The translations under genes and the position numbers were made by a program. From positions 1 through 49,003 of the forward strand of contig SLAV01000168.1 in assembly GCA_007126655.1 (NCBI GenBank): a DNA stretch of 49,003 bases. The letters run 5' to 3'. The notes beneath the pieces were generated by a model, which searched no databases, was not told the DNA's origin, and saw only the letters and a program-made list of their open reading frames with translations. Each line of letters starts with the position of its first letter. Positions within the stretch are counted from its first letter, which is position 1. Of this stretch, positions 1 to 49,003 are shown in pieces. Source of the DNA: Haloferula sp. (GTDB lineage: Bacteria; Verrucomicrobiota; Verrucomicrobiia; Verrucomicrobiales; Akkermansiaceae).

Positions 1-350
1 CAAGGGCCCGCCCCGGCGCGGGCGGTGCTCAACGCGGCGTGCATCCCGTGCCGCACCTCCAGGCGGACGAGCGCCTCATCCAACCCAATGAACCGACAAC
101 GCGCCCGTCGCCACGCCCAGCCAAGTGCCGCGCACACCGGCACCACCGATGCCACCGCCATGATGGCGACCGGGTTTTCCGGCAGCGCGTGGCGCATCCA
201 CAGCAACGCCCCGGCGGAAATCCCGGCGGCGATCACGAGCGGCACCGCCGCCTGGTCGAGCCATGCGGCGGCGTTCACCTTGCGGCTCAGCCGCCGGGCG
301 ATGGACTGCCAGCGTTTTTCCACCTCATTCACTCCACCAGCACGCCGCAT
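1..350 (-). CDS. Truncated membrane protein, N-terminal part (C-terminus off the window)
   Basis: The minus strand is open from an ATG at 350 to the window edge (116 codons, then two bases). The ATG is preceded by GGAG with a seven-base spacer, which decides the start. The visible part begins with a basic amphipathic stretch (EKRWQSIARRLSRK), then a hydrophobic segment around residues 34-50 and a second around residues 57-74, followed by a basic linker and a piece reading DEALVRLEVRHGMHAALSTA. Two N-terminal membrane segments followed by a motif of this shape resemble the start of DUF4175-type membrane proteins, but that is only a resemblance. It is transcribed divergently from the gene at 426, with 75 bases between them. 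Function unknown. Confidence 0.65.
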   Translation of the reverse strand, partial: MRRAGGVNEVEKRWQSIARRLSRKVNAAAWLDQAAVPLVIAAGISAGALLWMRHALPENPVAIMAVASVVPVCAALGWAWRRARCRFIGLDEALVRLEVRHGMHAALSTARAGAGP

Positions 351-425
351 CCGGGCGCTCCACGCAAGCCCCAATGCGGAAATACCTCGTCTCCACCACC
401 GGTCGCCTGATACACAACCGTCATC

Positions 426-983
426 ATGACCATCCGCCTCCTCCCGCTTGCGGCGCTGTGGACCGCGCTGCCCACCACCGCCTGCGACAACCGCGGCGCG
501 GTCGCTCCCGCCTCGCCGCTCCATGTGGCGGAGTTCGACGACGGAGCGCGGATGGAAATCCTCGGCGTCGGAAACGCGGAGCTCACGTTTCAGCGCGGGA
601 CGGAGAGGAAGCGCTGGTGGCGGCCGGGAGGCGGAAATTCCAGCAGTTCCAGCTACGCGCATGGGCATTTCAACAACAGCACCAGGTTTGGAACACAATA
701 CCGCAAGGAAAACGGAACGGAGAGCTGGACCGCAAGCCAGGGGGAGATGCGCCCGCTCATGCTCGCCATCGACCTGTCGGGTGCGGATGGCGGGCCGTGG
801 CAAATCGCGCGCTCGTTCAGCCGGCCGTTCCTGCATGAGGATGATCGCCTGATGGAGAAAAGCAACTGGTTTGCCCCGAAGGGAGCGCTCGACCCCGGCA
901 GCCGCATCCGCATCGCGCTCGCCCCGCCGCTGGAGCGCGACCGCCACGTTTTTCCGATCGAAGTCGGCGCGGATGGGGATTGA
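426..983 (+). CDS. Small exported, possibly lipid-anchored hypothetical protein
   Basis: A 185-residue protein. The first 20 residues form a short signal sequence (MTIRLLPLAALWTALPTTAC) ending in a lipobox-like TTAC, so Cys20 could be lipidated, although the residue at -3 is Thr rather than the usual Leu. The mature part has a Gly/Ser/Asn-rich stretch (about residues 67-85) and several polar beta-like segments; no catalytic motif is visible. It lies 140 bases upstream of the glycosidase-like gene on the same strand and may be cotranscribed with it. I do not recognise the family. No good ribosome binding site is seen upstream of the ATG. Confidence 0.6.
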   Translation: MTIRLLPLAALWTALPTTACDNRGAVAPASPLHVAEFDDGARMEILGVGNAELTFQRGTERKRWWRPGGGNSSSSSYAHGHFNNSTRFGTQYRKENGTESWTASQGEMRPLMLAIDLSGADGGPWQIARSFSRPFLHEDDRLMEKSNWFAPKGALDPGSRIRIALAPPLERDRHVFPIEVGADGD

Positions 984-1123
984 GCCGCTGATTGGGAAAC
1001 AGTTGCTGGTTTTTGCAAGCCTTCGGGATCGGCTGCGTATTTACGGTATGACATGCGCGCGGAATCATGCCGGGCGGCATACCCCGCCATTCCGCCGCCT
1101 GATTTGCAACCCACCGCATCATC

Positions 1124-3385
1124 ATGAAAACACGGATCCTCCGAACCATCGCCGCCGTCGCGGGCCTGCAAGCTCCGATGGCCGCACAAGCCGACGTTTT
1201 CCCCGGAGCCGACGAGCAGACGCCGTCGCTCGCGCAGTATTTCACCTGGATCAACAACACCAACGAGGGGCCGATGGCACCGCAGACGGCGGCCAACCTG
1301 GCGTTTTTCCAATGGTTGCACGACGAATACGGCATGAAGCTTGACATCTACGCCTTCGATGCCGGGGCGATCGACGCGCCCAGGTATTACGGCTCGATGG
1401 AAACCCGGAAGTTCCGGCAGCAGTTTCCGGAAGGTTTCGCGCCGTTCGCGGAGCAGGCGCGGGGGTTCGGCGGGCGCCTCGGCATGTGGCTCGGGCCGGA
1501 CGGCTTCGGCGACACGCCGGGGGAGGAGCAGGCGCGCATCGACATGCTCGCCAGCCTCTGCCGGGATTACGATTTCCGCTTGTTCAAGATGGACTCGGTG
1601 TGCGGCCAGTTGCGCGATGGGAAACAGGACGCGTTCATCCGGCTGATGGAGGAGTGCCGCAGACACGCGCCGGACCTCATCGTGCTCAACCACCGCCTCA
1701 ATCTCGGCCACGCCGAACCCTACGTCACCACGTTCCTGTGGGAGGGTGCGGAGACCTACATCGACGTCCACATGTCCAACGACATGACGGCGACGCACAA
1801 CCGTGCCAAGGCGCTCGACCGCGGGCTGCCGCCCGGGCTCAAGCGCCTGGCCGAGGACTGCGGCGTCTGCCTATCCTCGTGCCTCGACTACTGGGAGGAC
1901 GACCTGATCCTCCAGGCCTTCAACCGCTCGATGATTCTCGCCCCGCAGCTCTACGGCAGCCCGTGGTTCCTGCGCGACGACGAATACCCGAAGCTCGCCC
2001 GCATCTTTAACCTCCACCGGAAATACCGCGACATCCTGGTGACCGGCATCGTGCTGCCGGAGGATCAATACGGCCCGAACGCCGTTTCGCGCGGCAGCGA
2101 CGACACCCGCCTGATCACACTGCGAAACCTGACATGGGAGCCGGTGACCTACGAAATCGCGCTCGATGACAGCATCGGTCTCAAGGACTCCGGCGCGAGG
2201 GAGGCCCGCTTGTTCCATCCCTACGAGGAAATCCTCGGCAGCACATTGGAAGCCGGGGACACGGTGGAAGTGACGGTATATCCGTTCCGCGCCGCGCTGT
2301 TGAGGGTGACCACCCGGGAATGCGACGAACCGTCATTGGCAGACGGCCCCTACCGCGTGGTGAAAAACGTCGATGGCCGGGAACCCGTGATCGAACGGCT
2401 CGATCCGATCCCGCTCGAACAACCGTGGCATCGCAAGCTGGCCGACCTGTCGCCCACGGAATTGCCCGCCGATTGGGAAGGCCTCTACGAGGCCACGATG
2501 TTCGCGGCCGACAACAACGCGCTCGAACTGCGCAGCCTGGATCGCTCCGGCCCGTCGGAAATTCCCGCCGTGCAAAACGCACGCCGGGAGTTCCTCGACC
2601 AGGAACTCCTGAAAGCCCGCGCGCTTTCCGACCAATACCTCTTCGACGGGGATCCGCTGACCGTGTTCGACGTCTTTGTGGTCGGCCGGGACCGGCGCAT
2701 CGCCGATGGCTGCCTGCGCGTCGATTTCGGCGAAACCCTGACCTTCGACCGCCTCGCCGTCCGCACCCAGGCGCTCGACACCACGCTGATCCGCAACGAA
2801 ATGACGGGCGCGGAATTCAGCGGCGATCTGGTCAACTGGGTGCGCGCGGAGGAGGCCATCGTGCGAGGCGACACCATCAATCTCTACCCGCCAGCCGGCG
2901 AGTGGCGGTATTTCCGCATGCGGCTCGCGCCGGAGCGCGTTTCCGAGGTCGAGGCCTGGGCGGGCGACACCATGCTGGCCCGCGACGGCTGGCGCGCCAG
3001 CAATCTGTTCTCCCACCCGGAGGCCCGCCCGGCGGTGCGCGCGTGGTCGGCGGAGATCACGGTGGATGAAATCACGCCCACGTCGTATCTCTGCGTCGCG
3101 GTCGAGGGGGAACACGGGGTCGAAGGGTGCTACGCCGCCCTGCGTGTGGGCGACCGCCTCATCGGTGCGCCGGAACGCGCCCCATCCTACCCGTCCGTCG
3201 CATGGGAATACCCGGTCCGCCCGCGCGGCACCGGCTACACCTACTTCTTCCCGCTCGACGAGTCGATGGTCGGCGAGGATGTCGAAGTGGTGCTGCTGGG
3301 CATGGAGGGCGGTGGGGAGGACCTGAACCCCTCGGTGTGGATTACCGCCCGAGACCTGCCTTTCACTGCGGTGTCCGTGCATTGA
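1124..3385 (+). CDS. Secreted glycoside hydrolase, clan GH-D (alpha-galactosidase)-like, with C-terminal discoidin-like region
   Basis: A 753-residue protein with a signal peptide (MKTRILRTIAAVAGLQAPMAAQA). Residues about 30-330 read as a TIM barrel of the alpha-galactosidase clan: WxxDxGA-like early strand (DIYAFDAGAID), GMWLGPDGFGD, then FRLFKMDSVCG, where Asp157 occupies the K-x-D nucleophile position of GH27/GH36 enzymes. The CLDYWEDD segment near residue 252 could supply the acid/base. Residues about 340-400 form the usual all-beta domain that closes such enzymes. The second half (about 480-640) has segments like a F5/8 type C (discoidin) carbohydrate-binding domain (RVDFGETLTFDRLAVR, FSGDLVNWVRAEE, WRYFRMRLAP). 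The fold assignment is fairly secure; substrate is not known. Likely periplasmic or secreted, fitting the glycan-degrading context. Confidence 0.8.
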   Translation: MKTRILRTIAAVAGLQAPMAAQADVFPGADEQTPSLAQYFTWINNTNEGPMAPQTAANLAFFQWLHDEYGMKLDIYAFDAGAIDAPRYYGSMETRKFRQQFPEGFAPFAEQARGFGGRLGMWLGPDGFGDTPGEEQARIDMLASLCRDYDFRLFKMDSVCGQLRDGKQDAFIRLMEECRRHAPDLIVLNHRLNLGHAEPYVTTFLWEGAETYIDVHMSNDMTATHNRAKALDRGLPPGLKRLAEDCGVCLSSCLDYWEDDLILQAFNRSMILAPQLYGSPWFLRDDEYPKLARIFNLHRKYRDILVTGIVLPEDQYGPNAVSRGSDDTRLITLRNLTWEPVTYEIALDDSIGLKDSGAREARLFHPYEEILGSTLEAGDTVEVTVYPFRAALLRVTTRECDEPSLADGPYRVVKNVDGREPVIERLDPIPLEQPWHRKLADLSPTELPADWEGLYEATMFAADNNALELRSLDRSGPSEIPAVQNARREFLDQELLKARALSDQYLFDGDPLTVFDVFVVGRDRRIADGCLRVDFGETLTFDRLAVRTQALDTTLIRNEMTGAEFSGDLVNWVRAEEAIVRGDTINLYPPAGEWRYFRMRLAPERVSEVEAWAGDTMLARDGWRASNLFSHPEARPAVRAWSAEITVDEITPTSYLCVAVEGEHGVEGCYAALRVGDRLIGAPERAPSYPSVAWEYPVRPRGTGYTYFFPLDESMVGEDVEVVLLGMEGGGEDLNPSVWITARDLPFTAVSVH

Positions 3386-3502
3386 TGCTAAATCAGCAGT
3401 TTGACACGGCTTGATCAGACCGTTTGCCTGAGCCCAGTGATTGACCACGCCGCACTCGATGACAAACCGAGTATTAACGACACGCCGACTTCCCAACGAC
3501 CC

Positions 3503-4558
3503 ATGAATCCACACTCACATCGCGGCCTCCTTGCTCTGGTCGCCGTGTCGTCACTGTTCACCGCGGCGTCCGTGCAAGCGGACGAGGGAGACTGGCGGCA
3601 CGACCTGCTCGAAGCCTCTGGAATCGCCAGCGACCCCGCATCGATCCGGGCCGCCATGGAAGACCGCGAACCGCCGGGCGACGGGCTGCGGAACGCATAC
3701 GTGATGCTGGGCTCGGAGAGCTTCCAGGAACGCGAGCAGGCGCATGCTGAAATCCTGGCCGGCGGACCCGCAGCGCTCGATTGGCTGGCTCAACAACCCG
3801 TCCCCGACGACCCCGAGGTCCGCAAAAGACGCATCCAGATCATGCGCGAGCTTTCCTCCTCATCACCCGAGATGCGTCAAAACATGCTGTCCCACGCCAT
3901 GCGCTCGCTGCTTGACGAAGAGACGCGCATGCCCGGAGGCGGCGGCGTGTTTTATGAATGGTTCGGAACGCCCGCCGAGGATTGCAGGCATGGTTACCGG
4001 CTCATGCGATACGTGGGGCCTGTAGGCGGGAATCGTCCGCACGTCCGCGGCGGACGCTTCATCGTGCCGGGACAACGCCCCGGCCTGGCTGACCAACGGC
4101 TTATCCTCCGCACCGCCGACTGGCCGGGAACGGAAAGACTGCCGGAACACCTCACCCTGCGCGTCATCCTCGGCGGCACGGAAGGTGGCAGTGGCGGGTG
4201 GCACGTCGGCGTCTCCATCGGCGACGTCAAGACACTCTTCCACCCCGGATTCCGCAACGGAGCGTTTCGCCACGAGCATGCCGAAACCCATGACAAGATC
4301 ACGCAGAATACCGACATGGGATTCACACCCGACGAAGGCCGGCTCTATCGCATGGAACTCCGGCTTGATCGCGCCGACCCGGAACGCTTCTCCCTCCGAA
4401 CCATCATTACCTGCGACGAAGGCAGCCGCTTCGAGGACACCACACTCATCGCGGAGGAGCATTTCGGGGAATTCGACTCCATCGCCCTCGAACGCAGTGG
4501 AAGAACCGGTGGCGACGCCATCTTCGAGCAGCTCGCACTCATGCTGCGCGAGCAATGA
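3503..4558 (+). CDS. Secreted hypothetical protein
   Basis: A 351-residue protein from the ATG at 3503; the frame is open further upstream (to 3401), but the methionine at 3503 begins a good signal peptide (MNPHSHRGLLALVAVSSLFTAASVQA), so it is preferred. The N-terminal third (about residues 35-135) is helical with a HEAT-like flavour (EREQAHAEILAGGPAALDWLAQQ). The C-terminal two thirds look like a beta-sandwich (GGWHVGVSIGDVKTLFHPGF, YRMELRLDRADPERF, EFDSIALERSGRTGGDAIFEQLAL), of the sort used for ligand or carbohydrate binding. No catalytic motif is visible and I do not recognise the family. It follows the glycosidase-like gene by 117 bases on the same strand, and faces the methyltransferase gene tail to tail. 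Confidence 0.7.
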   Translation: MNPHSHRGLLALVAVSSLFTAASVQADEGDWRHDLLEASGIASDPASIRAAMEDREPPGDGLRNAYVMLGSESFQEREQAHAEILAGGPAALDWLAQQPVPDDPEVRKRRIQIMRELSSSSPEMRQNMLSHAMRSLLDEETRMPGGGGVFYEWFGTPAEDCRHGYRLMRYVGPVGGNRPHVRGGRFIVPGQRPGLADQRLILRTADWPGTERLPEHLTLRVILGGTEGGSGGWHVGVSIGDVKTLFHPGFRNGAFRHEHAETHDKITQNTDMGFTPDEGRLYRMELRLDRADPERFSLRTIITCDEGSRFEDTTLIAEEHFGEFDSIALERSGRTGGDAIFEQLALMLREQ

Positions 4559-4635
4559 CCCGCGTGCCTGGGGTCCGCCTGCATCCCCCGCAACGCGAGG
4601 ACTTTGGGTTTGGCTTTCCGGGACGCATCCCCGGG

Positions 4636-5388
4636 TCACCCCTGCCCGGCCGGAAGCCCGCGGATGGCGAGCATGCGCCAATACCGGCGGTCGCGGCGAT
4701 CGGGGAATGCCGGGGCATGCTCCATCAGCCTGCGCATGCCCTCCACCCGCCCGCCGCCCACCAGCACCTCGTTCATCCCGCCCGGCGTCGTGATCGATTT
4801 CACCACGCCGAAACATCCGCGCAACATCCGCCGGGTGTGGATTTGCGCGGACCGGTGGCCGGGTCCCGTCACCAGGTTCACCGCCAAATGCCCGCCCGGT
4901 GCCACCGCACGCCGCAACAGGCCGAGCCGGGACGCGTCCCAGGCGTGCGGCCGGTACACGTCATCCGTGCCGGCGAGATACAGGTCATCGACCACCACAT
5001 CGAACTTCCGGCGGTTTGCCAGCAGCCACGTCCACGCGTCCGCACGAACGATTTCGGCGCGGCATTCGTCCAGCGCCATGAACTCGCGCGCCAGTTGGAT
5101 CAGCGTCCCGTCGATCTCCACACCCGTCAGCTCACAATCCGGCAGCAGGTGGCGCAGCGTCCGCAGCGCGGTGCCACCGGCCACGCCCAGCATCAACACC
5201 GAGCGCGGCGGACCCTCGGGCCGCAGCAGGCAGCCCGCCGCAATCAAATCCCAGGCCAACCCGGTCAGGAACCGCCGTTTGTGATACCAGGCGTGCGTCG
5301 CCCCTTCGGCACGGAATTCGCACACATCCCGCGATTTCCAAATCACGATCTCCTGCCACTCCGTACGCACGCGGCGGATCCGTCTCAT
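4636..5388 (-). CDS. Spermidine synthase-like SAM-dependent methyltransferase-fold protein
   Basis: A 250-residue protein. The ATG at 5388 overlaps the stop of the upstream gene in an ATGA, so translation is probably coupled; the frame is open further upstream but inside that gene. It has the nucleotide-binding loop MLGVAGGTALR, the acidic end of strand 2 (TGVEID), RADAWTWL, and a DVVVDDLYLAG segment corresponding to the spermidine synthase region after strand 4. It lacks the N-terminal beta domain of classical SpeE, so it belongs to the wider spermidine synthase-like family whose products are mostly undefined. It is the last gene of a pssA-led operon. Substrate unknown; a polyamine or methyl-transfer role is inference. 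Confidence 0.75.
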   Translation of the reverse strand: MRRIRRVRTEWQEIVIWKSRDVCEFRAEGATHAWYHKRRFLTGLAWDLIAAGCLLRPEGPPRSVLMLGVAGGTALRTLRHLLPDCELTGVEIDGTLIQLAREFMALDECRAEIVRADAWTWLLANRRKFDVVVDDLYLAGTDDVYRPHAWDASRLGLLRRAVAPGGHLAVNLVTGPGHRSAQIHTRRMLRGCFGVVKSITTPGGMNEVLVGGGRVEGMRRLMEHAPAFPDRRDRRYWRMLAIRGLPAGQG

Positions 5389-6332
5389 CGTTGTGCCGGG
5401 CCGCCCGGATCGATCGTTTCGACGCCCGATACGCGCCGCAGCAGTTCCAGCAACATGCCCGCCGCATCGGCCGTGAGCGTCGGCGATGGCACGTCGATAT
5501 CCGGCTCCCCCGGCTGATGCGGCCCCCGTGTGGAAACCCGGACCATCGCTTCCCCCAGCCACGATGGCACCCCGTCGCCGAATTCGAGTCCGAACGGTTC
5601 CGGTGAAACCTCGCCGATATCAGCCAGATTGTCGACCGGCAGCGCCTCCGGGTTTTTTGCCCGCAGTTCCAATTCCTGGGCCGCTCCCATTGCCTCCACC
5701 CACAGAACCGAGTCCACCCCGCCCCTCGCCGTCATCGTTTCCGCGGCAATCCGCAGCGTCTCCGCCACCGGGGCTCCTTCGTCGTGAAGATGGGGAAGAA
5801 AAAGAAAACGCAGGTGTCGCACCGGCTCGTCGTTCGCCCCTGCCTGGATCGCCGCCAGAACCGCCGCCAGACCGCTTGCATTGAACTGCCCGCCGATGCC
5901 CCCGCGTGGCGCGTCGTATCCGGTGAGCACCCATACCGAGTCCGCATCCTGGCGCGCGGCCGGAATCGCCGTCTCGATCAAAGACCAGTCCGACGGACCA
6001 CGGTGGCGGCTCACCTCCAGCCCGATGTTTCCCGGCCCCAGTGCGCCCTCCACCATCGAGGCGGCGCGCGACAGATTCCGGCCCGGCTCATCCCCGCCGG
6101 TATGGCGTTCGCCAATCAACGATGTGAATTTCCGCAGGTCATCCGCCAGCGAGGCAATTGAAATTTCCCTCGCGAAGGCCGCCTGCCGCTCTCCGGCCTC
6201 GCGCTCCTGCAGATGGAAATACAACCACAACGCCCCCACGACGGACACCGCGAACCAGACCGGCAGGCCGACGAGGATCACAACATACCAGCGCGAAGGC
6301 TTTTCCGATACGACCGGTTCGATATCACTCAT
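5385..6332 (-). CDS. Membrane-anchored protein with degenerate M28 peptidase-like domain
   Basis: A 315-residue protein with one N-terminal membrane segment (about residues 15-38) and a large soluble domain. The segment from 133 to 186 follows the M28 zinc peptidase pattern: VWVLTGYDAPRGG aligns with the HxD strand, GGQFNASGLAAVLAAIQ with the conserved (D)NASG helix, and LRFLFLPHLHDEG with the strand carrying the Glu-Glu pair. The usual His, bridging Asp and Glu ligands appear replaced (Tyr139, Phe150, His/Leu), so the protein is probably not an active metallopeptidase. It overlaps both neighbours by four bases (ATGA) between pssA and the spermidine synthase-like gene. The fold call is my reading of the sequence; the role is unknown. 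Confidence 0.6.
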   Translation of the reverse strand: MSDIEPVVSEKPSRWYVVILVGLPVWFAVSVVGALWLYFHLQEREAGERQAAFAREISIASLADDLRKFTSLIGERHTGGDEPGRNLSRAASMVEGALGPGNIGLEVSRHRGPSDWSLIETAIPAARQDADSVWVLTGYDAPRGGIGGQFNASGLAAVLAAIQAGANDEPVRHLRFLFLPHLHDEGAPVAETLRIAAETMTARGGVDSVLWVEAMGAAQELELRAKNPEALPVDNLADIGEVSPEPFGLEFGDGVPSWLGEAMVRVSTRGPHQPGEPDIDVPSPTLTADAAGMLLELLRRVSGVETIDPGGPAQR

Positions 6333-7201
6333 GATGGCGGCGGGGTCGGGGGTTCCTCGTCGGGTTCGTCATCAATCTCGATGCCCCGGCGGAGCCGCTG
6401 GGACACGAACGGACGGAACAATCCGTAAAGCAGATAGGCGCTGAAAAGCAGCACCGGCATCACGTAGCGGAACTGGATCGTCATGAAGATCAAAACCACG
6501 CCGATCACGATGGCGCCCAGCGTGCCGCGCGTCCTCCAGCCAACCTTCTTGAAGCTCGGATAGCGGATGTCGCTCACCATCAGCCACGAGAGCAGCAGCA
6601 TCGCGCCCGCGAGCACGAATTTCCACGCCCCCAGCTCGCGGTCGCCCTGGTAAAAATCGTTGAGCAGGAATGTCAGCGAGGCGATGAAACCCGCAGCCAT
6701 CGGAATCGGCAGCCCGCGGAACTCGTTCTTGTCCCCGCTGCGCTTGGGCAGGGCCGCGAGACAGTTGAACTTCGCCAGCCGCAGCGCGCCGCAAACCAGA
6801 TAGATCAACGCGATCGCCCAGCCGATGTCGCCAAGCGGGAACAGCACCGCGCGCGACAACAGGATCGCGGGCGCCATGCCGAAGGAAATGATGTCAGCCA
6901 GCGAATCGAACTCCCGCCCGAACGGCGATTCGCGCCCGCCCAGCCGCGCCAGCCTCCCGTCGAGCAGGTCGAACAAACACGAACCGAAAATCAGCAGGAT
7001 CGCATACTCGTAATACCGGCTTACGGTTTGGAAATACTCTTTTGATGAAAGAGGCCCGTCCACCGACATCTGCAGTTCCACCACTGCAAGCCCCTTGAAA
7101 ATCATCAGCACCGCGAAAAACCCGCACGCCAGATTGCACGCCGTCATCAGGTTCGGCAGAAAATAAATCCTGGGTTCGTCCGTGTCTCGCTCGCGCGGCA
7201 T
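6329..7201 (-). CDS. pssA: CDP-diacylglycerol-serine O-phosphatidyltransferase (phosphatidylserine synthase)
   Basis: Makes phosphatidylserine from CDP-diacylglycerol and L-serine in the cytoplasmic membrane, the first step toward phosphatidylethanolamine. The 290-residue protein starts at the ATG at 7201 (MPRERDTDEPRIYFLPNLMT); a longer frame upstream adds an unlikely leader. The CDP-alcohol phosphatidyltransferase motif D-G-x2-A-R-x8-G-x3-D-x3-D is complete (D81, G82, A85, R86, G95, D99, D103), placed after the typical NLMTACNLACGFFA helix. Further membrane helices follow, and the acidic, proline-rich C-terminus (DDEPDEEPPTPPPS) is cytoplasmic or disordered. It leads a three-gene operon with four-base overlaps. 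No decarboxylase gene (psd) is seen in the window. Confidence 0.93.
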   Translation of the reverse strand: MPRERDTDEPRIYFLPNLMTACNLACGFFAVLMIFKGLAVVELQMSVDGPLSSKEYFQTVSRYYEYAILLIFGSCLFDLLDGRLARLGGRESPFGREFDSLADIISFGMAPAILLSRAVLFPLGDIGWAIALIYLVCGALRLAKFNCLAALPKRSGDKNEFRGLPIPMAAGFIASLTFLLNDFYQGDRELGAWKFVLAGAMLLLSWLMVSDIRYPSFKKVGWRTRGTLGAIVIGVVLIFMTIQFRYVMPVLLFSAYLLYGLFRPFVSQRLRRGIEIDDEPDEEPPTPPPS

Positions 7202-7402
7202 GGCGCGAGAATAGACGGCAACCACCGCCCGCGCCACGTAAAATCAACCTCCACCGGCGACTGACTGTCGACACCTCTTCGTGCATGGGAAACATCTCAC
7301 TCCAAGCGTGAATGCGCATGGCAAGCGGATGATCAGATTTTGACGCGCGACTCAAGATTCTCCCCGTTGACAGGCCGCCACCACATCACCAAGCTATGCC
7401 TG

Positions 7403-8500
7403 ATGCAACCTGCCGCACCTGATCCGAGACGGGACCGGAAAATTCCGGTCTTCCCACTCGCGTGCTGGTTGCTCGGCATTGTCGTCCTGTGCCAGTTGCT
7501 GATCGCCGGGATCGCCCTCGGTCACCGGTTCGATGCGGCCCGTGAGGTCAAGGTGATTGAGAAGGAGGTGCCTAAATACATCACAGTCGAGACACCCGCC
7601 CCGCCGCCGATCGAGGTTCCCGTAATCGTCCGGTCGCCGGATCCCGCCGAAATTTTCTCCGGCCCCAGCCCCGACCCCAGCCCGCTCGCAGACCCGGAAA
7701 TCGCCGACGCACGCGCCGAGCGCCTGGTCAACGAGGCCCGCCAGGCGCGTGTTGCAGGCGACATGGGCATGGCCATCCTCAAGCTCGAGGAAGCCATGGT
7801 CCACGCCGAAGACGAACCCGTGATCCATTACGAGATGGGACTGGTCCACGAGCAGATGGGCGTGTTCGACACCGCCGCCATGTATTACGAACGCGTCTTC
7901 CAGGCCGGCATATCCGGTGCCGGCAAGCTCTACGAACTCGCCGCCGCGAAACTCCGCGACGGATTTGACCAGCCCGCCGACATGCTCGGCAAGCTCTCCC
8001 TGGGACGGGTGCGCGTGTTCCGCGATGCGAACCATCGCGACGGTGAGCGCGTTGTCCTCACCGTCCCGGTCCAGAAGGCTCCGGGCGTCGAGGTCACTGC
8101 CGGTGATATCGAGATCATCGTCACGTTCTTCAACCGCACCGACCGCGGCGAGATTCGCCAGCTCCAGGACAATTCATGGGTCGAGCAAAACTGGGTCTCT
8201 CTCCCGTACGACTGGGCCGGCGGCGAGGAAATCCTGCGCATGAGCTACACCATCCCGCGCGACGACCCGCGCCATGAACACCTCTTCGGCAGCCTGCGCT
8301 ATTACGGCCAGGTCGTCACCCTGCTCTATCAGGACGAGGTGCTCGATGTCCAGGCTTGGCCGCGTGATCTCGCGGCCCGCATCCCCCGCCATTCCACCCA
8401 CGACGAATTCGGCCTGCCCCCCGAGTTCTTCGACCCCGGCCTGCTGCCTCCGGATTTCGACCCCGACAATCCGCTGCTTCCCTCGCTGCCGGATTTCTGA
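7403..8500 (+). CDS. Single-pass membrane protein with TPR-like helices
   Basis: A 365-residue protein from the ATG at 7403; the frame continues upstream, but this start places a short basic N-terminus directly before the membrane helix (about residues 16-40). A proline-rich stretch follows (about 60-95, PAPPPIEVPVIV and PSPDPSPL). Residues about 105-180 hold TPR-like helical pairs (RLVNEARQARVAGDMGMAILKLEEAM, VIHYEMGLVHEQMGVFDTAAMYYERVF). The rest is a beta-rich region (VRVFRDANHRDGERVVLTVPVQ, DIEIIVTFFNRTD) with an acidic proline-rich tail. It ends 10 bases before the pseudokinase-SUMF1 gene, so the two are probably cotranscribed and may act together at the membrane. Family not recognised beyond the TPR region. 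Confidence 0.75.
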   Translation: MQPAAPDPRRDRKIPVFPLACWLLGIVVLCQLLIAGIALGHRFDAAREVKVIEKEVPKYITVETPAPPPIEVPVIVRSPDPAEIFSGPSPDPSPLADPEIADARAERLVNEARQARVAGDMGMAILKLEEAMVHAEDEPVIHYEMGLVHEQMGVFDTAAMYYERVFQAGISGAGKLYELAAAKLRDGFDQPADMLGKLSLGRVRVFRDANHRDGERVVLTVPVQKAPGVEVTAGDIEIIVTFFNRTDRGEIRQLQDNSWVEQNWVSLPYDWAGGEEILRMSYTIPRDDPRHEHLFGSLRYYGQVVTLLYQDEVLDVQAWPRDLAARIPRHSTHDEFGLPPEFFDPGLLPPDFDPDNPLLPSLPDF

Positions 8501-8510
8501 ACCCCAGCGC

Positions 8511-10019
8511 ATGAGCGGCAACGACGAGAACCATGAGGCTACCGCGCGCCACGCCGGCGACTACAGGTTTGGCAAACGCATTGCCGAGCACGACGGCATC
8601 GTCACCTGGCTGGCCGAGCAGTTGTCCGTGGGGCGCCTTGTTATTATCGATGAACTGATCGATCCCGGCCCGGAGAACCGCGAGCCCTTCCTCGCCGACA
8701 CCCGTGCCCGCGCCGCGGTGGACCATCCCTACATCGCCTCGGTCTATGAGGCGGTCGATGGTCAGGACCGCTGCTACCGCGCGTCCGAACACCTCGCCGG
8801 GCAATCCCTGCGAGACATGCTCGATGGCGGCTCAACCATGGAGCCGGTTCATCTCACCCGCGCCCTGCGCTGCATCGCCGAGGCCAACCTCAACCACGAA
8901 ACCCACGGACGCCCAACCCGGCCCATTTCCCCGGAACACATCCATGTGGACGGCAAACACGTCACCCGTATCGCCAATCTGGCCACCACCGGTCGCCGCA
9001 ACGACGGCGAGTCCGGGCGCGACGTCGCCGCGCTTGGCCGCGACCTCGTCCCGCTCGTCCCAAAAGGGCGTCCCGGAGCCACCCGCGTCCTCACTGTCCT
9101 CGCCTGGATGCGCGGCGAACAACGTGCATCACCGCTCGGCTGGCAGGAAATCATCAACCTTTGCGACCAGATTGAGCACCAGCTTCGGACTCCGGTCGGT
9201 TCGCAGACCGGCGGCAAGCGCCCGGAAAACCCGGTCCGCGGCGCGTGGATGCTGCTTGGAGGCGGTTCGCTCGCCGTGATCGCCGTCATTCTGCTCTCCA
9301 CGCTATTGTTGCGGCCATCTTCGCCCCAGCCCGAGGTCATCGACCGTCCTCCCCCCGTCCTCATCCCGCAGGGCGAGCACCCGACACACGATGGCCGGAC
9401 CGTCTCGCACAATGCCTTTCTGATCGACGCCCGCGAAACCACCATCGCCGAATACCACGAGTTTCTCGAAACCCTGGAGGTCCTCGCCTCCGACGACCAC
9501 CACCGCACCTTCGACCACCCCGATCAACCCGACGAAAAATCCGGCCACGAGCCGGACGACTGGGATGCCCTGCTCTCGGCGGCCCGCGCCCGCGGCGAAT
9601 GGAACGGGCACCCGGTCTCGCTCGACAGCCCGGTACCGGGCATCGACTGGTGGGACGCCACGGCCTATGCCAACTGGCGCAAGGCGCGCCTGCCAACCCA
9701 GGAGGAATGGGCCGCCGCCATCCACCACAAGACCAAAAACCCCGCCGACATTCCGCCTGGCGGATGGCACCCGGGCATCCCCGCCAACTGCCCCGACCGC
9801 ACCGACGCGGGCGTCCACGGCGTGGCCGGCTCGCTCGCCGAATGGACGCGCGAACCCGCCATCGACCCGACCAACCCGCTCGGTCGGCCCCAACACGTCA
9901 TCGTCGGCGGCTCCCATCTTGATCGGGATTCGGATGCCCTGGCACGCGAATGGGTTGCCGATCCATCGCTCCGCCGCCCGGACCTCGGGTTCCGCCTCGT
10001 TCGCGATGTCCCGGAATGA
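8511..10019 (+). CDS. Pseudokinase-TM-SUMF1 (FGE-like) fusion protein
   Basis: A 502-residue protein starting at the ATG 10 bases after the TPR gene. Residues about 15-225 follow the layout of a Ser/Thr kinase of the PknB type (DHPYIASVYEAVDGQDRCYRA, ASEHLAGQSLRDMLD, ISPEHIHVDGKHVTRIANLA), but the ATP-binding Lys strand reads LVIIDEL, the HRD loop reads RPTRPISPEHI, and DFG is replaced by IANLA. A membrane helix spans about 245-267. Residues about 295-502 form a SUMF1/formylglycine-generating-like domain (AFLIDARETTIAEYHEFL, GIDWWDATAYANWRKARLP, GVAGSLAEWTRE, VGGSHLDRD, LGFRLVRD). The two active-site cysteines of true FGE are absent from the GGSHLDRD...LGFR region. Probably a non-enzymatic signalling or scaffold protein; that is inference. 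Confidence 0.8.
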   Translation: MSGNDENHEATARHAGDYRFGKRIAEHDGIVTWLAEQLSVGRLVIIDELIDPGPENREPFLADTRARAAVDHPYIASVYEAVDGQDRCYRASEHLAGQSLRDMLDGGSTMEPVHLTRALRCIAEANLNHETHGRPTRPISPEHIHVDGKHVTRIANLATTGRRNDGESGRDVAALGRDLVPLVPKGRPGATRVLTVLAWMRGEQRASPLGWQEIINLCDQIEHQLRTPVGSQTGGKRPENPVRGAWMLLGGGSLAVIAVILLSTLLLRPSSPQPEVIDRPPPVLIPQGEHPTHDGRTVSHNAFLIDARETTIAEYHEFLETLEVLASDDHHRTFDHPDQPDEKSGHEPDDWDALLSAARARGEWNGHPVSLDSPVPGIDWWDATAYANWRKARLPTQEEWAAAIHHKTKNPADIPPGGWHPGIPANCPDRTDAGVHGVAGSLAEWTREPAIDPTNPLGRPQHVIVGGSHLDRDSDALAREWVADPSLRRPDLGFRLVRDVPE

Positions 10020-10073
10020 GCCCCGGCTCGTCCGCCGACGGGTTCCGCCCGGGCATCGCGCGATCCGCAGGTA

Positions 10074-11504
10074 TCAGTTTTCCGCGTCGTCCAGCTCCGT
10101 CGGCCAGGCCTCCGAGGGCGTGCGCATCGAAATGAACAGCTCCTCCATCCTTGCCACAACATCCGGATGCCCTGCAGCGATGTTGTTGGATTCCCCCGGG
10201 TCGGCGGAAAGATCGTAAAGCTCCGTCGCCTCGCCGGGATTCTGGCGCACCGCCTTCCACTTTCCCTGCCGGATGGCCTGGCCGAACTGGCCCTCGTGGA
10301 ATTCCCAGTAAAGCGGCCGCTCCGCCAGCTCCGGCTGATCTTCGCCGAGCAGCGTCGGCAGCACGTTCACCCCGTCGATGTCCGCCGGAGCCTCCGCGCC
10401 CGCCAGCTCCGCGAGCGTCGGAAGCACATCCGCAAAATACCAGATCGCGTCGCTCACCACACCGGCCGGCACCCTGCCGGGCCAGCGGACCAGCATCGGC
10501 GTGCGGTGGCCGCCCTCGTAGAGGTCGCGCTTGCGCCCGCGCAACTCGCCGGAGCTGTCGAAAACGCCTTCATAGCGGTTCGCCGCCCCGTTGTCCGAGC
10601 AGAAGAAAACCAGCGTCTCGTCATCGATGCCCAGCTCGCCCAGCAATTCCAGCATCCGCCCGACGTCGCGGTCCAGCCGCGTCACCATCGAGGCGTATAC
10701 CTTCGCCCGCCGGTTCCAGCCGCGCCCCTTCACATAGGGTTCCAGTTCCGGAATCTGGAACCGGTCGTGCGGCAGCGTGAACGGCACATACAGGAAAAAC
10801 GGCGCGTCCCCTTCCGCATGGCGTCTGATGAAATCCAGCGTGAAGTCCGCGAACAAATCGTGCGCGTAATGCGCCTCGTTCTCGAAATCCCGCCTTGTCC
10901 CGGTGTTTCCCGGAAGTTTTTCCCGCTCCTCGTTGCGCCACAGGAATTCCGGGTAATGCGAATGCGCCATCCTCTGGTTCAGCAGGCCATACCACTCGTC
11001 GAATCCCTGCCGGGTCGGAATGCCGGTCGTCCCCTCCTCGCCGAGCCCCCACTTGCCGGTCACGCCCGTCACGTATCCCGCCGAACGCAAAACCTCCGCC
11101 ACCGTCACATCGCCGGGTTCCAACGGCACGCGTGGGACCCCGAACGGATCCCGCACGCTGTGTTCCGATTCACCCGCGTTGCTGCGCACCCGCGTGTTGC
11201 CGGTGTGCCGCCCGGTCATCAGCACGCTGCGCGCCGGCGCGCAAATCGTCGAACCCGCATAGGCGTCGGTAAACCGCATCCCCTGCGCCGCCATCCGGTC
11301 CAGTTCCGGCGTCCGGATGTGCCGCTGGCCATAAACGCCGAGATCGCCGTATCCCAGGTCGTCCACCATCACGAAAATCACATTCGGCTTCGCGCCGACC
11401 GCCAGTTGCGCCGCAAGCAAGCCGCATAGCACCACCATGGCAGGCCACATCCGCAACCCGCGCCACGGTTTTCCGATCAATGAAAAATCAAATGAACCAG
11501 GCAT
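10074..11504 (-). CDS. Secreted type I sulfatase (arylsulfatase family)
   Basis: A 476-residue sulfatase that would hydrolyse a sulfate ester in the periplasm or outside the cell. The N-terminal 38 residues are a signal peptide with a basic n-region (KPWRGLR) and hydrophobic core (MVVLCGLLAAQLAVGA). Metal-binding Asp pair in MVDDLGYGDLG (residues 48-49). The S1 signature CAPARSVLMTG places Cys88 as the residue to be converted to formylglycine. Later family segments include GVTGKWGLGE, FFCSDNGA, LREL-type GHRTPMLVRWPG and GKWKAVRQNPGEATELYDL. A start at 11450 would give a shorter leader without basic residues, so 11504 is kept. The gene faces the pseudokinase-SUMF1 gene tail to tail and lies downstream of agmatine deiminase? 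No: it is upstream of no gene on its strand within the pair, since agmatine deiminase (12618-11539) precedes it by 34 bases and may share its transcript. Confidence 0.9.
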   Translation of the reverse strand: MPGSFDFSLIGKPWRGLRMWPAMVVLCGLLAAQLAVGAKPNVIFVMVDDLGYGDLGVYGQRHIRTPELDRMAAQGMRFTDAYAGSTICAPARSVLMTGRHTGNTRVRSNAGESEHSVRDPFGVPRVPLEPGDVTVAEVLRSAGYVTGVTGKWGLGEEGTTGIPTRQGFDEWYGLLNQRMAHSHYPEFLWRNEEREKLPGNTGTRRDFENEAHYAHDLFADFTLDFIRRHAEGDAPFFLYVPFTLPHDRFQIPELEPYVKGRGWNRRAKVYASMVTRLDRDVGRMLELLGELGIDDETLVFFCSDNGAANRYEGVFDSSGELRGRKRDLYEGGHRTPMLVRWPGRVPAGVVSDAIWYFADVLPTLAELAGAEAPADIDGVNVLPTLLGEDQPELAERPLYWEFHEGQFGQAIRQGKWKAVRQNPGEATELYDLSADPGESNNIAAGHPDVVARMEELFISMRTPSEAWPTELDDAEN

Positions 11505-11538
11505 GACACATCGCTACGCCGACCCCGCTTCCGTTTTG

Positions 11539-12618
11539 TCACACGGGGATCGCACCGCTCACTCCGGCTGCCGGCTGTTGTTGCGAAATGCAATGCAGCG
11601 TCCCGCCCTCCTCCACCAGATCCAGGCAATCGATCCCCTCCACGCGCCTGCCGGGAAACAACTCGCGCAGCATCCCGAGCGCCCGGTCGTCATTCCTTGC
11701 CTGGCGGAACGTCGGCACAAGGACCGCTTCGTTGAGGATCAGGAAATTCACATAGGAAGCCGGCAGCACCGGCAGCCGCCAACCCGGCACCTCGCAGGCC
11801 TGCGGCAAATGAAACGGCACCACCTCGAACGAGCGCCCGTCCGCCGCCCGGAACCCCCGCAGCCTTTCCAAATTCTCCTGAAGCACCGCGTGATTCGGCG
11901 ACGCGCGGTCCGGCTCGTGGCAAGCCACCAACGTCGCGTCATCCACGAACCGCGCGATGTCGTCGATGTGCCCGTCGGTATCGTCGCCCTCGATGCCGCG
12001 CCCGAGCCACAGGATTTCCCGCATCCCCAGCACCTCGCGCAACCGCGCCTCGATCTCCTCCCTCCCCAGATGCGGATTGCGGTTCGCGTTCAGCATTACC
12101 GCCTCGGTCGTCAGCAACTGCCCAGCTCCGTTCACCTCGATCGCCCCGCCTTCCAGCACCATCCCGCCGGAAACCACCGGCAGCCCCAGCGACTCCGCCA
12201 CCGCGCGCGGCACCGCGTTGTCCAGATCCCACGGCGGAAACTTGCCGCCCCACGCGTTGAACTTCCAGTCCGTCACCCGCAGCGCGCCCGAGTTTTCTTG
12301 CTTCACGAAGATCGGCCCGTGGTCCCGGCACCACACGTCGTCGTGCGCATGCTCGAAAACCTCCACCCGCTCCGGCACCGCCCGCGCGCGGTCGCACGCC
12401 TCGCGGATCCTCCCCGCCTCGCCCGGGTTCGCATTGATCCGCACCACCTCCGAGCGGCTGATGGCCGCCGCGATCTCCGCGAACTTCGCGTCCATCAGCT
12501 CCGCCTTCACCCCGCCCCAGTGGCGCGGATCCCGCACCGGCCACGACAACCACACCGCCTCGTGCCGCGCCCACTCCGGCGGCATGCGGAAATCCGTGTC
12601 ATCCATCAGCAGTGCCAT
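11539..12618 (-). CDS. aguA: Agmatine deiminase (peptidyl-arginine deiminase family)
   Basis: Hydrolyses agmatine to N-carbamoylputrescine and ammonia in the cytoplasm, a route to putrescine. The 359-residue protein (from ATG 12618) shows the family layout: RMPPEWARHEAVWLSWP at the N-terminus, DDVWCRDHGPIFV, VLEGGAIEVNG, GDDTDGHIDDIARFV with the catalytic His, and GTLHCISQQQP with the nucleophilic Cys343. A second start at 12606 (MDDTDFRMPPEW) is equally possible; no clear ribosome binding site separates them. The companion N-carbamoylputrescine amidase gene (aguB) is not in the window. The gene precedes the sulfatase by 34 bases on the same strand, without obvious functional link. A neighbouring spermidine synthase-like gene lies 6 kb away and may or may not be related. 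Confidence 0.88.
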   Translation of the reverse strand: MALLMDDTDFRMPPEWARHEAVWLSWPVRDPRHWGGVKAELMDAKFAEIAAAISRSEVVRINANPGEAGRIREACDRARAVPERVEVFEHAHDDVWCRDHGPIFVKQENSGALRVTDWKFNAWGGKFPPWDLDNAVPRAVAESLGLPVVSGGMVLEGGAIEVNGAGQLLTTEAVMLNANRNPHLGREEIEARLREVLGMREILWLGRGIEGDDTDGHIDDIARFVDDATLVACHEPDRASPNHAVLQENLERLRGFRAADGRSFEVVPFHLPQACEVPGWRLPVLPASYVNFLILNEAVLVPTFRQARNDDRALGMLRELFPGRRVEGIDCLDLVEEGGTLHCISQQQPAAGVSGAIPV

Positions 12619-12734
12619 TCGCGCGTCAGATATCGCCCGCCTCCCCGTCCGCACACAACCTCAATCCAACGGTTGCGCGGCGGATTTTCGCAACATCGGC
12701 TGCAAACCCGGGGCACGACACTTGTCATCCATCG

Positions 12735-13919
12735 TTAGAACCGGTGGCCGATCCGCACGCCGAAGGACACCCCGGACGACTCGTAGCGGAATCTCGACGG
12801 GCCGGCGCCCACGCTGAAGTCGTCGGCGAGGCCGGCGCGGACGAACCCGTCGATGAAGTTCCTCTCGCCGATGTCGTAACGGGCCGCCACCTCCGCGAAC
12901 AGGCCCGGCCGCACCTTGACGCCCGAGTTCTTGTCGTTCCACGACGCGTAGGTGGCGGTGCCGGCCGGCGAGGACACGGTGTAGGTCTCGCTCATCGCGG
13001 CCGTGTAGTCGTGAAATTCCAACGAAACCCCGCCGGAAAAAATGACGGTCCAGGGGTGCTGGTGGTAATCGAGCGACAATCCCGCGCCGATGCCGAAGGT
13101 CTTGTTCTTGAACGACGCGCCCACCTGGTTGGTGAATACCGCCGTGTCGCTGTCGAGCAGCACCGGCACGATCTCGCGCAGCGCCGGGATGTTGTCGATC
13201 AACGGCCCCGGGCCGTCGATCTCTCCGGCGTAGGGGGCGGACGGCGGGATCACGCCGCCGAGGTCGTAGCGGTCGGTGTAGTCGAGGCGGTGATCCTCGC
13301 GCACCTGGACCAGGCGGTGGTTGGTGAACGTGTGGGACCGGCTGCCGGTCGCCACGTTCACCCCGATGGTGGCCCCCACCCGGAACGGCCCCCAGGTGTG
13401 CGGCGAGGTGGCATCGGCCCGCAACGAGAACGCGGCCCCGGGCATCCGGCTGTCGCGCCGCATCCCGGGGGTGGTGTGGACCGTGTCGGTGCGGATGCTC
13501 TCGAAGCCTGTCGCGTGATAAACCAGGCTGTCGCCCTGGACCTGCGAGGCGTTGTCGTATCCCCAGAACCACGTCGTCCCGTCGGCGGCGGTGCCGGCGT
13601 CCTGCCGCACGTAGCCGTCGTTGTAGAAGCGGTCGGCGACGGCCGACGCGTCGCCCACCGGCGGGACTTCAAGCACGGCGTTGCCGACGAAGGACGGGGG
13701 ATCGAGCAGTTGGCTGCGCGAGCCGCCGGCGAACCCCAGCTTGCCGCCGGAATGCCATGCCGGGCCGGCGGAGAGCGACCACTGCCAGTCGCCGCCGGTC
13801 GCGGCCGCCGGGGTTTTGGCCTCGCCGGCGGGCGCGACGGAAGGGATGCCGGAGATGGCGAGCGATGCGAGAAGGGCGGTGGGGATGCGTTTCATGGTGA
13901 TGGGTTCGGCGGTTTTCAT
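12735..13919 (-). CDS. Probable outer-membrane beta-barrel protein
   Basis: A 394-residue protein. The ATG at 13919 overlaps the upstream stop as ATGA; a second ATG at 13895 begins a cleaner signal peptide (MKRIPTALLASLAISG...), so either could be used. After the signal peptide the sequence is dominated by alternating amphipathic strands (WQWSLSAGPAWHSGGKLGFAG, TFGIGAGLSLDYHQHPWTVI, SGGVSLEFHDYTAAM, VRPGLFAEVAARYDI, GFVRAGLADDF) and ends in VSFGVRIGHRF, with the terminal Phe typical of outer-membrane barrel proteins recognised by the BAM complex. It closes the operon of the esterase and giant surface protein, so it may help anchor or export them; that is inference. Function unknown. Confidence 0.7.
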   Translation of the reverse strand: MKTAEPITMKRIPTALLASLAISGIPSVAPAGEAKTPAAATGGDWQWSLSAGPAWHSGGKLGFAGGSRSQLLDPPSFVGNAVLEVPPVGDASAVADRFYNDGYVRQDAGTAADGTTWFWGYDNASQVQGDSLVYHATGFESIRTDTVHTTPGMRRDSRMPGAAFSLRADATSPHTWGPFRVGATIGVNVATGSRSHTFTNHRLVQVREDHRLDYTDRYDLGGVIPPSAPYAGEIDGPGPLIDNIPALREIVPVLLDSDTAVFTNQVGASFKNKTFGIGAGLSLDYHQHPWTVIFSGGVSLEFHDYTAAMSETYTVSSPAGTATYASWNDKNSGVKVRPGLFAEVAARYDIGERNFIDGFVRAGLADDFSVGAGPSRFRYESSGVSFGVRIGHRF

Positions 13920-16900
13920 TCGGCGGGGATTTCGCGGACGCGGTAAAAACGGGATTTCTCACCGGCCGGCGGCGTGGACGTGCGCGGCGGGCCGGAATCG
14001 ATCCACTGGACGCGGTTGCCCGCCGCGCGCACCCGCACCGGCGAGAGATGCCACAGCGCGCCGTCGTGCGAGTAGTGGACCTCGTAGAGCGAGCCGGGCT
14101 CGGTGGTGAACTCGACGAGCACCGACCCGTCGTCCAGCACCTCGAAGCGGTCCACCGCAAGCCCGCCCTCCGGCGCCTGCGGGTGGCCCTGCGGTTCGGT
14201 GACCAAGCCGATGGACACCTGCGGATCGAGTTCCGTGCCGCGGACCGGCGTGAAGTATTCGATCAACAGCTCGACCGATTCCCCGGCGGCGAGCGGACGG
14301 CGGTGGTGGATCGCCCAGCCGTCGCCGTTACTTTGCGATGCATTGTGGACGGTCACGTCTTCCGGCAGCCCGGTGACGTCGAGGTCGAACCCCGCGACCT
14401 CGCGCGCGCCGGTGTTGGTGACGGTGATGGCGTGCTCGTAGAGGCCGGTCTGCCGGTTGAGCACGAGCATCGCGGCGATTTCGAGCTGCGGGTCGGGATG
14501 CTCCGGCACGCGGAAGGTGGTGGTGTGGCGGGTGATGTTCCCGGCGGAGTCCTCCACCGCGAACGTGACGTCCGATCCGCCGGATTCCCACGGGTTGTAG
14601 ATCACGGTGAGATCCCCCGATTGCGCGTCGATCTCCAGGGTGCGGAATACCCCGGGCCGGGAGACCGCCTCGATGGACCACGTCAGCGAATCGCCCGGAT
14701 CCGGGTCGATGGCGAACGGACCGAGCGCCAGCGCCAGGTCGTCCGCCGCGCCGCCGGCATCGATTTCAAACGGGACGGACGGGGCGAACTCCGGCGCGGC
14801 GTTGGCGAGATAAGCGCGCAGGATGTTGTCGCTTCCGGCGATGACCAGGTGGCCGCCGGCATAAGAGAGGGACCCGCCATGGGGGATCCTCTGGACCTGC
14901 TCGCCGGTATCCAGATTGAAGATGATGGTGTCCCGGGTGCTCGACGCCACGAGATGGTCTCCGAGCACCACCGGCTGGCTCGAGAACGTCTGGCCGCCGT
15001 GTTGGGAATGGTATCTTCGGACGAAGCTGCCGTCATCCGCGGAAAAAGCGCACACTGAAGTGCTGGATATCGCATAGACGCGGTCGCCGGCGAGGGCGGG
15101 TATCCCCCGGAAGCTCGGAATGGCCGCCTCCCACAGCACCCGGCGTTTTTCAATGTCCAGGCAGTAAAGGGAGTTCGACCGCCGGATGTAAGCCCGGTTG
15201 CCCCGGATCAACGGCAAATCCTCACTGCCCGAGTGAGATTGCCACTGCCAGGACCAGATGACATCCCCTGTGTCGCGATTGATTTCAGTCAATCTCCCGT
15301 TGGCAAAACCGAAAAGCCGCCCTTCCGAAAGCACCGGCACCCTCGGAATTTGCGCCAGCGGCAGGTCGAAACGGTGGCTGCCATCGATGTCGTAGCCGAG
15401 AAGACCGCGGGCGGCTCCGCCAACCGCCGCGAAAACCCCGTCGTCGTCCACGGCGGGGACCACTTCCAGATCATACGCGGTGTCGCGGGTTTCATTCCAG
15501 AGCGGCTCACCGGTCGCGGCATCGAGGCACCACACGTCCGAGTCCGTGGTGGTGCTCCGTTGAAGATAGAGGCGGCCGTCGTGCCATGTCGGCGGATTGA
15601 GCGAACGGGCGGCTTCGAACTGGCGGGTCCACACCAGGTCGCCGGTGGCGAGGTCGTAGGCCCGGGCCTGCATGGGTTGGTTCGCATGACGCGGCGTGAC
15701 GAAGACCCGCCCGTCCGCAATGACCGCGGGGTTCAACCCGCTGCCTTGTTGGGCCGGTGCCTGCCAGGCCTCCTGGAAGATGTGCCGCCCCAGATCCGCC
15801 GCCAGGAACCCGTGGCGGCCGCCGTCGCCGCCGAAACTGGTCCAGCCATCGGTGAAGCGATCCCGCGGCCGCACTGTGACAACCACATCGGACGAGGTCA
15901 CGCTGCCGACGATGTTGCTCACTGTGACCGAATAGCGCCCGGAATCGGCGGGCCCGACGGAGTCGATCACCAGGGAAGCGTCGTTCGCACCGGGGATATC
16001 CTCGCCATCGAGGTGCCACTGCCACTCGAATGGCCCGCTGCCGCCGGCGCGGGGTTTGAGCAACAGGCCGCCGCCCTCCGTGATTTCGCGCGGACCCGGC
16101 ATTGCGCCCAACACCGGCAGATCATCCGCGGCAACCACGGTGACTCGCGACGTCTGCACCGCCTCGTTGCCGAGCGCGTCGGCGACGGCGATGCGCAGCC
16201 AGCTCGTGCTGCCCGGCGCACCTGTCGGCGTGCCGGTGATCATGGCGCGCCCGTCGCCCTGGTCCTCCAGCGACAAGCCGGGCGGGAGGAAGGCATGTTG
16301 GAAAACCAGTCCATCTTTGCCGTCGGGATCCTCGGCGAGGACTTCGATGCCGGTGGTCCTGCCGGCCACGACCCGGGTCGGGGGCGCGGTGGCGAACACC
16401 GGCTGGTGACCGGTCGTTTCCGTGACCCGGTATGCGTGGATCAGGCCGGGTTCACTGCTCGCGTAAGGTGCGGACTGGGTGACGAAGAACCAACCTTTGT
16501 GAGCCATCATCACCAGGCCGAACTCCCGGGCACCCCAGGGCGGAACGATCGGCGGAAGCGGCATCCATGTGACGCCGTTGTATCGGTATGGGTAAACGAC
16601 CCCGCCTTCCCGTCCCCTCCAGCCGGCGGATGGGGCGGACACAAAGAGGACATCTCCATGGATTGCCAGCGCCTGTCCGAAATAGGTTGAGCTGCCGGAG
16701 GGATCCGGGTGCGGGTCGGTCAATGTCGCGCTCTGCTGCCATTCCCCGCGTGGGGTGCGGGTGAAAACGTGGACCCTCCCGGGCTCGAACGAGTGCGCAT
16801 GGTTGCCGGAGCCGATGGCGGCATGGTTGCCGGCGAGCGCCAGCGAGTTGCCGGCCTGATCCGAGTCCCGACCCTGCACGGGCCGCAGGTGGGCATGTTG

Positions 16901-17797
16901 CCGCCATTCACGTGCCGCCGCGTCATACTCGAAGATGAATGCCGAGCCTTTACGGGGAATGAACCTTCCCCTGCCGGGCGCGCCGACCAGCGCGCGGGTG
17001 TCATCCATCACGATGGATCTTCCGAAGGCATCGTTCTCCTCGATCGTGTCGGGCACGAGTTCCACGCCGGCGCTCCAATCCGGATACTCGAAATGGGAAA
17101 AAACCCGGCCGCTGGCATTGAACGACGGTCTGGATTGCAAAAGCAATTGGTTGGCGCCGTAGGCAAGCGCGCTGCCGAAGTTCTCAACGGAGTCGCCTGG
17201 CGCGGCGGTCACCCGGGAAGTCTCGATCCAATCTCCCTCAGCATCCTTGCGATGGGCGAGCGCGATGCCATCGAGATCGCCTGATAACGAGTAGCCCGGG
17301 ACACCCGCGACCATGACTCCGGGACCGGTGGCCATCGCGCCCGCTGAAAACATGCCTCCATTCCGGATATCGCCGATGTGGTGGTGGGAACCCTCCCTCC
17401 AGTCGAATTCGAACCGTCTCACCATGCTTCCCTGGGTCAACATCAGATCGTCTCCGGCTGTCGAGATCCTCGTGCCGAACCTCGGCCCGGAGCTTTGGTG
17501 CGGTTCCGGCTGGATGATCGGATTGCCGCTCGATTGGAACGGCAGGTCGAAGAAATACACCTCGCCCCTGACCGGACCGGATGTGGTGAGTGCGTCCACC
17601 CTCCAGTAATACCGTTGTCCCGTCTCCAGCTCCTCGGGCAGGGTGAGCGTGCGGTCCGCGGTGACGCCGATCATGTGCGGTGAGCCGATGCCCGCATGCC
17701 TGACGCTCCCATCGGTCCTGCCGAGAAACACCGTGTATTCCACCGCATCCTCCACCGCGCCCCAACCGAGGGTTTCGGGACTCGCCGTCAATTGCAC
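13916..17797 (-). CDS. Giant secreted surface protein, 3' part after frameshift (propeller, Ig-like, PQQ-type propeller)
   Basis: This frame carries the C-terminal half of the protein that starts at 21792. The first possible start codon here is a GTG at 17797, but the coding signal continues upstream without a start to about 17943, reading ANLTGSNRVEISADDEFIVI. Domains in order: a fibronectin/Ig-like segment (VEYTVFLGRTDG, YYWRVDALTT); an FG-GAP-like propeller (FGTRISTAGDDLML, FGSALAYGANQLLLQSRP, AFGRSIVMDDTRALVGAPGR, FGQALAIHGDVLFVSAPSAG); a putative Ig or cadherin-like domain; an Ig domain with FEWQWHLDGEDIPGANDASL and SGRYSVTVSN; a PQQ-type propeller (ARAYDLATGDLVWTRQF, VWCLDAATGEPLWNE, LYCLDIEKRRVLWEA, IIFNLDTGEQVQRI); and C-terminal beta domains ending KSRFYRVREIP. 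It overlaps the barrel gene by four bases. Without repair of the frameshift this half would need independent initiation. Confidence 0.75.
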   Translation of the reverse strand: MQLTASPETLGWGAVEDAVEYTVFLGRTDGSVRHAGIGSPHMIGVTADRTLTLPEELETGQRYYWRVDALTTSGPVRGEVYFFDLPFQSSGNPIIQPEPHQSSGPRFGTRISTAGDDLMLTQGSMVRRFEFDWREGSHHHIGDIRNGGMFSAGAMATGPGVMVAGVPGYSLSGDLDGIALAHRKDAEGDWIETSRVTAAPGDSVENFGSALAYGANQLLLQSRPSFNASGRVFSHFEYPDWSAGVELVPDTIEENDAFGRSIVMDDTRALVGAPGRGRFIPRKGSAFIFEYDAAAREWRQHAHLRPVQGRDSDQAGNSLALAGNHAAIGSGNHAHSFEPGRVHVFTRTPRGEWQQSATLTDPHPDPSGSSTYFGQALAIHGDVLFVSAPSAGWRGREGGVVYPYRYNGVTWMPLPPIVPPWGAREFGLVMMAHKGWFFVTQSAPYASSEPGLIHAYRVTETTGHQPVFATAPPTRVVAGRTTGIEVLAEDPDGKDGLVFQHAFLPPGLSLEDQGDGRAMITGTPTGAPGSTSWLRIAVADALGNEAVQTSRVTVVAADDLPVLGAMPGPREITEGGGLLLKPRAGGSGPFEWQWHLDGEDIPGANDASLVIDSVGPADSGRYSVTVSNIVGSVTSSDVVVTVRPRDRFTDGWTSFGGDGGRHGFLAADLGRHIFQEAWQAPAQQGSGLNPAVIADGRVFVTPRHANQPMQARAYDLATGDLVWTRQFEAARSLNPPTWHDGRLYLQRSTTTDSDVWCLDAATGEPLWNETRDTAYDLEVVPAVDDDGVFAAVGGAARGLLGYDIDGSHRFDLPLAQIPRVPVLSEGRLFGFANGRLTEINRDTGDVIWSWQWQSHSGSEDLPLIRGNRAYIRRSNSLYCLDIEKRRVLWEAAIPSFRGIPALAGDRVYAISSTSVCAFSADDGSFVRRYHSQHGGQTFSSQPVVLGDHLVASSTRDTIIFNLDTGEQVQRIPHGGSLSYAGGHLVIAGSDNILRAYLANAAPEFAPSVPFEIDAGGAADDLALALGPFAIDPDPGDSLTWSIEAVSRPGVFRTLEIDAQSGDLTVIYNPWESGGSDVTFAVEDSAGNITRHTTTFRVPEHPDPQLEIAAMLVLNRQTGLYEHAITVTNTGAREVAGFDLDVTGLPEDVTVHNASQSNGDGWAIHHRRPLAAGESVELLIEYFTPVRGTELDPQVSIGLVTEPQGHPQAPEGGLAVDRFEVLDDGSVLVEFTTEPGSLYEVHYSHDGALWHLSPVRVRAAGNRVQWIDSGPPRTSTPPAGEKSRFYRVREIPAE

Positions 17798-20700
17798 GCC
17801 GGGTCGCGGCTCCGGTGGCGGAAGCGTGGCGAGCGAGGCCAGCGGAATGGACCGGATGCGTGCTTCCTCCGCGTCCCAGATGACGATGAATTCGTCGTCC
17901 GCGGAAATCTCGACCCGGTTGGACCCGGTGAGATTGGCGACCGGTCTTCGATCGGATGCACCGCGAATTGGAGCGCGAATTTCTCCAGCGGCATGGCGGA
18001 GATGTATCTGCCGGTGGCCGCGTCGATTTTGACGATGTAGCCGCCCGGTCCGTTTTGCTGGCCGGACTGCAATCCGTAAACCACCGGGCGGTTCGGGTCC
18101 GCCACCAGGCGCCGGAGATCCACTTTGAACAACTGCAGTGAGACCGCAATTTCCAGCGTGATCCCCGCTCCGGTAACGCGGATCGTGCCGCTGTGGCTGC
18201 CCGGCGAGAGTCCCTCGGGATCCAGATCGACGACCAGTTCATCCCCGGCGTTTCCGGACGCCTGCGGGAAATCGATCCACGGGGCCGTCGCGCTGGCGCT
18301 CCATGCCACCGGATTGCCATCGCCATCCGTGGCGGCGAGCGTGGTCCGCTGCGGCAGCGCGCCGTGGGGCGCGACAATGTCGATCCGGCGCGGTGCGACC
18401 TGGAACGATGCCACGGAAAACGAATGGACGTTCCCCGGAATGACCCTATCGCCTCGCAACGCATCGATCCTCCAGTGGAACGTGCCGGTCGTGGGGGCCG
18501 GGTCCATGGTGAACGAGTTGCTGGTCACAAGGCCCATGCCGAGGGGCGATCCCGGCCCGGCTGCGGCCACCGCGGCCGCATCCTCACCGAGATAAATCCG
18601 GTATCCGTCCACCAAGGGCAGCGAGGACCATCGCAGGGTGTCGTCCCCCAGCTCGATCGCGCTGCCATCGGACGGATCGGAACGGATCGCCACGGATGGC
18701 GGACGGATCTCCGCCGGCAGCGGCCAGTATTCAAAGTCCACCTGCCCGGCATGGTAAATCACACCGAGTTGATTGCTCGTGAATGCCGCGATCTGGGCGG
18801 TCGCCGGGAGATCGGCCAGTTTCTGGCCGGTGGCCGCATCCAGCACGGCCGAACGGGTCAAAACCAGATCACCGTATGCGGAGATGTCGATCACGGGGTC
18901 CGCGTAGATGCCCTCGCCGTTGTCCATGTCCGCGCGCTCGAAAAGCATGCGCTCGACCATGAATCGCGTCCCGTCCAGGTCTGAAAAAAGACGTTGGCGC
19001 CCTGTGATTCTGCCGGCGACCGTCGCTTCATGTTCCCCGATGAACGAGAACCGGTCGCCCTCGACGGAAATCCTGCCGAGGTAAGGCCACCCGTCCAATC
19101 CACTCCTGCGCGTGAAATAAATTTCGCCGTCATGGGGATTCAGCAACACATCGCAGAAGCCGGCATTACTGTTAAAGCCGACGACCGGGATGTCATCGGA
19201 CGTCATTTTGTCCGGAATTTCCCCGCTCTCGAAATCAAGCATCCGCAACGTCGGATAAAAGTCGGAATCCGTATAATAAATCCTCTGATCCGGTCCCACG
19301 GCGATTCTGGATTGCGGACGGATATCCGGGGAAACCACCGTGCCGGGAACCTTGCGGCGTCCGGTGATTTCAAACGTGAGGGGGTCGATCCGGATGATTT
19401 CCATCACCGGGCAGCAGGACAGGATGTAAATCGCCGAACCGTCCGGACTGAACGCAATGTCACTGGGCCTGTTGCCGACACGGATGACCTGCCTGACGGT
19501 TCTCCGCCGCTGGCTGACTGCGACGACCAGCCCTCCGAATGTGCTGTGATTCGTGATGAATGCCGTATCACGAAGCGGATCCATGAAGATGCCGGTGGGA
19601 TCCCAGTTTTCGACGACATAATTGATCGGGACGAGATGGGTGCTCTCGCCGCTGCGGACTTCGATTGCGGCCCGATAGATTCCCTGCAGCGAATCCGGGG
19701 GTGTGAAACGAAGATTGATGACCCCGGGAGTGGTGCCGGCCGTGTTGAGGAGCGAGACCCAGTCTCCCCCGCCAATCAGGCTGGCGGACCACGCGAGTTC
19801 ATCGCCGGTGTTGGACCCGACCGCCAGGCTCACTGTCTCGGAAGCGCCGCCGATGATTGCCCCCGCTTGAACCGAGTCGCGATCAAAATGGATTGCCGGT
19901 TCCCCGACAATGACGTTCACCGGGGCCCGCACGGTTTCCGCGTCTCCATCCGCGGGCCGCACGTCCACGGCCAGCGAATGGTTGCCTGGCGGCAGGTCGA
20001 ATGCGTCGATTTCCAGCCCCACCGCTGCCGCCGCGTCGTTCGCAAGATCTCCATTTGATGGCCGGGCGGCGATGCCGGAAGGGACGTCGGACAGAAGCCG
20101 GAGGATGACTTCCGAGAGGTTCTCAAAGGCCTCCCCCGTCTCGTCCCCTGCGGGAGTGACTGTGAACGTGGCGAAAACAATGCGGCTTTTGCCGCTGAAG
20201 TTGACATGGGCGTTCGCACTCCGGGTCGAATACGAGGGAATCAGGGATCGGGACGAAACCGGACTTTCTATCAGAAACAACTGGTTGACGGCCGAGTCAC
20301 TGAAAGGCGTCCGCCTCTGAAAGGCATATGCTTTCCATGACCGCCCGGCATGAACGAAATCGAACTCATGAGGATCCGGTCTGCTTGAGGATCTCGCAAA
20401 GCCTTTCGAAGAGAACATCGAGGGTCCGTCGAACTCACCTGAAAAAAGGAACAGACCCGGGAGTTTCAGCGTGAAATAGCGGCCGTTGTCACCGAGCGCG
20501 GGGGACGACTCCACGACCTGGTCCGAGTAGGGAATCGGCCCGCCGAGATCGGTCTCGAGGATGTTGGCGCCGTCGAAGGGCCAGTCGTCGATCTGGGTCC
20601 CGGCAAAACCACCTTCAAAGTCGATCTGCTTGGGAATGCTTCCCAGCAGGGCCGGGCTGTGGCGGATGAAGCGGCCCAGCACCGCCTCCAGCGTGCTGCC

Positions 20701-21792
20701 GTTTCCATCCTCATCAACCACATCCGCCTGCCACGCGACCGGTTCATCTCCGGTGTTTCGCAATTCGAATGGAAACGTCGCGCGCTCGCCGGATCGCACG
20801 GTCACGGTCGCGGGCAGCGACTCGATGGCCACGGGATTGGCGGTGGATGGGGGTTCATCGGGCAGGAGCCGGATGCCGGAGCCGTCGGCGTCCAGCGCGA
20901 TCCACGCGTCGCCCGCCTCCAGTGTGCCGCCGTAGTCGCCCGTCACGCCCGGAAGATCCTCCGCCGCAGACCACAAGCCCCCACCCACGGCGGCCACCGC
21001 TCCGGCGGGAGCCTCCATGAGAAACCGCGCCGGCTGGATCTCCGCGACGCTCGCACCGGTGAGCTTCGCGAGGCCGTGGATCAGCGCGGCATCGGCGGCG
21101 GTGAGATCCGTGTCGAAATAGGCGAAATCGTCGAGCGAGCCGTCAAAATCTCGATCCGGCGGGTCTCCATTGACCGATTGCCGCTGGAAGCCGGTGCCAA
21201 TGCGGATCGTGCCCTGGCCGCCTCCACCGAAGGTCTCCTCCGGACTGCCGATGCTCTTGCCGTTGAGATAGACCGTGCTCCGGTCGAGGGCCGATGCCTG
21301 GCGGCTGATCACCAAGTGGTGCCAATTGCCGTCGTTAACCGGGATCGGAAGCTCCATGGTCGCGGAGTTGAAGCGGAGCTGGAAATGGAGTTCTCCGTCC
21401 TTGAGTCCCACATCATGGGAGTCGTTGATACCTTCCAAACCCCAGCCGAAAAGCGCATGCTCGGCGCTGTCATCCGCCAGGGTCTTGAACCAGACGGAGA
21501 TCGTCTGCCTTTCGTTAGCCCGCATTCCAACGAGATCGGTCTGCAGGAACCCCTCGCCGGACTCGTTGCGGTAGCGGCCCGTGCCGGTCGCAGCGCCATC
21601 AACACCGATTTCCGCTCCGCCCTCCAGCGTGCCCGTCCAGCCGCCGACACTGGACTCGGCGTCCGCATCAAAACTCCAATGCCCGATCATCTCGGGCGGC
21701 GGCGCGTGCGATGGTGCTTCGGTGGCGTGAAGGTGGCTGCACAGGGAGGCCAGCGCGGTTGCCAGCGCTGCGCGGAGAGATCCGGAGTTCAT
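17788..21792 (-). CDS. Giant secreted surface protein, 5' part before frameshift (LamG, propeller)
   Basis: Begins at ATG 21792 with a signal peptide (MNSGSLRAALATALASLCSHLHA). A LamG/concanavalin-type domain follows at about residues 35-260 (MIGHWSFDADAE, ISVWFKTLADDSAEHALFGW, NWHHLVISRQA, STVYLNGKSIG, FDGSLDDFAYFDTDLT). Then come beta-sandwich modules with averaged VxxGExATFPFELRNTGDEP-type repeats, a beta-propeller (ITNHSTFGGLVVAVS, VGNRPSDIAFSPDGSAIYIL) and fibronectin-like segments (GYRIYLGEDAAAVAAAG, FHWRIDALRGDR). Sense coding stops near codon 1,283 (HPIEDR); the remaining 50 codons of this frame, down to the stop at 17788, are arginine- and serine-rich and out of frame with the protein's continuation. 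It probably acts on the cell surface in adhesion or substrate binding. It lies 28 bases after the esterase gene in the same operon. Confidence 0.8.
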   Translation of the reverse strand: MNSGSLRAALATALASLCSHLHATEAPSHAPPPEMIGHWSFDADAESSVGGWTGTLEGGAEIGVDGAATGTGRYRNESGEGFLQTDLVGMRANERQTISVWFKTLADDSAEHALFGWGLEGINDSHDVGLKDGELHFQLRFNSATMELPIPVNDGNWHHLVISRQASALDRSTVYLNGKSIGSPEETFGGGGQGTIRIGTGFQRQSVNGDPPDRDFDGSLDDFAYFDTDLTAADAALIHGLAKLTGASVAEIQPARFLMEAPAGAVAAVGGGLWSAAEDLPGVTGDYGGTLEAGDAWIALDADGSGIRLLPDEPPSTANPVAIESLPATVTVRSGERATFPFELRNTGDEPVAWQADVVDEDGNGSTLEAVLGRFIRHSPALLGSIPKQIDFEGGFAGTQIDDWPFDGANILETDLGGPIPYSDQVVESSPALGDNGRYFTLKLPGLFLFSGEFDGPSMFSSKGFARSSSRPDPHEFDFVHAGRSWKAYAFQRRTPFSDSAVNQLFLIESPVSSRSLIPSYSTRSANAHVNFSGKSRIVFATFTVTPAGDETGEAFENLSEVILRLLSDVPSGIAARPSNGDLANDAAAAVGLEIDAFDLPPGNHSLAVDVRPADGDAETVRAPVNVIVGEPAIHFDRDSVQAGAIIGGASETVSLAVGSNTGDELAWSASLIGGGDWVSLLNTAGTTPGVINLRFTPPDSLQGIYRAAIEVRSGESTHLVPINYVVENWDPTGIFMDPLRDTAFITNHSTFGGLVVAVSQRRRTVRQVIRVGNRPSDIAFSPDGSAIYILSCCPVMEIIRIDPLTFEITGRRKVPGTVVSPDIRPQSRIAVGPDQRIYYTDSDFYPTLRMLDFESGEIPDKMTSDDIPVVGFNSNAGFCDVLLNPHDGEIYFTRRSGLDGWPYLGRISVEGDRFSFIGEHEATVAGRITGRQRLFSDLDGTRFMVERMLFERADMDNGEGIYADPVIDISAYGDLVLTRSAVLDAATGQKLADLPATAQIAAFTSNQLGVIYHAGQVDFEYWPLPAEIRPPSVAIRSDPSDGSAIELGDDTLRWSSLPLVDGYRIYLGEDAAAVAAAGPGSPLGMGLVTSNSFTMDPAPTTGTFHWRIDALRGDRVIPGNVHSFSVASFQVAPRRIDIVAPHGALPQRTTLAATDGDGNPVAWSASATAPWIDFPQASGNAGDELVVDLDPEGLSPGSHSGTIRVTGAGITLEIAVSLQLFKVDLRRLVADPNRPVVYGLQSGQQNGPGGYIVKIDAATGRYISAMPLEKFALQFAVHPIEDRSPISPGPTGSRFPRTTNSSSSGTRRKHASGPFRWPRSPRFRHRSRDPACN

Positions 21793-21820
21793 GTAATGGT
21801 GCGATTCGTGGGGCGGTATG

Positions 21821-24343
21821 CTATGGCCCGGGTCCTTCGATGAGTTCCAGCGGCAGGCAGGCCAGATTGGCGGACGGGATGATGACGCGCTCGGAACTGC
21901 CGGGCGTGATCCACGCCACGGTGCAATGGTCCGCCCCGGTGCCCTCCTTGTGCAGGATTTCCACGTAGTAGCGGTTGCCGGCCACAAGCGGGACGGGCGT
22001 CGAGGTTTGCGAGGCGTTCTGGGTGAAATTCCGGTAGGCCGTCCAGTTCTGGACGTGAGCGATGCGCACGGCGTTGGCGGGGTCTTCGTCCGTCGAGAGC
22101 CAAAGCTCGCTCTGGTCGTCGCCGGCGATCGAGAAGACGTGGTTCCCGGTGATGTCCGGCACGATGTATCCGCGGCTGCGTTCGAAATAATTGTCCCCCA
22201 TCACGGTCGGGCCCTCGACGTTGAACCACGGCGCCTCGGTGGAGGTGATGAGCCGCACGTCGTTGGGCGGGCGGCTTGCCACCGCGCCTGCCGCGCTGGC
22301 GATGGTGCTGCCCGGCACGTCCATCCACACCTCGTGATAGAGATAGCCGCGGTATCCGGCGAGCAGCGGGTGGTAGCGCAGCGAGCCGCCGCGGCCCTGT
22401 ACCGGGCCGATCTCCGCGGCGGTGAGGTAGCGGAGATACATCGGTGGCCCGCCGGGCACGTCGGTGAGCTGCCTCGCGTCGGGCAGATCCGGCGAATCGG
22501 CGTCTCCGGGTTGGCCGGTGTGACGCCACAGCGGGAACCGGTAATCGACCGGGATGCCGTCCCCGTTCGGATCGAGCCACAGCTCCGGGTCCGTGGAAAC
22601 GCCGAACCGGGCGAACATCCGCGGCTGCATCTCCACATTGCCCAGCCGTTTGACCAGCGTCCGGCTGCCGTCGGGCGCGGCACGCCACCATCCTTCCACC
22701 ACCGGCGCCTCGACCCACCATCCCCAGGCGGGATTCGAGGTGGCCATCGCGGCGAGGCGGTGCGCCCGGTCACCGCGGCAGCCGGGCATGACGACGTATG
22801 CCTCGCCGCCGAGAATGCGGATGTCCGCCCGCGGCGGCGGATCGGCCGCCAGCGGCGAGGTTCCGAGGACGAACTCGCTCAGGTTGTCCCTGCCGTCGCC
22901 GTCCCAGTCACCCGTCAGCGGTGGCTCGGGGCGTTCGTACAACTCGTTTTCCAGCACGAACGCGTCGAAGGCGGTCCGCGGCGGGTGCCGCATGATGTTC
23001 TCCGCCTCGTCGAAAACCGACATTTGCACGGTCTCGAAGACCTCCCCCATGGCCCGTGCCGCCGCCACCGCCGAGAACTGCCGCGACGGGTCGCGCTCGT
23101 GGATGAATGCGAACAGCGCGTGGTGGAGGTGGACGGCCACGTATTCTCGCAGGTAGAAGTCGGCGAAGTCCGGCGGATTCCCCCGCAGGAAAAGATCGTC
23201 GCGCGTAAACAGGTAATCCATCGTCCTCCAAGCCGCGACGGCCATTGGCGAACGCGGCCCGCCGAACGCCTCCTGGACCAGCTCCTCGTAAACGGCGGTG
23301 GCCTCGCCCGCGGAGATCCGCGCCTTCCACAGCGCGGCCTGCTCGTTCGCCTCGCGGCGCTGCGGAATATTGGACGCCGGGGTGTGCTCCAGCAACCAGT
23401 CGAAAACCTCGCGCTGCACCCACTCGGGCGAGGGCACGTGTCCGCCGGGGAAACTCCAGTCGCGGATGTTCTTGTTCGCCGTGAAATTCCGCAGATAGCT
23501 GCGGTCCGTTCCGAGCCAATTGTTCGCCCCCTGGTCGTTGTCGCCATTGGCGCGCGCCACGAGAATTCCGGGCAGATAGATGTCGCGCTCGAGCTCGAAC
23601 TGGCGCCCCAGCCAGCCGCCCATCGAGAACACGCCCGCCACCAGCGGCGCATCGATCTTCGCCGCGTTGAAGCTGGACTGCCCGCCACCGGACATGCCGG
23701 CCACGAATACCCGGTTCGGATCGAATTTCACATTCTCCAGGACGTGCCGCACCACGGCCCGCGAGAACAACCGCTTCGTCGGGCCGCCCTGTTGATTGCG
23801 GCTCTGGGACACTCCGACGACGATCCAACCCTTCTCCGCGGCGACGTTCTGAAAATGGCCGACCATCCCTCCGCCGCCCGGACTGAAGGTGAAAAGAATC
23901 GGCGGAAACACCCGGCGACCGTGGTAATTCGAGGGCAGGTAAAGGTCGTAATACGCGAGATGCCCGGGCACGTTGACGATACCCCGGCTCCCGGCGGCGA
24001 CTCCGGGGTCCGGCGGCGGATCAACGGTGAGCATCACCGGATCCCCCGCAACCATGCCGTGCGCGTTGGCCACCTCCACATGGTAGCCGCCCGCATCCGC
24101 GGTCGAGACGCTGCCGATCAAAAGAACCTCCCCGGTTTCCCCGGCGATTTCCTCCCTGTCGCGAAACCATTGGTATCCCAAACCCTCCCCCAGCGCGACG
24201 ACCTTGGCCGCGAACGACTCCCCGTCGCGCACCCGCATGTCACCCGACTGGGACACGATCAGAGGTTCGCCCGCATGAAGCAAGGCGCAGGGGGGCGCCG
24301 GGGTCAGGCACAGGAAGATCGGAAACCCGATGCTCCGAAGCAT
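21821..24343 (-). CDS. Secreted Ig-like / alpha-beta hydrolase (esterase) / PA14-like protein
   Basis: An 840-residue exported protein from the ATG at 24343 (other starts at 24382 and a TTG at 24403 lengthen the leader). After the signal peptide comes an Ig-like domain (about residues 27-108: GYQWFRDREEIAGET, DAGGYHVEVANAHG). Residues about 120-330 are an alpha/beta hydrolase of the poly-hydroxyalkanoate depolymerase or feruloyl-esterase type, with oxyanion segment FTFSPGGGGM, nucleophile elbow GMSGGGQ (Ser218) and a plausible catalytic His in FPGGHVPSPEW. A GDWDGDGRDNLSEFVLGTSPL segment is a calcium-binding thrombospondin type 3-like linker. The C-terminal region (YFERSRGYIVPDITG, HVFSIAGDDQSELWLS, GNRYYVEILHKEG, VAWITPG) matches the PA14 fold. 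A promoter candidate lies just upstream. Substrate unknown; probably an ester on plant or algal polysaccharide. Confidence 0.82.
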   Translation of the reverse strand: MLRSIGFPIFLCLTPAPPCALLHAGEPLIVSQSGDMRVRDGESFAAKVVALGEGLGYQWFRDREEIAGETGEVLLIGSVSTADAGGYHVEVANAHGMVAGDPVMLTVDPPPDPGVAAGSRGIVNVPGHLAYYDLYLPSNYHGRRVFPPILFTFSPGGGGMVGHFQNVAAEKGWIVVGVSQSRNQQGGPTKRLFSRAVVRHVLENVKFDPNRVFVAGMSGGGQSSFNAAKIDAPLVAGVFSMGGWLGRQFELERDIYLPGILVARANGDNDQGANNWLGTDRSYLRNFTANKNIRDWSFPGGHVPSPEWVQREVFDWLLEHTPASNIPQRREANEQAALWKARISAGEATAVYEELVQEAFGGPRSPMAVAAWRTMDYLFTRDDLFLRGNPPDFADFYLREYVAVHLHHALFAFIHERDPSRQFSAVAAARAMGEVFETVQMSVFDEAENIMRHPPRTAFDAFVLENELYERPEPPLTGDWDGDGRDNLSEFVLGTSPLAADPPPRADIRILGGEAYVVMPGCRGDRAHRLAAMATSNPAWGWWVEAPVVEGWWRAAPDGSRTLVKRLGNVEMQPRMFARFGVSTDPELWLDPNGDGIPVDYRFPLWRHTGQPGDADSPDLPDARQLTDVPGGPPMYLRYLTAAEIGPVQGRGGSLRYHPLLAGYRGYLYHEVWMDVPGSTIASAAGAVASRPPNDVRLITSTEAPWFNVEGPTVMGDNYFERSRGYIVPDITGNHVFSIAGDDQSELWLSTDEDPANAVRIAHVQNWTAYRNFTQNASQTSTPVPLVAGNRYYVEILHKEGTGADHCTVAWITPGSSERVIIPSANLACLPLELIEGPGP

Positions 24344-24406
24344 GTGGCGAAAATTCCGGGAAACTAAGGGCGACCGGCACATGCTCCCAGGGGGAAAATG
24401 CAATTT

Positions 24407-24436
24407 ATTTTAATTGGCATGTTCCACACCTATCAA
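24407..24436 (-). promoter_or_regulatory. Sigma-70-like promoter candidate for the esterase/giant protein operon
   Basis: On the minus strand TTGATA (24436-24431) and TAAAAT (24412-24407) are separated by 18 bases in the AT-rich part of the otherwise GC-rich divergent region. The predicted start lies near 24400, leaving about 57 bases of leader before ATG 24343. The rest of this 303-base divergent region (24344-24646) shows no hairpin or recognisable plus-strand promoter for typA. Confidence 0.45.
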
Positions 24437-24646
24437 ACGGAACCCGGCACCACAAGACAATAAAACGGCATTTTGGCGAGTCCACGGGGGTTTCCGCCAC
24501 GCACTGGAAACACCATGAAATTCTCGCCCAAAAATCCGCCGTGTCCCGGTCCCGCGGACCACAATCGCGTCTTGCCAGCCCGGGGAAAACGCGCCATAGC
24601 CGCGCGCGCCCCCACACAGGCGCCGCCCACACACCCGCATCCGACC

Positions 24647-26488
24647 ATGTCCGTTCCCATCCGCAACCTCGCCATCATCGCCCACGTCGATCACGGCAAA
24701 ACCACCCTCGTCGATCAGCTCCTCAAGGCCGGCGGCACCTACCGCGAAAACCAGGAGCAGCAGGAGCGCGCGATGGACTCCATGGACCTCGAACGCGAGA
24801 AAGGCATCACCATCAAGGCCAAGAACACCGCCATCCACTGGAACGACCACACCATCAACATCGTCGATACCCCCGGCCACGCCGACTTCGGCGCCGAGGT
24901 CGAGCGCGTCATGAAAATGGTCGATGGCGTGCTCCTCGTCGTCGATGCATCCGGCGGCCCCCAGGCCCAGACACGCTTCGTCCTCCGCAAGGCCCTCGCC
25001 CAGGGCCTCGCACCCATCGTCGTCGTCAACAAGATCGACCGCGCGTTCTCCGAACCCCTCCGCGTCCACGACCAGGTGCTCGAACTCTTCCTCGACCTCG
25101 ACGCCACCGAGGAGCAATTCAACGCCCCCTTCATCTACGGCTCCGCCCTCGGCGGGTTCTTCATGAACCACCCCGACGACGAGCGGAAGGACTGCACCCC
25201 CCTCCTCGAAAAAATCATCGAACACATTCCCGCGCCCAAGGCCGATCCCGAGGCCCCCTTCCACATGCTGGTCTCCAATATCGAGTGGGACGACTATGTC
25301 GGCCGCGTCGCCGTTGGCAAGGTCCTCGGCGGCTCCATCAAAAAAGGCGACACCGTCTGGCTGCTCCGCAAGGACGGCAGCAAACAACAATCCAAAGTCC
25401 TCAAAACCTTCACCTACTCCGGCCTCGCCACCACCGACTCCGAAGGCTGCGGAGCCGGCGGCATCGTCGGCATCGCCGCCGGCATCGACAATATCGACAT
25501 CGGCGAAACCCTCGCCGCCTCGCAGGAGATGGAGCCCCTCCCGTTCGTCGAGATCGATCCCCCCACCGTCCAGATGGAGTTCTCCATCAACGACGGCCCG
25601 CTCGCCGGCCGCGAGGGCAAACACGTCACCTCCCGCGCCATCCGCGACCGACTGATGCACGAGTTGAAAACCAATATCTCCATTCAGGTCGAGGACACCG
25701 ATCAATCCGGCGTCTTCAACGTCTCCGCCCGCGGAGCCATGCAGATCGCCGTGCTCGTCGAAACCATGCGCCGCGAGGGCTACGAGGTCTGCGTTTCCCG
25801 CCCCACCGTCATCTTCCGCCGCGACGAATCCGGCAAACTCCTCGAACCCTTCGAGACGCTCTATGTCGAAGTCCCCGGAGACTATGCCCAGGCCATCCTC
25901 AAATCCCTCGTCAATCGCAAGGGCGTCATGGAGGACATGCGGACCGAACCCAGCGGCCGCACCTTCATCCAGGCCGTCATACCCACCCGCGGCCTCATCG
26001 GCTTCGAGACCGAGATCGTCAACCTCACCTCCGGGCACGGCATCATGTCCCATCTCTTCAAGGAATACGCCCCCCACGCCGGCGACATCGTCACACGCAC
26101 CACCGGCACCCTCGTTTCAATGGACAGCGGAGCCGCCACCACCTACTCGCTCCAGGCCCTGGAGGCCCGCGGCATCCTCTTCGTCGGTCCCGGCGACGCC
26201 GTTTATGGCGGCATGCTCGTCGGCGAAAACCCGCGCGTCGGCGACCTCCCCGTCAACCCCGTCAAGGAGAAGCACCTCGACAACATGCGATCCGCGGGCA
26301 AGGACAAGACCTCCAAGCTCACCCCCGCCCTGCGCTTCTCGCTCGAACGCGCGATCGAATACATCGACACCGACGAACTCGTCGAGGCCACCCCCAAAAG
26401 CATCCGCCTCCGCAAGAAAATCCTCGACGCCAACGCCCGCAAACGCGCCCTCAAGGGCGGCGAGGACCGCAGCAACCGCGGCAAATAA
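24647..26488 (+). CDS. typA: Ribosome-associated GTPase TypA/BipA
   Basis: A translational GTPase that binds the ribosome and helps 50S assembly and stress adaptation. The 613-residue protein starts at ATG 24647 (MSVPIRNLAIIAHVDHGKTT); the upstream extension of the frame is proline/arginine-rich and rejected. G1 is AHVDHGKTT (residues 12-20), the switch segment is MDSMDLEREKGITIKAKN, G3 is DTPGHADFG, and G4 is NKIDR. The later domains follow the TypA pattern: SNIEWDDYVGRVAVGKVLGG in the beta-barrel, EPFETLYVEVPGDYAQAI and PTRGLIGFETEIVNLTSGHG in the EF-G V-like domain, and a C-terminal GEN-RVGDLPVNPVKEKHLDNMRS segment unique to TypA. Length is normal. It stands alone, divergent from the esterase operon. 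Confidence 0.96.
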   Translation: MSVPIRNLAIIAHVDHGKTTLVDQLLKAGGTYRENQEQQERAMDSMDLEREKGITIKAKNTAIHWNDHTINIVDTPGHADFGAEVERVMKMVDGVLLVVDASGGPQAQTRFVLRKALAQGLAPIVVVNKIDRAFSEPLRVHDQVLELFLDLDATEEQFNAPFIYGSALGGFFMNHPDDERKDCTPLLEKIIEHIPAPKADPEAPFHMLVSNIEWDDYVGRVAVGKVLGGSIKKGDTVWLLRKDGSKQQSKVLKTFTYSGLATTDSEGCGAGGIVGIAAGIDNIDIGETLAASQEMEPLPFVEIDPPTVQMEFSINDGPLAGREGKHVTSRAIRDRLMHELKTNISIQVEDTDQSGVFNVSARGAMQIAVLVETMRREGYEVCVSRPTVIFRRDESGKLLEPFETLYVEVPGDYAQAILKSLVNRKGVMEDMRTEPSGRTFIQAVIPTRGLIGFETEIVNLTSGHGIMSHLFKEYAPHAGDIVTRTTGTLVSMDSGAATTYSLQALEARGILFVGPGDAVYGGMLVGENPRVGDLPVNPVKEKHLDNMRSAGKDKTSKLTPALRFSLERAIEYIDTDELVEATPKSIRLRKKILDANARKRALKGGEDRSNRGK

Positions 26489-26647
26489 ACCAGCCATCGC
26501 TCCCCCGCATTCCGAAGGCATGCCTCAATGGCACCGCCTTCCTCGCATGGTATCTGCTCCTCACGGCCTTGTGGATTCTCAAGTTGATGACGGGCTGGTG
26601 ACAGATCGGGCACTCGATCACCAAACGTGCCTCTTACAAGCTCGACC

Positions 26648-28471
26648 TCAAGGCCCGCCTGTATCGAGGCGGAAGAAGCGTCTGGGGCCAACCGGCGCGG
26701 GGACGCGAAAACGCAGGAGATGGAGCATGTCGCCGAGGTCGGTGGCATCGAGGAATTCGAGAGGTTTGTGTGACCATGCGGCGAGATCGGTGGACGTGCG
26801 GGGGTGCAGGGTGAAATCATCGGCATCGCTGGCGATGCGGAAGCTGAGGACGAGTTCGGAATCGGACAGGCCGATTGCGCTGAGATCTTCCGTGGCCAGC
26901 TCGAAAAAGGGGCGCGATTGCGGATTGAGCGGGTCGGTGCCGGCGGCGTATTCGAGGACGTTGGCCACGCCGTTTCGGTCGCCATCGCCAAAGGGATCGG
27001 CGAGCAGCGGGTTGCCTGCGGCCCATTCGGCGTAGCTCAGGCCCGGGCGCGTGCCTTGTACGCCGAGGCTGTCATTGAGTTCGTCAACGACCACCGGGTG
27101 GCTGGCCGCAACGTTCTGCAACTCATAGCGGAAGGTCGAGAGATCATAGAGATCCCGGTTGCTCCCGGACCGGATCAGCCGCCAGTCGGACGTCCGCACG
27201 GTGGTGAGTGATCCCCAGCGCGAGTAGGCGTGGCTTTTGCCGACAGCGAAGGGGTTCAGCAACATCGGGACGAGCGACTCGCCATCGACGGACGCCGGGG
27301 CCGATAGCCCGCAGAGTTCGGCGAGGGTCGGGTAGATGTCGAGGGTCTCGACGATGCCTTCGGCGGGCAGGCCGGTGAAGGCGGCGGGGCGCATGTCGGC
27401 GGGCGGGCGGATGATCAGCGCGGATTCGAGCGAGCGTTCGAGCACCTTGTGCTTGCCGATGGTGCCGTAGTCGTCGAGGCAAAAGCCATGGTCGCCCCAA
27501 AGGACAACGATGGTCTCGTCCGCCAGGCCGAGGGCGTCGAGTTCGTCGAGCACCTTGCCGATCTGGGCATCAACGTAAGAGACGCTGGCATAATAGGCGC
27601 GCCGCAGCAGGTCGCGGTCGTTGGTCTGGCTGTAGTTGTTGATTTCCCCCGAGTCGGTGACGGTGCCGGGGCTCGCTCCGGCGGGTGCGGCGGCGGGCAC
27701 CGGACCGGGGACATCTTCCGGCGGGTAGATATCCCAGTAGGCCTTGGGGGCGTTGAAGGGCAGGTGGGGGCGATAGAATCCGACGGCAAGGCAAAACCGC
27801 GTGCCGTCATCGGCGAACTCGCGGAGTTTTCCGATGGCGAACTGCGCCATCCGTCCGTCGGGGTAGGCCTCATCGGGCAGGCTGTTGCCTTCGGCGTCCA
27901 CGCCGATTTCATAGGCCGGCGAACCGCCGCGGATGCGTCCGGTGCCGTCGGCATAGACCAGCACCGGATGGTATTGGGCGCCCCAGATGCCATGGTCGTA
28001 AACCACCTCGTCCCAGGAAAAACGCATTTCGGGGTAAGCGACCGAGCTGCGGCCCGAGTCTTTGTTAACCGGAAAATTCCAGCGATAGCCGTCGGCCTCG
28101 TGGGTGACCTTGCCGATCACTGCGGTGTGCCAGCCGTTGCGGCGCAAGAGATCGACCCAGCTCTCCGGCTCGGCCGGGAGCGAGGTGGGCATGAGGTTGA
28201 AAGCGTCGTTGGTGATGCTGGTGCCACCGGACGGCCTGCGTCCGGTCAACATCGCGTAGCGCGAGGCCCCGCAGGTGGGGACCTGGACGTAGTGGTTGCG
28301 GAACATCCGGCCTTCGGCGGCCAGCTGGTCCATGTGCGGGGTGATCATGTGGGTTTCACCGTAGGCCCCGAGATCAGGCCGCAGGTCGTCCACCGAGATG
28401 AAGAGGACGTTGGGTTCCGCCGCGATGGTGAACGTGGCGGACGCGCAGAGCGACAAGAGTGAGCGGATCAT
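26648..28471 (-). CDS. Secreted sulfatase, iduronate-2-sulfatase-like, with C-terminal secretion-type tail
   Basis: A 607-residue sulfatase with a signal peptide (MIRSLLSLCASATFTIAA). The metal-binding pair is in ISVDDLRPDLGAYG (residues 28-29), an arrangement seen in iduronate-2-sulfatase and choline-sulfatase relatives. The signature is CGASRYAMLTGRRP, with Cys67 as the formylglycine precursor and Ala in place of Pro at the third position. FCLAVGFYRPHLPF and VLWGDHGFCLDDYG are further family segments. After about residue 470 comes a GDGDRNGVANVLEYAAGTDP calcium-binding linker, then a beta-rich tail ending RRFFRLDTG, common in Verrucomicrobiota secreted proteins. The ATG at 28471 overlaps the esterase stop (ATGA), so the two are translationally coupled. 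Between it and typA (26489-26647) I see nothing but a hydrophobic remnant-like reading. Confidence 0.9.
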   Translation of the reverse strand: MIRSLLSLCASATFTIAAEPNVLFISVDDLRPDLGAYGETHMITPHMDQLAAEGRMFRNHYVQVPTCGASRYAMLTGRRPSGGTSITNDAFNLMPTSLPAEPESWVDLLRRNGWHTAVIGKVTHEADGYRWNFPVNKDSGRSSVAYPEMRFSWDEVVYDHGIWGAQYHPVLVYADGTGRIRGGSPAYEIGVDAEGNSLPDEAYPDGRMAQFAIGKLREFADDGTRFCLAVGFYRPHLPFNAPKAYWDIYPPEDVPGPVPAAAPAGASPGTVTDSGEINNYSQTNDRDLLRRAYYASVSYVDAQIGKVLDELDALGLADETIVVLWGDHGFCLDDYGTIGKHKVLERSLESALIIRPPADMRPAAFTGLPAEGIVETLDIYPTLAELCGLSAPASVDGESLVPMLLNPFAVGKSHAYSRWGSLTTVRTSDWRLIRSGSNRDLYDLSTFRYELQNVAASHPVVVDELNDSLGVQGTRPGLSYAEWAAGNPLLADPFGDGDRNGVANVLEYAAGTDPLNPQSRPFFELATEDLSAIGLSDSELVLSFRIASDADDFTLHPRTSTDLAAWSHKPLEFLDATDLGDMLHLLRFRVPAPVGPRRFFRLDTGGP

Positions 28472-31400
28472 GGGTTTTGCAGGTAAAGGGCGAAGCCGTT
28501 CAGGAGCAGGAAGTTGTCGGCACCGTCCGACTCGGTGGACCGGAGTTCAACGACCAGCGGCGAGCCGCCGTCGTGGGTGAATTCGAATTCCAATCGCGGA
28601 ATCTGGGTGTCGCTGATGAAGGTGGTGCCGATTCCGGAGCTGCCGAGGGACGTTCCCTGCACCGAACCCATGAGTTCGCCGCCGATGCGGGCCTCGATGG
28701 TGTTGGGCGTGGTGGGGCTCGCACCTTGGGCGAAGCCGAGCGGCCCGGTGGTGAGACTGTCGAGGTGCCACGAGCGGAAGATGTAGTCACCTGCGGCAAG
28801 ATTGTCGATTTCGAGGTCGATGGCCCCGCTGCGGGTGGCGATGAAATCGGATGCCAGGAAGGACAGCGAGGTTTCGCCGCCCGGGATGGCGCGGTTGTCG
28901 TCGCCGTTGCCGCCGCGGAATTCAAATTTCACGCCATCCGGCTGTGTGACCGTCACCTGCCGCGGACCGAAGGACTTGGTGTACGACGCCATGTTGTCCG
29001 CCTGGGTTGCGGATCCGCCGACGATCCGGAACAACGCCTGGCTGGGAGCGCCGAAGAAGTCATTGCGGTTGAAGTCGATGGCGAGCAAAGGCGGGCCGAG
29101 GCGTTCGAAGGGAGGCGGAGGGGGCGGAGGGGGCGCGTCAGTGAGGGTGAGCGTGATGTCGGAAAACTGGATCTGGTCGGCCTGCAGTTGGCTGGTGGAT
29201 AAGAACGAGATCCGGTTGAAAGTGGAGGTCGGGATCGTGCTGTCGAGAACGCTGTTGCTGGCGAAGACGACGGAATCCGCCGCGCGGATGATGTGGGCGT
29301 CGATCCGCATGCCGTCGGCGACACGCGTGATGGATAGCAGGAAGTCATAGGTGCCGTCGTTGAGGGCGGTGCCGGGAGCTGCGGACGATTGCAACTGGCT
29401 CGCCGAACCGCTGGCGGTTGAAAAGTAGGTTGTATCCGCGACAAGACGCTTCCACAAGCCACCGCCGGTCGTGTCGGCTCCGGCGGTGTGAATGTAGCCG
29501 AGCCAGCCGTTGTTGTCGCTGCTGCCCCCGGTATCGAACAAGCCGATGCGGAACCCGTTGGCGGATGAGTCAACTCCGACAAGCGTGGCCGAACCGGTGA
29601 GGGTCGCTTTTTGTCCAACTTCGTCGAGGCTCACCTCGGGGATCGCGGCGTATATCGACTTGCGGGCGGCGTTGCCCGGCGAGCCGTCGCCCATGGTCGG
29701 TGAATCAGTCCCGGCATTGCCCAGCACCATGGTGCTCCCCGGCGCATCGCGATCCACCCAGCCGGTGACCGGGCCGGTGACCCATGCATAGCCGACACCG
29801 TCATACATCGTGCGGCTGGTTCCGCTGGCACCGTCGATCCGCATGTCAACGAAAACGTCGATATCCGAACCTCCGGACACCGTGACATGGCCGAGGTACA
29901 CACCGAACATCGCATTTCTATCGTCGTTGCGTATCAGATTGACGCTGTTCGCGAAGGTCAGTTCCGCCGCATTGGTGACGTTGGCGGTGGTCGCACCGGG
30001 GACCGCGGGCTGTCCTGGAGAACTGTAGGTGGCGAGGTCGCCGGAGGTGAGGCCTGTGGCGATCGACCAGTTCTGGGATGTGCTTACCACCTGATCCCAG
30101 TAGAACGTCCAGATCTCGTAGGTGCCATCGGCGAGGCCGCTGATGCGGGTGGTCAGTTCGGGGATGTCTTCCGCACTGCCATCGGGCAGGGCTTGGAATA
30201 TGGTGTCCCCGTTGTAATCGGCGAGCGCACGATTGCTCCATCCGGTGTCTGAGGAAGAGCCGTCGGTATTTGCGATCCAACTTGTATCCCCTTGGCTGCC
30301 TCCGGTGGCGAAGGTGTTGCCGCCGGGGCCCGCGACCGCATCGACGTAGGTGATCTGCCCGGCGGATGGAGGTGGCGGCGGCTCATGGGTGTCCGCCAGG
30401 ACGCGCCCGGTGGCGGTTGTGATTTGGGAAAACGCGGCCTGGCTTGCGTTGAGGCCATCCGTCATCAGGAAGGCCACCCGGTTGTATTCGTATTTCGCGA
30501 GCGGCTGGTTGAGGAGGTTTTGGGCGGCATGGTGGGATCCACTGCCGTCGGTAAAGCGGACGGCAATGTCGAGATTGCCGCCATTGCGGGCGATCATCAG
30601 GGAGAACTCGAGGGGCGTGTCGGCGGGCAGCGTGGCGGCGGCTCCAGGGATCGGGCCGAGAGGGGTTCCGGCCGCGCTCTCGAAGGGATGATCCGAGCCC
30701 GAGCCGTCGCCTGCCGAAATTTCGGTGTCGGCGGTGGCAGGCGCTTCCGCCCGGATGCCGGCGTAGCCGGTGCCAACGCCCGGTGTCACCGGATCGTCAC
30801 CATGGAAGAGGCCGATGCGGAAACCGCCGCCGGTCAGCGGTGCGTCGAGGGTGACGGTGCCGGTCAGGCGGAGGAAATCGCCGTCGTCGAGGGCAAGCGG
30901 GTCGATGCCCGCCGCGATGGCATCGGAGCTGGCACCGGTGGTGACGGGTGAGGCGGTGGATTCGCTGCCGCCGGAAAATCCCGCGTCGCCGGATATGGTG
31001 GTCCAACCGCTCACTGGAGTGGGCGCTTCGTGCGGATCGTCGAGGTGGCCGAGCGAGACGAGGAATTCATCCATCGCGAAAACAGTGGCTCGATAGCCGT
31101 AGCGGATTTCGCCGCTGCTGGACGGAGCGAAGTTGAAGAAGCCGTGCGCCTGCTCCTGATAGAGATGGAGGTCGGAACGGACGCCCTCCGCTTCCATCAG
31201 GGCCTTGAAGTTTTTCGCAGTGGCGACCGGAACATGCACGTCGTCGGTTCCGAAGAAGACGATGGCGGGCGGAGTGGTCGCGGAGATGTTGTGCAGCGGG
31301 GAAATCTCCTCCCAATAGTCGCTCACTGTATTGTGGCCATAGCCGCCGGGGCCGTTGTCATAGACCGGATTGAACAGGACAAGGGCATCGGGGCGAGAGC

Positions 31401-31908
31401 TGATGGCGAGGTTCTCGCCGGATTCCTCATAGGCGCTCAGCGTGCCGGCGGCCGCGGCGACGTGGCCGCCCGCCGAGCCGCCACCGGCGATGATTCGATC
31501 CGGGTCGATGCCCAGAGACGCAGCGTTCTCGCGCAGGTAGCGGACCGCCGATTTTCCGTCCTTCACGGCCTCCTGCGGCGTGGTGCCGTGGAGGTTTTTG
31601 ACCCGGTATTCCGCCGCGATGGCGACCATGCCGCGCGATGCGAGGTATCCGCAATGCGGATAAAACTGGGTGATATTGCTGTTCACCCAGCCGCCACCGA
31701 AGAAAAAAACCATGGCCGGGCGGCGGTCTGCGGGATCATGGTCATCCGGGGTGAATACATGGAGGTTCAGCGTGACCTCCCCGCCTGTGCTGTTCAGCGT
31801 TTGCTTGAACGGAATCACCTGATCCGGCGTGAAGCCCGTGGCCACGGATGGGTGGAGGAGCGGGCACGCGGCTAGTAAAATAGTTAAGATGCGGATTTTT
31901 CTGATCAT
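28468..31908 (-). CDS. Secreted multidomain esterase containing a copied PEP-CTERM ectodomain
   Basis: A 1,146-residue exported protein. After the signal peptide (MIRKIRILTILLAACPLLHPSVATG) residues about 30-290 are an alpha/beta hydrolase of the BD-FAE/acetyl esterase type: FFFGGGW oxyanion loop, GGGSAGGH nucleophile elbow (Ser145), FFGTDDVHVPVA with the acid and QAHGFFNF with the His. Two related beta-sandwich modules follow (GGGFRIGLFHGDD ... NRVAFLMTDGLNA and NGFRIGLFDTGG ... NRISFLSTSQLQA), flanking a module whose DNA (29788-30353) is nearly identical to the PEP-CTERM gene downstream on the map. A last domain (LLAIDFNRNDFFGAPSQALF ... DNFLLLNGFALYLQNP) ends the protein. There is no PEP-CTERM sorting signal, so it is presumably secreted. 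Its stop overlaps the sulfatase start. Substrate unknown. Confidence 0.85.
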   Translation of the reverse strand: MIRKIRILTILLAACPLLHPSVATGFTPDQVIPFKQTLNSTGGEVTLNLHVFTPDDHDPADRRPAMVFFFGGGWVNSNITQFYPHCGYLASRGMVAIAAEYRVKNLHGTTPQEAVKDGKSAVRYLRENAASLGIDPDRIIAGGGSAGGHVAAAAGTLSAYEESGENLAISSRPDALVLFNPVYDNGPGGYGHNTVSDYWEEISPLHNISATTPPAIVFFGTDDVHVPVATAKNFKALMEAEGVRSDLHLYQEQAHGFFNFAPSSSGEIRYGYRATVFAMDEFLVSLGHLDDPHEAPTPVSGWTTISGDAGFSGGSESTASPVTTGASSDAIAAGIDPLALDDGDFLRLTGTVTLDAPLTGGGFRIGLFHGDDPVTPGVGTGYAGIRAEAPATADTEISAGDGSGSDHPFESAAGTPLGPIPGAAATLPADTPLEFSLMIARNGGNLDIAVRFTDGSGSHHAAQNLLNQPLAKYEYNRVAFLMTDGLNASQAAFSQITTATGRVLADTHEPPPPPSAGQITYVDAVAGPGGNTFATGGSQGDTSWIANTDGSSSDTGWSNRALADYNGDTIFQALPDGSAEDIPELTTRISGLADGTYEIWTFYWDQVVSTSQNWSIATGLTSGDLATYSSPGQPAVPGATTANVTNAAELTFANSVNLIRNDDRNAMFGVYLGHVTVSGGSDIDVFVDMRIDGASGTSRTMYDGVGYAWVTGPVTGWVDRDAPGSTMVLGNAGTDSPTMGDGSPGNAARKSIYAAIPEVSLDEVGQKATLTGSATLVGVDSSANGFRIGLFDTGGSSDNNGWLGYIHTAGADTTGGGLWKRLVADTTYFSTASGSASQLQSSAAPGTALNDGTYDFLLSITRVADGMRIDAHIIRAADSVVFASNSVLDSTIPTSTFNRISFLSTSQLQADQIQFSDITLTLTDAPPPPPPPPFERLGPPLLAIDFNRNDFFGAPSQALFRIVGGSATQADNMASYTKSFGPRQVTVTQPDGVKFEFRGGNGDDNRAIPGGETSLSFLASDFIATRSGAIDLEIDNLAAGDYIFRSWHLDSLTTGPLGFAQGASPTTPNTIEARIGGELMGSVQGTSLGSSGIGTTFISDTQIPRLEFEFTHDGGSPLVVELRSTESDGADNFLLLNGFALYLQNP
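29788..30353 (-). repeat. Copy 1 of a ~565-bp duplicated domain (inside the esterase gene)
   Basis: This stretch encodes the module running from TYVDAVAGPGGNTF to DGVGYAW and matches 32102-32664 at roughly nine bases in ten by eye, including most third codon positions. The only length difference noticed is one Ser codon (GSSSDTG against GSSDTG). The most diverged piece is around the NLIRNDDRNAM segment. Confidence 0.9.
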
Positions 31909-31942
31909 GCGCTTTCGTCGAGGGAAGACGGATTCTTGAAAC

Positions 31943-31974
31943 GAAAAATGGCACCGGGCAGGTTGCCCGGCACC
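31943..31974 (-). terminator. Rho-independent terminator candidate after the PEP-CTERM gene
   Basis: Read on the minus strand, TGCCGGGCA-acc-TGCCCGGTGCC forms a hairpin with a perfect seven-pair core (CCGGGCA/TGCCCGG) and three-base loop, followed at once by ATTTTTCG. It lies 50 bases after the PEP-CTERM stop and 35 bases before the esterase start, so it would end or attenuate transcription between them. Confidence 0.65.
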
Positions 31975-32024
31975 ATGGTAGCGGGGTTGCGATGACCGGT
32001 GATTGCCCCACGGGATGCGGCATT

Positions 32025-32732
32025 TCAGTGCCGACGGCGGCGCAGGAGAAGCAGAGCGCCCAGACTTCCTGCCAAAACGGTGGAAGGCTCGGGTATCAGT
32101 GCGTATCCGACACCGTCATACAACGTGCGGCTGGTTCCGCTGGCACCGTCGATCAGCATGTCAACGAAAACGTCGATATCCGAACCTCCGGATACCGTGA
32201 CTTGGCCGAGATACACGCCGAACATTTGGTTGTTACCGTTGTTGCGCGTGACATTGGGGTTGTTCGCGAAGCTCAGATCCGCCGCATTGGTGACGTTGAC
32301 GGTGGTCGCACCGGGGACCGCTGGCTGGCCCGGAGAGCTGTAGGTGGTGAGGTCGCCGGAGGTGAGGCCTGTGGCGATCGACCAGTTCTGGTCTGTGCTA
32401 ACCACCTGATCCCAGTAGAACGTCCAGATTTCGTAGGTGCCATCGGCGAGGCCGCTGATGCGGGTGGTCAGTTCGGGGATGTTTTCCGCGCTGCCATCGG
32501 GCAGGGCTTGGAATATGGTGTCCCCGTTGTAATCGGCGAGCGCACGATTGCTCCATCCGGTGTCTGAAGAGCCGTCGGTATTTGCGATCCAACTTGTATC
32601 CCCCTGGCTGCCTCCGGTGGCGAAGGTGTTGCCGCCGGCGCCCTCAAGCGCATCGACGTAGGTAATGGTAAAGGCGGCGTGGGCGGGAATCGCGATCAGG
32701 GCGGAGCTGAGGAGGATTGCAATGGTTTTCAT
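32025..32732 (-). CDS. PEP-CTERM sorted exported protein
   Basis: A 235-residue protein with a signal peptide (MKTIAILLSSALIAIPAHA), a single ectodomain of about 185 residues and a classic C-terminal sorting signal: PEPST (about residue 213), a hydrophobic stretch (VLAGSLGALLLL) and RRRRH. Proteins with this tail are recognised, cleaved and probably attached at the surface by an exosortase; no exosortase gene is seen in the window. The ectodomain (TYVDALEGAGGNTFATGG, GLADGTYEIWTFYWDQVV, GVYLGQVTVSGGSDIDVFVD) looks like a beta-sandwich. The same domain is embedded in the neighbouring esterase. A promoter candidate lies 25 bases upstream and a terminator follows, so it may be transcribed alone as well as with the esterase and sulfatase. 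Confidence 0.9.
   Translation of the reverse strand: MKTIAILLSSALIAIPAHAAFTITYVDALEGAGGNTFATGGSQGDTSWIANTDGSSDTGWSNRALADYNGDTIFQALPDGSAENIPELTTRISGLADGTYEIWTFYWDQVVSTDQNWSIATGLTSGDLTTYSSPGQPAVPGATTVNVTNAADLSFANNPNVTRNNGNNQMFGVYLGQVTVSGGSDIDVFVDMLIDGASGTSRTLYDGVGYALIPEPSTVLAGSLGALLLLRRRRH
32102..32664 (-). repeat. Copy 2 of the ~565-bp duplicated domain (PEP-CTERM gene)
   Basis: Covers nearly the whole ectodomain of the PEP-CTERM protein but neither its signal peptide nor its PEP-CTERM tail. It is in direct orientation with copy 1, about 1.75 kb away. Long blocks are identical, for example across the TDGSS-DTGWSNRALADYNGD region. Confidence 0.9.
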
Positions 32733-32756
32733 GGTTTCTCTGTGGTGCCTGTTGGG

Positions 32757-32786
32757 ATTTTATTCGAACGATCAATGGTCATTCAA
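32757..32786 (-). promoter_or_regulatory. Sigma-70-like promoter candidate for the PEP-CTERM gene
   Basis: On the minus strand TTGAAT (32786-32781) and TAAAAT (32762-32757) are 18 bases apart, in an AT-rich pocket just upstream of ATG 32732. The layout matches the candidate upstream of the esterase at 24343. The leader would be only about 20 bases. Confidence 0.4.
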
Positions 32787-32914
32787 CAGAATCGCGGAAG
32801 TATCACCAATAAAATTCAAATTTTGAGTCGATGCAAGGAATTGACTTTCGCGGTGAAAGAGCCTGTGGCCGGATCGGCCGCCTGCCTGTCGTGGCCCACG
32901 CGCCCCCGCACCGG

Positions 32915-33703
32915 TCACCATCCTTTGCAAAACGGATTCGCGACCCGCTCGGCACCAAGTCGCGTCGCCGGTCCGTGGCCAGGCAGCAGGAGGGTCGCAT
33001 CGTCGCGCCCCTCCAGCACCCGGCGCAGCGTGCCGTGGGCCAGATCATACGCGGTCCGGCCCTGGCAGCCGCCCATCGATCCGGCGAACAACGCGTCGCC
33101 CACCGCCAGAACCGGCGTGCCGAGCCCCTCGATTTCCAGCCCGAGCGCCGGATCCGCGTGTCCCGCGAGATCGTGCGCGGTGATGCCCAAGCCGCCGAAT
33201 TCCAGCGAATCCCCCGGCCGCATTTCCCGCCACTTCACTCCGCCGCCCGGTCCGTAAGCAGCCACGTCTAGCCCACGGAAAAGCCCGAGTCCGCCCACAT
33301 GGTCGCCGTGGTTGTGGGTGATGATGACCATGCCCACCGTCTCCGGCCCGCCATGATCAGCCAGCACCGCCGCCAGCGAGGCCTCGTCGCAGCCCGTGTC
33401 GATCAGGAGTTTCCCGCCGCCTCCCCCGCCGCCGACAAGCCACCCGTTCACCCGCTCTTCCTCCCCGAACGGCATGTCCAGCCGCCGGATCGCCGGGTGC
33501 GCGCCCGGCGGCGGTTCGTATCGCGGGTGAGCAGCCAGCGCCGCAGCGTCCAGGCCGAGCACCGGAGCCAGCGCCCGAGCCGCCTCCTCGTTCCAGTGGC
33601 CGTCCACCAAGCCGGTCACCGCGCCCTCCTCCTGGCCCGCGCGGGCCGCCGCCTCGCCGGGCGCGAGTTCCAGTCCGCGCAGCGCCTTGCGGATCACATA
33701 CAT
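32915..33703 (-). CDS. Metallo-beta-lactamase-fold hydrolase with N-terminal helical domain
   Basis: A 262-residue cytoplasmic protein. The start at 33703 is decided by GAGGA seven bases upstream (33715-33711); a longer frame begins at 33721 or 33760. Residues 1-60 are helical and read like a small helix-turn-helix or XRE-type unit (GEAAARAGQEEGAVTGLVDG, NEEAARALAPVLGLDAAAL). A proline linker leads to the metallo-beta-lactamase fold: LLIDTGCD, the zinc motif HNHGDH (130-135), a later His in DLAGHADPALGLEIEG, AVGDALFAGSMGG and LLLPGHGPATRLG. This ligand pattern fits glyoxalase II-like or related thiolesterase hydrolases. The substrate is unknown. It lies downstream of the M42 peptidase gene, 178 bases apart, on the same strand; that gap shows no clear feature. 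Confidence 0.82.
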   Translation of the reverse strand: MYVIRKALRGLELAPGEAAARAGQEEGAVTGLVDGHWNEEAARALAPVLGLDAAALAAHPRYEPPPGAHPAIRRLDMPFGEEERVNGWLVGGGGGGGKLLIDTGCDEASLAAVLADHGGPETVGMVIITHNHGDHVGGLGLFRGLDVAAYGPGGGVKWREMRPGDSLEFGGLGITAHDLAGHADPALGLEIEGLGTPVLAVGDALFAGSMGGCQGRTAYDLAHGTLRRVLEGRDDATLLLPGHGPATRLGAERVANPFCKGW

Positions 33704-33710
33704 GAAATTG

Positions 33711-33715
33711 TCCTC
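33711..33715 (-). promoter_or_regulatory. Shine-Dalgarno site that sets the start of the metallo-beta-lactamase-fold gene
   Basis: GAGGA on the minus strand, seven bases before ATG 33703. Most genes in this window lack such a clear site. It lies inside the coding stretch that the longer start at 33721 would use, which argues against that start. Confidence 0.6.
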
Positions 33716-33881
33716 AAGCATCGGATGGGATATTTGGTTTGAATCCAGGGTTCCGCACATCGAGGCGGCCGAACTACAACATGGGCAATTTCGCCGGAAT
33801 CACCGTGCACGGCAGGAAACAGGATAGCCAACAGCTGCGGTTTGTCCATGCTTCGGGTCGGACGGTGCGGGAAAATCGATG

Positions 33882-34976
33882 CTACGCCTCGCCGCCGGTC
33901 TCCAGCCGCTGATGGAAGTCGTCGCCCGCATCCAGCCCGGACACGAACCCCGCCAGCAGGTCGATGGTGCGCTCGATGTCGTCGAGGTGCGCCGTCTCCA
34001 CCACCGAGTGCATGCACCGCAGTGGCAGCGAGACCAGCGCGCTCGGCACCCCCTTGCGGACCGGGAAGATCTTGTCCGTGTCCGTCCCCGTGAACCGCGA
34101 ACTCGACTCGTGCTGAACCGGCAGTTCCGCCTTTTCCGCCACATCCATCAGGCGGCGCACCACCAGCGGGTGGTTCGCCGTGCCGTGCGTCAGCGTCGGC
34201 CCGCCGCCGAGTTTCACCTTGCCGAATTTCGCCGCCTCGATGCCCGGCGTGTCCGTGGCGTGCGTCACGTCGAGGCACAGGCACACGTCCGGCTTGAGCC
34301 GGTAGGTGGCCATCACCGCGCCGTGTCCGCCCACCTCCTCCTGCACCGCGTTCAGGCACACCAGCGTGAACGCCGGCTTGCGCTTCGCCCCGGCCACCCG
34401 TTGCAATACTTCGGCGATGATGTAGCCGCCGATCCGGTTGTCCAGCGCCCGCGAGACAATCCGCTTGTTCGCCATCTCCATCGGCCCGTCCTGATAAACC
34501 GCCGGATGGCCCACCCGGATGCCGAGCTTCGCCACCTCATCAGGCTCCGAAGCGCCCACATCCACCCAGAGTTCGTGGACCTCCGGCACCTTCTCGCTGC
34601 CCGAAGCGTCGCGTCTAAGGTGGATCGCCGTGTTGCCGATCACCCCCTTCACCACGCCCTTGTCACCGAGGATTTGCAGCCTGCGACCGCGCCCCGTCGC
34701 CGCGTCGGAACCGCCCACCCGGTCGAGCCACAGAAACCCGTTCTCATCGATGTGCTTCACCATGTAGCCGATCTCATCCGCATGTGCCTCCAGCATCACC
34801 ACGCGGTCGGTCCTGCCCTCCACCACCGCCCACGTCGATCCGTATGCGTCGCACTCCACCGCCGCCGCGTGCGGGCGCACCCGCTCCGCCCACACCCGCT
34901 GCCCCGGCATCTCGAACCCGGTCGGAGACGGGGTTTCCAAAAGCGATTTCAAAAACGTGAGGTCCGATTTCGTCAT
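33882..34976 (-). CDS. M42 family metallopeptidase (glutamyl/deblocking aminopeptidase type)
   Basis: A 364-residue cytosolic aminopeptidase that would trim peptides as a large tetrahedral complex. The start is ATG 34976 (MTKSDLTFLKSLLETPSPTGFE); the frame upstream runs into REP sequence. Dinuclear metal motifs are visible: MLEAHADEIGYMV (His65 and Asp67), the bridging Asp in SRALDNRIGGY, the catalytic Glu pair in NAVQEEVGGHGA, Asp in CLDVTHATDTPG and the C-terminal His in LRCMHSVVETAHLDDI. Length and order match M42. It is followed on the same strand by the metallo-beta-lactamase-fold gene. A REPIN unit occupies the space upstream, between it and the RAYT gene. Confidence 0.92.
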   Translation of the reverse strand: MTKSDLTFLKSLLETPSPTGFEMPGQRVWAERVRPHAAAVECDAYGSTWAVVEGRTDRVVMLEAHADEIGYMVKHIDENGFLWLDRVGGSDAATGRGRRLQILGDKGVVKGVIGNTAIHLRRDASGSEKVPEVHELWVDVGASEPDEVAKLGIRVGHPAVYQDGPMEMANKRIVSRALDNRIGGYIIAEVLQRVAGAKRKPAFTLVCLNAVQEEVGGHGAVMATYRLKPDVCLCLDVTHATDTPGIEAAKFGKVKLGGGPTLTHGTANHPLVVRRLMDVAEKAELPVQHESSSRFTGTDTDKIFPVRKGVPSALVSLPLRCMHSVVETAHLDDIERTIDLLAGFVSGLDAGDDFHQRLETGGEA

Positions 34977-35022
34977 GCCCGGATTCAAGCACGCAAACCC
35001 CGCCTGGCAAGCCGCAGCATCC

Positions 35023-35102
35023 GTAGGCGCGGTCGTGAGACCGCGACAGCCCGCACCCGCCAACCAACTCCACCCCCACCCCATTCTCACGAACGGGCCT
35101 AC
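35023..35102. repeat. REPIN-like unit beside the RAYT 3' end
   Basis: An 80-base unit: GTAGGCGCGGTCGTGAGACC at the left, a C-rich spacer (CCAACCAACTCCACCCCCACC), and TTCTCACGAACGGGCCTAC at the right, which is an inverted REP of the same type. The RAYT stop codon TAG (35101-35099) lies inside the right-hand REP. Confidence 0.88.
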
Positions 35103-35665
35103 GCCCCATCATTCCCATTCGCGCGTTTCGTCGTTTCGCGGTTGTGGATTTTCCAGAACACCGGCCAGAAGGCACCGAACCCGGCACGCGGAATCTCAGG
35201 ATAGCCCGGCAGCACCGACCCCCGGTAGGGCCAGTCCACCCAATCCCCCACCAGCCCCGCGCGCTGCGGATTGCGGAAGATGTAGATCACCGTGTCCTCG
35301 AACGCGTCCGGGCGGCGTTCGCTTTCGCGCAGCACGTGATCGTATGCCTGGGGTTGCAGGCACACCCCACGCTCCCGCAGCGTCTCGTTCCAGTGCCTGC
35401 GGAAAAATTTTGATGCCACAAGTTGGTCCGAGTCGTCGCCCAGGCCCATCCACAGGAAATGCGCGTGATCCGGCATCAGGCAATAACCCGGGCAGTGAAG
35501 GGGGTAACGCGACATCGTGTGCAGCAGCAGTTCTCGCAAGCGGTGGTGCATTGTTTCGTCAAGCCATCCCCGCGCGCGGTCGCGCATGCCCATCGTCCAG
35601 TGAACCCAGGCCCGACCCCGGTAGGCCGCCTTCCCGAGACGCGGCAAATGACCGGGGCGTTTCAT
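35099..35665 (-). CDS. REP-associated tyrosine transposase (RAYT, TnpA_REP)
   Basis: A 188-residue Y1-type HUH nuclease of the RAYT family, domesticated relatives of IS200/IS605 transposases that act on single-stranded REP hairpins. The HUH motif is in YCLMPDHAHFLWMG (His67 and His69). The helix with the likely nucleophile reads TVIYIFRNPQRAGLV (Tyr128), matching the conserved YIxxNPxRAGLV of the family. AYDHVLRESE and the WPYRGS near the C-terminus are also typical. RAYT genes are usually single-copy and flanked by the REPs they recognise, as here: one REPIN-like unit overlaps the 3' end and a tandem array lies upstream. The start is ATG 35665. Activity and target site are inferred from the family. 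Confidence 0.92.
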   Translation of the reverse strand: MKRPGHLPRLGKAAYRGRAWVHWTMGMRDRARGWLDETMHHRLRELLLHTMSRYPLHCPGYCLMPDHAHFLWMGLGDDSDQLVASKFFRRHWNETLRERGVCLQPQAYDHVLRESERRPDAFEDTVIYIFRNPQRAGLVGDWVDWPYRGSVLPGYPEIPRAGFGAFWPVFWKIHNRETTKRANGNDGA

Positions 35666-35709
35666 GAAGCTCTGTTAGCCAGCGCCATGCCTGAATGCAA
35701 GAAATGATT

Positions 35710-35771
35710 CCGCGACGGTTCGTCCCGCCAGCAAACCCCACCCGCAACCCCGTTCTCACGAACGGGCCTGC
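35710..35771. repeat. REPIN-like unit A, left REP truncated
   Basis: Begins at CCGCGACGG, so the left hairpin is missing except for its last bases, then continues with the same C-rich spacer and a full right REP (GTTCTCACGAACGGGCCTGC, with one change at the end). It is the unit closest to the RAYT start. The 45 bases between it and ATG 35665 hold nothing recognisable. Confidence 0.75.
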
Positions 35772-35777
35772 GAACAC

Positions 35778-35858
35778 GTAGGTGCGGTCGTGAGACCGCG
35801 GCAGCCCGCACCCGCCAACCACCTCCACCCCCACCCCCGTTCTCACGAACGGGCCTAC
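35778..35858. repeat. REPIN-like unit B
   Basis: Complete 81-base unit: GTAGGTGCGGTCGTGAGACC on the left and GTTCTCACGAACGGGCCTAC on the right. It follows unit A after the six-base linker GAACAC. Confidence 0.88.
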
Positions 35859-35864
35859 GAGCAC

Positions 35865-35943
35865 GTAGGCGCGGTCGTGAGACCGCGACGGTCCGCCCCG
35901 CCAACCAACTCCACCCCCACCACGTTCTCACGAACGGGCCTAC
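35865..35943. repeat. REPIN-like unit C
   Basis: Complete 79-base unit with GTAGGCGCGGTCGTGAGACC left and GTTCTCACGAACGGGCCTAC right. Linker GAGCAC separates it from unit B. Confidence 0.88.
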
Positions 35944-35949
35944 GAGCAC

Positions 35950-36031
35950 GTAGGCGCGGTCGTGAGACCGCGACGGCCCGCACCCCCGCCAAGCAACTCC
36001 ACCCCCACCCCGTTCTCACGAACGGGCCTAC
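35950..36031. repeat. REPIN-like unit D
   Basis: Complete 82-base unit; the spacer is slightly longer and carries CCAAGCAACTCC in place of CCAACCAACTCC. Linker GAGCAC separates it from unit C. Confidence 0.88.
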
Positions 36032-36036
36032 GAACA

Positions 36037-36075
36037 CTTAGCCGCGGTCGTAAGACATCGTCAGCCCGCAACACC
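36037..36075. repeat. Decayed REP half (unit E)
   Basis: CTTAGCCGCGGTCGTAAGAC follows unit D after linker GAACA and keeps the left REP outline with several changes (GTAG lost, loop GTAA, right stem partly broken), then the spacer start CAGCCCGCAACAC. No right REP follows, and the next 70 bases up to the isomerase-like gene show nothing further. Confidence 0.65.
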
Positions 36076-36144
36076 TTTGAAATTGCACCACGGCGGATTG
36101 TGGGAGATCCTCTTTCCGAACCCTGAACCGAACCCACGACCCTC

Positions 36145-37014
36145 ATGAAAATCTCCTTCCACACCGACGCTTTCAACACCTCGTTCGTCTCCTTCGACCG
36201 CGCGCTGGAGTGGGCGCGGGACAACGACGTGCACTGGATCGAATGCGGACTCATCGACGGCGTGAGCTGGCTGCACGGCCTCGGCTACCAGCCCCACATC
36301 GCCATGTACCAGGATCCGCTCATGCTGCGCAAACACATGGAGTCCTTCGGCGTGCGGTTCTCACAGGTGGACGCCGCCTTTCCGCTGTCCGGCCCCGACG
36401 GTCCGGTTTACGGACTGCCCTACGTCCTCAAGGCGATCCCGTGGGCGAAGCACGCCGGTTGCGCGCATGTCGCCACCACCGACGGACTCCACCGTCCCGA
36501 GGGCATCACCGATGAGGAGGCCATGGCCCTGATGCAGAAGCAATACCGCCGCATCATCGAGGTTGCCGAAGCCTACGAGGTCACCGTGACCATCGAGGTC
36601 CACGGCTACTTCACCACCAAACCCGAATTCCTCGAACGCATGCTCGCGTTTTGCGACAGCCCGTTCCTGCGCCTGAATCTTGACACCGGCAACAGCTTCA
36701 TCGCCGGACAGGATCCGGTGGCATTCTGCAAACAGTTCCGCGACAAGGTCGCGCACGTCCACATCAAGGACGTCAGCGAATCGCTGGCGGCCATCGCCCG
36801 CGGCGGGCAGACGGGCATCGCGCTCTCCCATTGCGCCATCGGCGAGGGGGTGAACGCGGACAACATCAGACAGGTCCTCGCCCACCTCCACGAGGGAGGC
36901 TACACCGGCCACCTCTCGCTCGAGTGCGAGGGCCAGGGCGGCCCGATGCTCACCCAGTCGCTCGAATGGCTGCGCGCCACGCTCGCCGAACTCGGCATCC
37001 CCGAGGAAAAGTGA
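36145..37014 (+). CDS. Sugar phosphate isomerase/epimerase-like TIM barrel protein
   Basis: A 289-residue soluble protein of the xylose isomerase-like TIM barrel (AP endonuclease family 2) superfamily. Conserved segments are visible in order: MKISFHTDAFNT at strand 1, HWIECGLIDG at strand 2, RFSQVDAAF at strand 3, GCAHVATTDGLHRP, VTVTIEVHGYF with the metal-ligand Glu, RLNLDTGNSFIAGQDP with Asp and the following turn, KVAHVHIKDV with the His-x-His pair, and TGHLSLECEGQGGP with the last Glu. The ligand set (Glu, Asp, His, Glu) appears complete, so an active metal-dependent isomerase or epimerase is likely. No signal peptide, so it acts in the cytoplasm. The substrate cannot be told from sequence. 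It is a single gene between the REPIN array and a lipoprotein gene. Confidence 0.85.
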   Translation: MKISFHTDAFNTSFVSFDRALEWARDNDVHWIECGLIDGVSWLHGLGYQPHIAMYQDPLMLRKHMESFGVRFSQVDAAFPLSGPDGPVYGLPYVLKAIPWAKHAGCAHVATTDGLHRPEGITDEEAMALMQKQYRRIIEVAEAYEVTVTIEVHGYFTTKPEFLERMLAFCDSPFLRLNLDTGNSFIAGQDPVAFCKQFRDKVAHVHIKDVSESLAAIARGGQTGIALSHCAIGEGVNADNIRQVLAHLHEGGYTGHLSLECEGQGGPMLTQSLEWLRATLAELGIPEEK

Positions 37015-37096
37015 ACCGGCCGAGCGGCGGGACACCGCGTTCAGTCCGCCGGAAGCGGATTTGAATAATCCGCCACAGGCTGGCGTCACAACCGGC

Positions 37097-37393
37097 ATGG
37101 ACACGAAATGCCTCCGCCGCACGAAGTCGCTCATGCTCGCCCTTTCCGCCGGACTGGCCGTCGCCATCACCGGCACCAGTTGCACGACGACCTACGACCA
37201 CCACGGCAGGCCGACCCAGTCGGTTGACCCGGGAGTCGCAGTTGCCGGCGCCGCCGCAGCGGGTTTGGTCGGATACGCCATCGCAAACAACCGCCAGAAG
37301 GACAAGCAACGGCGCCAGCAATTCCGCCAGCATCACCATTACCACGGCCACCATTACCACCACCCGCGTCACGGTCGCCGCCATTACCGCTGA
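37097..37393 (+). CDS. Small His-rich lipoprotein
   Basis: A 98-residue protein from the ATG at 37097; a TTG at 37061 would extend the leader without need. The signal peptide (MDTKCLRRTKSLMLALSAGLAVAITGTSC) ends in a lipobox-like GTSC, so the mature protein would be a lipoprotein. A glycine/alanine-rich hydrophobic stretch (VAVAGAAAAGLVGYAIANN) follows, like the glycine-zipper of small outer-membrane lipoproteins. The last 25 residues are packed with histidine and arginine (HHHYHGHHYHHPRHGRRHYR), which could bind metal ions or nucleic acid. It ends 11 bases before the fmt stop, tail to tail. I do not know its function. Confidence 0.75.
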   Translation: MDTKCLRRTKSLMLALSAGLAVAITGTSCTTTYDHHGRPTQSVDPGVAVAGAAAAGLVGYAIANNRQKDKQRRQQFRQHHHYHGHHYHHPRHGRRHYR

Positions 37394-37404
37394 GCCGCTG
37401 CGCT

Positions 37405-38337
37405 TCACTCCGCGCCAAGCCGGTCAACCTCGTGACCACGCGCGAATTCGCCGGGCGACATGCGCCTGCCGCCTTCCGGCTGCACGGTTTCCAGCGCCAG
37501 CGCCCCGCTTCCACATCCGACCCGCAACTGGTCACCGTCGTGCCGCACATCGCCCGGGCCAAGCCCTCCTGCGTCCGTCACGGTGGTCTGCGGGAATACC
37601 TTGAGCCGCTTTACACGTCCGCGATGCCGGTAGGTCGTGAACGTGCCCGGCCACGGGTCATAGGCGCGGATGCGGCGCTCCAGTGCCCCGGCCGACCGCG
37701 TCCAGTCGAGCCGGCCGTCGTCGCGGGCCAGTTTGCCAACGTGGCTGGCCTGCGACGCGTCCTGTGGCACGCGCGGCGCGTTTCCGTCCGCCAGCATTGC
37801 GAGCGTCTCCATCAGTACATCGGGAGCCAGCGCGGCGAGCTTGTCGTGCATCGTGCCACCGGTGTCCGTTGGAAGAATGGGAATTGATCGGGCGAGGATG
37901 ATGTCCCCAGCGTCGAGCTTCGGCACGACATGCATCGCCGTCACGCCCGTCTCCGCCTCGCCGGCGTCCACCGCCGCCTGGATGCACGCCGCGCCGCGGA
38001 ATTTCGGCAGCAGCGAGGCATGCAGGTTGATGATCGCGTTTTCCGCCAGCTCCAGCACCGGACGCCGGAGGATCTGCCCGTATGCCATCACCAGCACGAT
38101 TTCCGGACGCAGCGCCGCCAGCTCCGGCATCGCGTCGTCCGCGCGTTCCGGTTGAAGCACCGGAATGCCCGCCTCCACCGCCACCGGCTTCACCGGCGGC
38201 GGTACCGCCTCGTGCTGATGCCTGCCCGCCGGGCGGTCCGGCTGGGTCACGAGCGCCAGCGGGCGCGAGCCCTCCGCGACGAGGCGCTTCAACGCGGGCA
38301 CGGCGATCGCCCCGGTGGCCATGAGGATGGTTCGCAT
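37405..38337 (-). CDS. fmt: Methionyl-tRNA formyltransferase
   Basis: Formylates the initiator Met-tRNA with 10-formyltetrahydrofolate before translation starts. The 310-residue protein starts at ATG 38337 (MRTILMATGAIAVPALKRLV); seven more codons are open upstream. The catalytic centre is present: INLHASLLPKFRGAACIQ with Asn104 and His106, and KLDAGDIILA with Asp142. AYGQIL and PDRPAGRHQ are also family segments. The C-terminal OB-fold region contains RRIRAYDPWPGTFTTYRHRGRVKRLKVF. Adenylate kinase lies 17 bases upstream on the same strand, so the two housekeeping genes probably form one transcript. Peptide deformylase (def), often a neighbour, is not present. Confidence 0.95.
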   Translation of the reverse strand: MRTILMATGAIAVPALKRLVAEGSRPLALVTQPDRPAGRHQHEAVPPPVKPVAVEAGIPVLQPERADDAMPELAALRPEIVLVMAYGQILRRPVLELAENAIINLHASLLPKFRGAACIQAAVDAGEAETGVTAMHVVPKLDAGDIILARSIPILPTDTGGTMHDKLAALAPDVLMETLAMLADGNAPRVPQDASQASHVGKLARDDGRLDWTRSAGALERRIRAYDPWPGTFTTYRHRGRVKRLKVFPQTTVTDAGGLGPGDVRHDGDQLRVGCGSGALALETVQPEGGRRMSPGEFARGHEVDRLGAE

Positions 38338-38354
38338 GGTGGGATCCCGGCCGG

Positions 38355-38990
38355 TCACACGCGGATGGCCTTCATGTCATGGTAAAGCGGCAGCTCCATG
38401 AAACGGTTGATGATATCCGCCAGCACTTTCACCGGGGGCTGGGTGGCGTCGATCTGGGTGACCCGCTCGTGGGTGTAATAGTCTGTGATCGGCTTCGTCT
38501 CCTCCTCGTAGGTGGCGATGCGCCGGTCGATCACGGCGTCGCTGGCGTCGTCGAAGCGGTTCTCCTTGATCGCCCGCTTGCGCATCCGCCGCGCCAGTTC
38601 GTCGCGGTTCGGGCAGGAAAGGTGGAACACTTGGTGGACGTCGATGTAGGCTTCGAGAATCTCCGCCTGGCGCACGTTGCGCGGAATGCCGTCGAGCACC
38701 AGCACGTCCACGTCGGGCTTGTAGAGGCGGGTTTCGGCGATGTTGTCGATCTGCGCCTTCCACAGCTTCACAGTGAGTTCGTCGGGAACCAGTTCGCCAC
38801 GACTCGAATGCGCGACGAACTGCCGCCCGAGTTCGGTGCGGGTGTCGAGCGAGCGGAACACGTCGCCACAGGCGAAGTGGAAGAAACGCGGCACGTTCCC
38901 AAGGATCTTGCCCTGGGTGCCCTTGCCCGCTCCCGGTGCGCCGAGGAAAATGACGGTCGGCTTCCTGCCGGTGTGGAATGCATTTGCCAT
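38355..38990 (-). CDS. adk: Adenylate kinase family protein
   Basis: Interconverts ATP plus AMP and two ADP in the cytoplasm. The 211-residue protein has the P-loop FLGAPGAGKGTQ (residues 15-26), the AMP-binding segment FFHFACGDVFRSLDTRTELG, the DGIPRNVRQAEIL motif that matches DGFPR of the family, and RRMRKRAIKENRFDDASDAVIDRRI in the LID region with its arginines. The LID is short and carries no four-cysteine zinc site. The sequence is more diverged than a typical Adk (ACGDVFRS, DGIPRN), and a related nucleotide kinase cannot be fully excluded. It precedes fmt by 17 bases. The 103 bases upstream, toward the cysteine desulfurase gene, show no recognised signal. Confidence 0.88.
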   Translation of the reverse strand: MANAFHTGRKPTVIFLGAPGAGKGTQGKILGNVPRFFHFACGDVFRSLDTRTELGRQFVAHSSRGELVPDELTVKLWKAQIDNIAETRLYKPDVDVLVLDGIPRNVRQAEILEAYIDVHQVFHLSCPNRDELARRMRKRAIKENRFDDASDAVIDRRIATYEEETKPITDYYTHERVTQIDATQPPVKVLADIINRFMELPLYHDMKAIRV

Positions 38991-39093
38991 GGGCGGGAAG
39001 AACTAGCGATCCGCGCGCGGCGCGGCAAGTGAATCCCGCATCTCCCACATTTCCGGGGCATGATGGGAACGGAACCCGGGGGATGCGTGCGGC

Positions 39094-40239
39094 TCAACCC
39101 GCCACCGGATAAACCGACACCGGCCCCACCCCGTGGCCCTGCACGCGGCGGAGTTTGCTCGCGGCGGCGATGACCGCCTCCGCAGCAGCAGCCCCCGTCT
39201 CCGCCGTCGCGTCGCGCGGGAACGAGACGCGCAGGCTCGTCCTCGCCCGGGCCTCGGGTATGCCCATGGCAAGCTGGACGTGCGAGGGGTTGGACTTGCC
39301 CGTCATGCACGCCGAACCCGCCGAGCAGGCCACGCCCGCCTCGTCGAGCAGGATCAGCATGCCGCCGGCGTCGCAGCCGTCGAGCGAGAGATGGCTGGTG
39401 TTCGGCAGGCGGGGAGCCGTCGCGCCGTTGAGCGTCACCCCGTCGAGGCCGGAGTTGACGGCCGCCTCGAACGCGTCACGGGCCGCGGCATCCGGCATCC
39501 GGGACGCGGCCAGCTCCGCTGCTGCCCCCATGCCGACGATTCCCGGAGTGTTTTCGGTGCCGCTCCGCCGTCCCTGTTCCTGCCCGCCGCCGTGCAGCAT
39601 CGGCTCGAACCGCAACTTGCGCCGCACGAACAACGCCCCCACCCCCTTCGGTCCGTAAAACTTGTGCGCGGCGACCGAGAGCATCTCCACGGCGGGGTCG
39701 CGCACGTCGAGCGGGATTTTCCCCGCCGCCTGCACCGCGTCGGTGTGGACCGGAAGGCCCGCCTCGCGGGCGAGCGCCGCGATCTCCGCCAAAGGCTGGA
39801 TCACCCCGGTCTCGTTGTTCGCCGTCATCAGCGAAACGAACGCCGCGCCGCGCATCAGCTCCTGCGCGGCATCCACATCCACCCGGCCATCTGCCAGACA
39901 TGGGATTTCCACCACCTCGCGCCCGGTTGCCGCCGCTCCGCGCAGCACCGCGCTGTGTTCGATCGACGAAACGAGCGCGTGCCCCGGCCCGCAAAGGCGG
40001 TGCATGGATAATATCGCGGTGTTCACGCTTTCCGTGCCGCTGCCGGTGAAGATGATCTCGCCGGGTTCCGCGCCGATCAACGCCGCGACCTGCCCGCGCG
40101 CCCGTTCGATCGCCTCCCGCGCGCGCTTCCCGCCCGAGTGCCCGGCCGATGGATTCTCATGACCGCCGCGAAGCCAGGGCAGCATCGCGTCGAGCGCCTC
40201 CGGCGCGACCGGCGTGGTGGCGTTGGCATCCAGATACAT
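39094..40239 (-). CDS. Cysteine desulfurase (NifS/IscS family)
   Basis: A PLP enzyme that takes sulfur from cysteine to form a protein persulfide for Fe-S cluster or thionucleoside synthesis. The 381-residue protein starts at ATG 40239 (MYLDANATTPVAPEALDAML). Motifs in order: ENPSAGHSGG, FTGSGTESVNTAI, SSIEHSAVL, the PLP-contact segment TANNETGVIQPL, HTDAVQAAGKIPLDV, AAHKFYGPKGVGAL with Lys193 as the Schiff-base lysine, GGGQEQGRRSGTEN, and GVACSAGSACMTGKSNPSHV with Cys311 as the likely persulfide cysteine. The loop length around Cys311 suggests a NifS/IscS-type group I enzyme. No iscU or other Fe-S genes are next to it, so the exact member (iscS, nifS) is not assigned. Confidence 0.93.
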   Translation of the reverse strand: MYLDANATTPVAPEALDAMLPWLRGGHENPSAGHSGGKRAREAIERARGQVAALIGAEPGEIIFTGSGTESVNTAILSMHRLCGPGHALVSSIEHSAVLRGAAATGREVVEIPCLADGRVDVDAAQELMRGAAFVSLMTANNETGVIQPLAEIAALAREAGLPVHTDAVQAAGKIPLDVRDPAVEMLSVAAHKFYGPKGVGALFVRRKLRFEPMLHGGGQEQGRRSGTENTPGIVGMGAAAELAASRMPDAAARDAFEAAVNSGLDGVTLNGATAPRLPNTSHLSLDGCDAGGMLILLDEAGVACSAGSACMTGKSNPSHVQLAMGIPEARARTSLRVSFPRDATAETGAAAAEAVIAAASKLRRVQGHGVGPVSVYPVAG

Positions 40240-40316
40240 CACAGCGGAATGATCGCAGGGAAACATCCGCGATCAATGCCGGATTCGCGGGCTGAACCGG
40301 AATCCGCCGGTGCGTC

Positions 40317-41489
40317 TCAGGACTCGTCCAGCCACAAAAGCGGCTGTCTGATGGCGATGTTGCGGCGGATCTCGGGGTCTTCCGGATCGGGTTCCTGGCG
40401 CTTCCAGAGTTCCAGGTAGTCCGGCTCATCCAGCGCCAGCCCGGCGAAAAGCAGCGCGGGCTGGCGGGCGGGCCAGCCTTCCCAGGATTGGACGTCGGGT
40501 TCGAGCGGCCAGGAGGATTTGTCGGCAAGGTAGGGATACAGATATTCCATCGCCTTGCGGATGCCGCGCCCGTCGGGCAGTTCGAATTCCCACAAGTTGT
40601 CCTCCGGCGTCGAGAGCACCTGGCAGAGCGTGGCCATGTTATCGAGCTGGAAGATCGAATACGCGTAGGGCTTGGTGCGGTCGAGTTCGCGCGGAAAACT
40701 TCCGTCCTCCGCCATTTGATCCGGCACGAACACCTCACGGTATCTGCGGCGGCATTCTTCAAGGGCGTCCTCGTCGCCCGTGAAGCTCGCGAAGCTGGCG
40801 ATTTGCAGCCAATAGGCCACCGCGTGGTTGTTTTTTGTCTCCGCCTCATCGCGCCCGTTGTCACTGGTGAGCATCCATTCGCTGTATTCACGGAACCATT
40901 GCTTCAGGCCCTCGTGCACATCGCCCGGGAAACCCGGAGACCCCGCCATCGCCTCGATGGCCGGCGGGATCTCGATGAGATGCAGCGTGTCGATGATGCC
41001 GATCCCCCGGCCCGGCGTGCGGCCCGGGATGGCCTGCGCGAATTCGAGGTGCGGATTCATCCGCTTGTCCGGATCGAGAAAGAAAACGCGGAGCAGATCG
41101 GCCGCCTTGGCGGCGAAGCGGTCCTCGCCCGTGATCCGGTATCCCGCGCCCAACGCCGCGACGGCGTCCCGCAGCTCGTTCATGCAGCGGCGGTGTTCCG
41201 TGAAGTTGTCGGGATTGGACTCACCGTCGCGCCGGATGTAGGGCAGGCCGTCGGGTTGGTCGGGATCCGGCCACCAGTAATCGCCGTTGGAATAGAAATC
41301 GTTCGGCCCGCCATCGCTCAATTCGGCGCGGTATGCCGTGATGGTGATCGGTTCCAGCTCCATGGCATCCTGCGCGGCCACGAGGATCCGGTTGCGGTCG
41401 ATGGCGGCAACGTCGGGCTCCGGCGCGGCGGCGGAGGTACCGGGCAGGCAAAACGAGAGAAAAACGGCAGGTAGGAATCGGGACATCAT
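40317..41489 (-). CDS. Secreted alginate lyase family protein (PL5-like)
   Basis: A 390-residue exported protein of the alginate_lyase (alpha/alpha toroid) family, which cleaves uronate polysaccharides by beta-elimination. The start is the double ATG at 41489/41486, giving a signal peptide (MMSRFLPAVFLSFCLPGTSAAA). Family landmarks are NDFYSNGDYWWPDP, RITGEDRFAAKAADLLRVFFLDP, MNPHLEFAQAIPG, RGIGIIDTLHL and KNNHAVAYWLQIA, where the Asn-Asn-His (220-222) matches the catalytic-site pattern of PL5-like lyases; further helices include RELDRTKPYAYSIFQLDNMATL. It lies 88 bases downstream of a sulfatase on the same strand, so the pair could act on one sulfated uronate-bearing glycan. Actual substrate is not known. 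Confidence 0.85.
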   Translation of the reverse strand: MMSRFLPAVFLSFCLPGTSAAAPEPDVAAIDRNRILVAAQDAMELEPITITAYRAELSDGGPNDFYSNGDYWWPDPDQPDGLPYIRRDGESNPDNFTEHRRCMNELRDAVAALGAGYRITGEDRFAAKAADLLRVFFLDPDKRMNPHLEFAQAIPGRTPGRGIGIIDTLHLIEIPPAIEAMAGSPGFPGDVHEGLKQWFREYSEWMLTSDNGRDEAETKNNHAVAYWLQIASFASFTGDEDALEECRRRYREVFVPDQMAEDGSFPRELDRTKPYAYSIFQLDNMATLCQVLSTPEDNLWEFELPDGRGIRKAMEYLYPYLADKSSWPLEPDVQSWEGWPARQPALLFAGLALDEPDYLELWKRQEPDPEDPEIRRNIAIRQPLLWLDES

Positions 41490-41577
41490 TACAAGTGGTT
41501 TGGGTTGCCGGGTTTCGTGTGGGCGCGCGACGCGGGCCACCGGATCAAGCCAGCGTCCGATGCACGCACCAAACCGA

Positions 41578-42981
41578 TCATTCGGGCTGCGTCAGTTGGT
41601 ATTCAAGATCGTAATGCCGCAGGTGGCGGATCCGCCACGACGGGGGTTCGCGGAATACCGGGTTGCCGAGCCGGATTTCCCAGTGGCCCAGCTCGTGCAG
41701 CATGGCGCGCGTGCGGTCGAGGTCGTCCATCGAGAGGTCGTTCCGCTCGCTGGGATCCGCGGAAAGATCGTAGAGCATCGGCAGGCGGTCCGGCAGGCGG
41801 ATCAGCTTCCAGTCGCCGGTCCGCATGGCGCGGCCCACGGTGTGGGTCCACTTCAGTGAATCGTGCGGCGTTTCATCCGACTTTCCGGTGAGGAATGGCA
41901 CAAGGTCCACGCCGTCGAGATTTTCCTCCGCCTCATCGATCATTCCGCCGGCTGCGGTCACGAATGTCGGAAACAGATCGAGCGCGGAGACCATGTCGTC
42001 CACCGTTTCACCGGCGGGAAGTTCGCCGGGCCTGTTGAAGATCATCGGCACGCGGATTCCGCCTTCGAGCAGGGTCGTCTTGGCACCGCGATACGGGGCG
42101 TTGATCGAGCCGTTGCTCATGCCGGGGATGCATTGGCCGCCGTTATCGCTCAGGAAAACAACAAACGTGTCGCCTTCAAGTCCCTGGGCGCGGATTTCGT
42201 CGAGAATCTTGCCGACGTTCTGGTCGAGGCGGTACACCATGGCGCAATAGATGCGGCGCAGGCGGTCCCCGATGTGGGCGAATTTCTCAAGATCCTCCTC
42301 GGTCGCCTGCATCGGCGTGTGCGGCGCGGCGAACGAAGTGAAAAGAAAGAACGGCTCGGCCTTGTGGCGGCGGATGAATTCCACCGATTCATTGCCCTGG
42401 TCGTCGGTCAGGTAGGTGAGCGGCCCTGTTTCCTTGAAGTTGCTCAGAATCGGCCCCGCCATTTCGTCCTCCCCGCCGGGTTCGGCGCGGAAGTAGTCCT
42501 GCGCGCCGCCAAGCCACCCCCAGAACTCGTCGAAACCGCGGTTCTGTGGCTGGAACTGCTCCAGCTCGCCGAGGTGCCATTTGCCGATCAGACCGGTCAC
42601 GTAGCCAAGCTCCCGCAGCCGGTCGGCAAGGGTGACCTGGTCGAGCGGCAGGCCGACGTAGTCCGGATCATGCCCCGGCTGAACGGGTGCGAGATTGTCG
42701 TGAAATCCGAATCTTGCCTGGTGGATCCCGGTCATCAGTCCGGCGCGGGACGGCGCGCAAACCGGCGAGGTGACGTAGGCGTTGGTGAACAGGATGCCCC
42801 CTTCGGCCAATGCGTCGAGATGCGGCGTGGGAATCTGGCGGCCGCCCGTGACGCCGAGGTCGCCGTAGCCGAGGTCGTCCGCCAGCAGCAGCACGAAATT
42901 CGGCGGGCGGGGATCGTCGGCCATGAGAAGACCGGAATGACAGATCGCAATGAAGGAGGATAAGAGCACGCGCGGTTTCAT
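41578..42981 (-). CDS. Secreted type I sulfatase (arylsulfatase family)
   Basis: A 467-residue exported sulfatase. Signal peptide about residues 1-21 (MKPRVLLSSFIAICHSGLLMA). Metal-binding pair in LLADDLGYGDLG (residues 35-36). The signature CAPSRAGLMTGIHQ gives Cys75 as formylglycine precursor, the canonical C-x-P-S-R form. Other family segments: GLIGKWHLGE, FLFTSFAAPHTPMQA, VVFLSDNGGQ, LLEGGIRVPMIFNRPG and GDWKLIRLPDRLPMLYDLSADPSERNDLS. It resembles the sulfatase at 10074-11504 in layout but differs in sequence. It leads a probable two-gene unit with the alginate lyase-family gene. The 145 bases upstream contain a short inverted repeat. Confidence 0.93.
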   Translation of the reverse strand: MKPRVLLSSFIAICHSGLLMADDPRPPNFVLLLADDLGYGDLGVTGGRQIPTPHLDALAEGGILFTNAYVTSPVCAPSRAGLMTGIHQARFGFHDNLAPVQPGHDPDYVGLPLDQVTLADRLRELGYVTGLIGKWHLGELEQFQPQNRGFDEFWGWLGGAQDYFRAEPGGEDEMAGPILSNFKETGPLTYLTDDQGNESVEFIRRHKAEPFFLFTSFAAPHTPMQATEEDLEKFAHIGDRLRRIYCAMVYRLDQNVGKILDEIRAQGLEGDTFVVFLSDNGGQCIPGMSNGSINAPYRGAKTTLLEGGIRVPMIFNRPGELPAGETVDDMVSALDLFPTFVTAAGGMIDEAEENLDGVDLVPFLTGKSDETPHDSLKWTHTVGRAMRTGDWKLIRLPDRLPMLYDLSADPSERNDLSMDDLDRTRAMLHELGHWEIRLGNPVFREPPSWRIRHLRHYDLEYQLTQPE

Positions 42982-43048
42982 GTTAACGGTATGGCGAAGA
43001 GCGATATGGATACGATTGCAGCTGCACAGCTACTTGTGAAATCCCGGG

Positions 43049-43071
43049 CCGATTGGCAATGATACAATCGG
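43049..43071. promoter_or_regulatory. Inverted repeat upstream of the sulfatase-lyase pair
   Basis: CCGATTG and CAATCGG form perfect seven-base arms around a nine-base AT-rich centre (GCAATGATA). It lies 68 bases before the sulfatase ATG and could be an operator for that unit, or chance. Confidence 0.3.
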
Positions 43072-43126
43072 TGTCATGTCCCGCGCCTGATCAGCCCGGA
43101 GCCGAACACGCCGGCCCGACCGCCCC

Positions 43127-44209
43127 TCACCAGAACTTCCTCTTTTTCGTCACTGGCTGGGGCTCCGGAAGGTTTCGCCGATCCCTGCAATGGTGCAGCG
43201 CCTGCTCCCGCGTGATCAGCTCCTTGTTCAGCAGATCCTTGATCGACTCGTCAATCGTGTGATTCCCGTCACGGCGGCTGATCTCCATCAGCCCCACCAG
43301 TTGCTCCAGCTTCCGCTCGCGGATGCAGTTGCGGATGCCGTGGGTGCCGCGCATCACCTCCGTGGCCAGCACCCGCCCGCGCCCGTCGGCCCGAGGGATC
43401 AGGCGCTGGCTCACCACCGCCTCCAACACCGCCGACAACTGCGCCACGATCTGCGGCTGCTGGTCCGCGGGAAACACATCCACCAGGCGGTCGATCGTCT
43501 GCGGCGCGTCCGGCGTGTGCAGCGTGGACAGCACCAGATGCCCCGTCTCCGCCGCCGTCAGCGCGATGCGAATGGTCTCAAGGTCGCGCAGCTCGGATAC
43601 CACGATCACATCGGGATCCTGCCGCAGCGCCTGCCTCAGCGCGATCGGGAAGCCCTTCGTGTCGCCCCCCAGCTCGCGCTGCTTGATCAGGCATTTCGCG
43701 TGCCGGAACACATACTCGATCGGATCCTCCAGCGTCAGGACCACCCCGCTGCGCGATTCGGAAATCCGGCGGATCATCCCCGCGAGCGTGGTCGATTTCC
43801 CCGACCCCGTCACCCCGGTGCAGAGGATCAGCCCCGCGCGCAAATGGCACATCTGCGCCACCGTCGGCCAGTGCCCGAGATCGTCGAGGTCCGGGATTTC
43901 ATCACGGATGTAGCGGAACGCCGCCTCGTCGTTGCCGCGCACCCGGTGGACGTTGCCGCGGAAGCGGCCCACCCCCTCCACCTGCAGCGCGTAATCGAGT
44001 TCCAGCGTGTCTTGCAGCGTCGTCCGCTGCGCCTCGCCCAGGGTATCCTGGATCATTGCACTCACCGTCTCCGGCTCCAGACCGGCATCCTCCAGCGCCA
44101 CCAGCGACCCGTCCACCCGCGCGCACGGTGGTGCCCAGGCCGAGAGGTGCAGGTCCGATCCGCCAAGTTCGATCGTCCGGCGCAGGTAGTCGATAATATC
44201 GTGTGGCAT
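43127..44209 (-). CDS. PilT-like type IV pilus retraction ATPase (second of a tandem pair)
   Basis: A 360-residue secretion-type hexameric ATPase; relatives power retraction of type IV pili. The start is ATG 44209 (MPHDIIDYLRRTIELGGSDLHLSAWAPP), giving the usual N-terminal GGSDLHL motif. Walker A is GVTGSGKST (132-140); the Asp box reads LTLEDPIEYVF; the Walker B segment reads PDVIVVSELRD, where Ser replaces the Gly normally before Glu; the His box is ETGHLVLSTLHTPDAPQTIDRLVDVF. The C-terminal region continues with VAQLSAVLEAVVSQRLIPRADGRGRVLATEVM, close to PilT. The upstream gene, 51 bases away, is a second, diverged copy. No pilin or other pil genes are in the window. Confidence 0.92.
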   Translation of the reverse strand: MPHDIIDYLRRTIELGGSDLHLSAWAPPCARVDGSLVALEDAGLEPETVSAMIQDTLGEAQRTTLQDTLELDYALQVEGVGRFRGNVHRVRGNDEAAFRYIRDEIPDLDDLGHWPTVAQMCHLRAGLILCTGVTGSGKSTTLAGMIRRISESRSGVVLTLEDPIEYVFRHAKCLIKQRELGGDTKGFPIALRQALRQDPDVIVVSELRDLETIRIALTAAETGHLVLSTLHTPDAPQTIDRLVDVFPADQQPQIVAQLSAVLEAVVSQRLIPRADGRGRVLATEVMRGTHGIRNCIRERKLEQLVGLMEISRRDGNHTIDESIKDLLNKELITREQALHHCRDRRNLPEPQPVTKKRKFW

Positions 44210-44260
44210 GGTGGGGGGTTCGGGAATCTGTTTACATCCATCGCGTTTCCGCCGCCTCAT

Positions 44261-45322
44261 TCAATGGGAAATACCGCGCATCGCGCGGTCGAAATCCGCC
44301 GGGCGCGGGCACGCCGCGCGCGCCACCTCGGGAGCCAGCACGCCGTCACGCGCCGCGCGTACCAGCGCCGCCAGCAGCGAAATGCGGGTCTCGCCGTCGC
44401 CACGGTGCATGTGGTCGAGCAGCTCCGCGTGCCGGTGTTCGAGAATCCACTTCCGCGTCGCTCCTTCGTTCTGCATGTATTCCAGCGCCGCGAAAAGCCC
44501 GCCTTCCGCCCGCGGCAGCAGTTGCTGCGAGAGCACCCCCGTCAAATGCGCCGCCAACATTTGCACCGCCACCGGCCCCTCGCCCGCCAACAGGTTCGCG
44601 AAGCGGTCCAGCGTCTCCACCACGCTTGCGCAGTGCATTGTCGAAATCACCAGGTGCCCGGTCTCCGCCGCCTGAAGGGCCGTCACCGCCGTCACCGCGT
44701 CGCGGATTTCTCCTATGAAAATCACATCTGGACTCTGCCTCAGCACCGCCCTCAGCGCGCTCGCGAAGCCCTCCGAATCCTGCCCGATCTCCCGCTGGGA
44801 AATGTGACACCGCACCGGTGTGAACAGATACTCGATCGGATCCTCCAGCGTCACCACATGCCGCCGCGCGTTCCGGTTCAGCCAATCGATGCAAGCCGCC
44901 ACCGAGGTCGATTTCCCCGACCCCGTCGGCCCCGTCATCAGGATCAGCCCGCTGCGCCGCTCCAGCCACGACCGCAGCAACCCCGCCGGCAGCCCCAATT
45001 CCTCCAGCGATGGAATCACCGCCCGGATCGGCCGCAACACCGCCGCCGCACGCCCCAGCGAGCGATAAAAATTCACCCTGCACCGCAGCTCCTCGCCCGC
45101 AAGCCAGGACGCGTCGTGCTCGCCCGCCAGCCCCTGCGGCGCGCCGCATGCCGCGCCGAGCGCCTCCATCAGCGCCCCGTCCACCACCACCTCCCCGCCA
45201 AGCTCCACCACCTCGCCCTCGATCCGCGCCCGCGGCACCTCACCCTCCATCAAAAATACATCCGTCGACTGGCGCTCGAACGCCGCCGCCAGCCACACGC
45301 GAAGCCCCTCGATGCCATCCAT
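44261..45322 (-). CDS. PilT/PilU-like ATPase (first of a tandem pair)
   Basis: A 353-residue relative of PilT. The ATG at 45322 shares one base with the stop of the upstream gene (TGATG), pointing to coupled translation. The N-terminal domain is diverged: STDVFLMEGEVPRARIEGEVV stands in place of SDLHL. Walker A is GPTGSGKSTS (131-140), the Asp box is VTLEDPIEYLF, Walker B is PDVIFIGEIRD, and the His box is ETGHLVISTMHCASVVETLDRF. The C-terminal part (GVLSQQLLPRAEGGLFAALEYM) is typical. Differences from the second gene resemble the PilT/PilU split, in which one paralogue depends on the other, but which is which is not decided here. Probably membrane-associated at the pilus base. Confidence 0.9.
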   Translation of the reverse strand: MDGIEGLRVWLAAAFERQSTDVFLMEGEVPRARIEGEVVELGGEVVVDGALMEALGAACGAPQGLAGEHDASWLAGEELRCRVNFYRSLGRAAAVLRPIRAVIPSLEELGLPAGLLRSWLERRSGLILMTGPTGSGKSTSVAACIDWLNRNARRHVVTLEDPIEYLFTPVRCHISQREIGQDSEGFASALRAVLRQSPDVIFIGEIRDAVTAVTALQAAETGHLVISTMHCASVVETLDRFANLLAGEGPVAVQMLAAHLTGVLSQQLLPRAEGGLFAALEYMQNEGATRKWILEHRHAELLDHMHRGDGETRISLLAALVRAARDGVLAPEVARAACPRPADFDRAMRGISH

Positions 45323-45888
45323 CAGGCGCGGGGATTGTTGCGGCGAACCTTGCGTGGCTTGAAGTCCGCCTTTGCCGGATCGAACGCCTCCGGGTCGTAG
45401 CCCGGATTCATCCACTCGATCTCACCGTGCAGCGCCTGCATGTATTGGAACGTCCCGCCGAAATCCTCCGGCGGGCATGCCCGCGCGCCGTCGATCATCG
45501 CCGGACACGCCTCCCCGCGGGGTTCGCGTTTTTCGAACACAATCTCGTGGATCCACTCGTCCGCGAAATCATACCGGTAGAGAATGCGGATCGGCAGGCG
45601 GCGGCGGCCGAGGAAGGCCGCCAGCGTCAGCTTCGCCTCGTCCTGGAACTCGCCGAGCACCTGGTCCTCCAGCCCCACCGGCCCGATCACGTCCACCAGC
45701 CGCTTCCCCTTCCCGTGGCGGAACTCGTGCGGATGCTTGCCGTCCCATCCCATCGCCGACTGAATCACCTCGCTGAACCGCGCGAACGTCGCGTCAGCCG
45801 GCACCGTGAACCGCCGCCAGATCTGCGGCTGGATTCCATACAAAAACACCTTCACGACCACCTGCTCCGGTTCCGATGACTTTGCCAT
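45322..45888 (-). CDS. Plasmid pRiA4b ORF-3 family protein
   Basis: A 188-residue protein with the family start VVVKVFLYGIQPQIWRRFTV, followed by FARFSEVIQSAMGWDGKHPHEF, LGEFQDEAKLTLAAFL, YRYDFADEWIHEIVFEK and the region PAMIDGARACPPEDFGG with the conserved Cys-Pro-Pro-Glu-Asp. These match the pRiA4b ORF-3-like (IS1096 TnpR-like passenger) domain, found both on mobile elements and in chromosomes; its function is not established. It overlaps the PilT-like gene by one base and is the first gene of that set. It is divergent from alanine dehydrogenase with 164 bases between them, in which I recognise no clear promoter. Confidence 0.88.
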   Translation of the reverse strand: MAKSSEPEQVVVKVFLYGIQPQIWRRFTVPADATFARFSEVIQSAMGWDGKHPHEFRHGKGKRLVDVIGPVGLEDQVLGEFQDEAKLTLAAFLGRRRLPIRILYRYDFADEWIHEIVFEKREPRGEACPAMIDGARACPPEDFGGTFQYMQALHGEIEWMNPGYDPEAFDPAKADFKPRKVRRNNPRA

Positions 45889-46052
45889 GCCGCATCATGC
45901 GTTCGCGCGCATGCCGGAATCAATCGCGAAAAATGCGCCGCCCGCGTCACGATATCGGTGGCCATTCCCGCGCCATCCCCCTAGCCTCGAATCCATTCCG
46001 AAGCCGGCACCCCGCCTGCTGGAAACCGCGCTCCCACATCCCAATCATCCCC

Positions 46053-47162
46053 ATGAACATCGGCATCCCCAAGGAAATCAAACCCCAGGAAAACCGCGTC
46101 AGCATGATCCCCGGTTGTGTCGCCGAACTCGTCAAACGCGGCCACCGCGTCTTCGTCGAGCGCGGCGCGGGCGACGGCGCTTCCTACGGCGACGACCAAT
46201 ACCTCGCCGCGGGGGCCGAAATTCTCGGAACCGCCGAGGCCGTCTTCGACGCCGCCGAAATGATCGTCAAGGTCAAGGAGCCGCAGCCCGTGGAAATCGC
46301 CATGCTGCGCCCCGGCCACACTCTCTTCACCTACCTCCACCTCGCCGCCAGCAAATCCCTCGCCGAATCGCTCGCCGCCACCGGCTGCACCGCCATCGCC
46401 TACGAAACCATCGAGGTGAACCGCCACCTGCCGCTGCTCGAACCGATGAGCGAAATCGCCGGCCGCATGTCGTCCATCGTCGGCGCATACCACCTCGCCA
46501 AGCACAAGGGCGGTCGCGGCTGCCTGCTTGGCGGCGTGCCCGGCGTCGCCCCCGGCCGCGTCGTCGTCCTCGGTGGCGGCACCGCAGGCGTCAACGCCGC
46601 CCGTGTCGCCTCCGGAATCGGTGCCGACGTGAGCATTCTCGAGGTTGATTTCGAGCGCATGCGCTTCCTGGACATTACCATGGAGGGCGCGCGCACCGTC
46701 TATTCCAACGAGGCCAACCTCTCCGAACTCCTGGCGCGCGTCGATCTCGTCATCGGCGCCGTCCTTGTCCCCGGTGCCAAGGCTCCCAAACTCATCACCC
46801 GCGAAATGCTCCGCATCATGCCCGAAGGCAGCGTCTTCGTCGATATCGCCGTCGATCAGGGCGGCTGCGCCGAAACCACCCGCGTCACCACCCACGACAA
46901 ACCGACATACGTCGAGGAGGGAGTCCTCCACTACTGCGTCGCCAACATGCCCGGCGCATACGCCCGCACCGCCACCCAGGCGCTCAACAACGTCACCCAC
47001 CGCTGGACCATGCTCATCGCCGACAACGGCGTCGCCCGGGCCTGCGAAACCCATCCCGAACTCCTCGGCGGCATTAACACCCGCGGCGGCGGCATCACCT
47101 GCAAACCTGTCGCCGAAGCCCACGGCCTCGAATTCACCGACCCCGCCGGAATCCTCGACTGA
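46053..47162 (+). CDS. ald: Alanine dehydrogenase
   Basis: NAD-dependent reversible deamination of L-alanine to pyruvate and ammonia in the cytoplasm. The 369-residue protein starts at ATG 46053 (MNIGIPKEIKPQENRVSMIP), the standard start of the family; upstream in-frame sequence is rejected. Substrate residues are at the expected positions: Lys75 in VKVKEPQ and His96 in FTYLHLA. The Rossmann loop reads VVVLGGGTAGVNAARVASGIGADV. RGGCLLGGVPGV before it and CAETTRVTTHDKPTYVEEGVLHYCVANMPGAYARTAT near the C-terminus are characteristic. Length is normal. It is a single gene, ending four bases before the stop of the MATE transporter gene on the other strand. Confidence 0.97.
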   Translation: MNIGIPKEIKPQENRVSMIPGCVAELVKRGHRVFVERGAGDGASYGDDQYLAAGAEILGTAEAVFDAAEMIVKVKEPQPVEIAMLRPGHTLFTYLHLAASKSLAESLAATGCTAIAYETIEVNRHLPLLEPMSEIAGRMSSIVGAYHLAKHKGGRGCLLGGVPGVAPGRVVVLGGGTAGVNAARVASGIGADVSILEVDFERMRFLDITMEGARTVYSNEANLSELLARVDLVIGAVLVPGAKAPKLITREMLRIMPEGSVFVDIAVDQGGCAETTRVTTHDKPTYVEEGVLHYCVANMPGAYARTATQALNNVTHRWTMLIADNGVARACETHPELLGGINTRGGGITCKPVAEAHGLEFTDPAGILD

Positions 47163-47166
47163 AAGA

Positions 47167-48588
47167 TCACACCCGCGCCCGCAGCCAGTCCCCCCGCAGG
47201 TGCAGCCGGATGAAGATCACCGCCTGCGTCACCAGGTCCGCCGACATCACGATCCACACCCCCGTCAGGTTCAGCCACCCCTGCCCCGCGAGCAGGTGCA
47301 GCACCAGGATGCGGTAGAAAATCATGCTCGCGAACGACCAGCGCATCACCAGATGCGTCGCCCCCGCCCCGCGCATCGACGTTTTCAACACGATGCACGT
47401 CGCGAAAAACGGCTGCGAAATCGCGCACACCAGCAGCAGCGGGGCCGCCAGCTCCACATGCCCCTCGCTTCCCGGGATCATCCAGCCGATCACCTGGTAT
47501 CTCGCGAAAAAGAAAAACACGCCCATCATCGACATCAGCCCCAGCGCCAGACCCCAGCTCAGCCTCACCGCCCGCACCGCCATCTCGCGCGAACCCGCCC
47601 CCAGGTATTGACCCGCCAGCGCCGCCGCCGCCGTGGCGATCGCGAATCCCGGCAGGAAGCTCAGCGACTCGATGCGGATCGCCACGATGTGCGCGCCCAA
47701 CGCCCCGTCCGCAGGCAGCCCGGCGATGATGCGGATGCCGAACGCGTGAATGAACCACATCCCCGCGATCTCCAGCGACTGCGGCGCTCCAACCCGCAGG
47801 ATCCGCCACATCGTCTCCCGGTGCGGCACCAGATAATCCCGCCGCCAGCGCAGGACACCATTCTTCCGCATAGGCACCAGCAGCAACAGTGCGGCCAATC
47901 CGGCTACCCATCCGATCACCGTGCCCCACGCGATCCCCTCGATCCCATGCCCGCCGATCCGCCCCGGCCCGAATACCAGCAGGATGCTCGCCACGATGTT
48001 CACCACGTTCACCACCGACATCGCGAAAAACGGCGTCCGCGTGTCGCCCGAGCCGCGCAATGCCGCGTTGATCGCGAACACCGCGCCACTCATCGGCCCG
48101 GAAAACGCCAGGATCCTCAGATACCGGTCCGCATTGTCCGCCGCCTCCGCGCCAAGTCCAATCCAGTCGATCAAGGCACGAATCCCCGCCCACAGCATCA
48201 GCAGCGAGGCCGTCCCCGCCGCCATTCCCAGCCACACCGCCTGGCCCAGCCCGCGGTTCGCCAGATCATGATCCCGCGCCCCCGTCGCCCGCGACACCAG
48301 CGCCATCACCCCCGTGGCCACCGCCGCCTGGATGATGTTGAAAAACCACGCCACGTAGCCGCCAAGCGCCATCGCATCCAGCACCGCCACCCGCCCGTCG
48401 CCATCCACCATCCGCCCCGCGATCAACAGGTCCGTCAGCCCCACCACGAATGCCAGCAACTGCTCCAGCAGCGGCCACACCGCCAGCACCAGCACCTGCC
48501 TCGGCAGCGAAAGCCCCGCCAAATGCCCGCCAAGCAACCCCTCGCCCGCCCGGCTGCTCGCTTCAATACTGGTTCCGGGTTTCGGCAT
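47167..48588 (-). CDS. MATE family multidrug/toxin efflux transporter
   Basis: A 473-residue inner-membrane transporter with about 12 hydrophobic helices, of the MATE family that exports cationic compounds in exchange for sodium or protons. The first half starts with LVLAVWPLLEQLLAFVVGLTDLLIAGRM, the typical PxxxxxLxxxxxxxxDxxxxG pattern of MATE helix 1, and contains NAALRGSGDTRTPFFAM. The second half repeats the layout (GAPQSLEIAGMWFIHAFGIRII, FLPGFAIATAAAALAGQYLGAG, MRGAGATHLVM), with the paired G-x-G-x-T/RGxGxT motifs expected for this two-fold fold. The N-terminal 25 residues are polar and cytoplasmic. The substrate is not predictable. The upstream region contains a 36-base palindrome that may regulate it. 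Confidence 0.92.
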   Translation of the reverse strand: MPKPGTSIEASSRAGEGLLGGHLAGLSLPRQVLVLAVWPLLEQLLAFVVGLTDLLIAGRMVDGDGRVAVLDAMALGGYVAWFFNIIQAAVATGVMALVSRATGARDHDLANRGLGQAVWLGMAAGTASLLMLWAGIRALIDWIGLGAEAADNADRYLRILAFSGPMSGAVFAINAALRGSGDTRTPFFAMSVVNVVNIVASILLVFGPGRIGGHGIEGIAWGTVIGWVAGLAALLLLVPMRKNGVLRWRRDYLVPHRETMWRILRVGAPQSLEIAGMWFIHAFGIRIIAGLPADGALGAHIVAIRIESLSFLPGFAIATAAAALAGQYLGAGSREMAVRAVRLSWGLALGLMSMMGVFFFFARYQVIGWMIPGSEGHVELAAPLLLVCAISQPFFATCIVLKTSMRGAGATHLVMRWSFASMIFYRILVLHLLAGQGWLNLTGVWIVMSADLVTQAVIFIRLHLRGDWLRARV

Positions 48589-48688
48589 CGCGTCCCGCCT
48601 TCATACGCCGGAACCCCCGGCCTGCGAATCCAATTTCACAGGAAGCCCTCCCCGGCCCGCTCGTCCGCATCAACCACATCAATCGCCC

Positions 48689-48724
48689 GGACAACTTTTG
48701 TCTCGATCGCGACAAAAGTTGTCC
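48689..48724. promoter_or_regulatory. 36-bp near-perfect palindrome in a divergent promoter region
   Basis: GGACAACTTTTGTC and GACAAAAGTTGTCC are exact 14-base inverted arms around TCGATCGC; the inner CGATCG is itself palindromic, so only one position pair fails to match over 36 bases. It lies 100 bases before the MATE gene and 65 before the U32 gene. An AT-rich GGAATAATCT just to the right could be a -10 region for the plus-strand gene. It may be a repressor operator or a transcript hairpin. Confidence 0.6.
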
Positions 48725-48789
48725 ATGGAATAATCTTCGTGGATTCCCGCGGAAATTGATTCAAAAGATCCCTGCGTCCCGAAATCACC

Positions 48790-49003
48790 ATGCCTTCCGC
48801 ATCCGACCCCACCCCAGAACTCCTCTCCCCCGCGGGAAACTGGGACTGCGCCCGCGCCGCCGTCGCCGCCGGTGCCGATGCCATCTACTTCGGCCTGCCC
48901 GACTTCAACGCCCGCCTCCGCGCCGACAACTTCACCACCGGCGACCTCCCCGCCCTCATGGACTACCTCCACCGCCACGGCGTGCGCGGGTTCGTCGCCA
49001 TGA
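48790..49003 (+). CDS. Peptidase U32 family protein, N-terminal part (runs off the window)
   Basis: The plus strand is open from ATG 48790 to the end (71 codons plus one base). It reads PELLSPAGNWDCARAAVAAG, then ADAIYFGLPDFNAR, LRADNFT and LMDYLHRHGVRGFVAM. These are the first conserved blocks of the peptidase U32 family (collagenase-like, YegQ/RlhA/TrhP relatives), which includes enzymes of RNA hydroxylation as well as proteins called peptidases. Which subgroup this is cannot be judged without the C-terminal half. It is divergent from the MATE gene across the palindrome. Confidence 0.85.
   Translation, partial: MPSASDPTPELLSPAGNWDCARAAVAAGADAIYFGLPDFNARLRADNFTTGDLPALMDYLHRHGVRGFVAM

Follow-up and report, generated by a model that had tools for sequence, protein, structure and literature searches.

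We conclude that the locus at positions 35,023 to 36,075 of the window (the whole 49,003-nt stretch of Haloferula sp. DNA that was analysed) is very probably a REPtron, in which a RAYT gene stands among cognate REPINs that its product would bind, cut, and mobilise. The locus is real, well explained, and ordinary in kind. The part surprising to a specialist lies in related genomes, where RAYTs of a sister clade of the window RAYT are embedded in frame in core enzymes and are apparently mobile. If confirmed, these embedded RAYTs are weightier than the window locus.

A RAYT gene flanked by inverted REPs

The locus comprises the following features, in window coordinates.

35023..35102, plus strand: complete REPIN unit overlapping the 3' end of the RAYT gene; its inverted REP, running from 35102 on the minus strand, gives the RAYT stop codon TAG
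35099..35665, minus strand: RAYT (REP-associated tyrosine transposase), 188 aa, with HUH motif PDHAH (H67, H69) and Y128 in YIFRNP
35710..35769, plus strand: degenerate REPIN unit upstream of the RAYT gene, ending in CCTGC instead of CCTAC
35778..35858, plus strand: complete REPIN unit
35865..35943, plus strand: complete REPIN unit
35950..36031, plus strand: complete REPIN unit, with a single-stranded DNA fold of z = -3.08
36037..36063, plus strand: degenerate half unit, CTTAG plus a hairpin with mismatches

The original prediction of a Y1/HUH transposase of the RAYT type at 35099-35665 was confirmed by the minus-strand reading frame of 188 aa, by its motifs, and by a match to PDB entry 4er8 (TnpA-REP; E=1.4e-6, phmmer against PDB). 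The sole NCBIfam match, REP_Tyr_transpos (NF047646), scored 54 bits (E=1.6e-14), below the curated cut-off of 80. The protein contains the Y1 transposase core, consisting of an HUH motif and one Tyr, and H67, H69, and Y128 are invariant among the 22 homologues compared. Y128 aligns with Y of DYIYINP in 4er8; we take it to be the catalytic tyrosine, in agreement with the Y motif in Table 1 of the TnpA-REP survey. A Pfam search with the window RAYT gave no match at 1e-3; among three relatives from its clade, one reached the Y1_Tnp cut-off and a second matched Y1_Tnp below it. AlphaFold models of the window RAYT and one relative had a mean pLDDT of 44 and were too poor for use. Judged by its sequence, the window protein is a divergent, intact-looking RAYT.

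Each complete unit consists of two inverted hairpins, both built of GTAGG, a 7-bp stem, and a GTGA loop. Arm one reads GTAGG-CGCGGTC-GTGA-GACCGCG (or has TGCGGTC on the 5' side), and arm two reads GTAGG-CCCGTTC-GTGA-GAACGGG. As had been predicted, all four complete units start with GTAG and end with CTAC. The further claim that at least five REPIN-like units bracket the gene stood as to the bracketing, and its count is corrected to four complete units, one degenerate unit, and one half unit. REPs in inverted orientation flank the RAYT gene (units 35023-35102 and 35778-36031), and the window holds eight REPs that match the strict pattern given below. The predicted tandem block upstream of the gene is present as direct repeats at 35724-36071 with a spacing of 85-88 nt, a further copy lies at 35022-35102, and the repeat family around the RAYT runs to about 80-88 nt per repeat. 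The RAYT stop codon does lie within a REP: at 35099-35101 on the minus strand, its TAG makes up the last three letters of the GTAG that opens the inverted REP starting at 35102. When unit 35950-36031 was folded as single-stranded DNA, none of 200 shuffles was equally stable. Elsewhere in the window, an identical 28-nt hairpin-like sequence starts at 30118 and at 32433 on the plus strand, about 2.3 kb apart, and is probably part of a longer duplication.

A dispersed REP family in the source genome

The repeat recurs throughout the source assembly (4.14 Mb in 390 contigs). The strict REP pattern, GTAGN6TCGTGAGA, occurs 96 times, spread over 34 contigs, and the control, the same pattern read backwards, does not occur; a GT(A/G)G head followed by a palindrome is therefore abundant in this genome. 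With the 82-nt unit as BLAST query, 63 places were found at E<=10, 43 of them under 1e-3. The 96 strict REPs comprise 61 distinct 26-mers, and compensatory changes maintain their stems: in the inner part of the stem (five pairs), 458 of 480 cells form a pair, whereas none of 500 shuffles exceeded 325. Eighteen pairs of strict REPs, 70-82 nt long with GTAG outside, form REPINs in the sense of two inverted REPs in one unit. Off-type arms (GAG...) occur in 5 of the 96 strict matches, which may be unrelated to the family. By a custom, rough gene caller applied to 38 stretches that were picked for holding REPs or BLAST matches of the unit, and that are 80% coding, 79 of the 96 REPs lie outside genes.

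A second RAYT gene (C102:5422-5979) is 88% identical to the window RAYT. A single unit lies 3' of this gene and a tandem run of three lies upstream, and its neighbouring genes differ from those of the window. Therefore, the whole layout is present twice in one genome.

REP number and RAYT presence among relatives

We compared 118 genomes including the source, 73 of one genus and 45 of the order, and assigned RAYTs to the window clade by a match over 100 bits. The verrucomicrobial host that had been proposed agrees with the identity of two relatives, a Verrucomicrobia MAG and an Akkermansiaceae MAG. The window RAYT clade is present in 7 of the 73 genus genomes and in 10 of the 45 other genomes of the order. 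Within the genus, all 7 genomes with the clade carry 22-150 strict REPs, whereas 65 of the 66 genomes without it carry 0-4, within the range of 0-4 per genome found for the backward pattern (Fisher p = 5e-9 for 7/7 vs 1/66, in a test that ignores phylogeny). The REP is thus not equally frequent in relatives that lack this RAYT. The two exceptions are G006, of the same genus, with 59 strict REPs, and G089, of the same order, with 37. A 22-sequence profile found no RAYT of the window clade in either genome, only weaker matches to other RAYTs; their REPs are either orphans or have lost their RAYT in an assembly gap. In one genome (contig G069:C263, L107), the RAYT is split over two frames and is apparently frameshifted, and 22 strict REPs persist.

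Among the 10 clade-bearing genomes of the order outside the genus, only G116 is rich in GTGA-type REPs (146), against 0-10 in each of the remaining nine. There, the strict GTGA pattern serves poorly as a marker, because several of these RAYTs have REPs with other loops: GCCA in G095, CCAA or CGCA in G096, and CCCA in G090. Differing loops are part of the reason for the low GTGA counts outside the genus. A TGC-type REP accompanies one RAYT of G068 and one of G063; each of these genomes has two RAYTs, with different REP types. More generally, the REPs that flank standalone relatives of the window RAYT have stems of their own. A scan of 27 RAYT loci gave no convincing REP pair at 8 (L093, L094, L097, L102, L103, L104, L111, and L112). 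A GTAG stop ends 12 of the 22 standalone RAYTs, and the scanner also detects a hairpin in six of these. Other RAYT-like matches (L131, L136, L143, L146, and L147) are accompanied nearby by GTAG hairpins of their own, with different stems, and several RAYT/REP pairs therefore coexist in the same genomes.

Interpretation of the window locus

The mechanism of the window RAYT is likely to resemble that of TnpA-REP, by analogy. When a REPIN becomes single-stranded, for example on the lagging-strand template, each REP would fold into a GTAG-tagged hairpin. The RAYT would bind the tag and the hairpin and, with its HUH site and with Tyr128, would cut DNA close by; a strand excised or copied in this way would then be joined elsewhere. 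The resulting copies would spread through the genome and accumulate in tandem beside the RAYT gene, where slippage may contribute to local tandem growth.

Alternatively, the RAYT could be a domesticated protein that no longer moves REPs, and the adjoining array could have grown as tandem copies recombined or slipped during replication. The units beside the gene do stand in tandem with near-regular spacing (85-88 nt), they have an arm pair in common (CGCGGTC with CCCGTTC), which would be expected of local amplification, and G006 and G089 retain REPs without a RAYT of the clade. However, slippage accounts for the array and not for the dispersal of REPs on 34 contigs, and REP number tracks RAYT presence within the genus. 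We consider a domesticated RAYT unlikely. It is also doubtful, and slightly more so, that the units act at the RNA level, as terminators, mRNA stabilisers, or attenuators, and are kept for their effect on the RAYT gene and on the divergent gene at 36145. Both of these divergent genes have stable hairpins in their leader region, the mRNA could be protected or terminated by the REP at the RAYT stop codon, and such roles of REPs have been hypothesised in other bacteria (PMC3733652). Nevertheless, a role in RNA leaves the GTAG and CTAC ends, the inverted pairing, and the dependence on RAYT presence unexplained. An ordinary IS200/IS605 insertion sequence, which has the Y1/HUH superfamily in common with the window locus and would be in keeping with two gene copies, was rejected as highly improbable, because these two copies are only 88% identical and face many dispersed REPs, and because the best named family is that of the REP-associated transposases (REP_Tyr_transpos).

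We therefore retain the REPtron as the reading of the window locus. It adds a well-resolved REPtron of the Akkermansiaceae with its own REP family (GTAGG, 7-bp stem, and GTGA loop), in a genus that allows RAYT presence, RAYT absence, and REP number to be compared over 73 genomes.

RAYTs embedded in core enzymes

Weak RAYT matches in congeners often lie inside open frames of 850-1450 aa. Translations showed Y1 transposases in frame inside MetH and IspG, and, in single genomes, inside three other proteins.

L141 and L258 (G010): Y1 domain in frame in LeuRS
L152 and L259 (G006): Y1 domain in frame in AlaRS
L150 (G014): Y1 domain in frame in a TPR protein

A strict hairpin scan found no REPs within 900 nt of the ends of the LeuRS and AlaRS inserts, which are therefore classed as in-frame Y1 domains and not as REP-bounded units. 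For the two main hosts, Pfam supports the composite nature of the proteins: one protein matched B12-binding, Met_synt_B12, and Y1_Tnp, and another matched GcpE and Y1_Tnp, all above cut-off.

With an inserted MetH as query, whole-length matches were obtained in 19 of the 118 genomes (L182-L200). Insertion is at a single site in the activation domain (for example, L184, G004:C1:1142714-1145023). Thirty MetH loci comprise 18 with a stop-free insert of 226-256 aa, 7 without an insert, where 5-6 aa occupy the site, and 5 left unparsed. Three of the 19 whole-length matches (G017, G015, and G063) contain one stop, outside the insert. At a strict threshold, a phylum sample of 387 genomes gave two further whole-length MetH matches, in other genera of the same family; the stop in the one that was parsed is the gene's own end. 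Separately, the match to MetH is interrupted around query residue 254, inside a single long open frame, in several genomes (G055:C35, G051:C92, G057:C107, and others, as well as G067:C1:3342155-3342931 and G050:C1:476491-477267), and a second in-frame insertion site is therefore possible.

An inserted IspG gave nearly whole-length, stop-free matches in 24 of the 118 genomes, all in the genus (L212-L235). The inserted IspG of G067 (G067:C1:4122237-4124762) and the empty one of G050 (G050:C1:1760315-1762099) are 98% identical as protein on both sides of the site; in place of the insert, G050 encodes 11 residues around a 20-nt palindrome. In the source genome, the MetH site is empty and the IspG site lies at a contig end. 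Three genomes are single contigs, G004 (MetH inserted), G067 (IspG inserted), and G050 (IspG empty), and an assembly artefact is for this reason unlikely for the embedded RAYTs as a whole. Among the matches listed, G067 has no second, uninserted ispG and G004 no second, uninserted metH; the inserted copy looks like the sole full copy of the enzyme gene.

Both ends were scanned in 28 inserts (18 in MetH and 10 of the 24 in IspG). Of the 56 ends, 55 bear a REP-like hairpin, oriented as expected for an inverted pair, and the two ends of an insert mostly have identical or almost identical stems. Among the tags, 45 are GTGG, 9 are GTAG, and 1 is GCGG; no GTAG at a left end falls in the reading phase in which it would introduce a stop. 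The HUH and Tyr motifs are retained in the insert translations, with the exception of G065, which has ANHVH. In a tree of 50 rows (22 standalone and 28 embedded), the embedded RAYTs make up one side of a branch (support 100); the IspG inserts form one group (93), and the MetH inserts need two changes. On this sequence comparison, the embedded RAYTs are placed as a sister clade of the window RAYT.

Possible movement of embedded RAYTs between species

The 675-nt MetH inserts of G015 and G017 are 100.0% identical, in flanks that are 80.1% (900 nt) and 87.0% (600 nt) identical. The nearest 60 nt of the flanks are 88% and 98% identical, and identity then falls to 72% on the right. Both are draft genomes, and an assembly artefact may account for this identical pair. 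Other pairs show lower dS in the insert than in the host enzyme: for MetH, 0.06 vs 0.55 (G060/G008) and 0.27 vs 0.78 (G004/G060); and for IspG, 0.08 vs 0.38 (G013/G041) and 0.10 vs 0.56 (G053/G058). The converse case is seen in G045 and G008 (L053 and L061), where left flanks are 97% alike and inserts 60% alike. Moreover, the insert is less alike than the host in 137 of 153 MetH pairs and 241 of 253 IspG pairs, and most inserts are therefore old or faster-evolving, with recent exchange in a minority. Insert dN/dS is about 0.04-0.24 in the ten pairs computed, and strong purifying selection persists on the host enzymes.

These comparisons suggest that RAYTs move between species, counter to a purely vertical view, although homologous exchange of short tracts could yield the same pattern without transposition. 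On balance, we favour the interpretation that RAYTs of this bacterial family are mobile units and not just domesticated genes passed on vertically. Sister-clade REP-RAYT-REP units would sit in frame in core enzymes, at fixed sites in MetH and IspG (with Y1 domains also in LeuRS, AlaRS, and a TPR protein), would be translated as an internal domain, and would pass between species at the same site, in an intein-like manner without splicing; the window REPtron would be the free-standing form. Such in-frame units at fixed metH and ispG sites, identical between species with a 13-20% flank difference, make RAYT mobility directly testable, and they raise the question of how a core enzyme works with a transposase inside it.

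Comparison with known systems

RAYT/REP systems are described in Gammaproteobacteria, including E. coli (yafM), Stenotrophomonas, and Pseudomonas (PMC2817692; PMC8266576), and the accepted model is mobilisation by nicking of folded, single-stranded REPs (PMC8266576). The window locus resembles these REPtrons in its Y1/HUH protein, in having its gene flanked by inverted REPs that each combine a GT(A/G)G head with a palindrome, and in its abundant, dispersed REPs and inverted REP pairs. It differs in its 7-bp stem, its GTGA tetraloop, and the single unpaired G after GTAG, and is closer to the short, perfect-palindrome type than to the bulged E. coli type. It differs also in that its genome has two RAYT copies and that its protein sequence falls outside the curated family cut-off. 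The HUH and YIxxNP motifs and REP partners are common to TnpA-REP subclasses 2.2, 2.4, and 2.5 (PMC6006769), and the window combination of DHxH and YIxxNP (YIFRNP) has no exact row in Table 1 of that survey, whose searched text does not name Verrucomicrobia.

GTAG REPs and REPtrons have been known since 2010-2013, with one verrucomicrobium included. This is Opitutus terrae, which is highly enriched in GTAG repeats according to a paper that also describes REPtrons (Di Nocera et al. 2013, PMC3733652). Like those of the window, its repeats are palindromes tagged with GTAG that occur as dimers and clusters in a member of the same phylum, with the TAG of the tag used as stop; indeed, this TAG is reported to be often the stop codon of REP-flanked ORFs in general (PMC3733652). 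Opitutus terrae belongs to a different order from the window host, and the likeness noted here is one of description. The original description of the system as a little-studied lineage is thus fair, yet must be read with these earlier GTAG repeats and REPtrons in mind.

RAYTs have recently been stated to be single-copy, vertically inherited, domesticated genes (PMC8049555), and no earlier report of RAYTs embedded in core enzymes was found among the titles and abstract openings of the open-access literature searched. The embedded RAYTs are intein-like in their fixed sites and apparent spread between species, and unlike inteins in showing no splicing-type ends by eye; splicing is not claimed. 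REPs inserted in frame inside genes are known (PMC3733652; PMC6006769, subclass 2.4), and the embedded RAYTs are like them in being in frame and at tolerant sites. The difference is that the inserted element is a whole transposase gene with REP ends and not a short REP.
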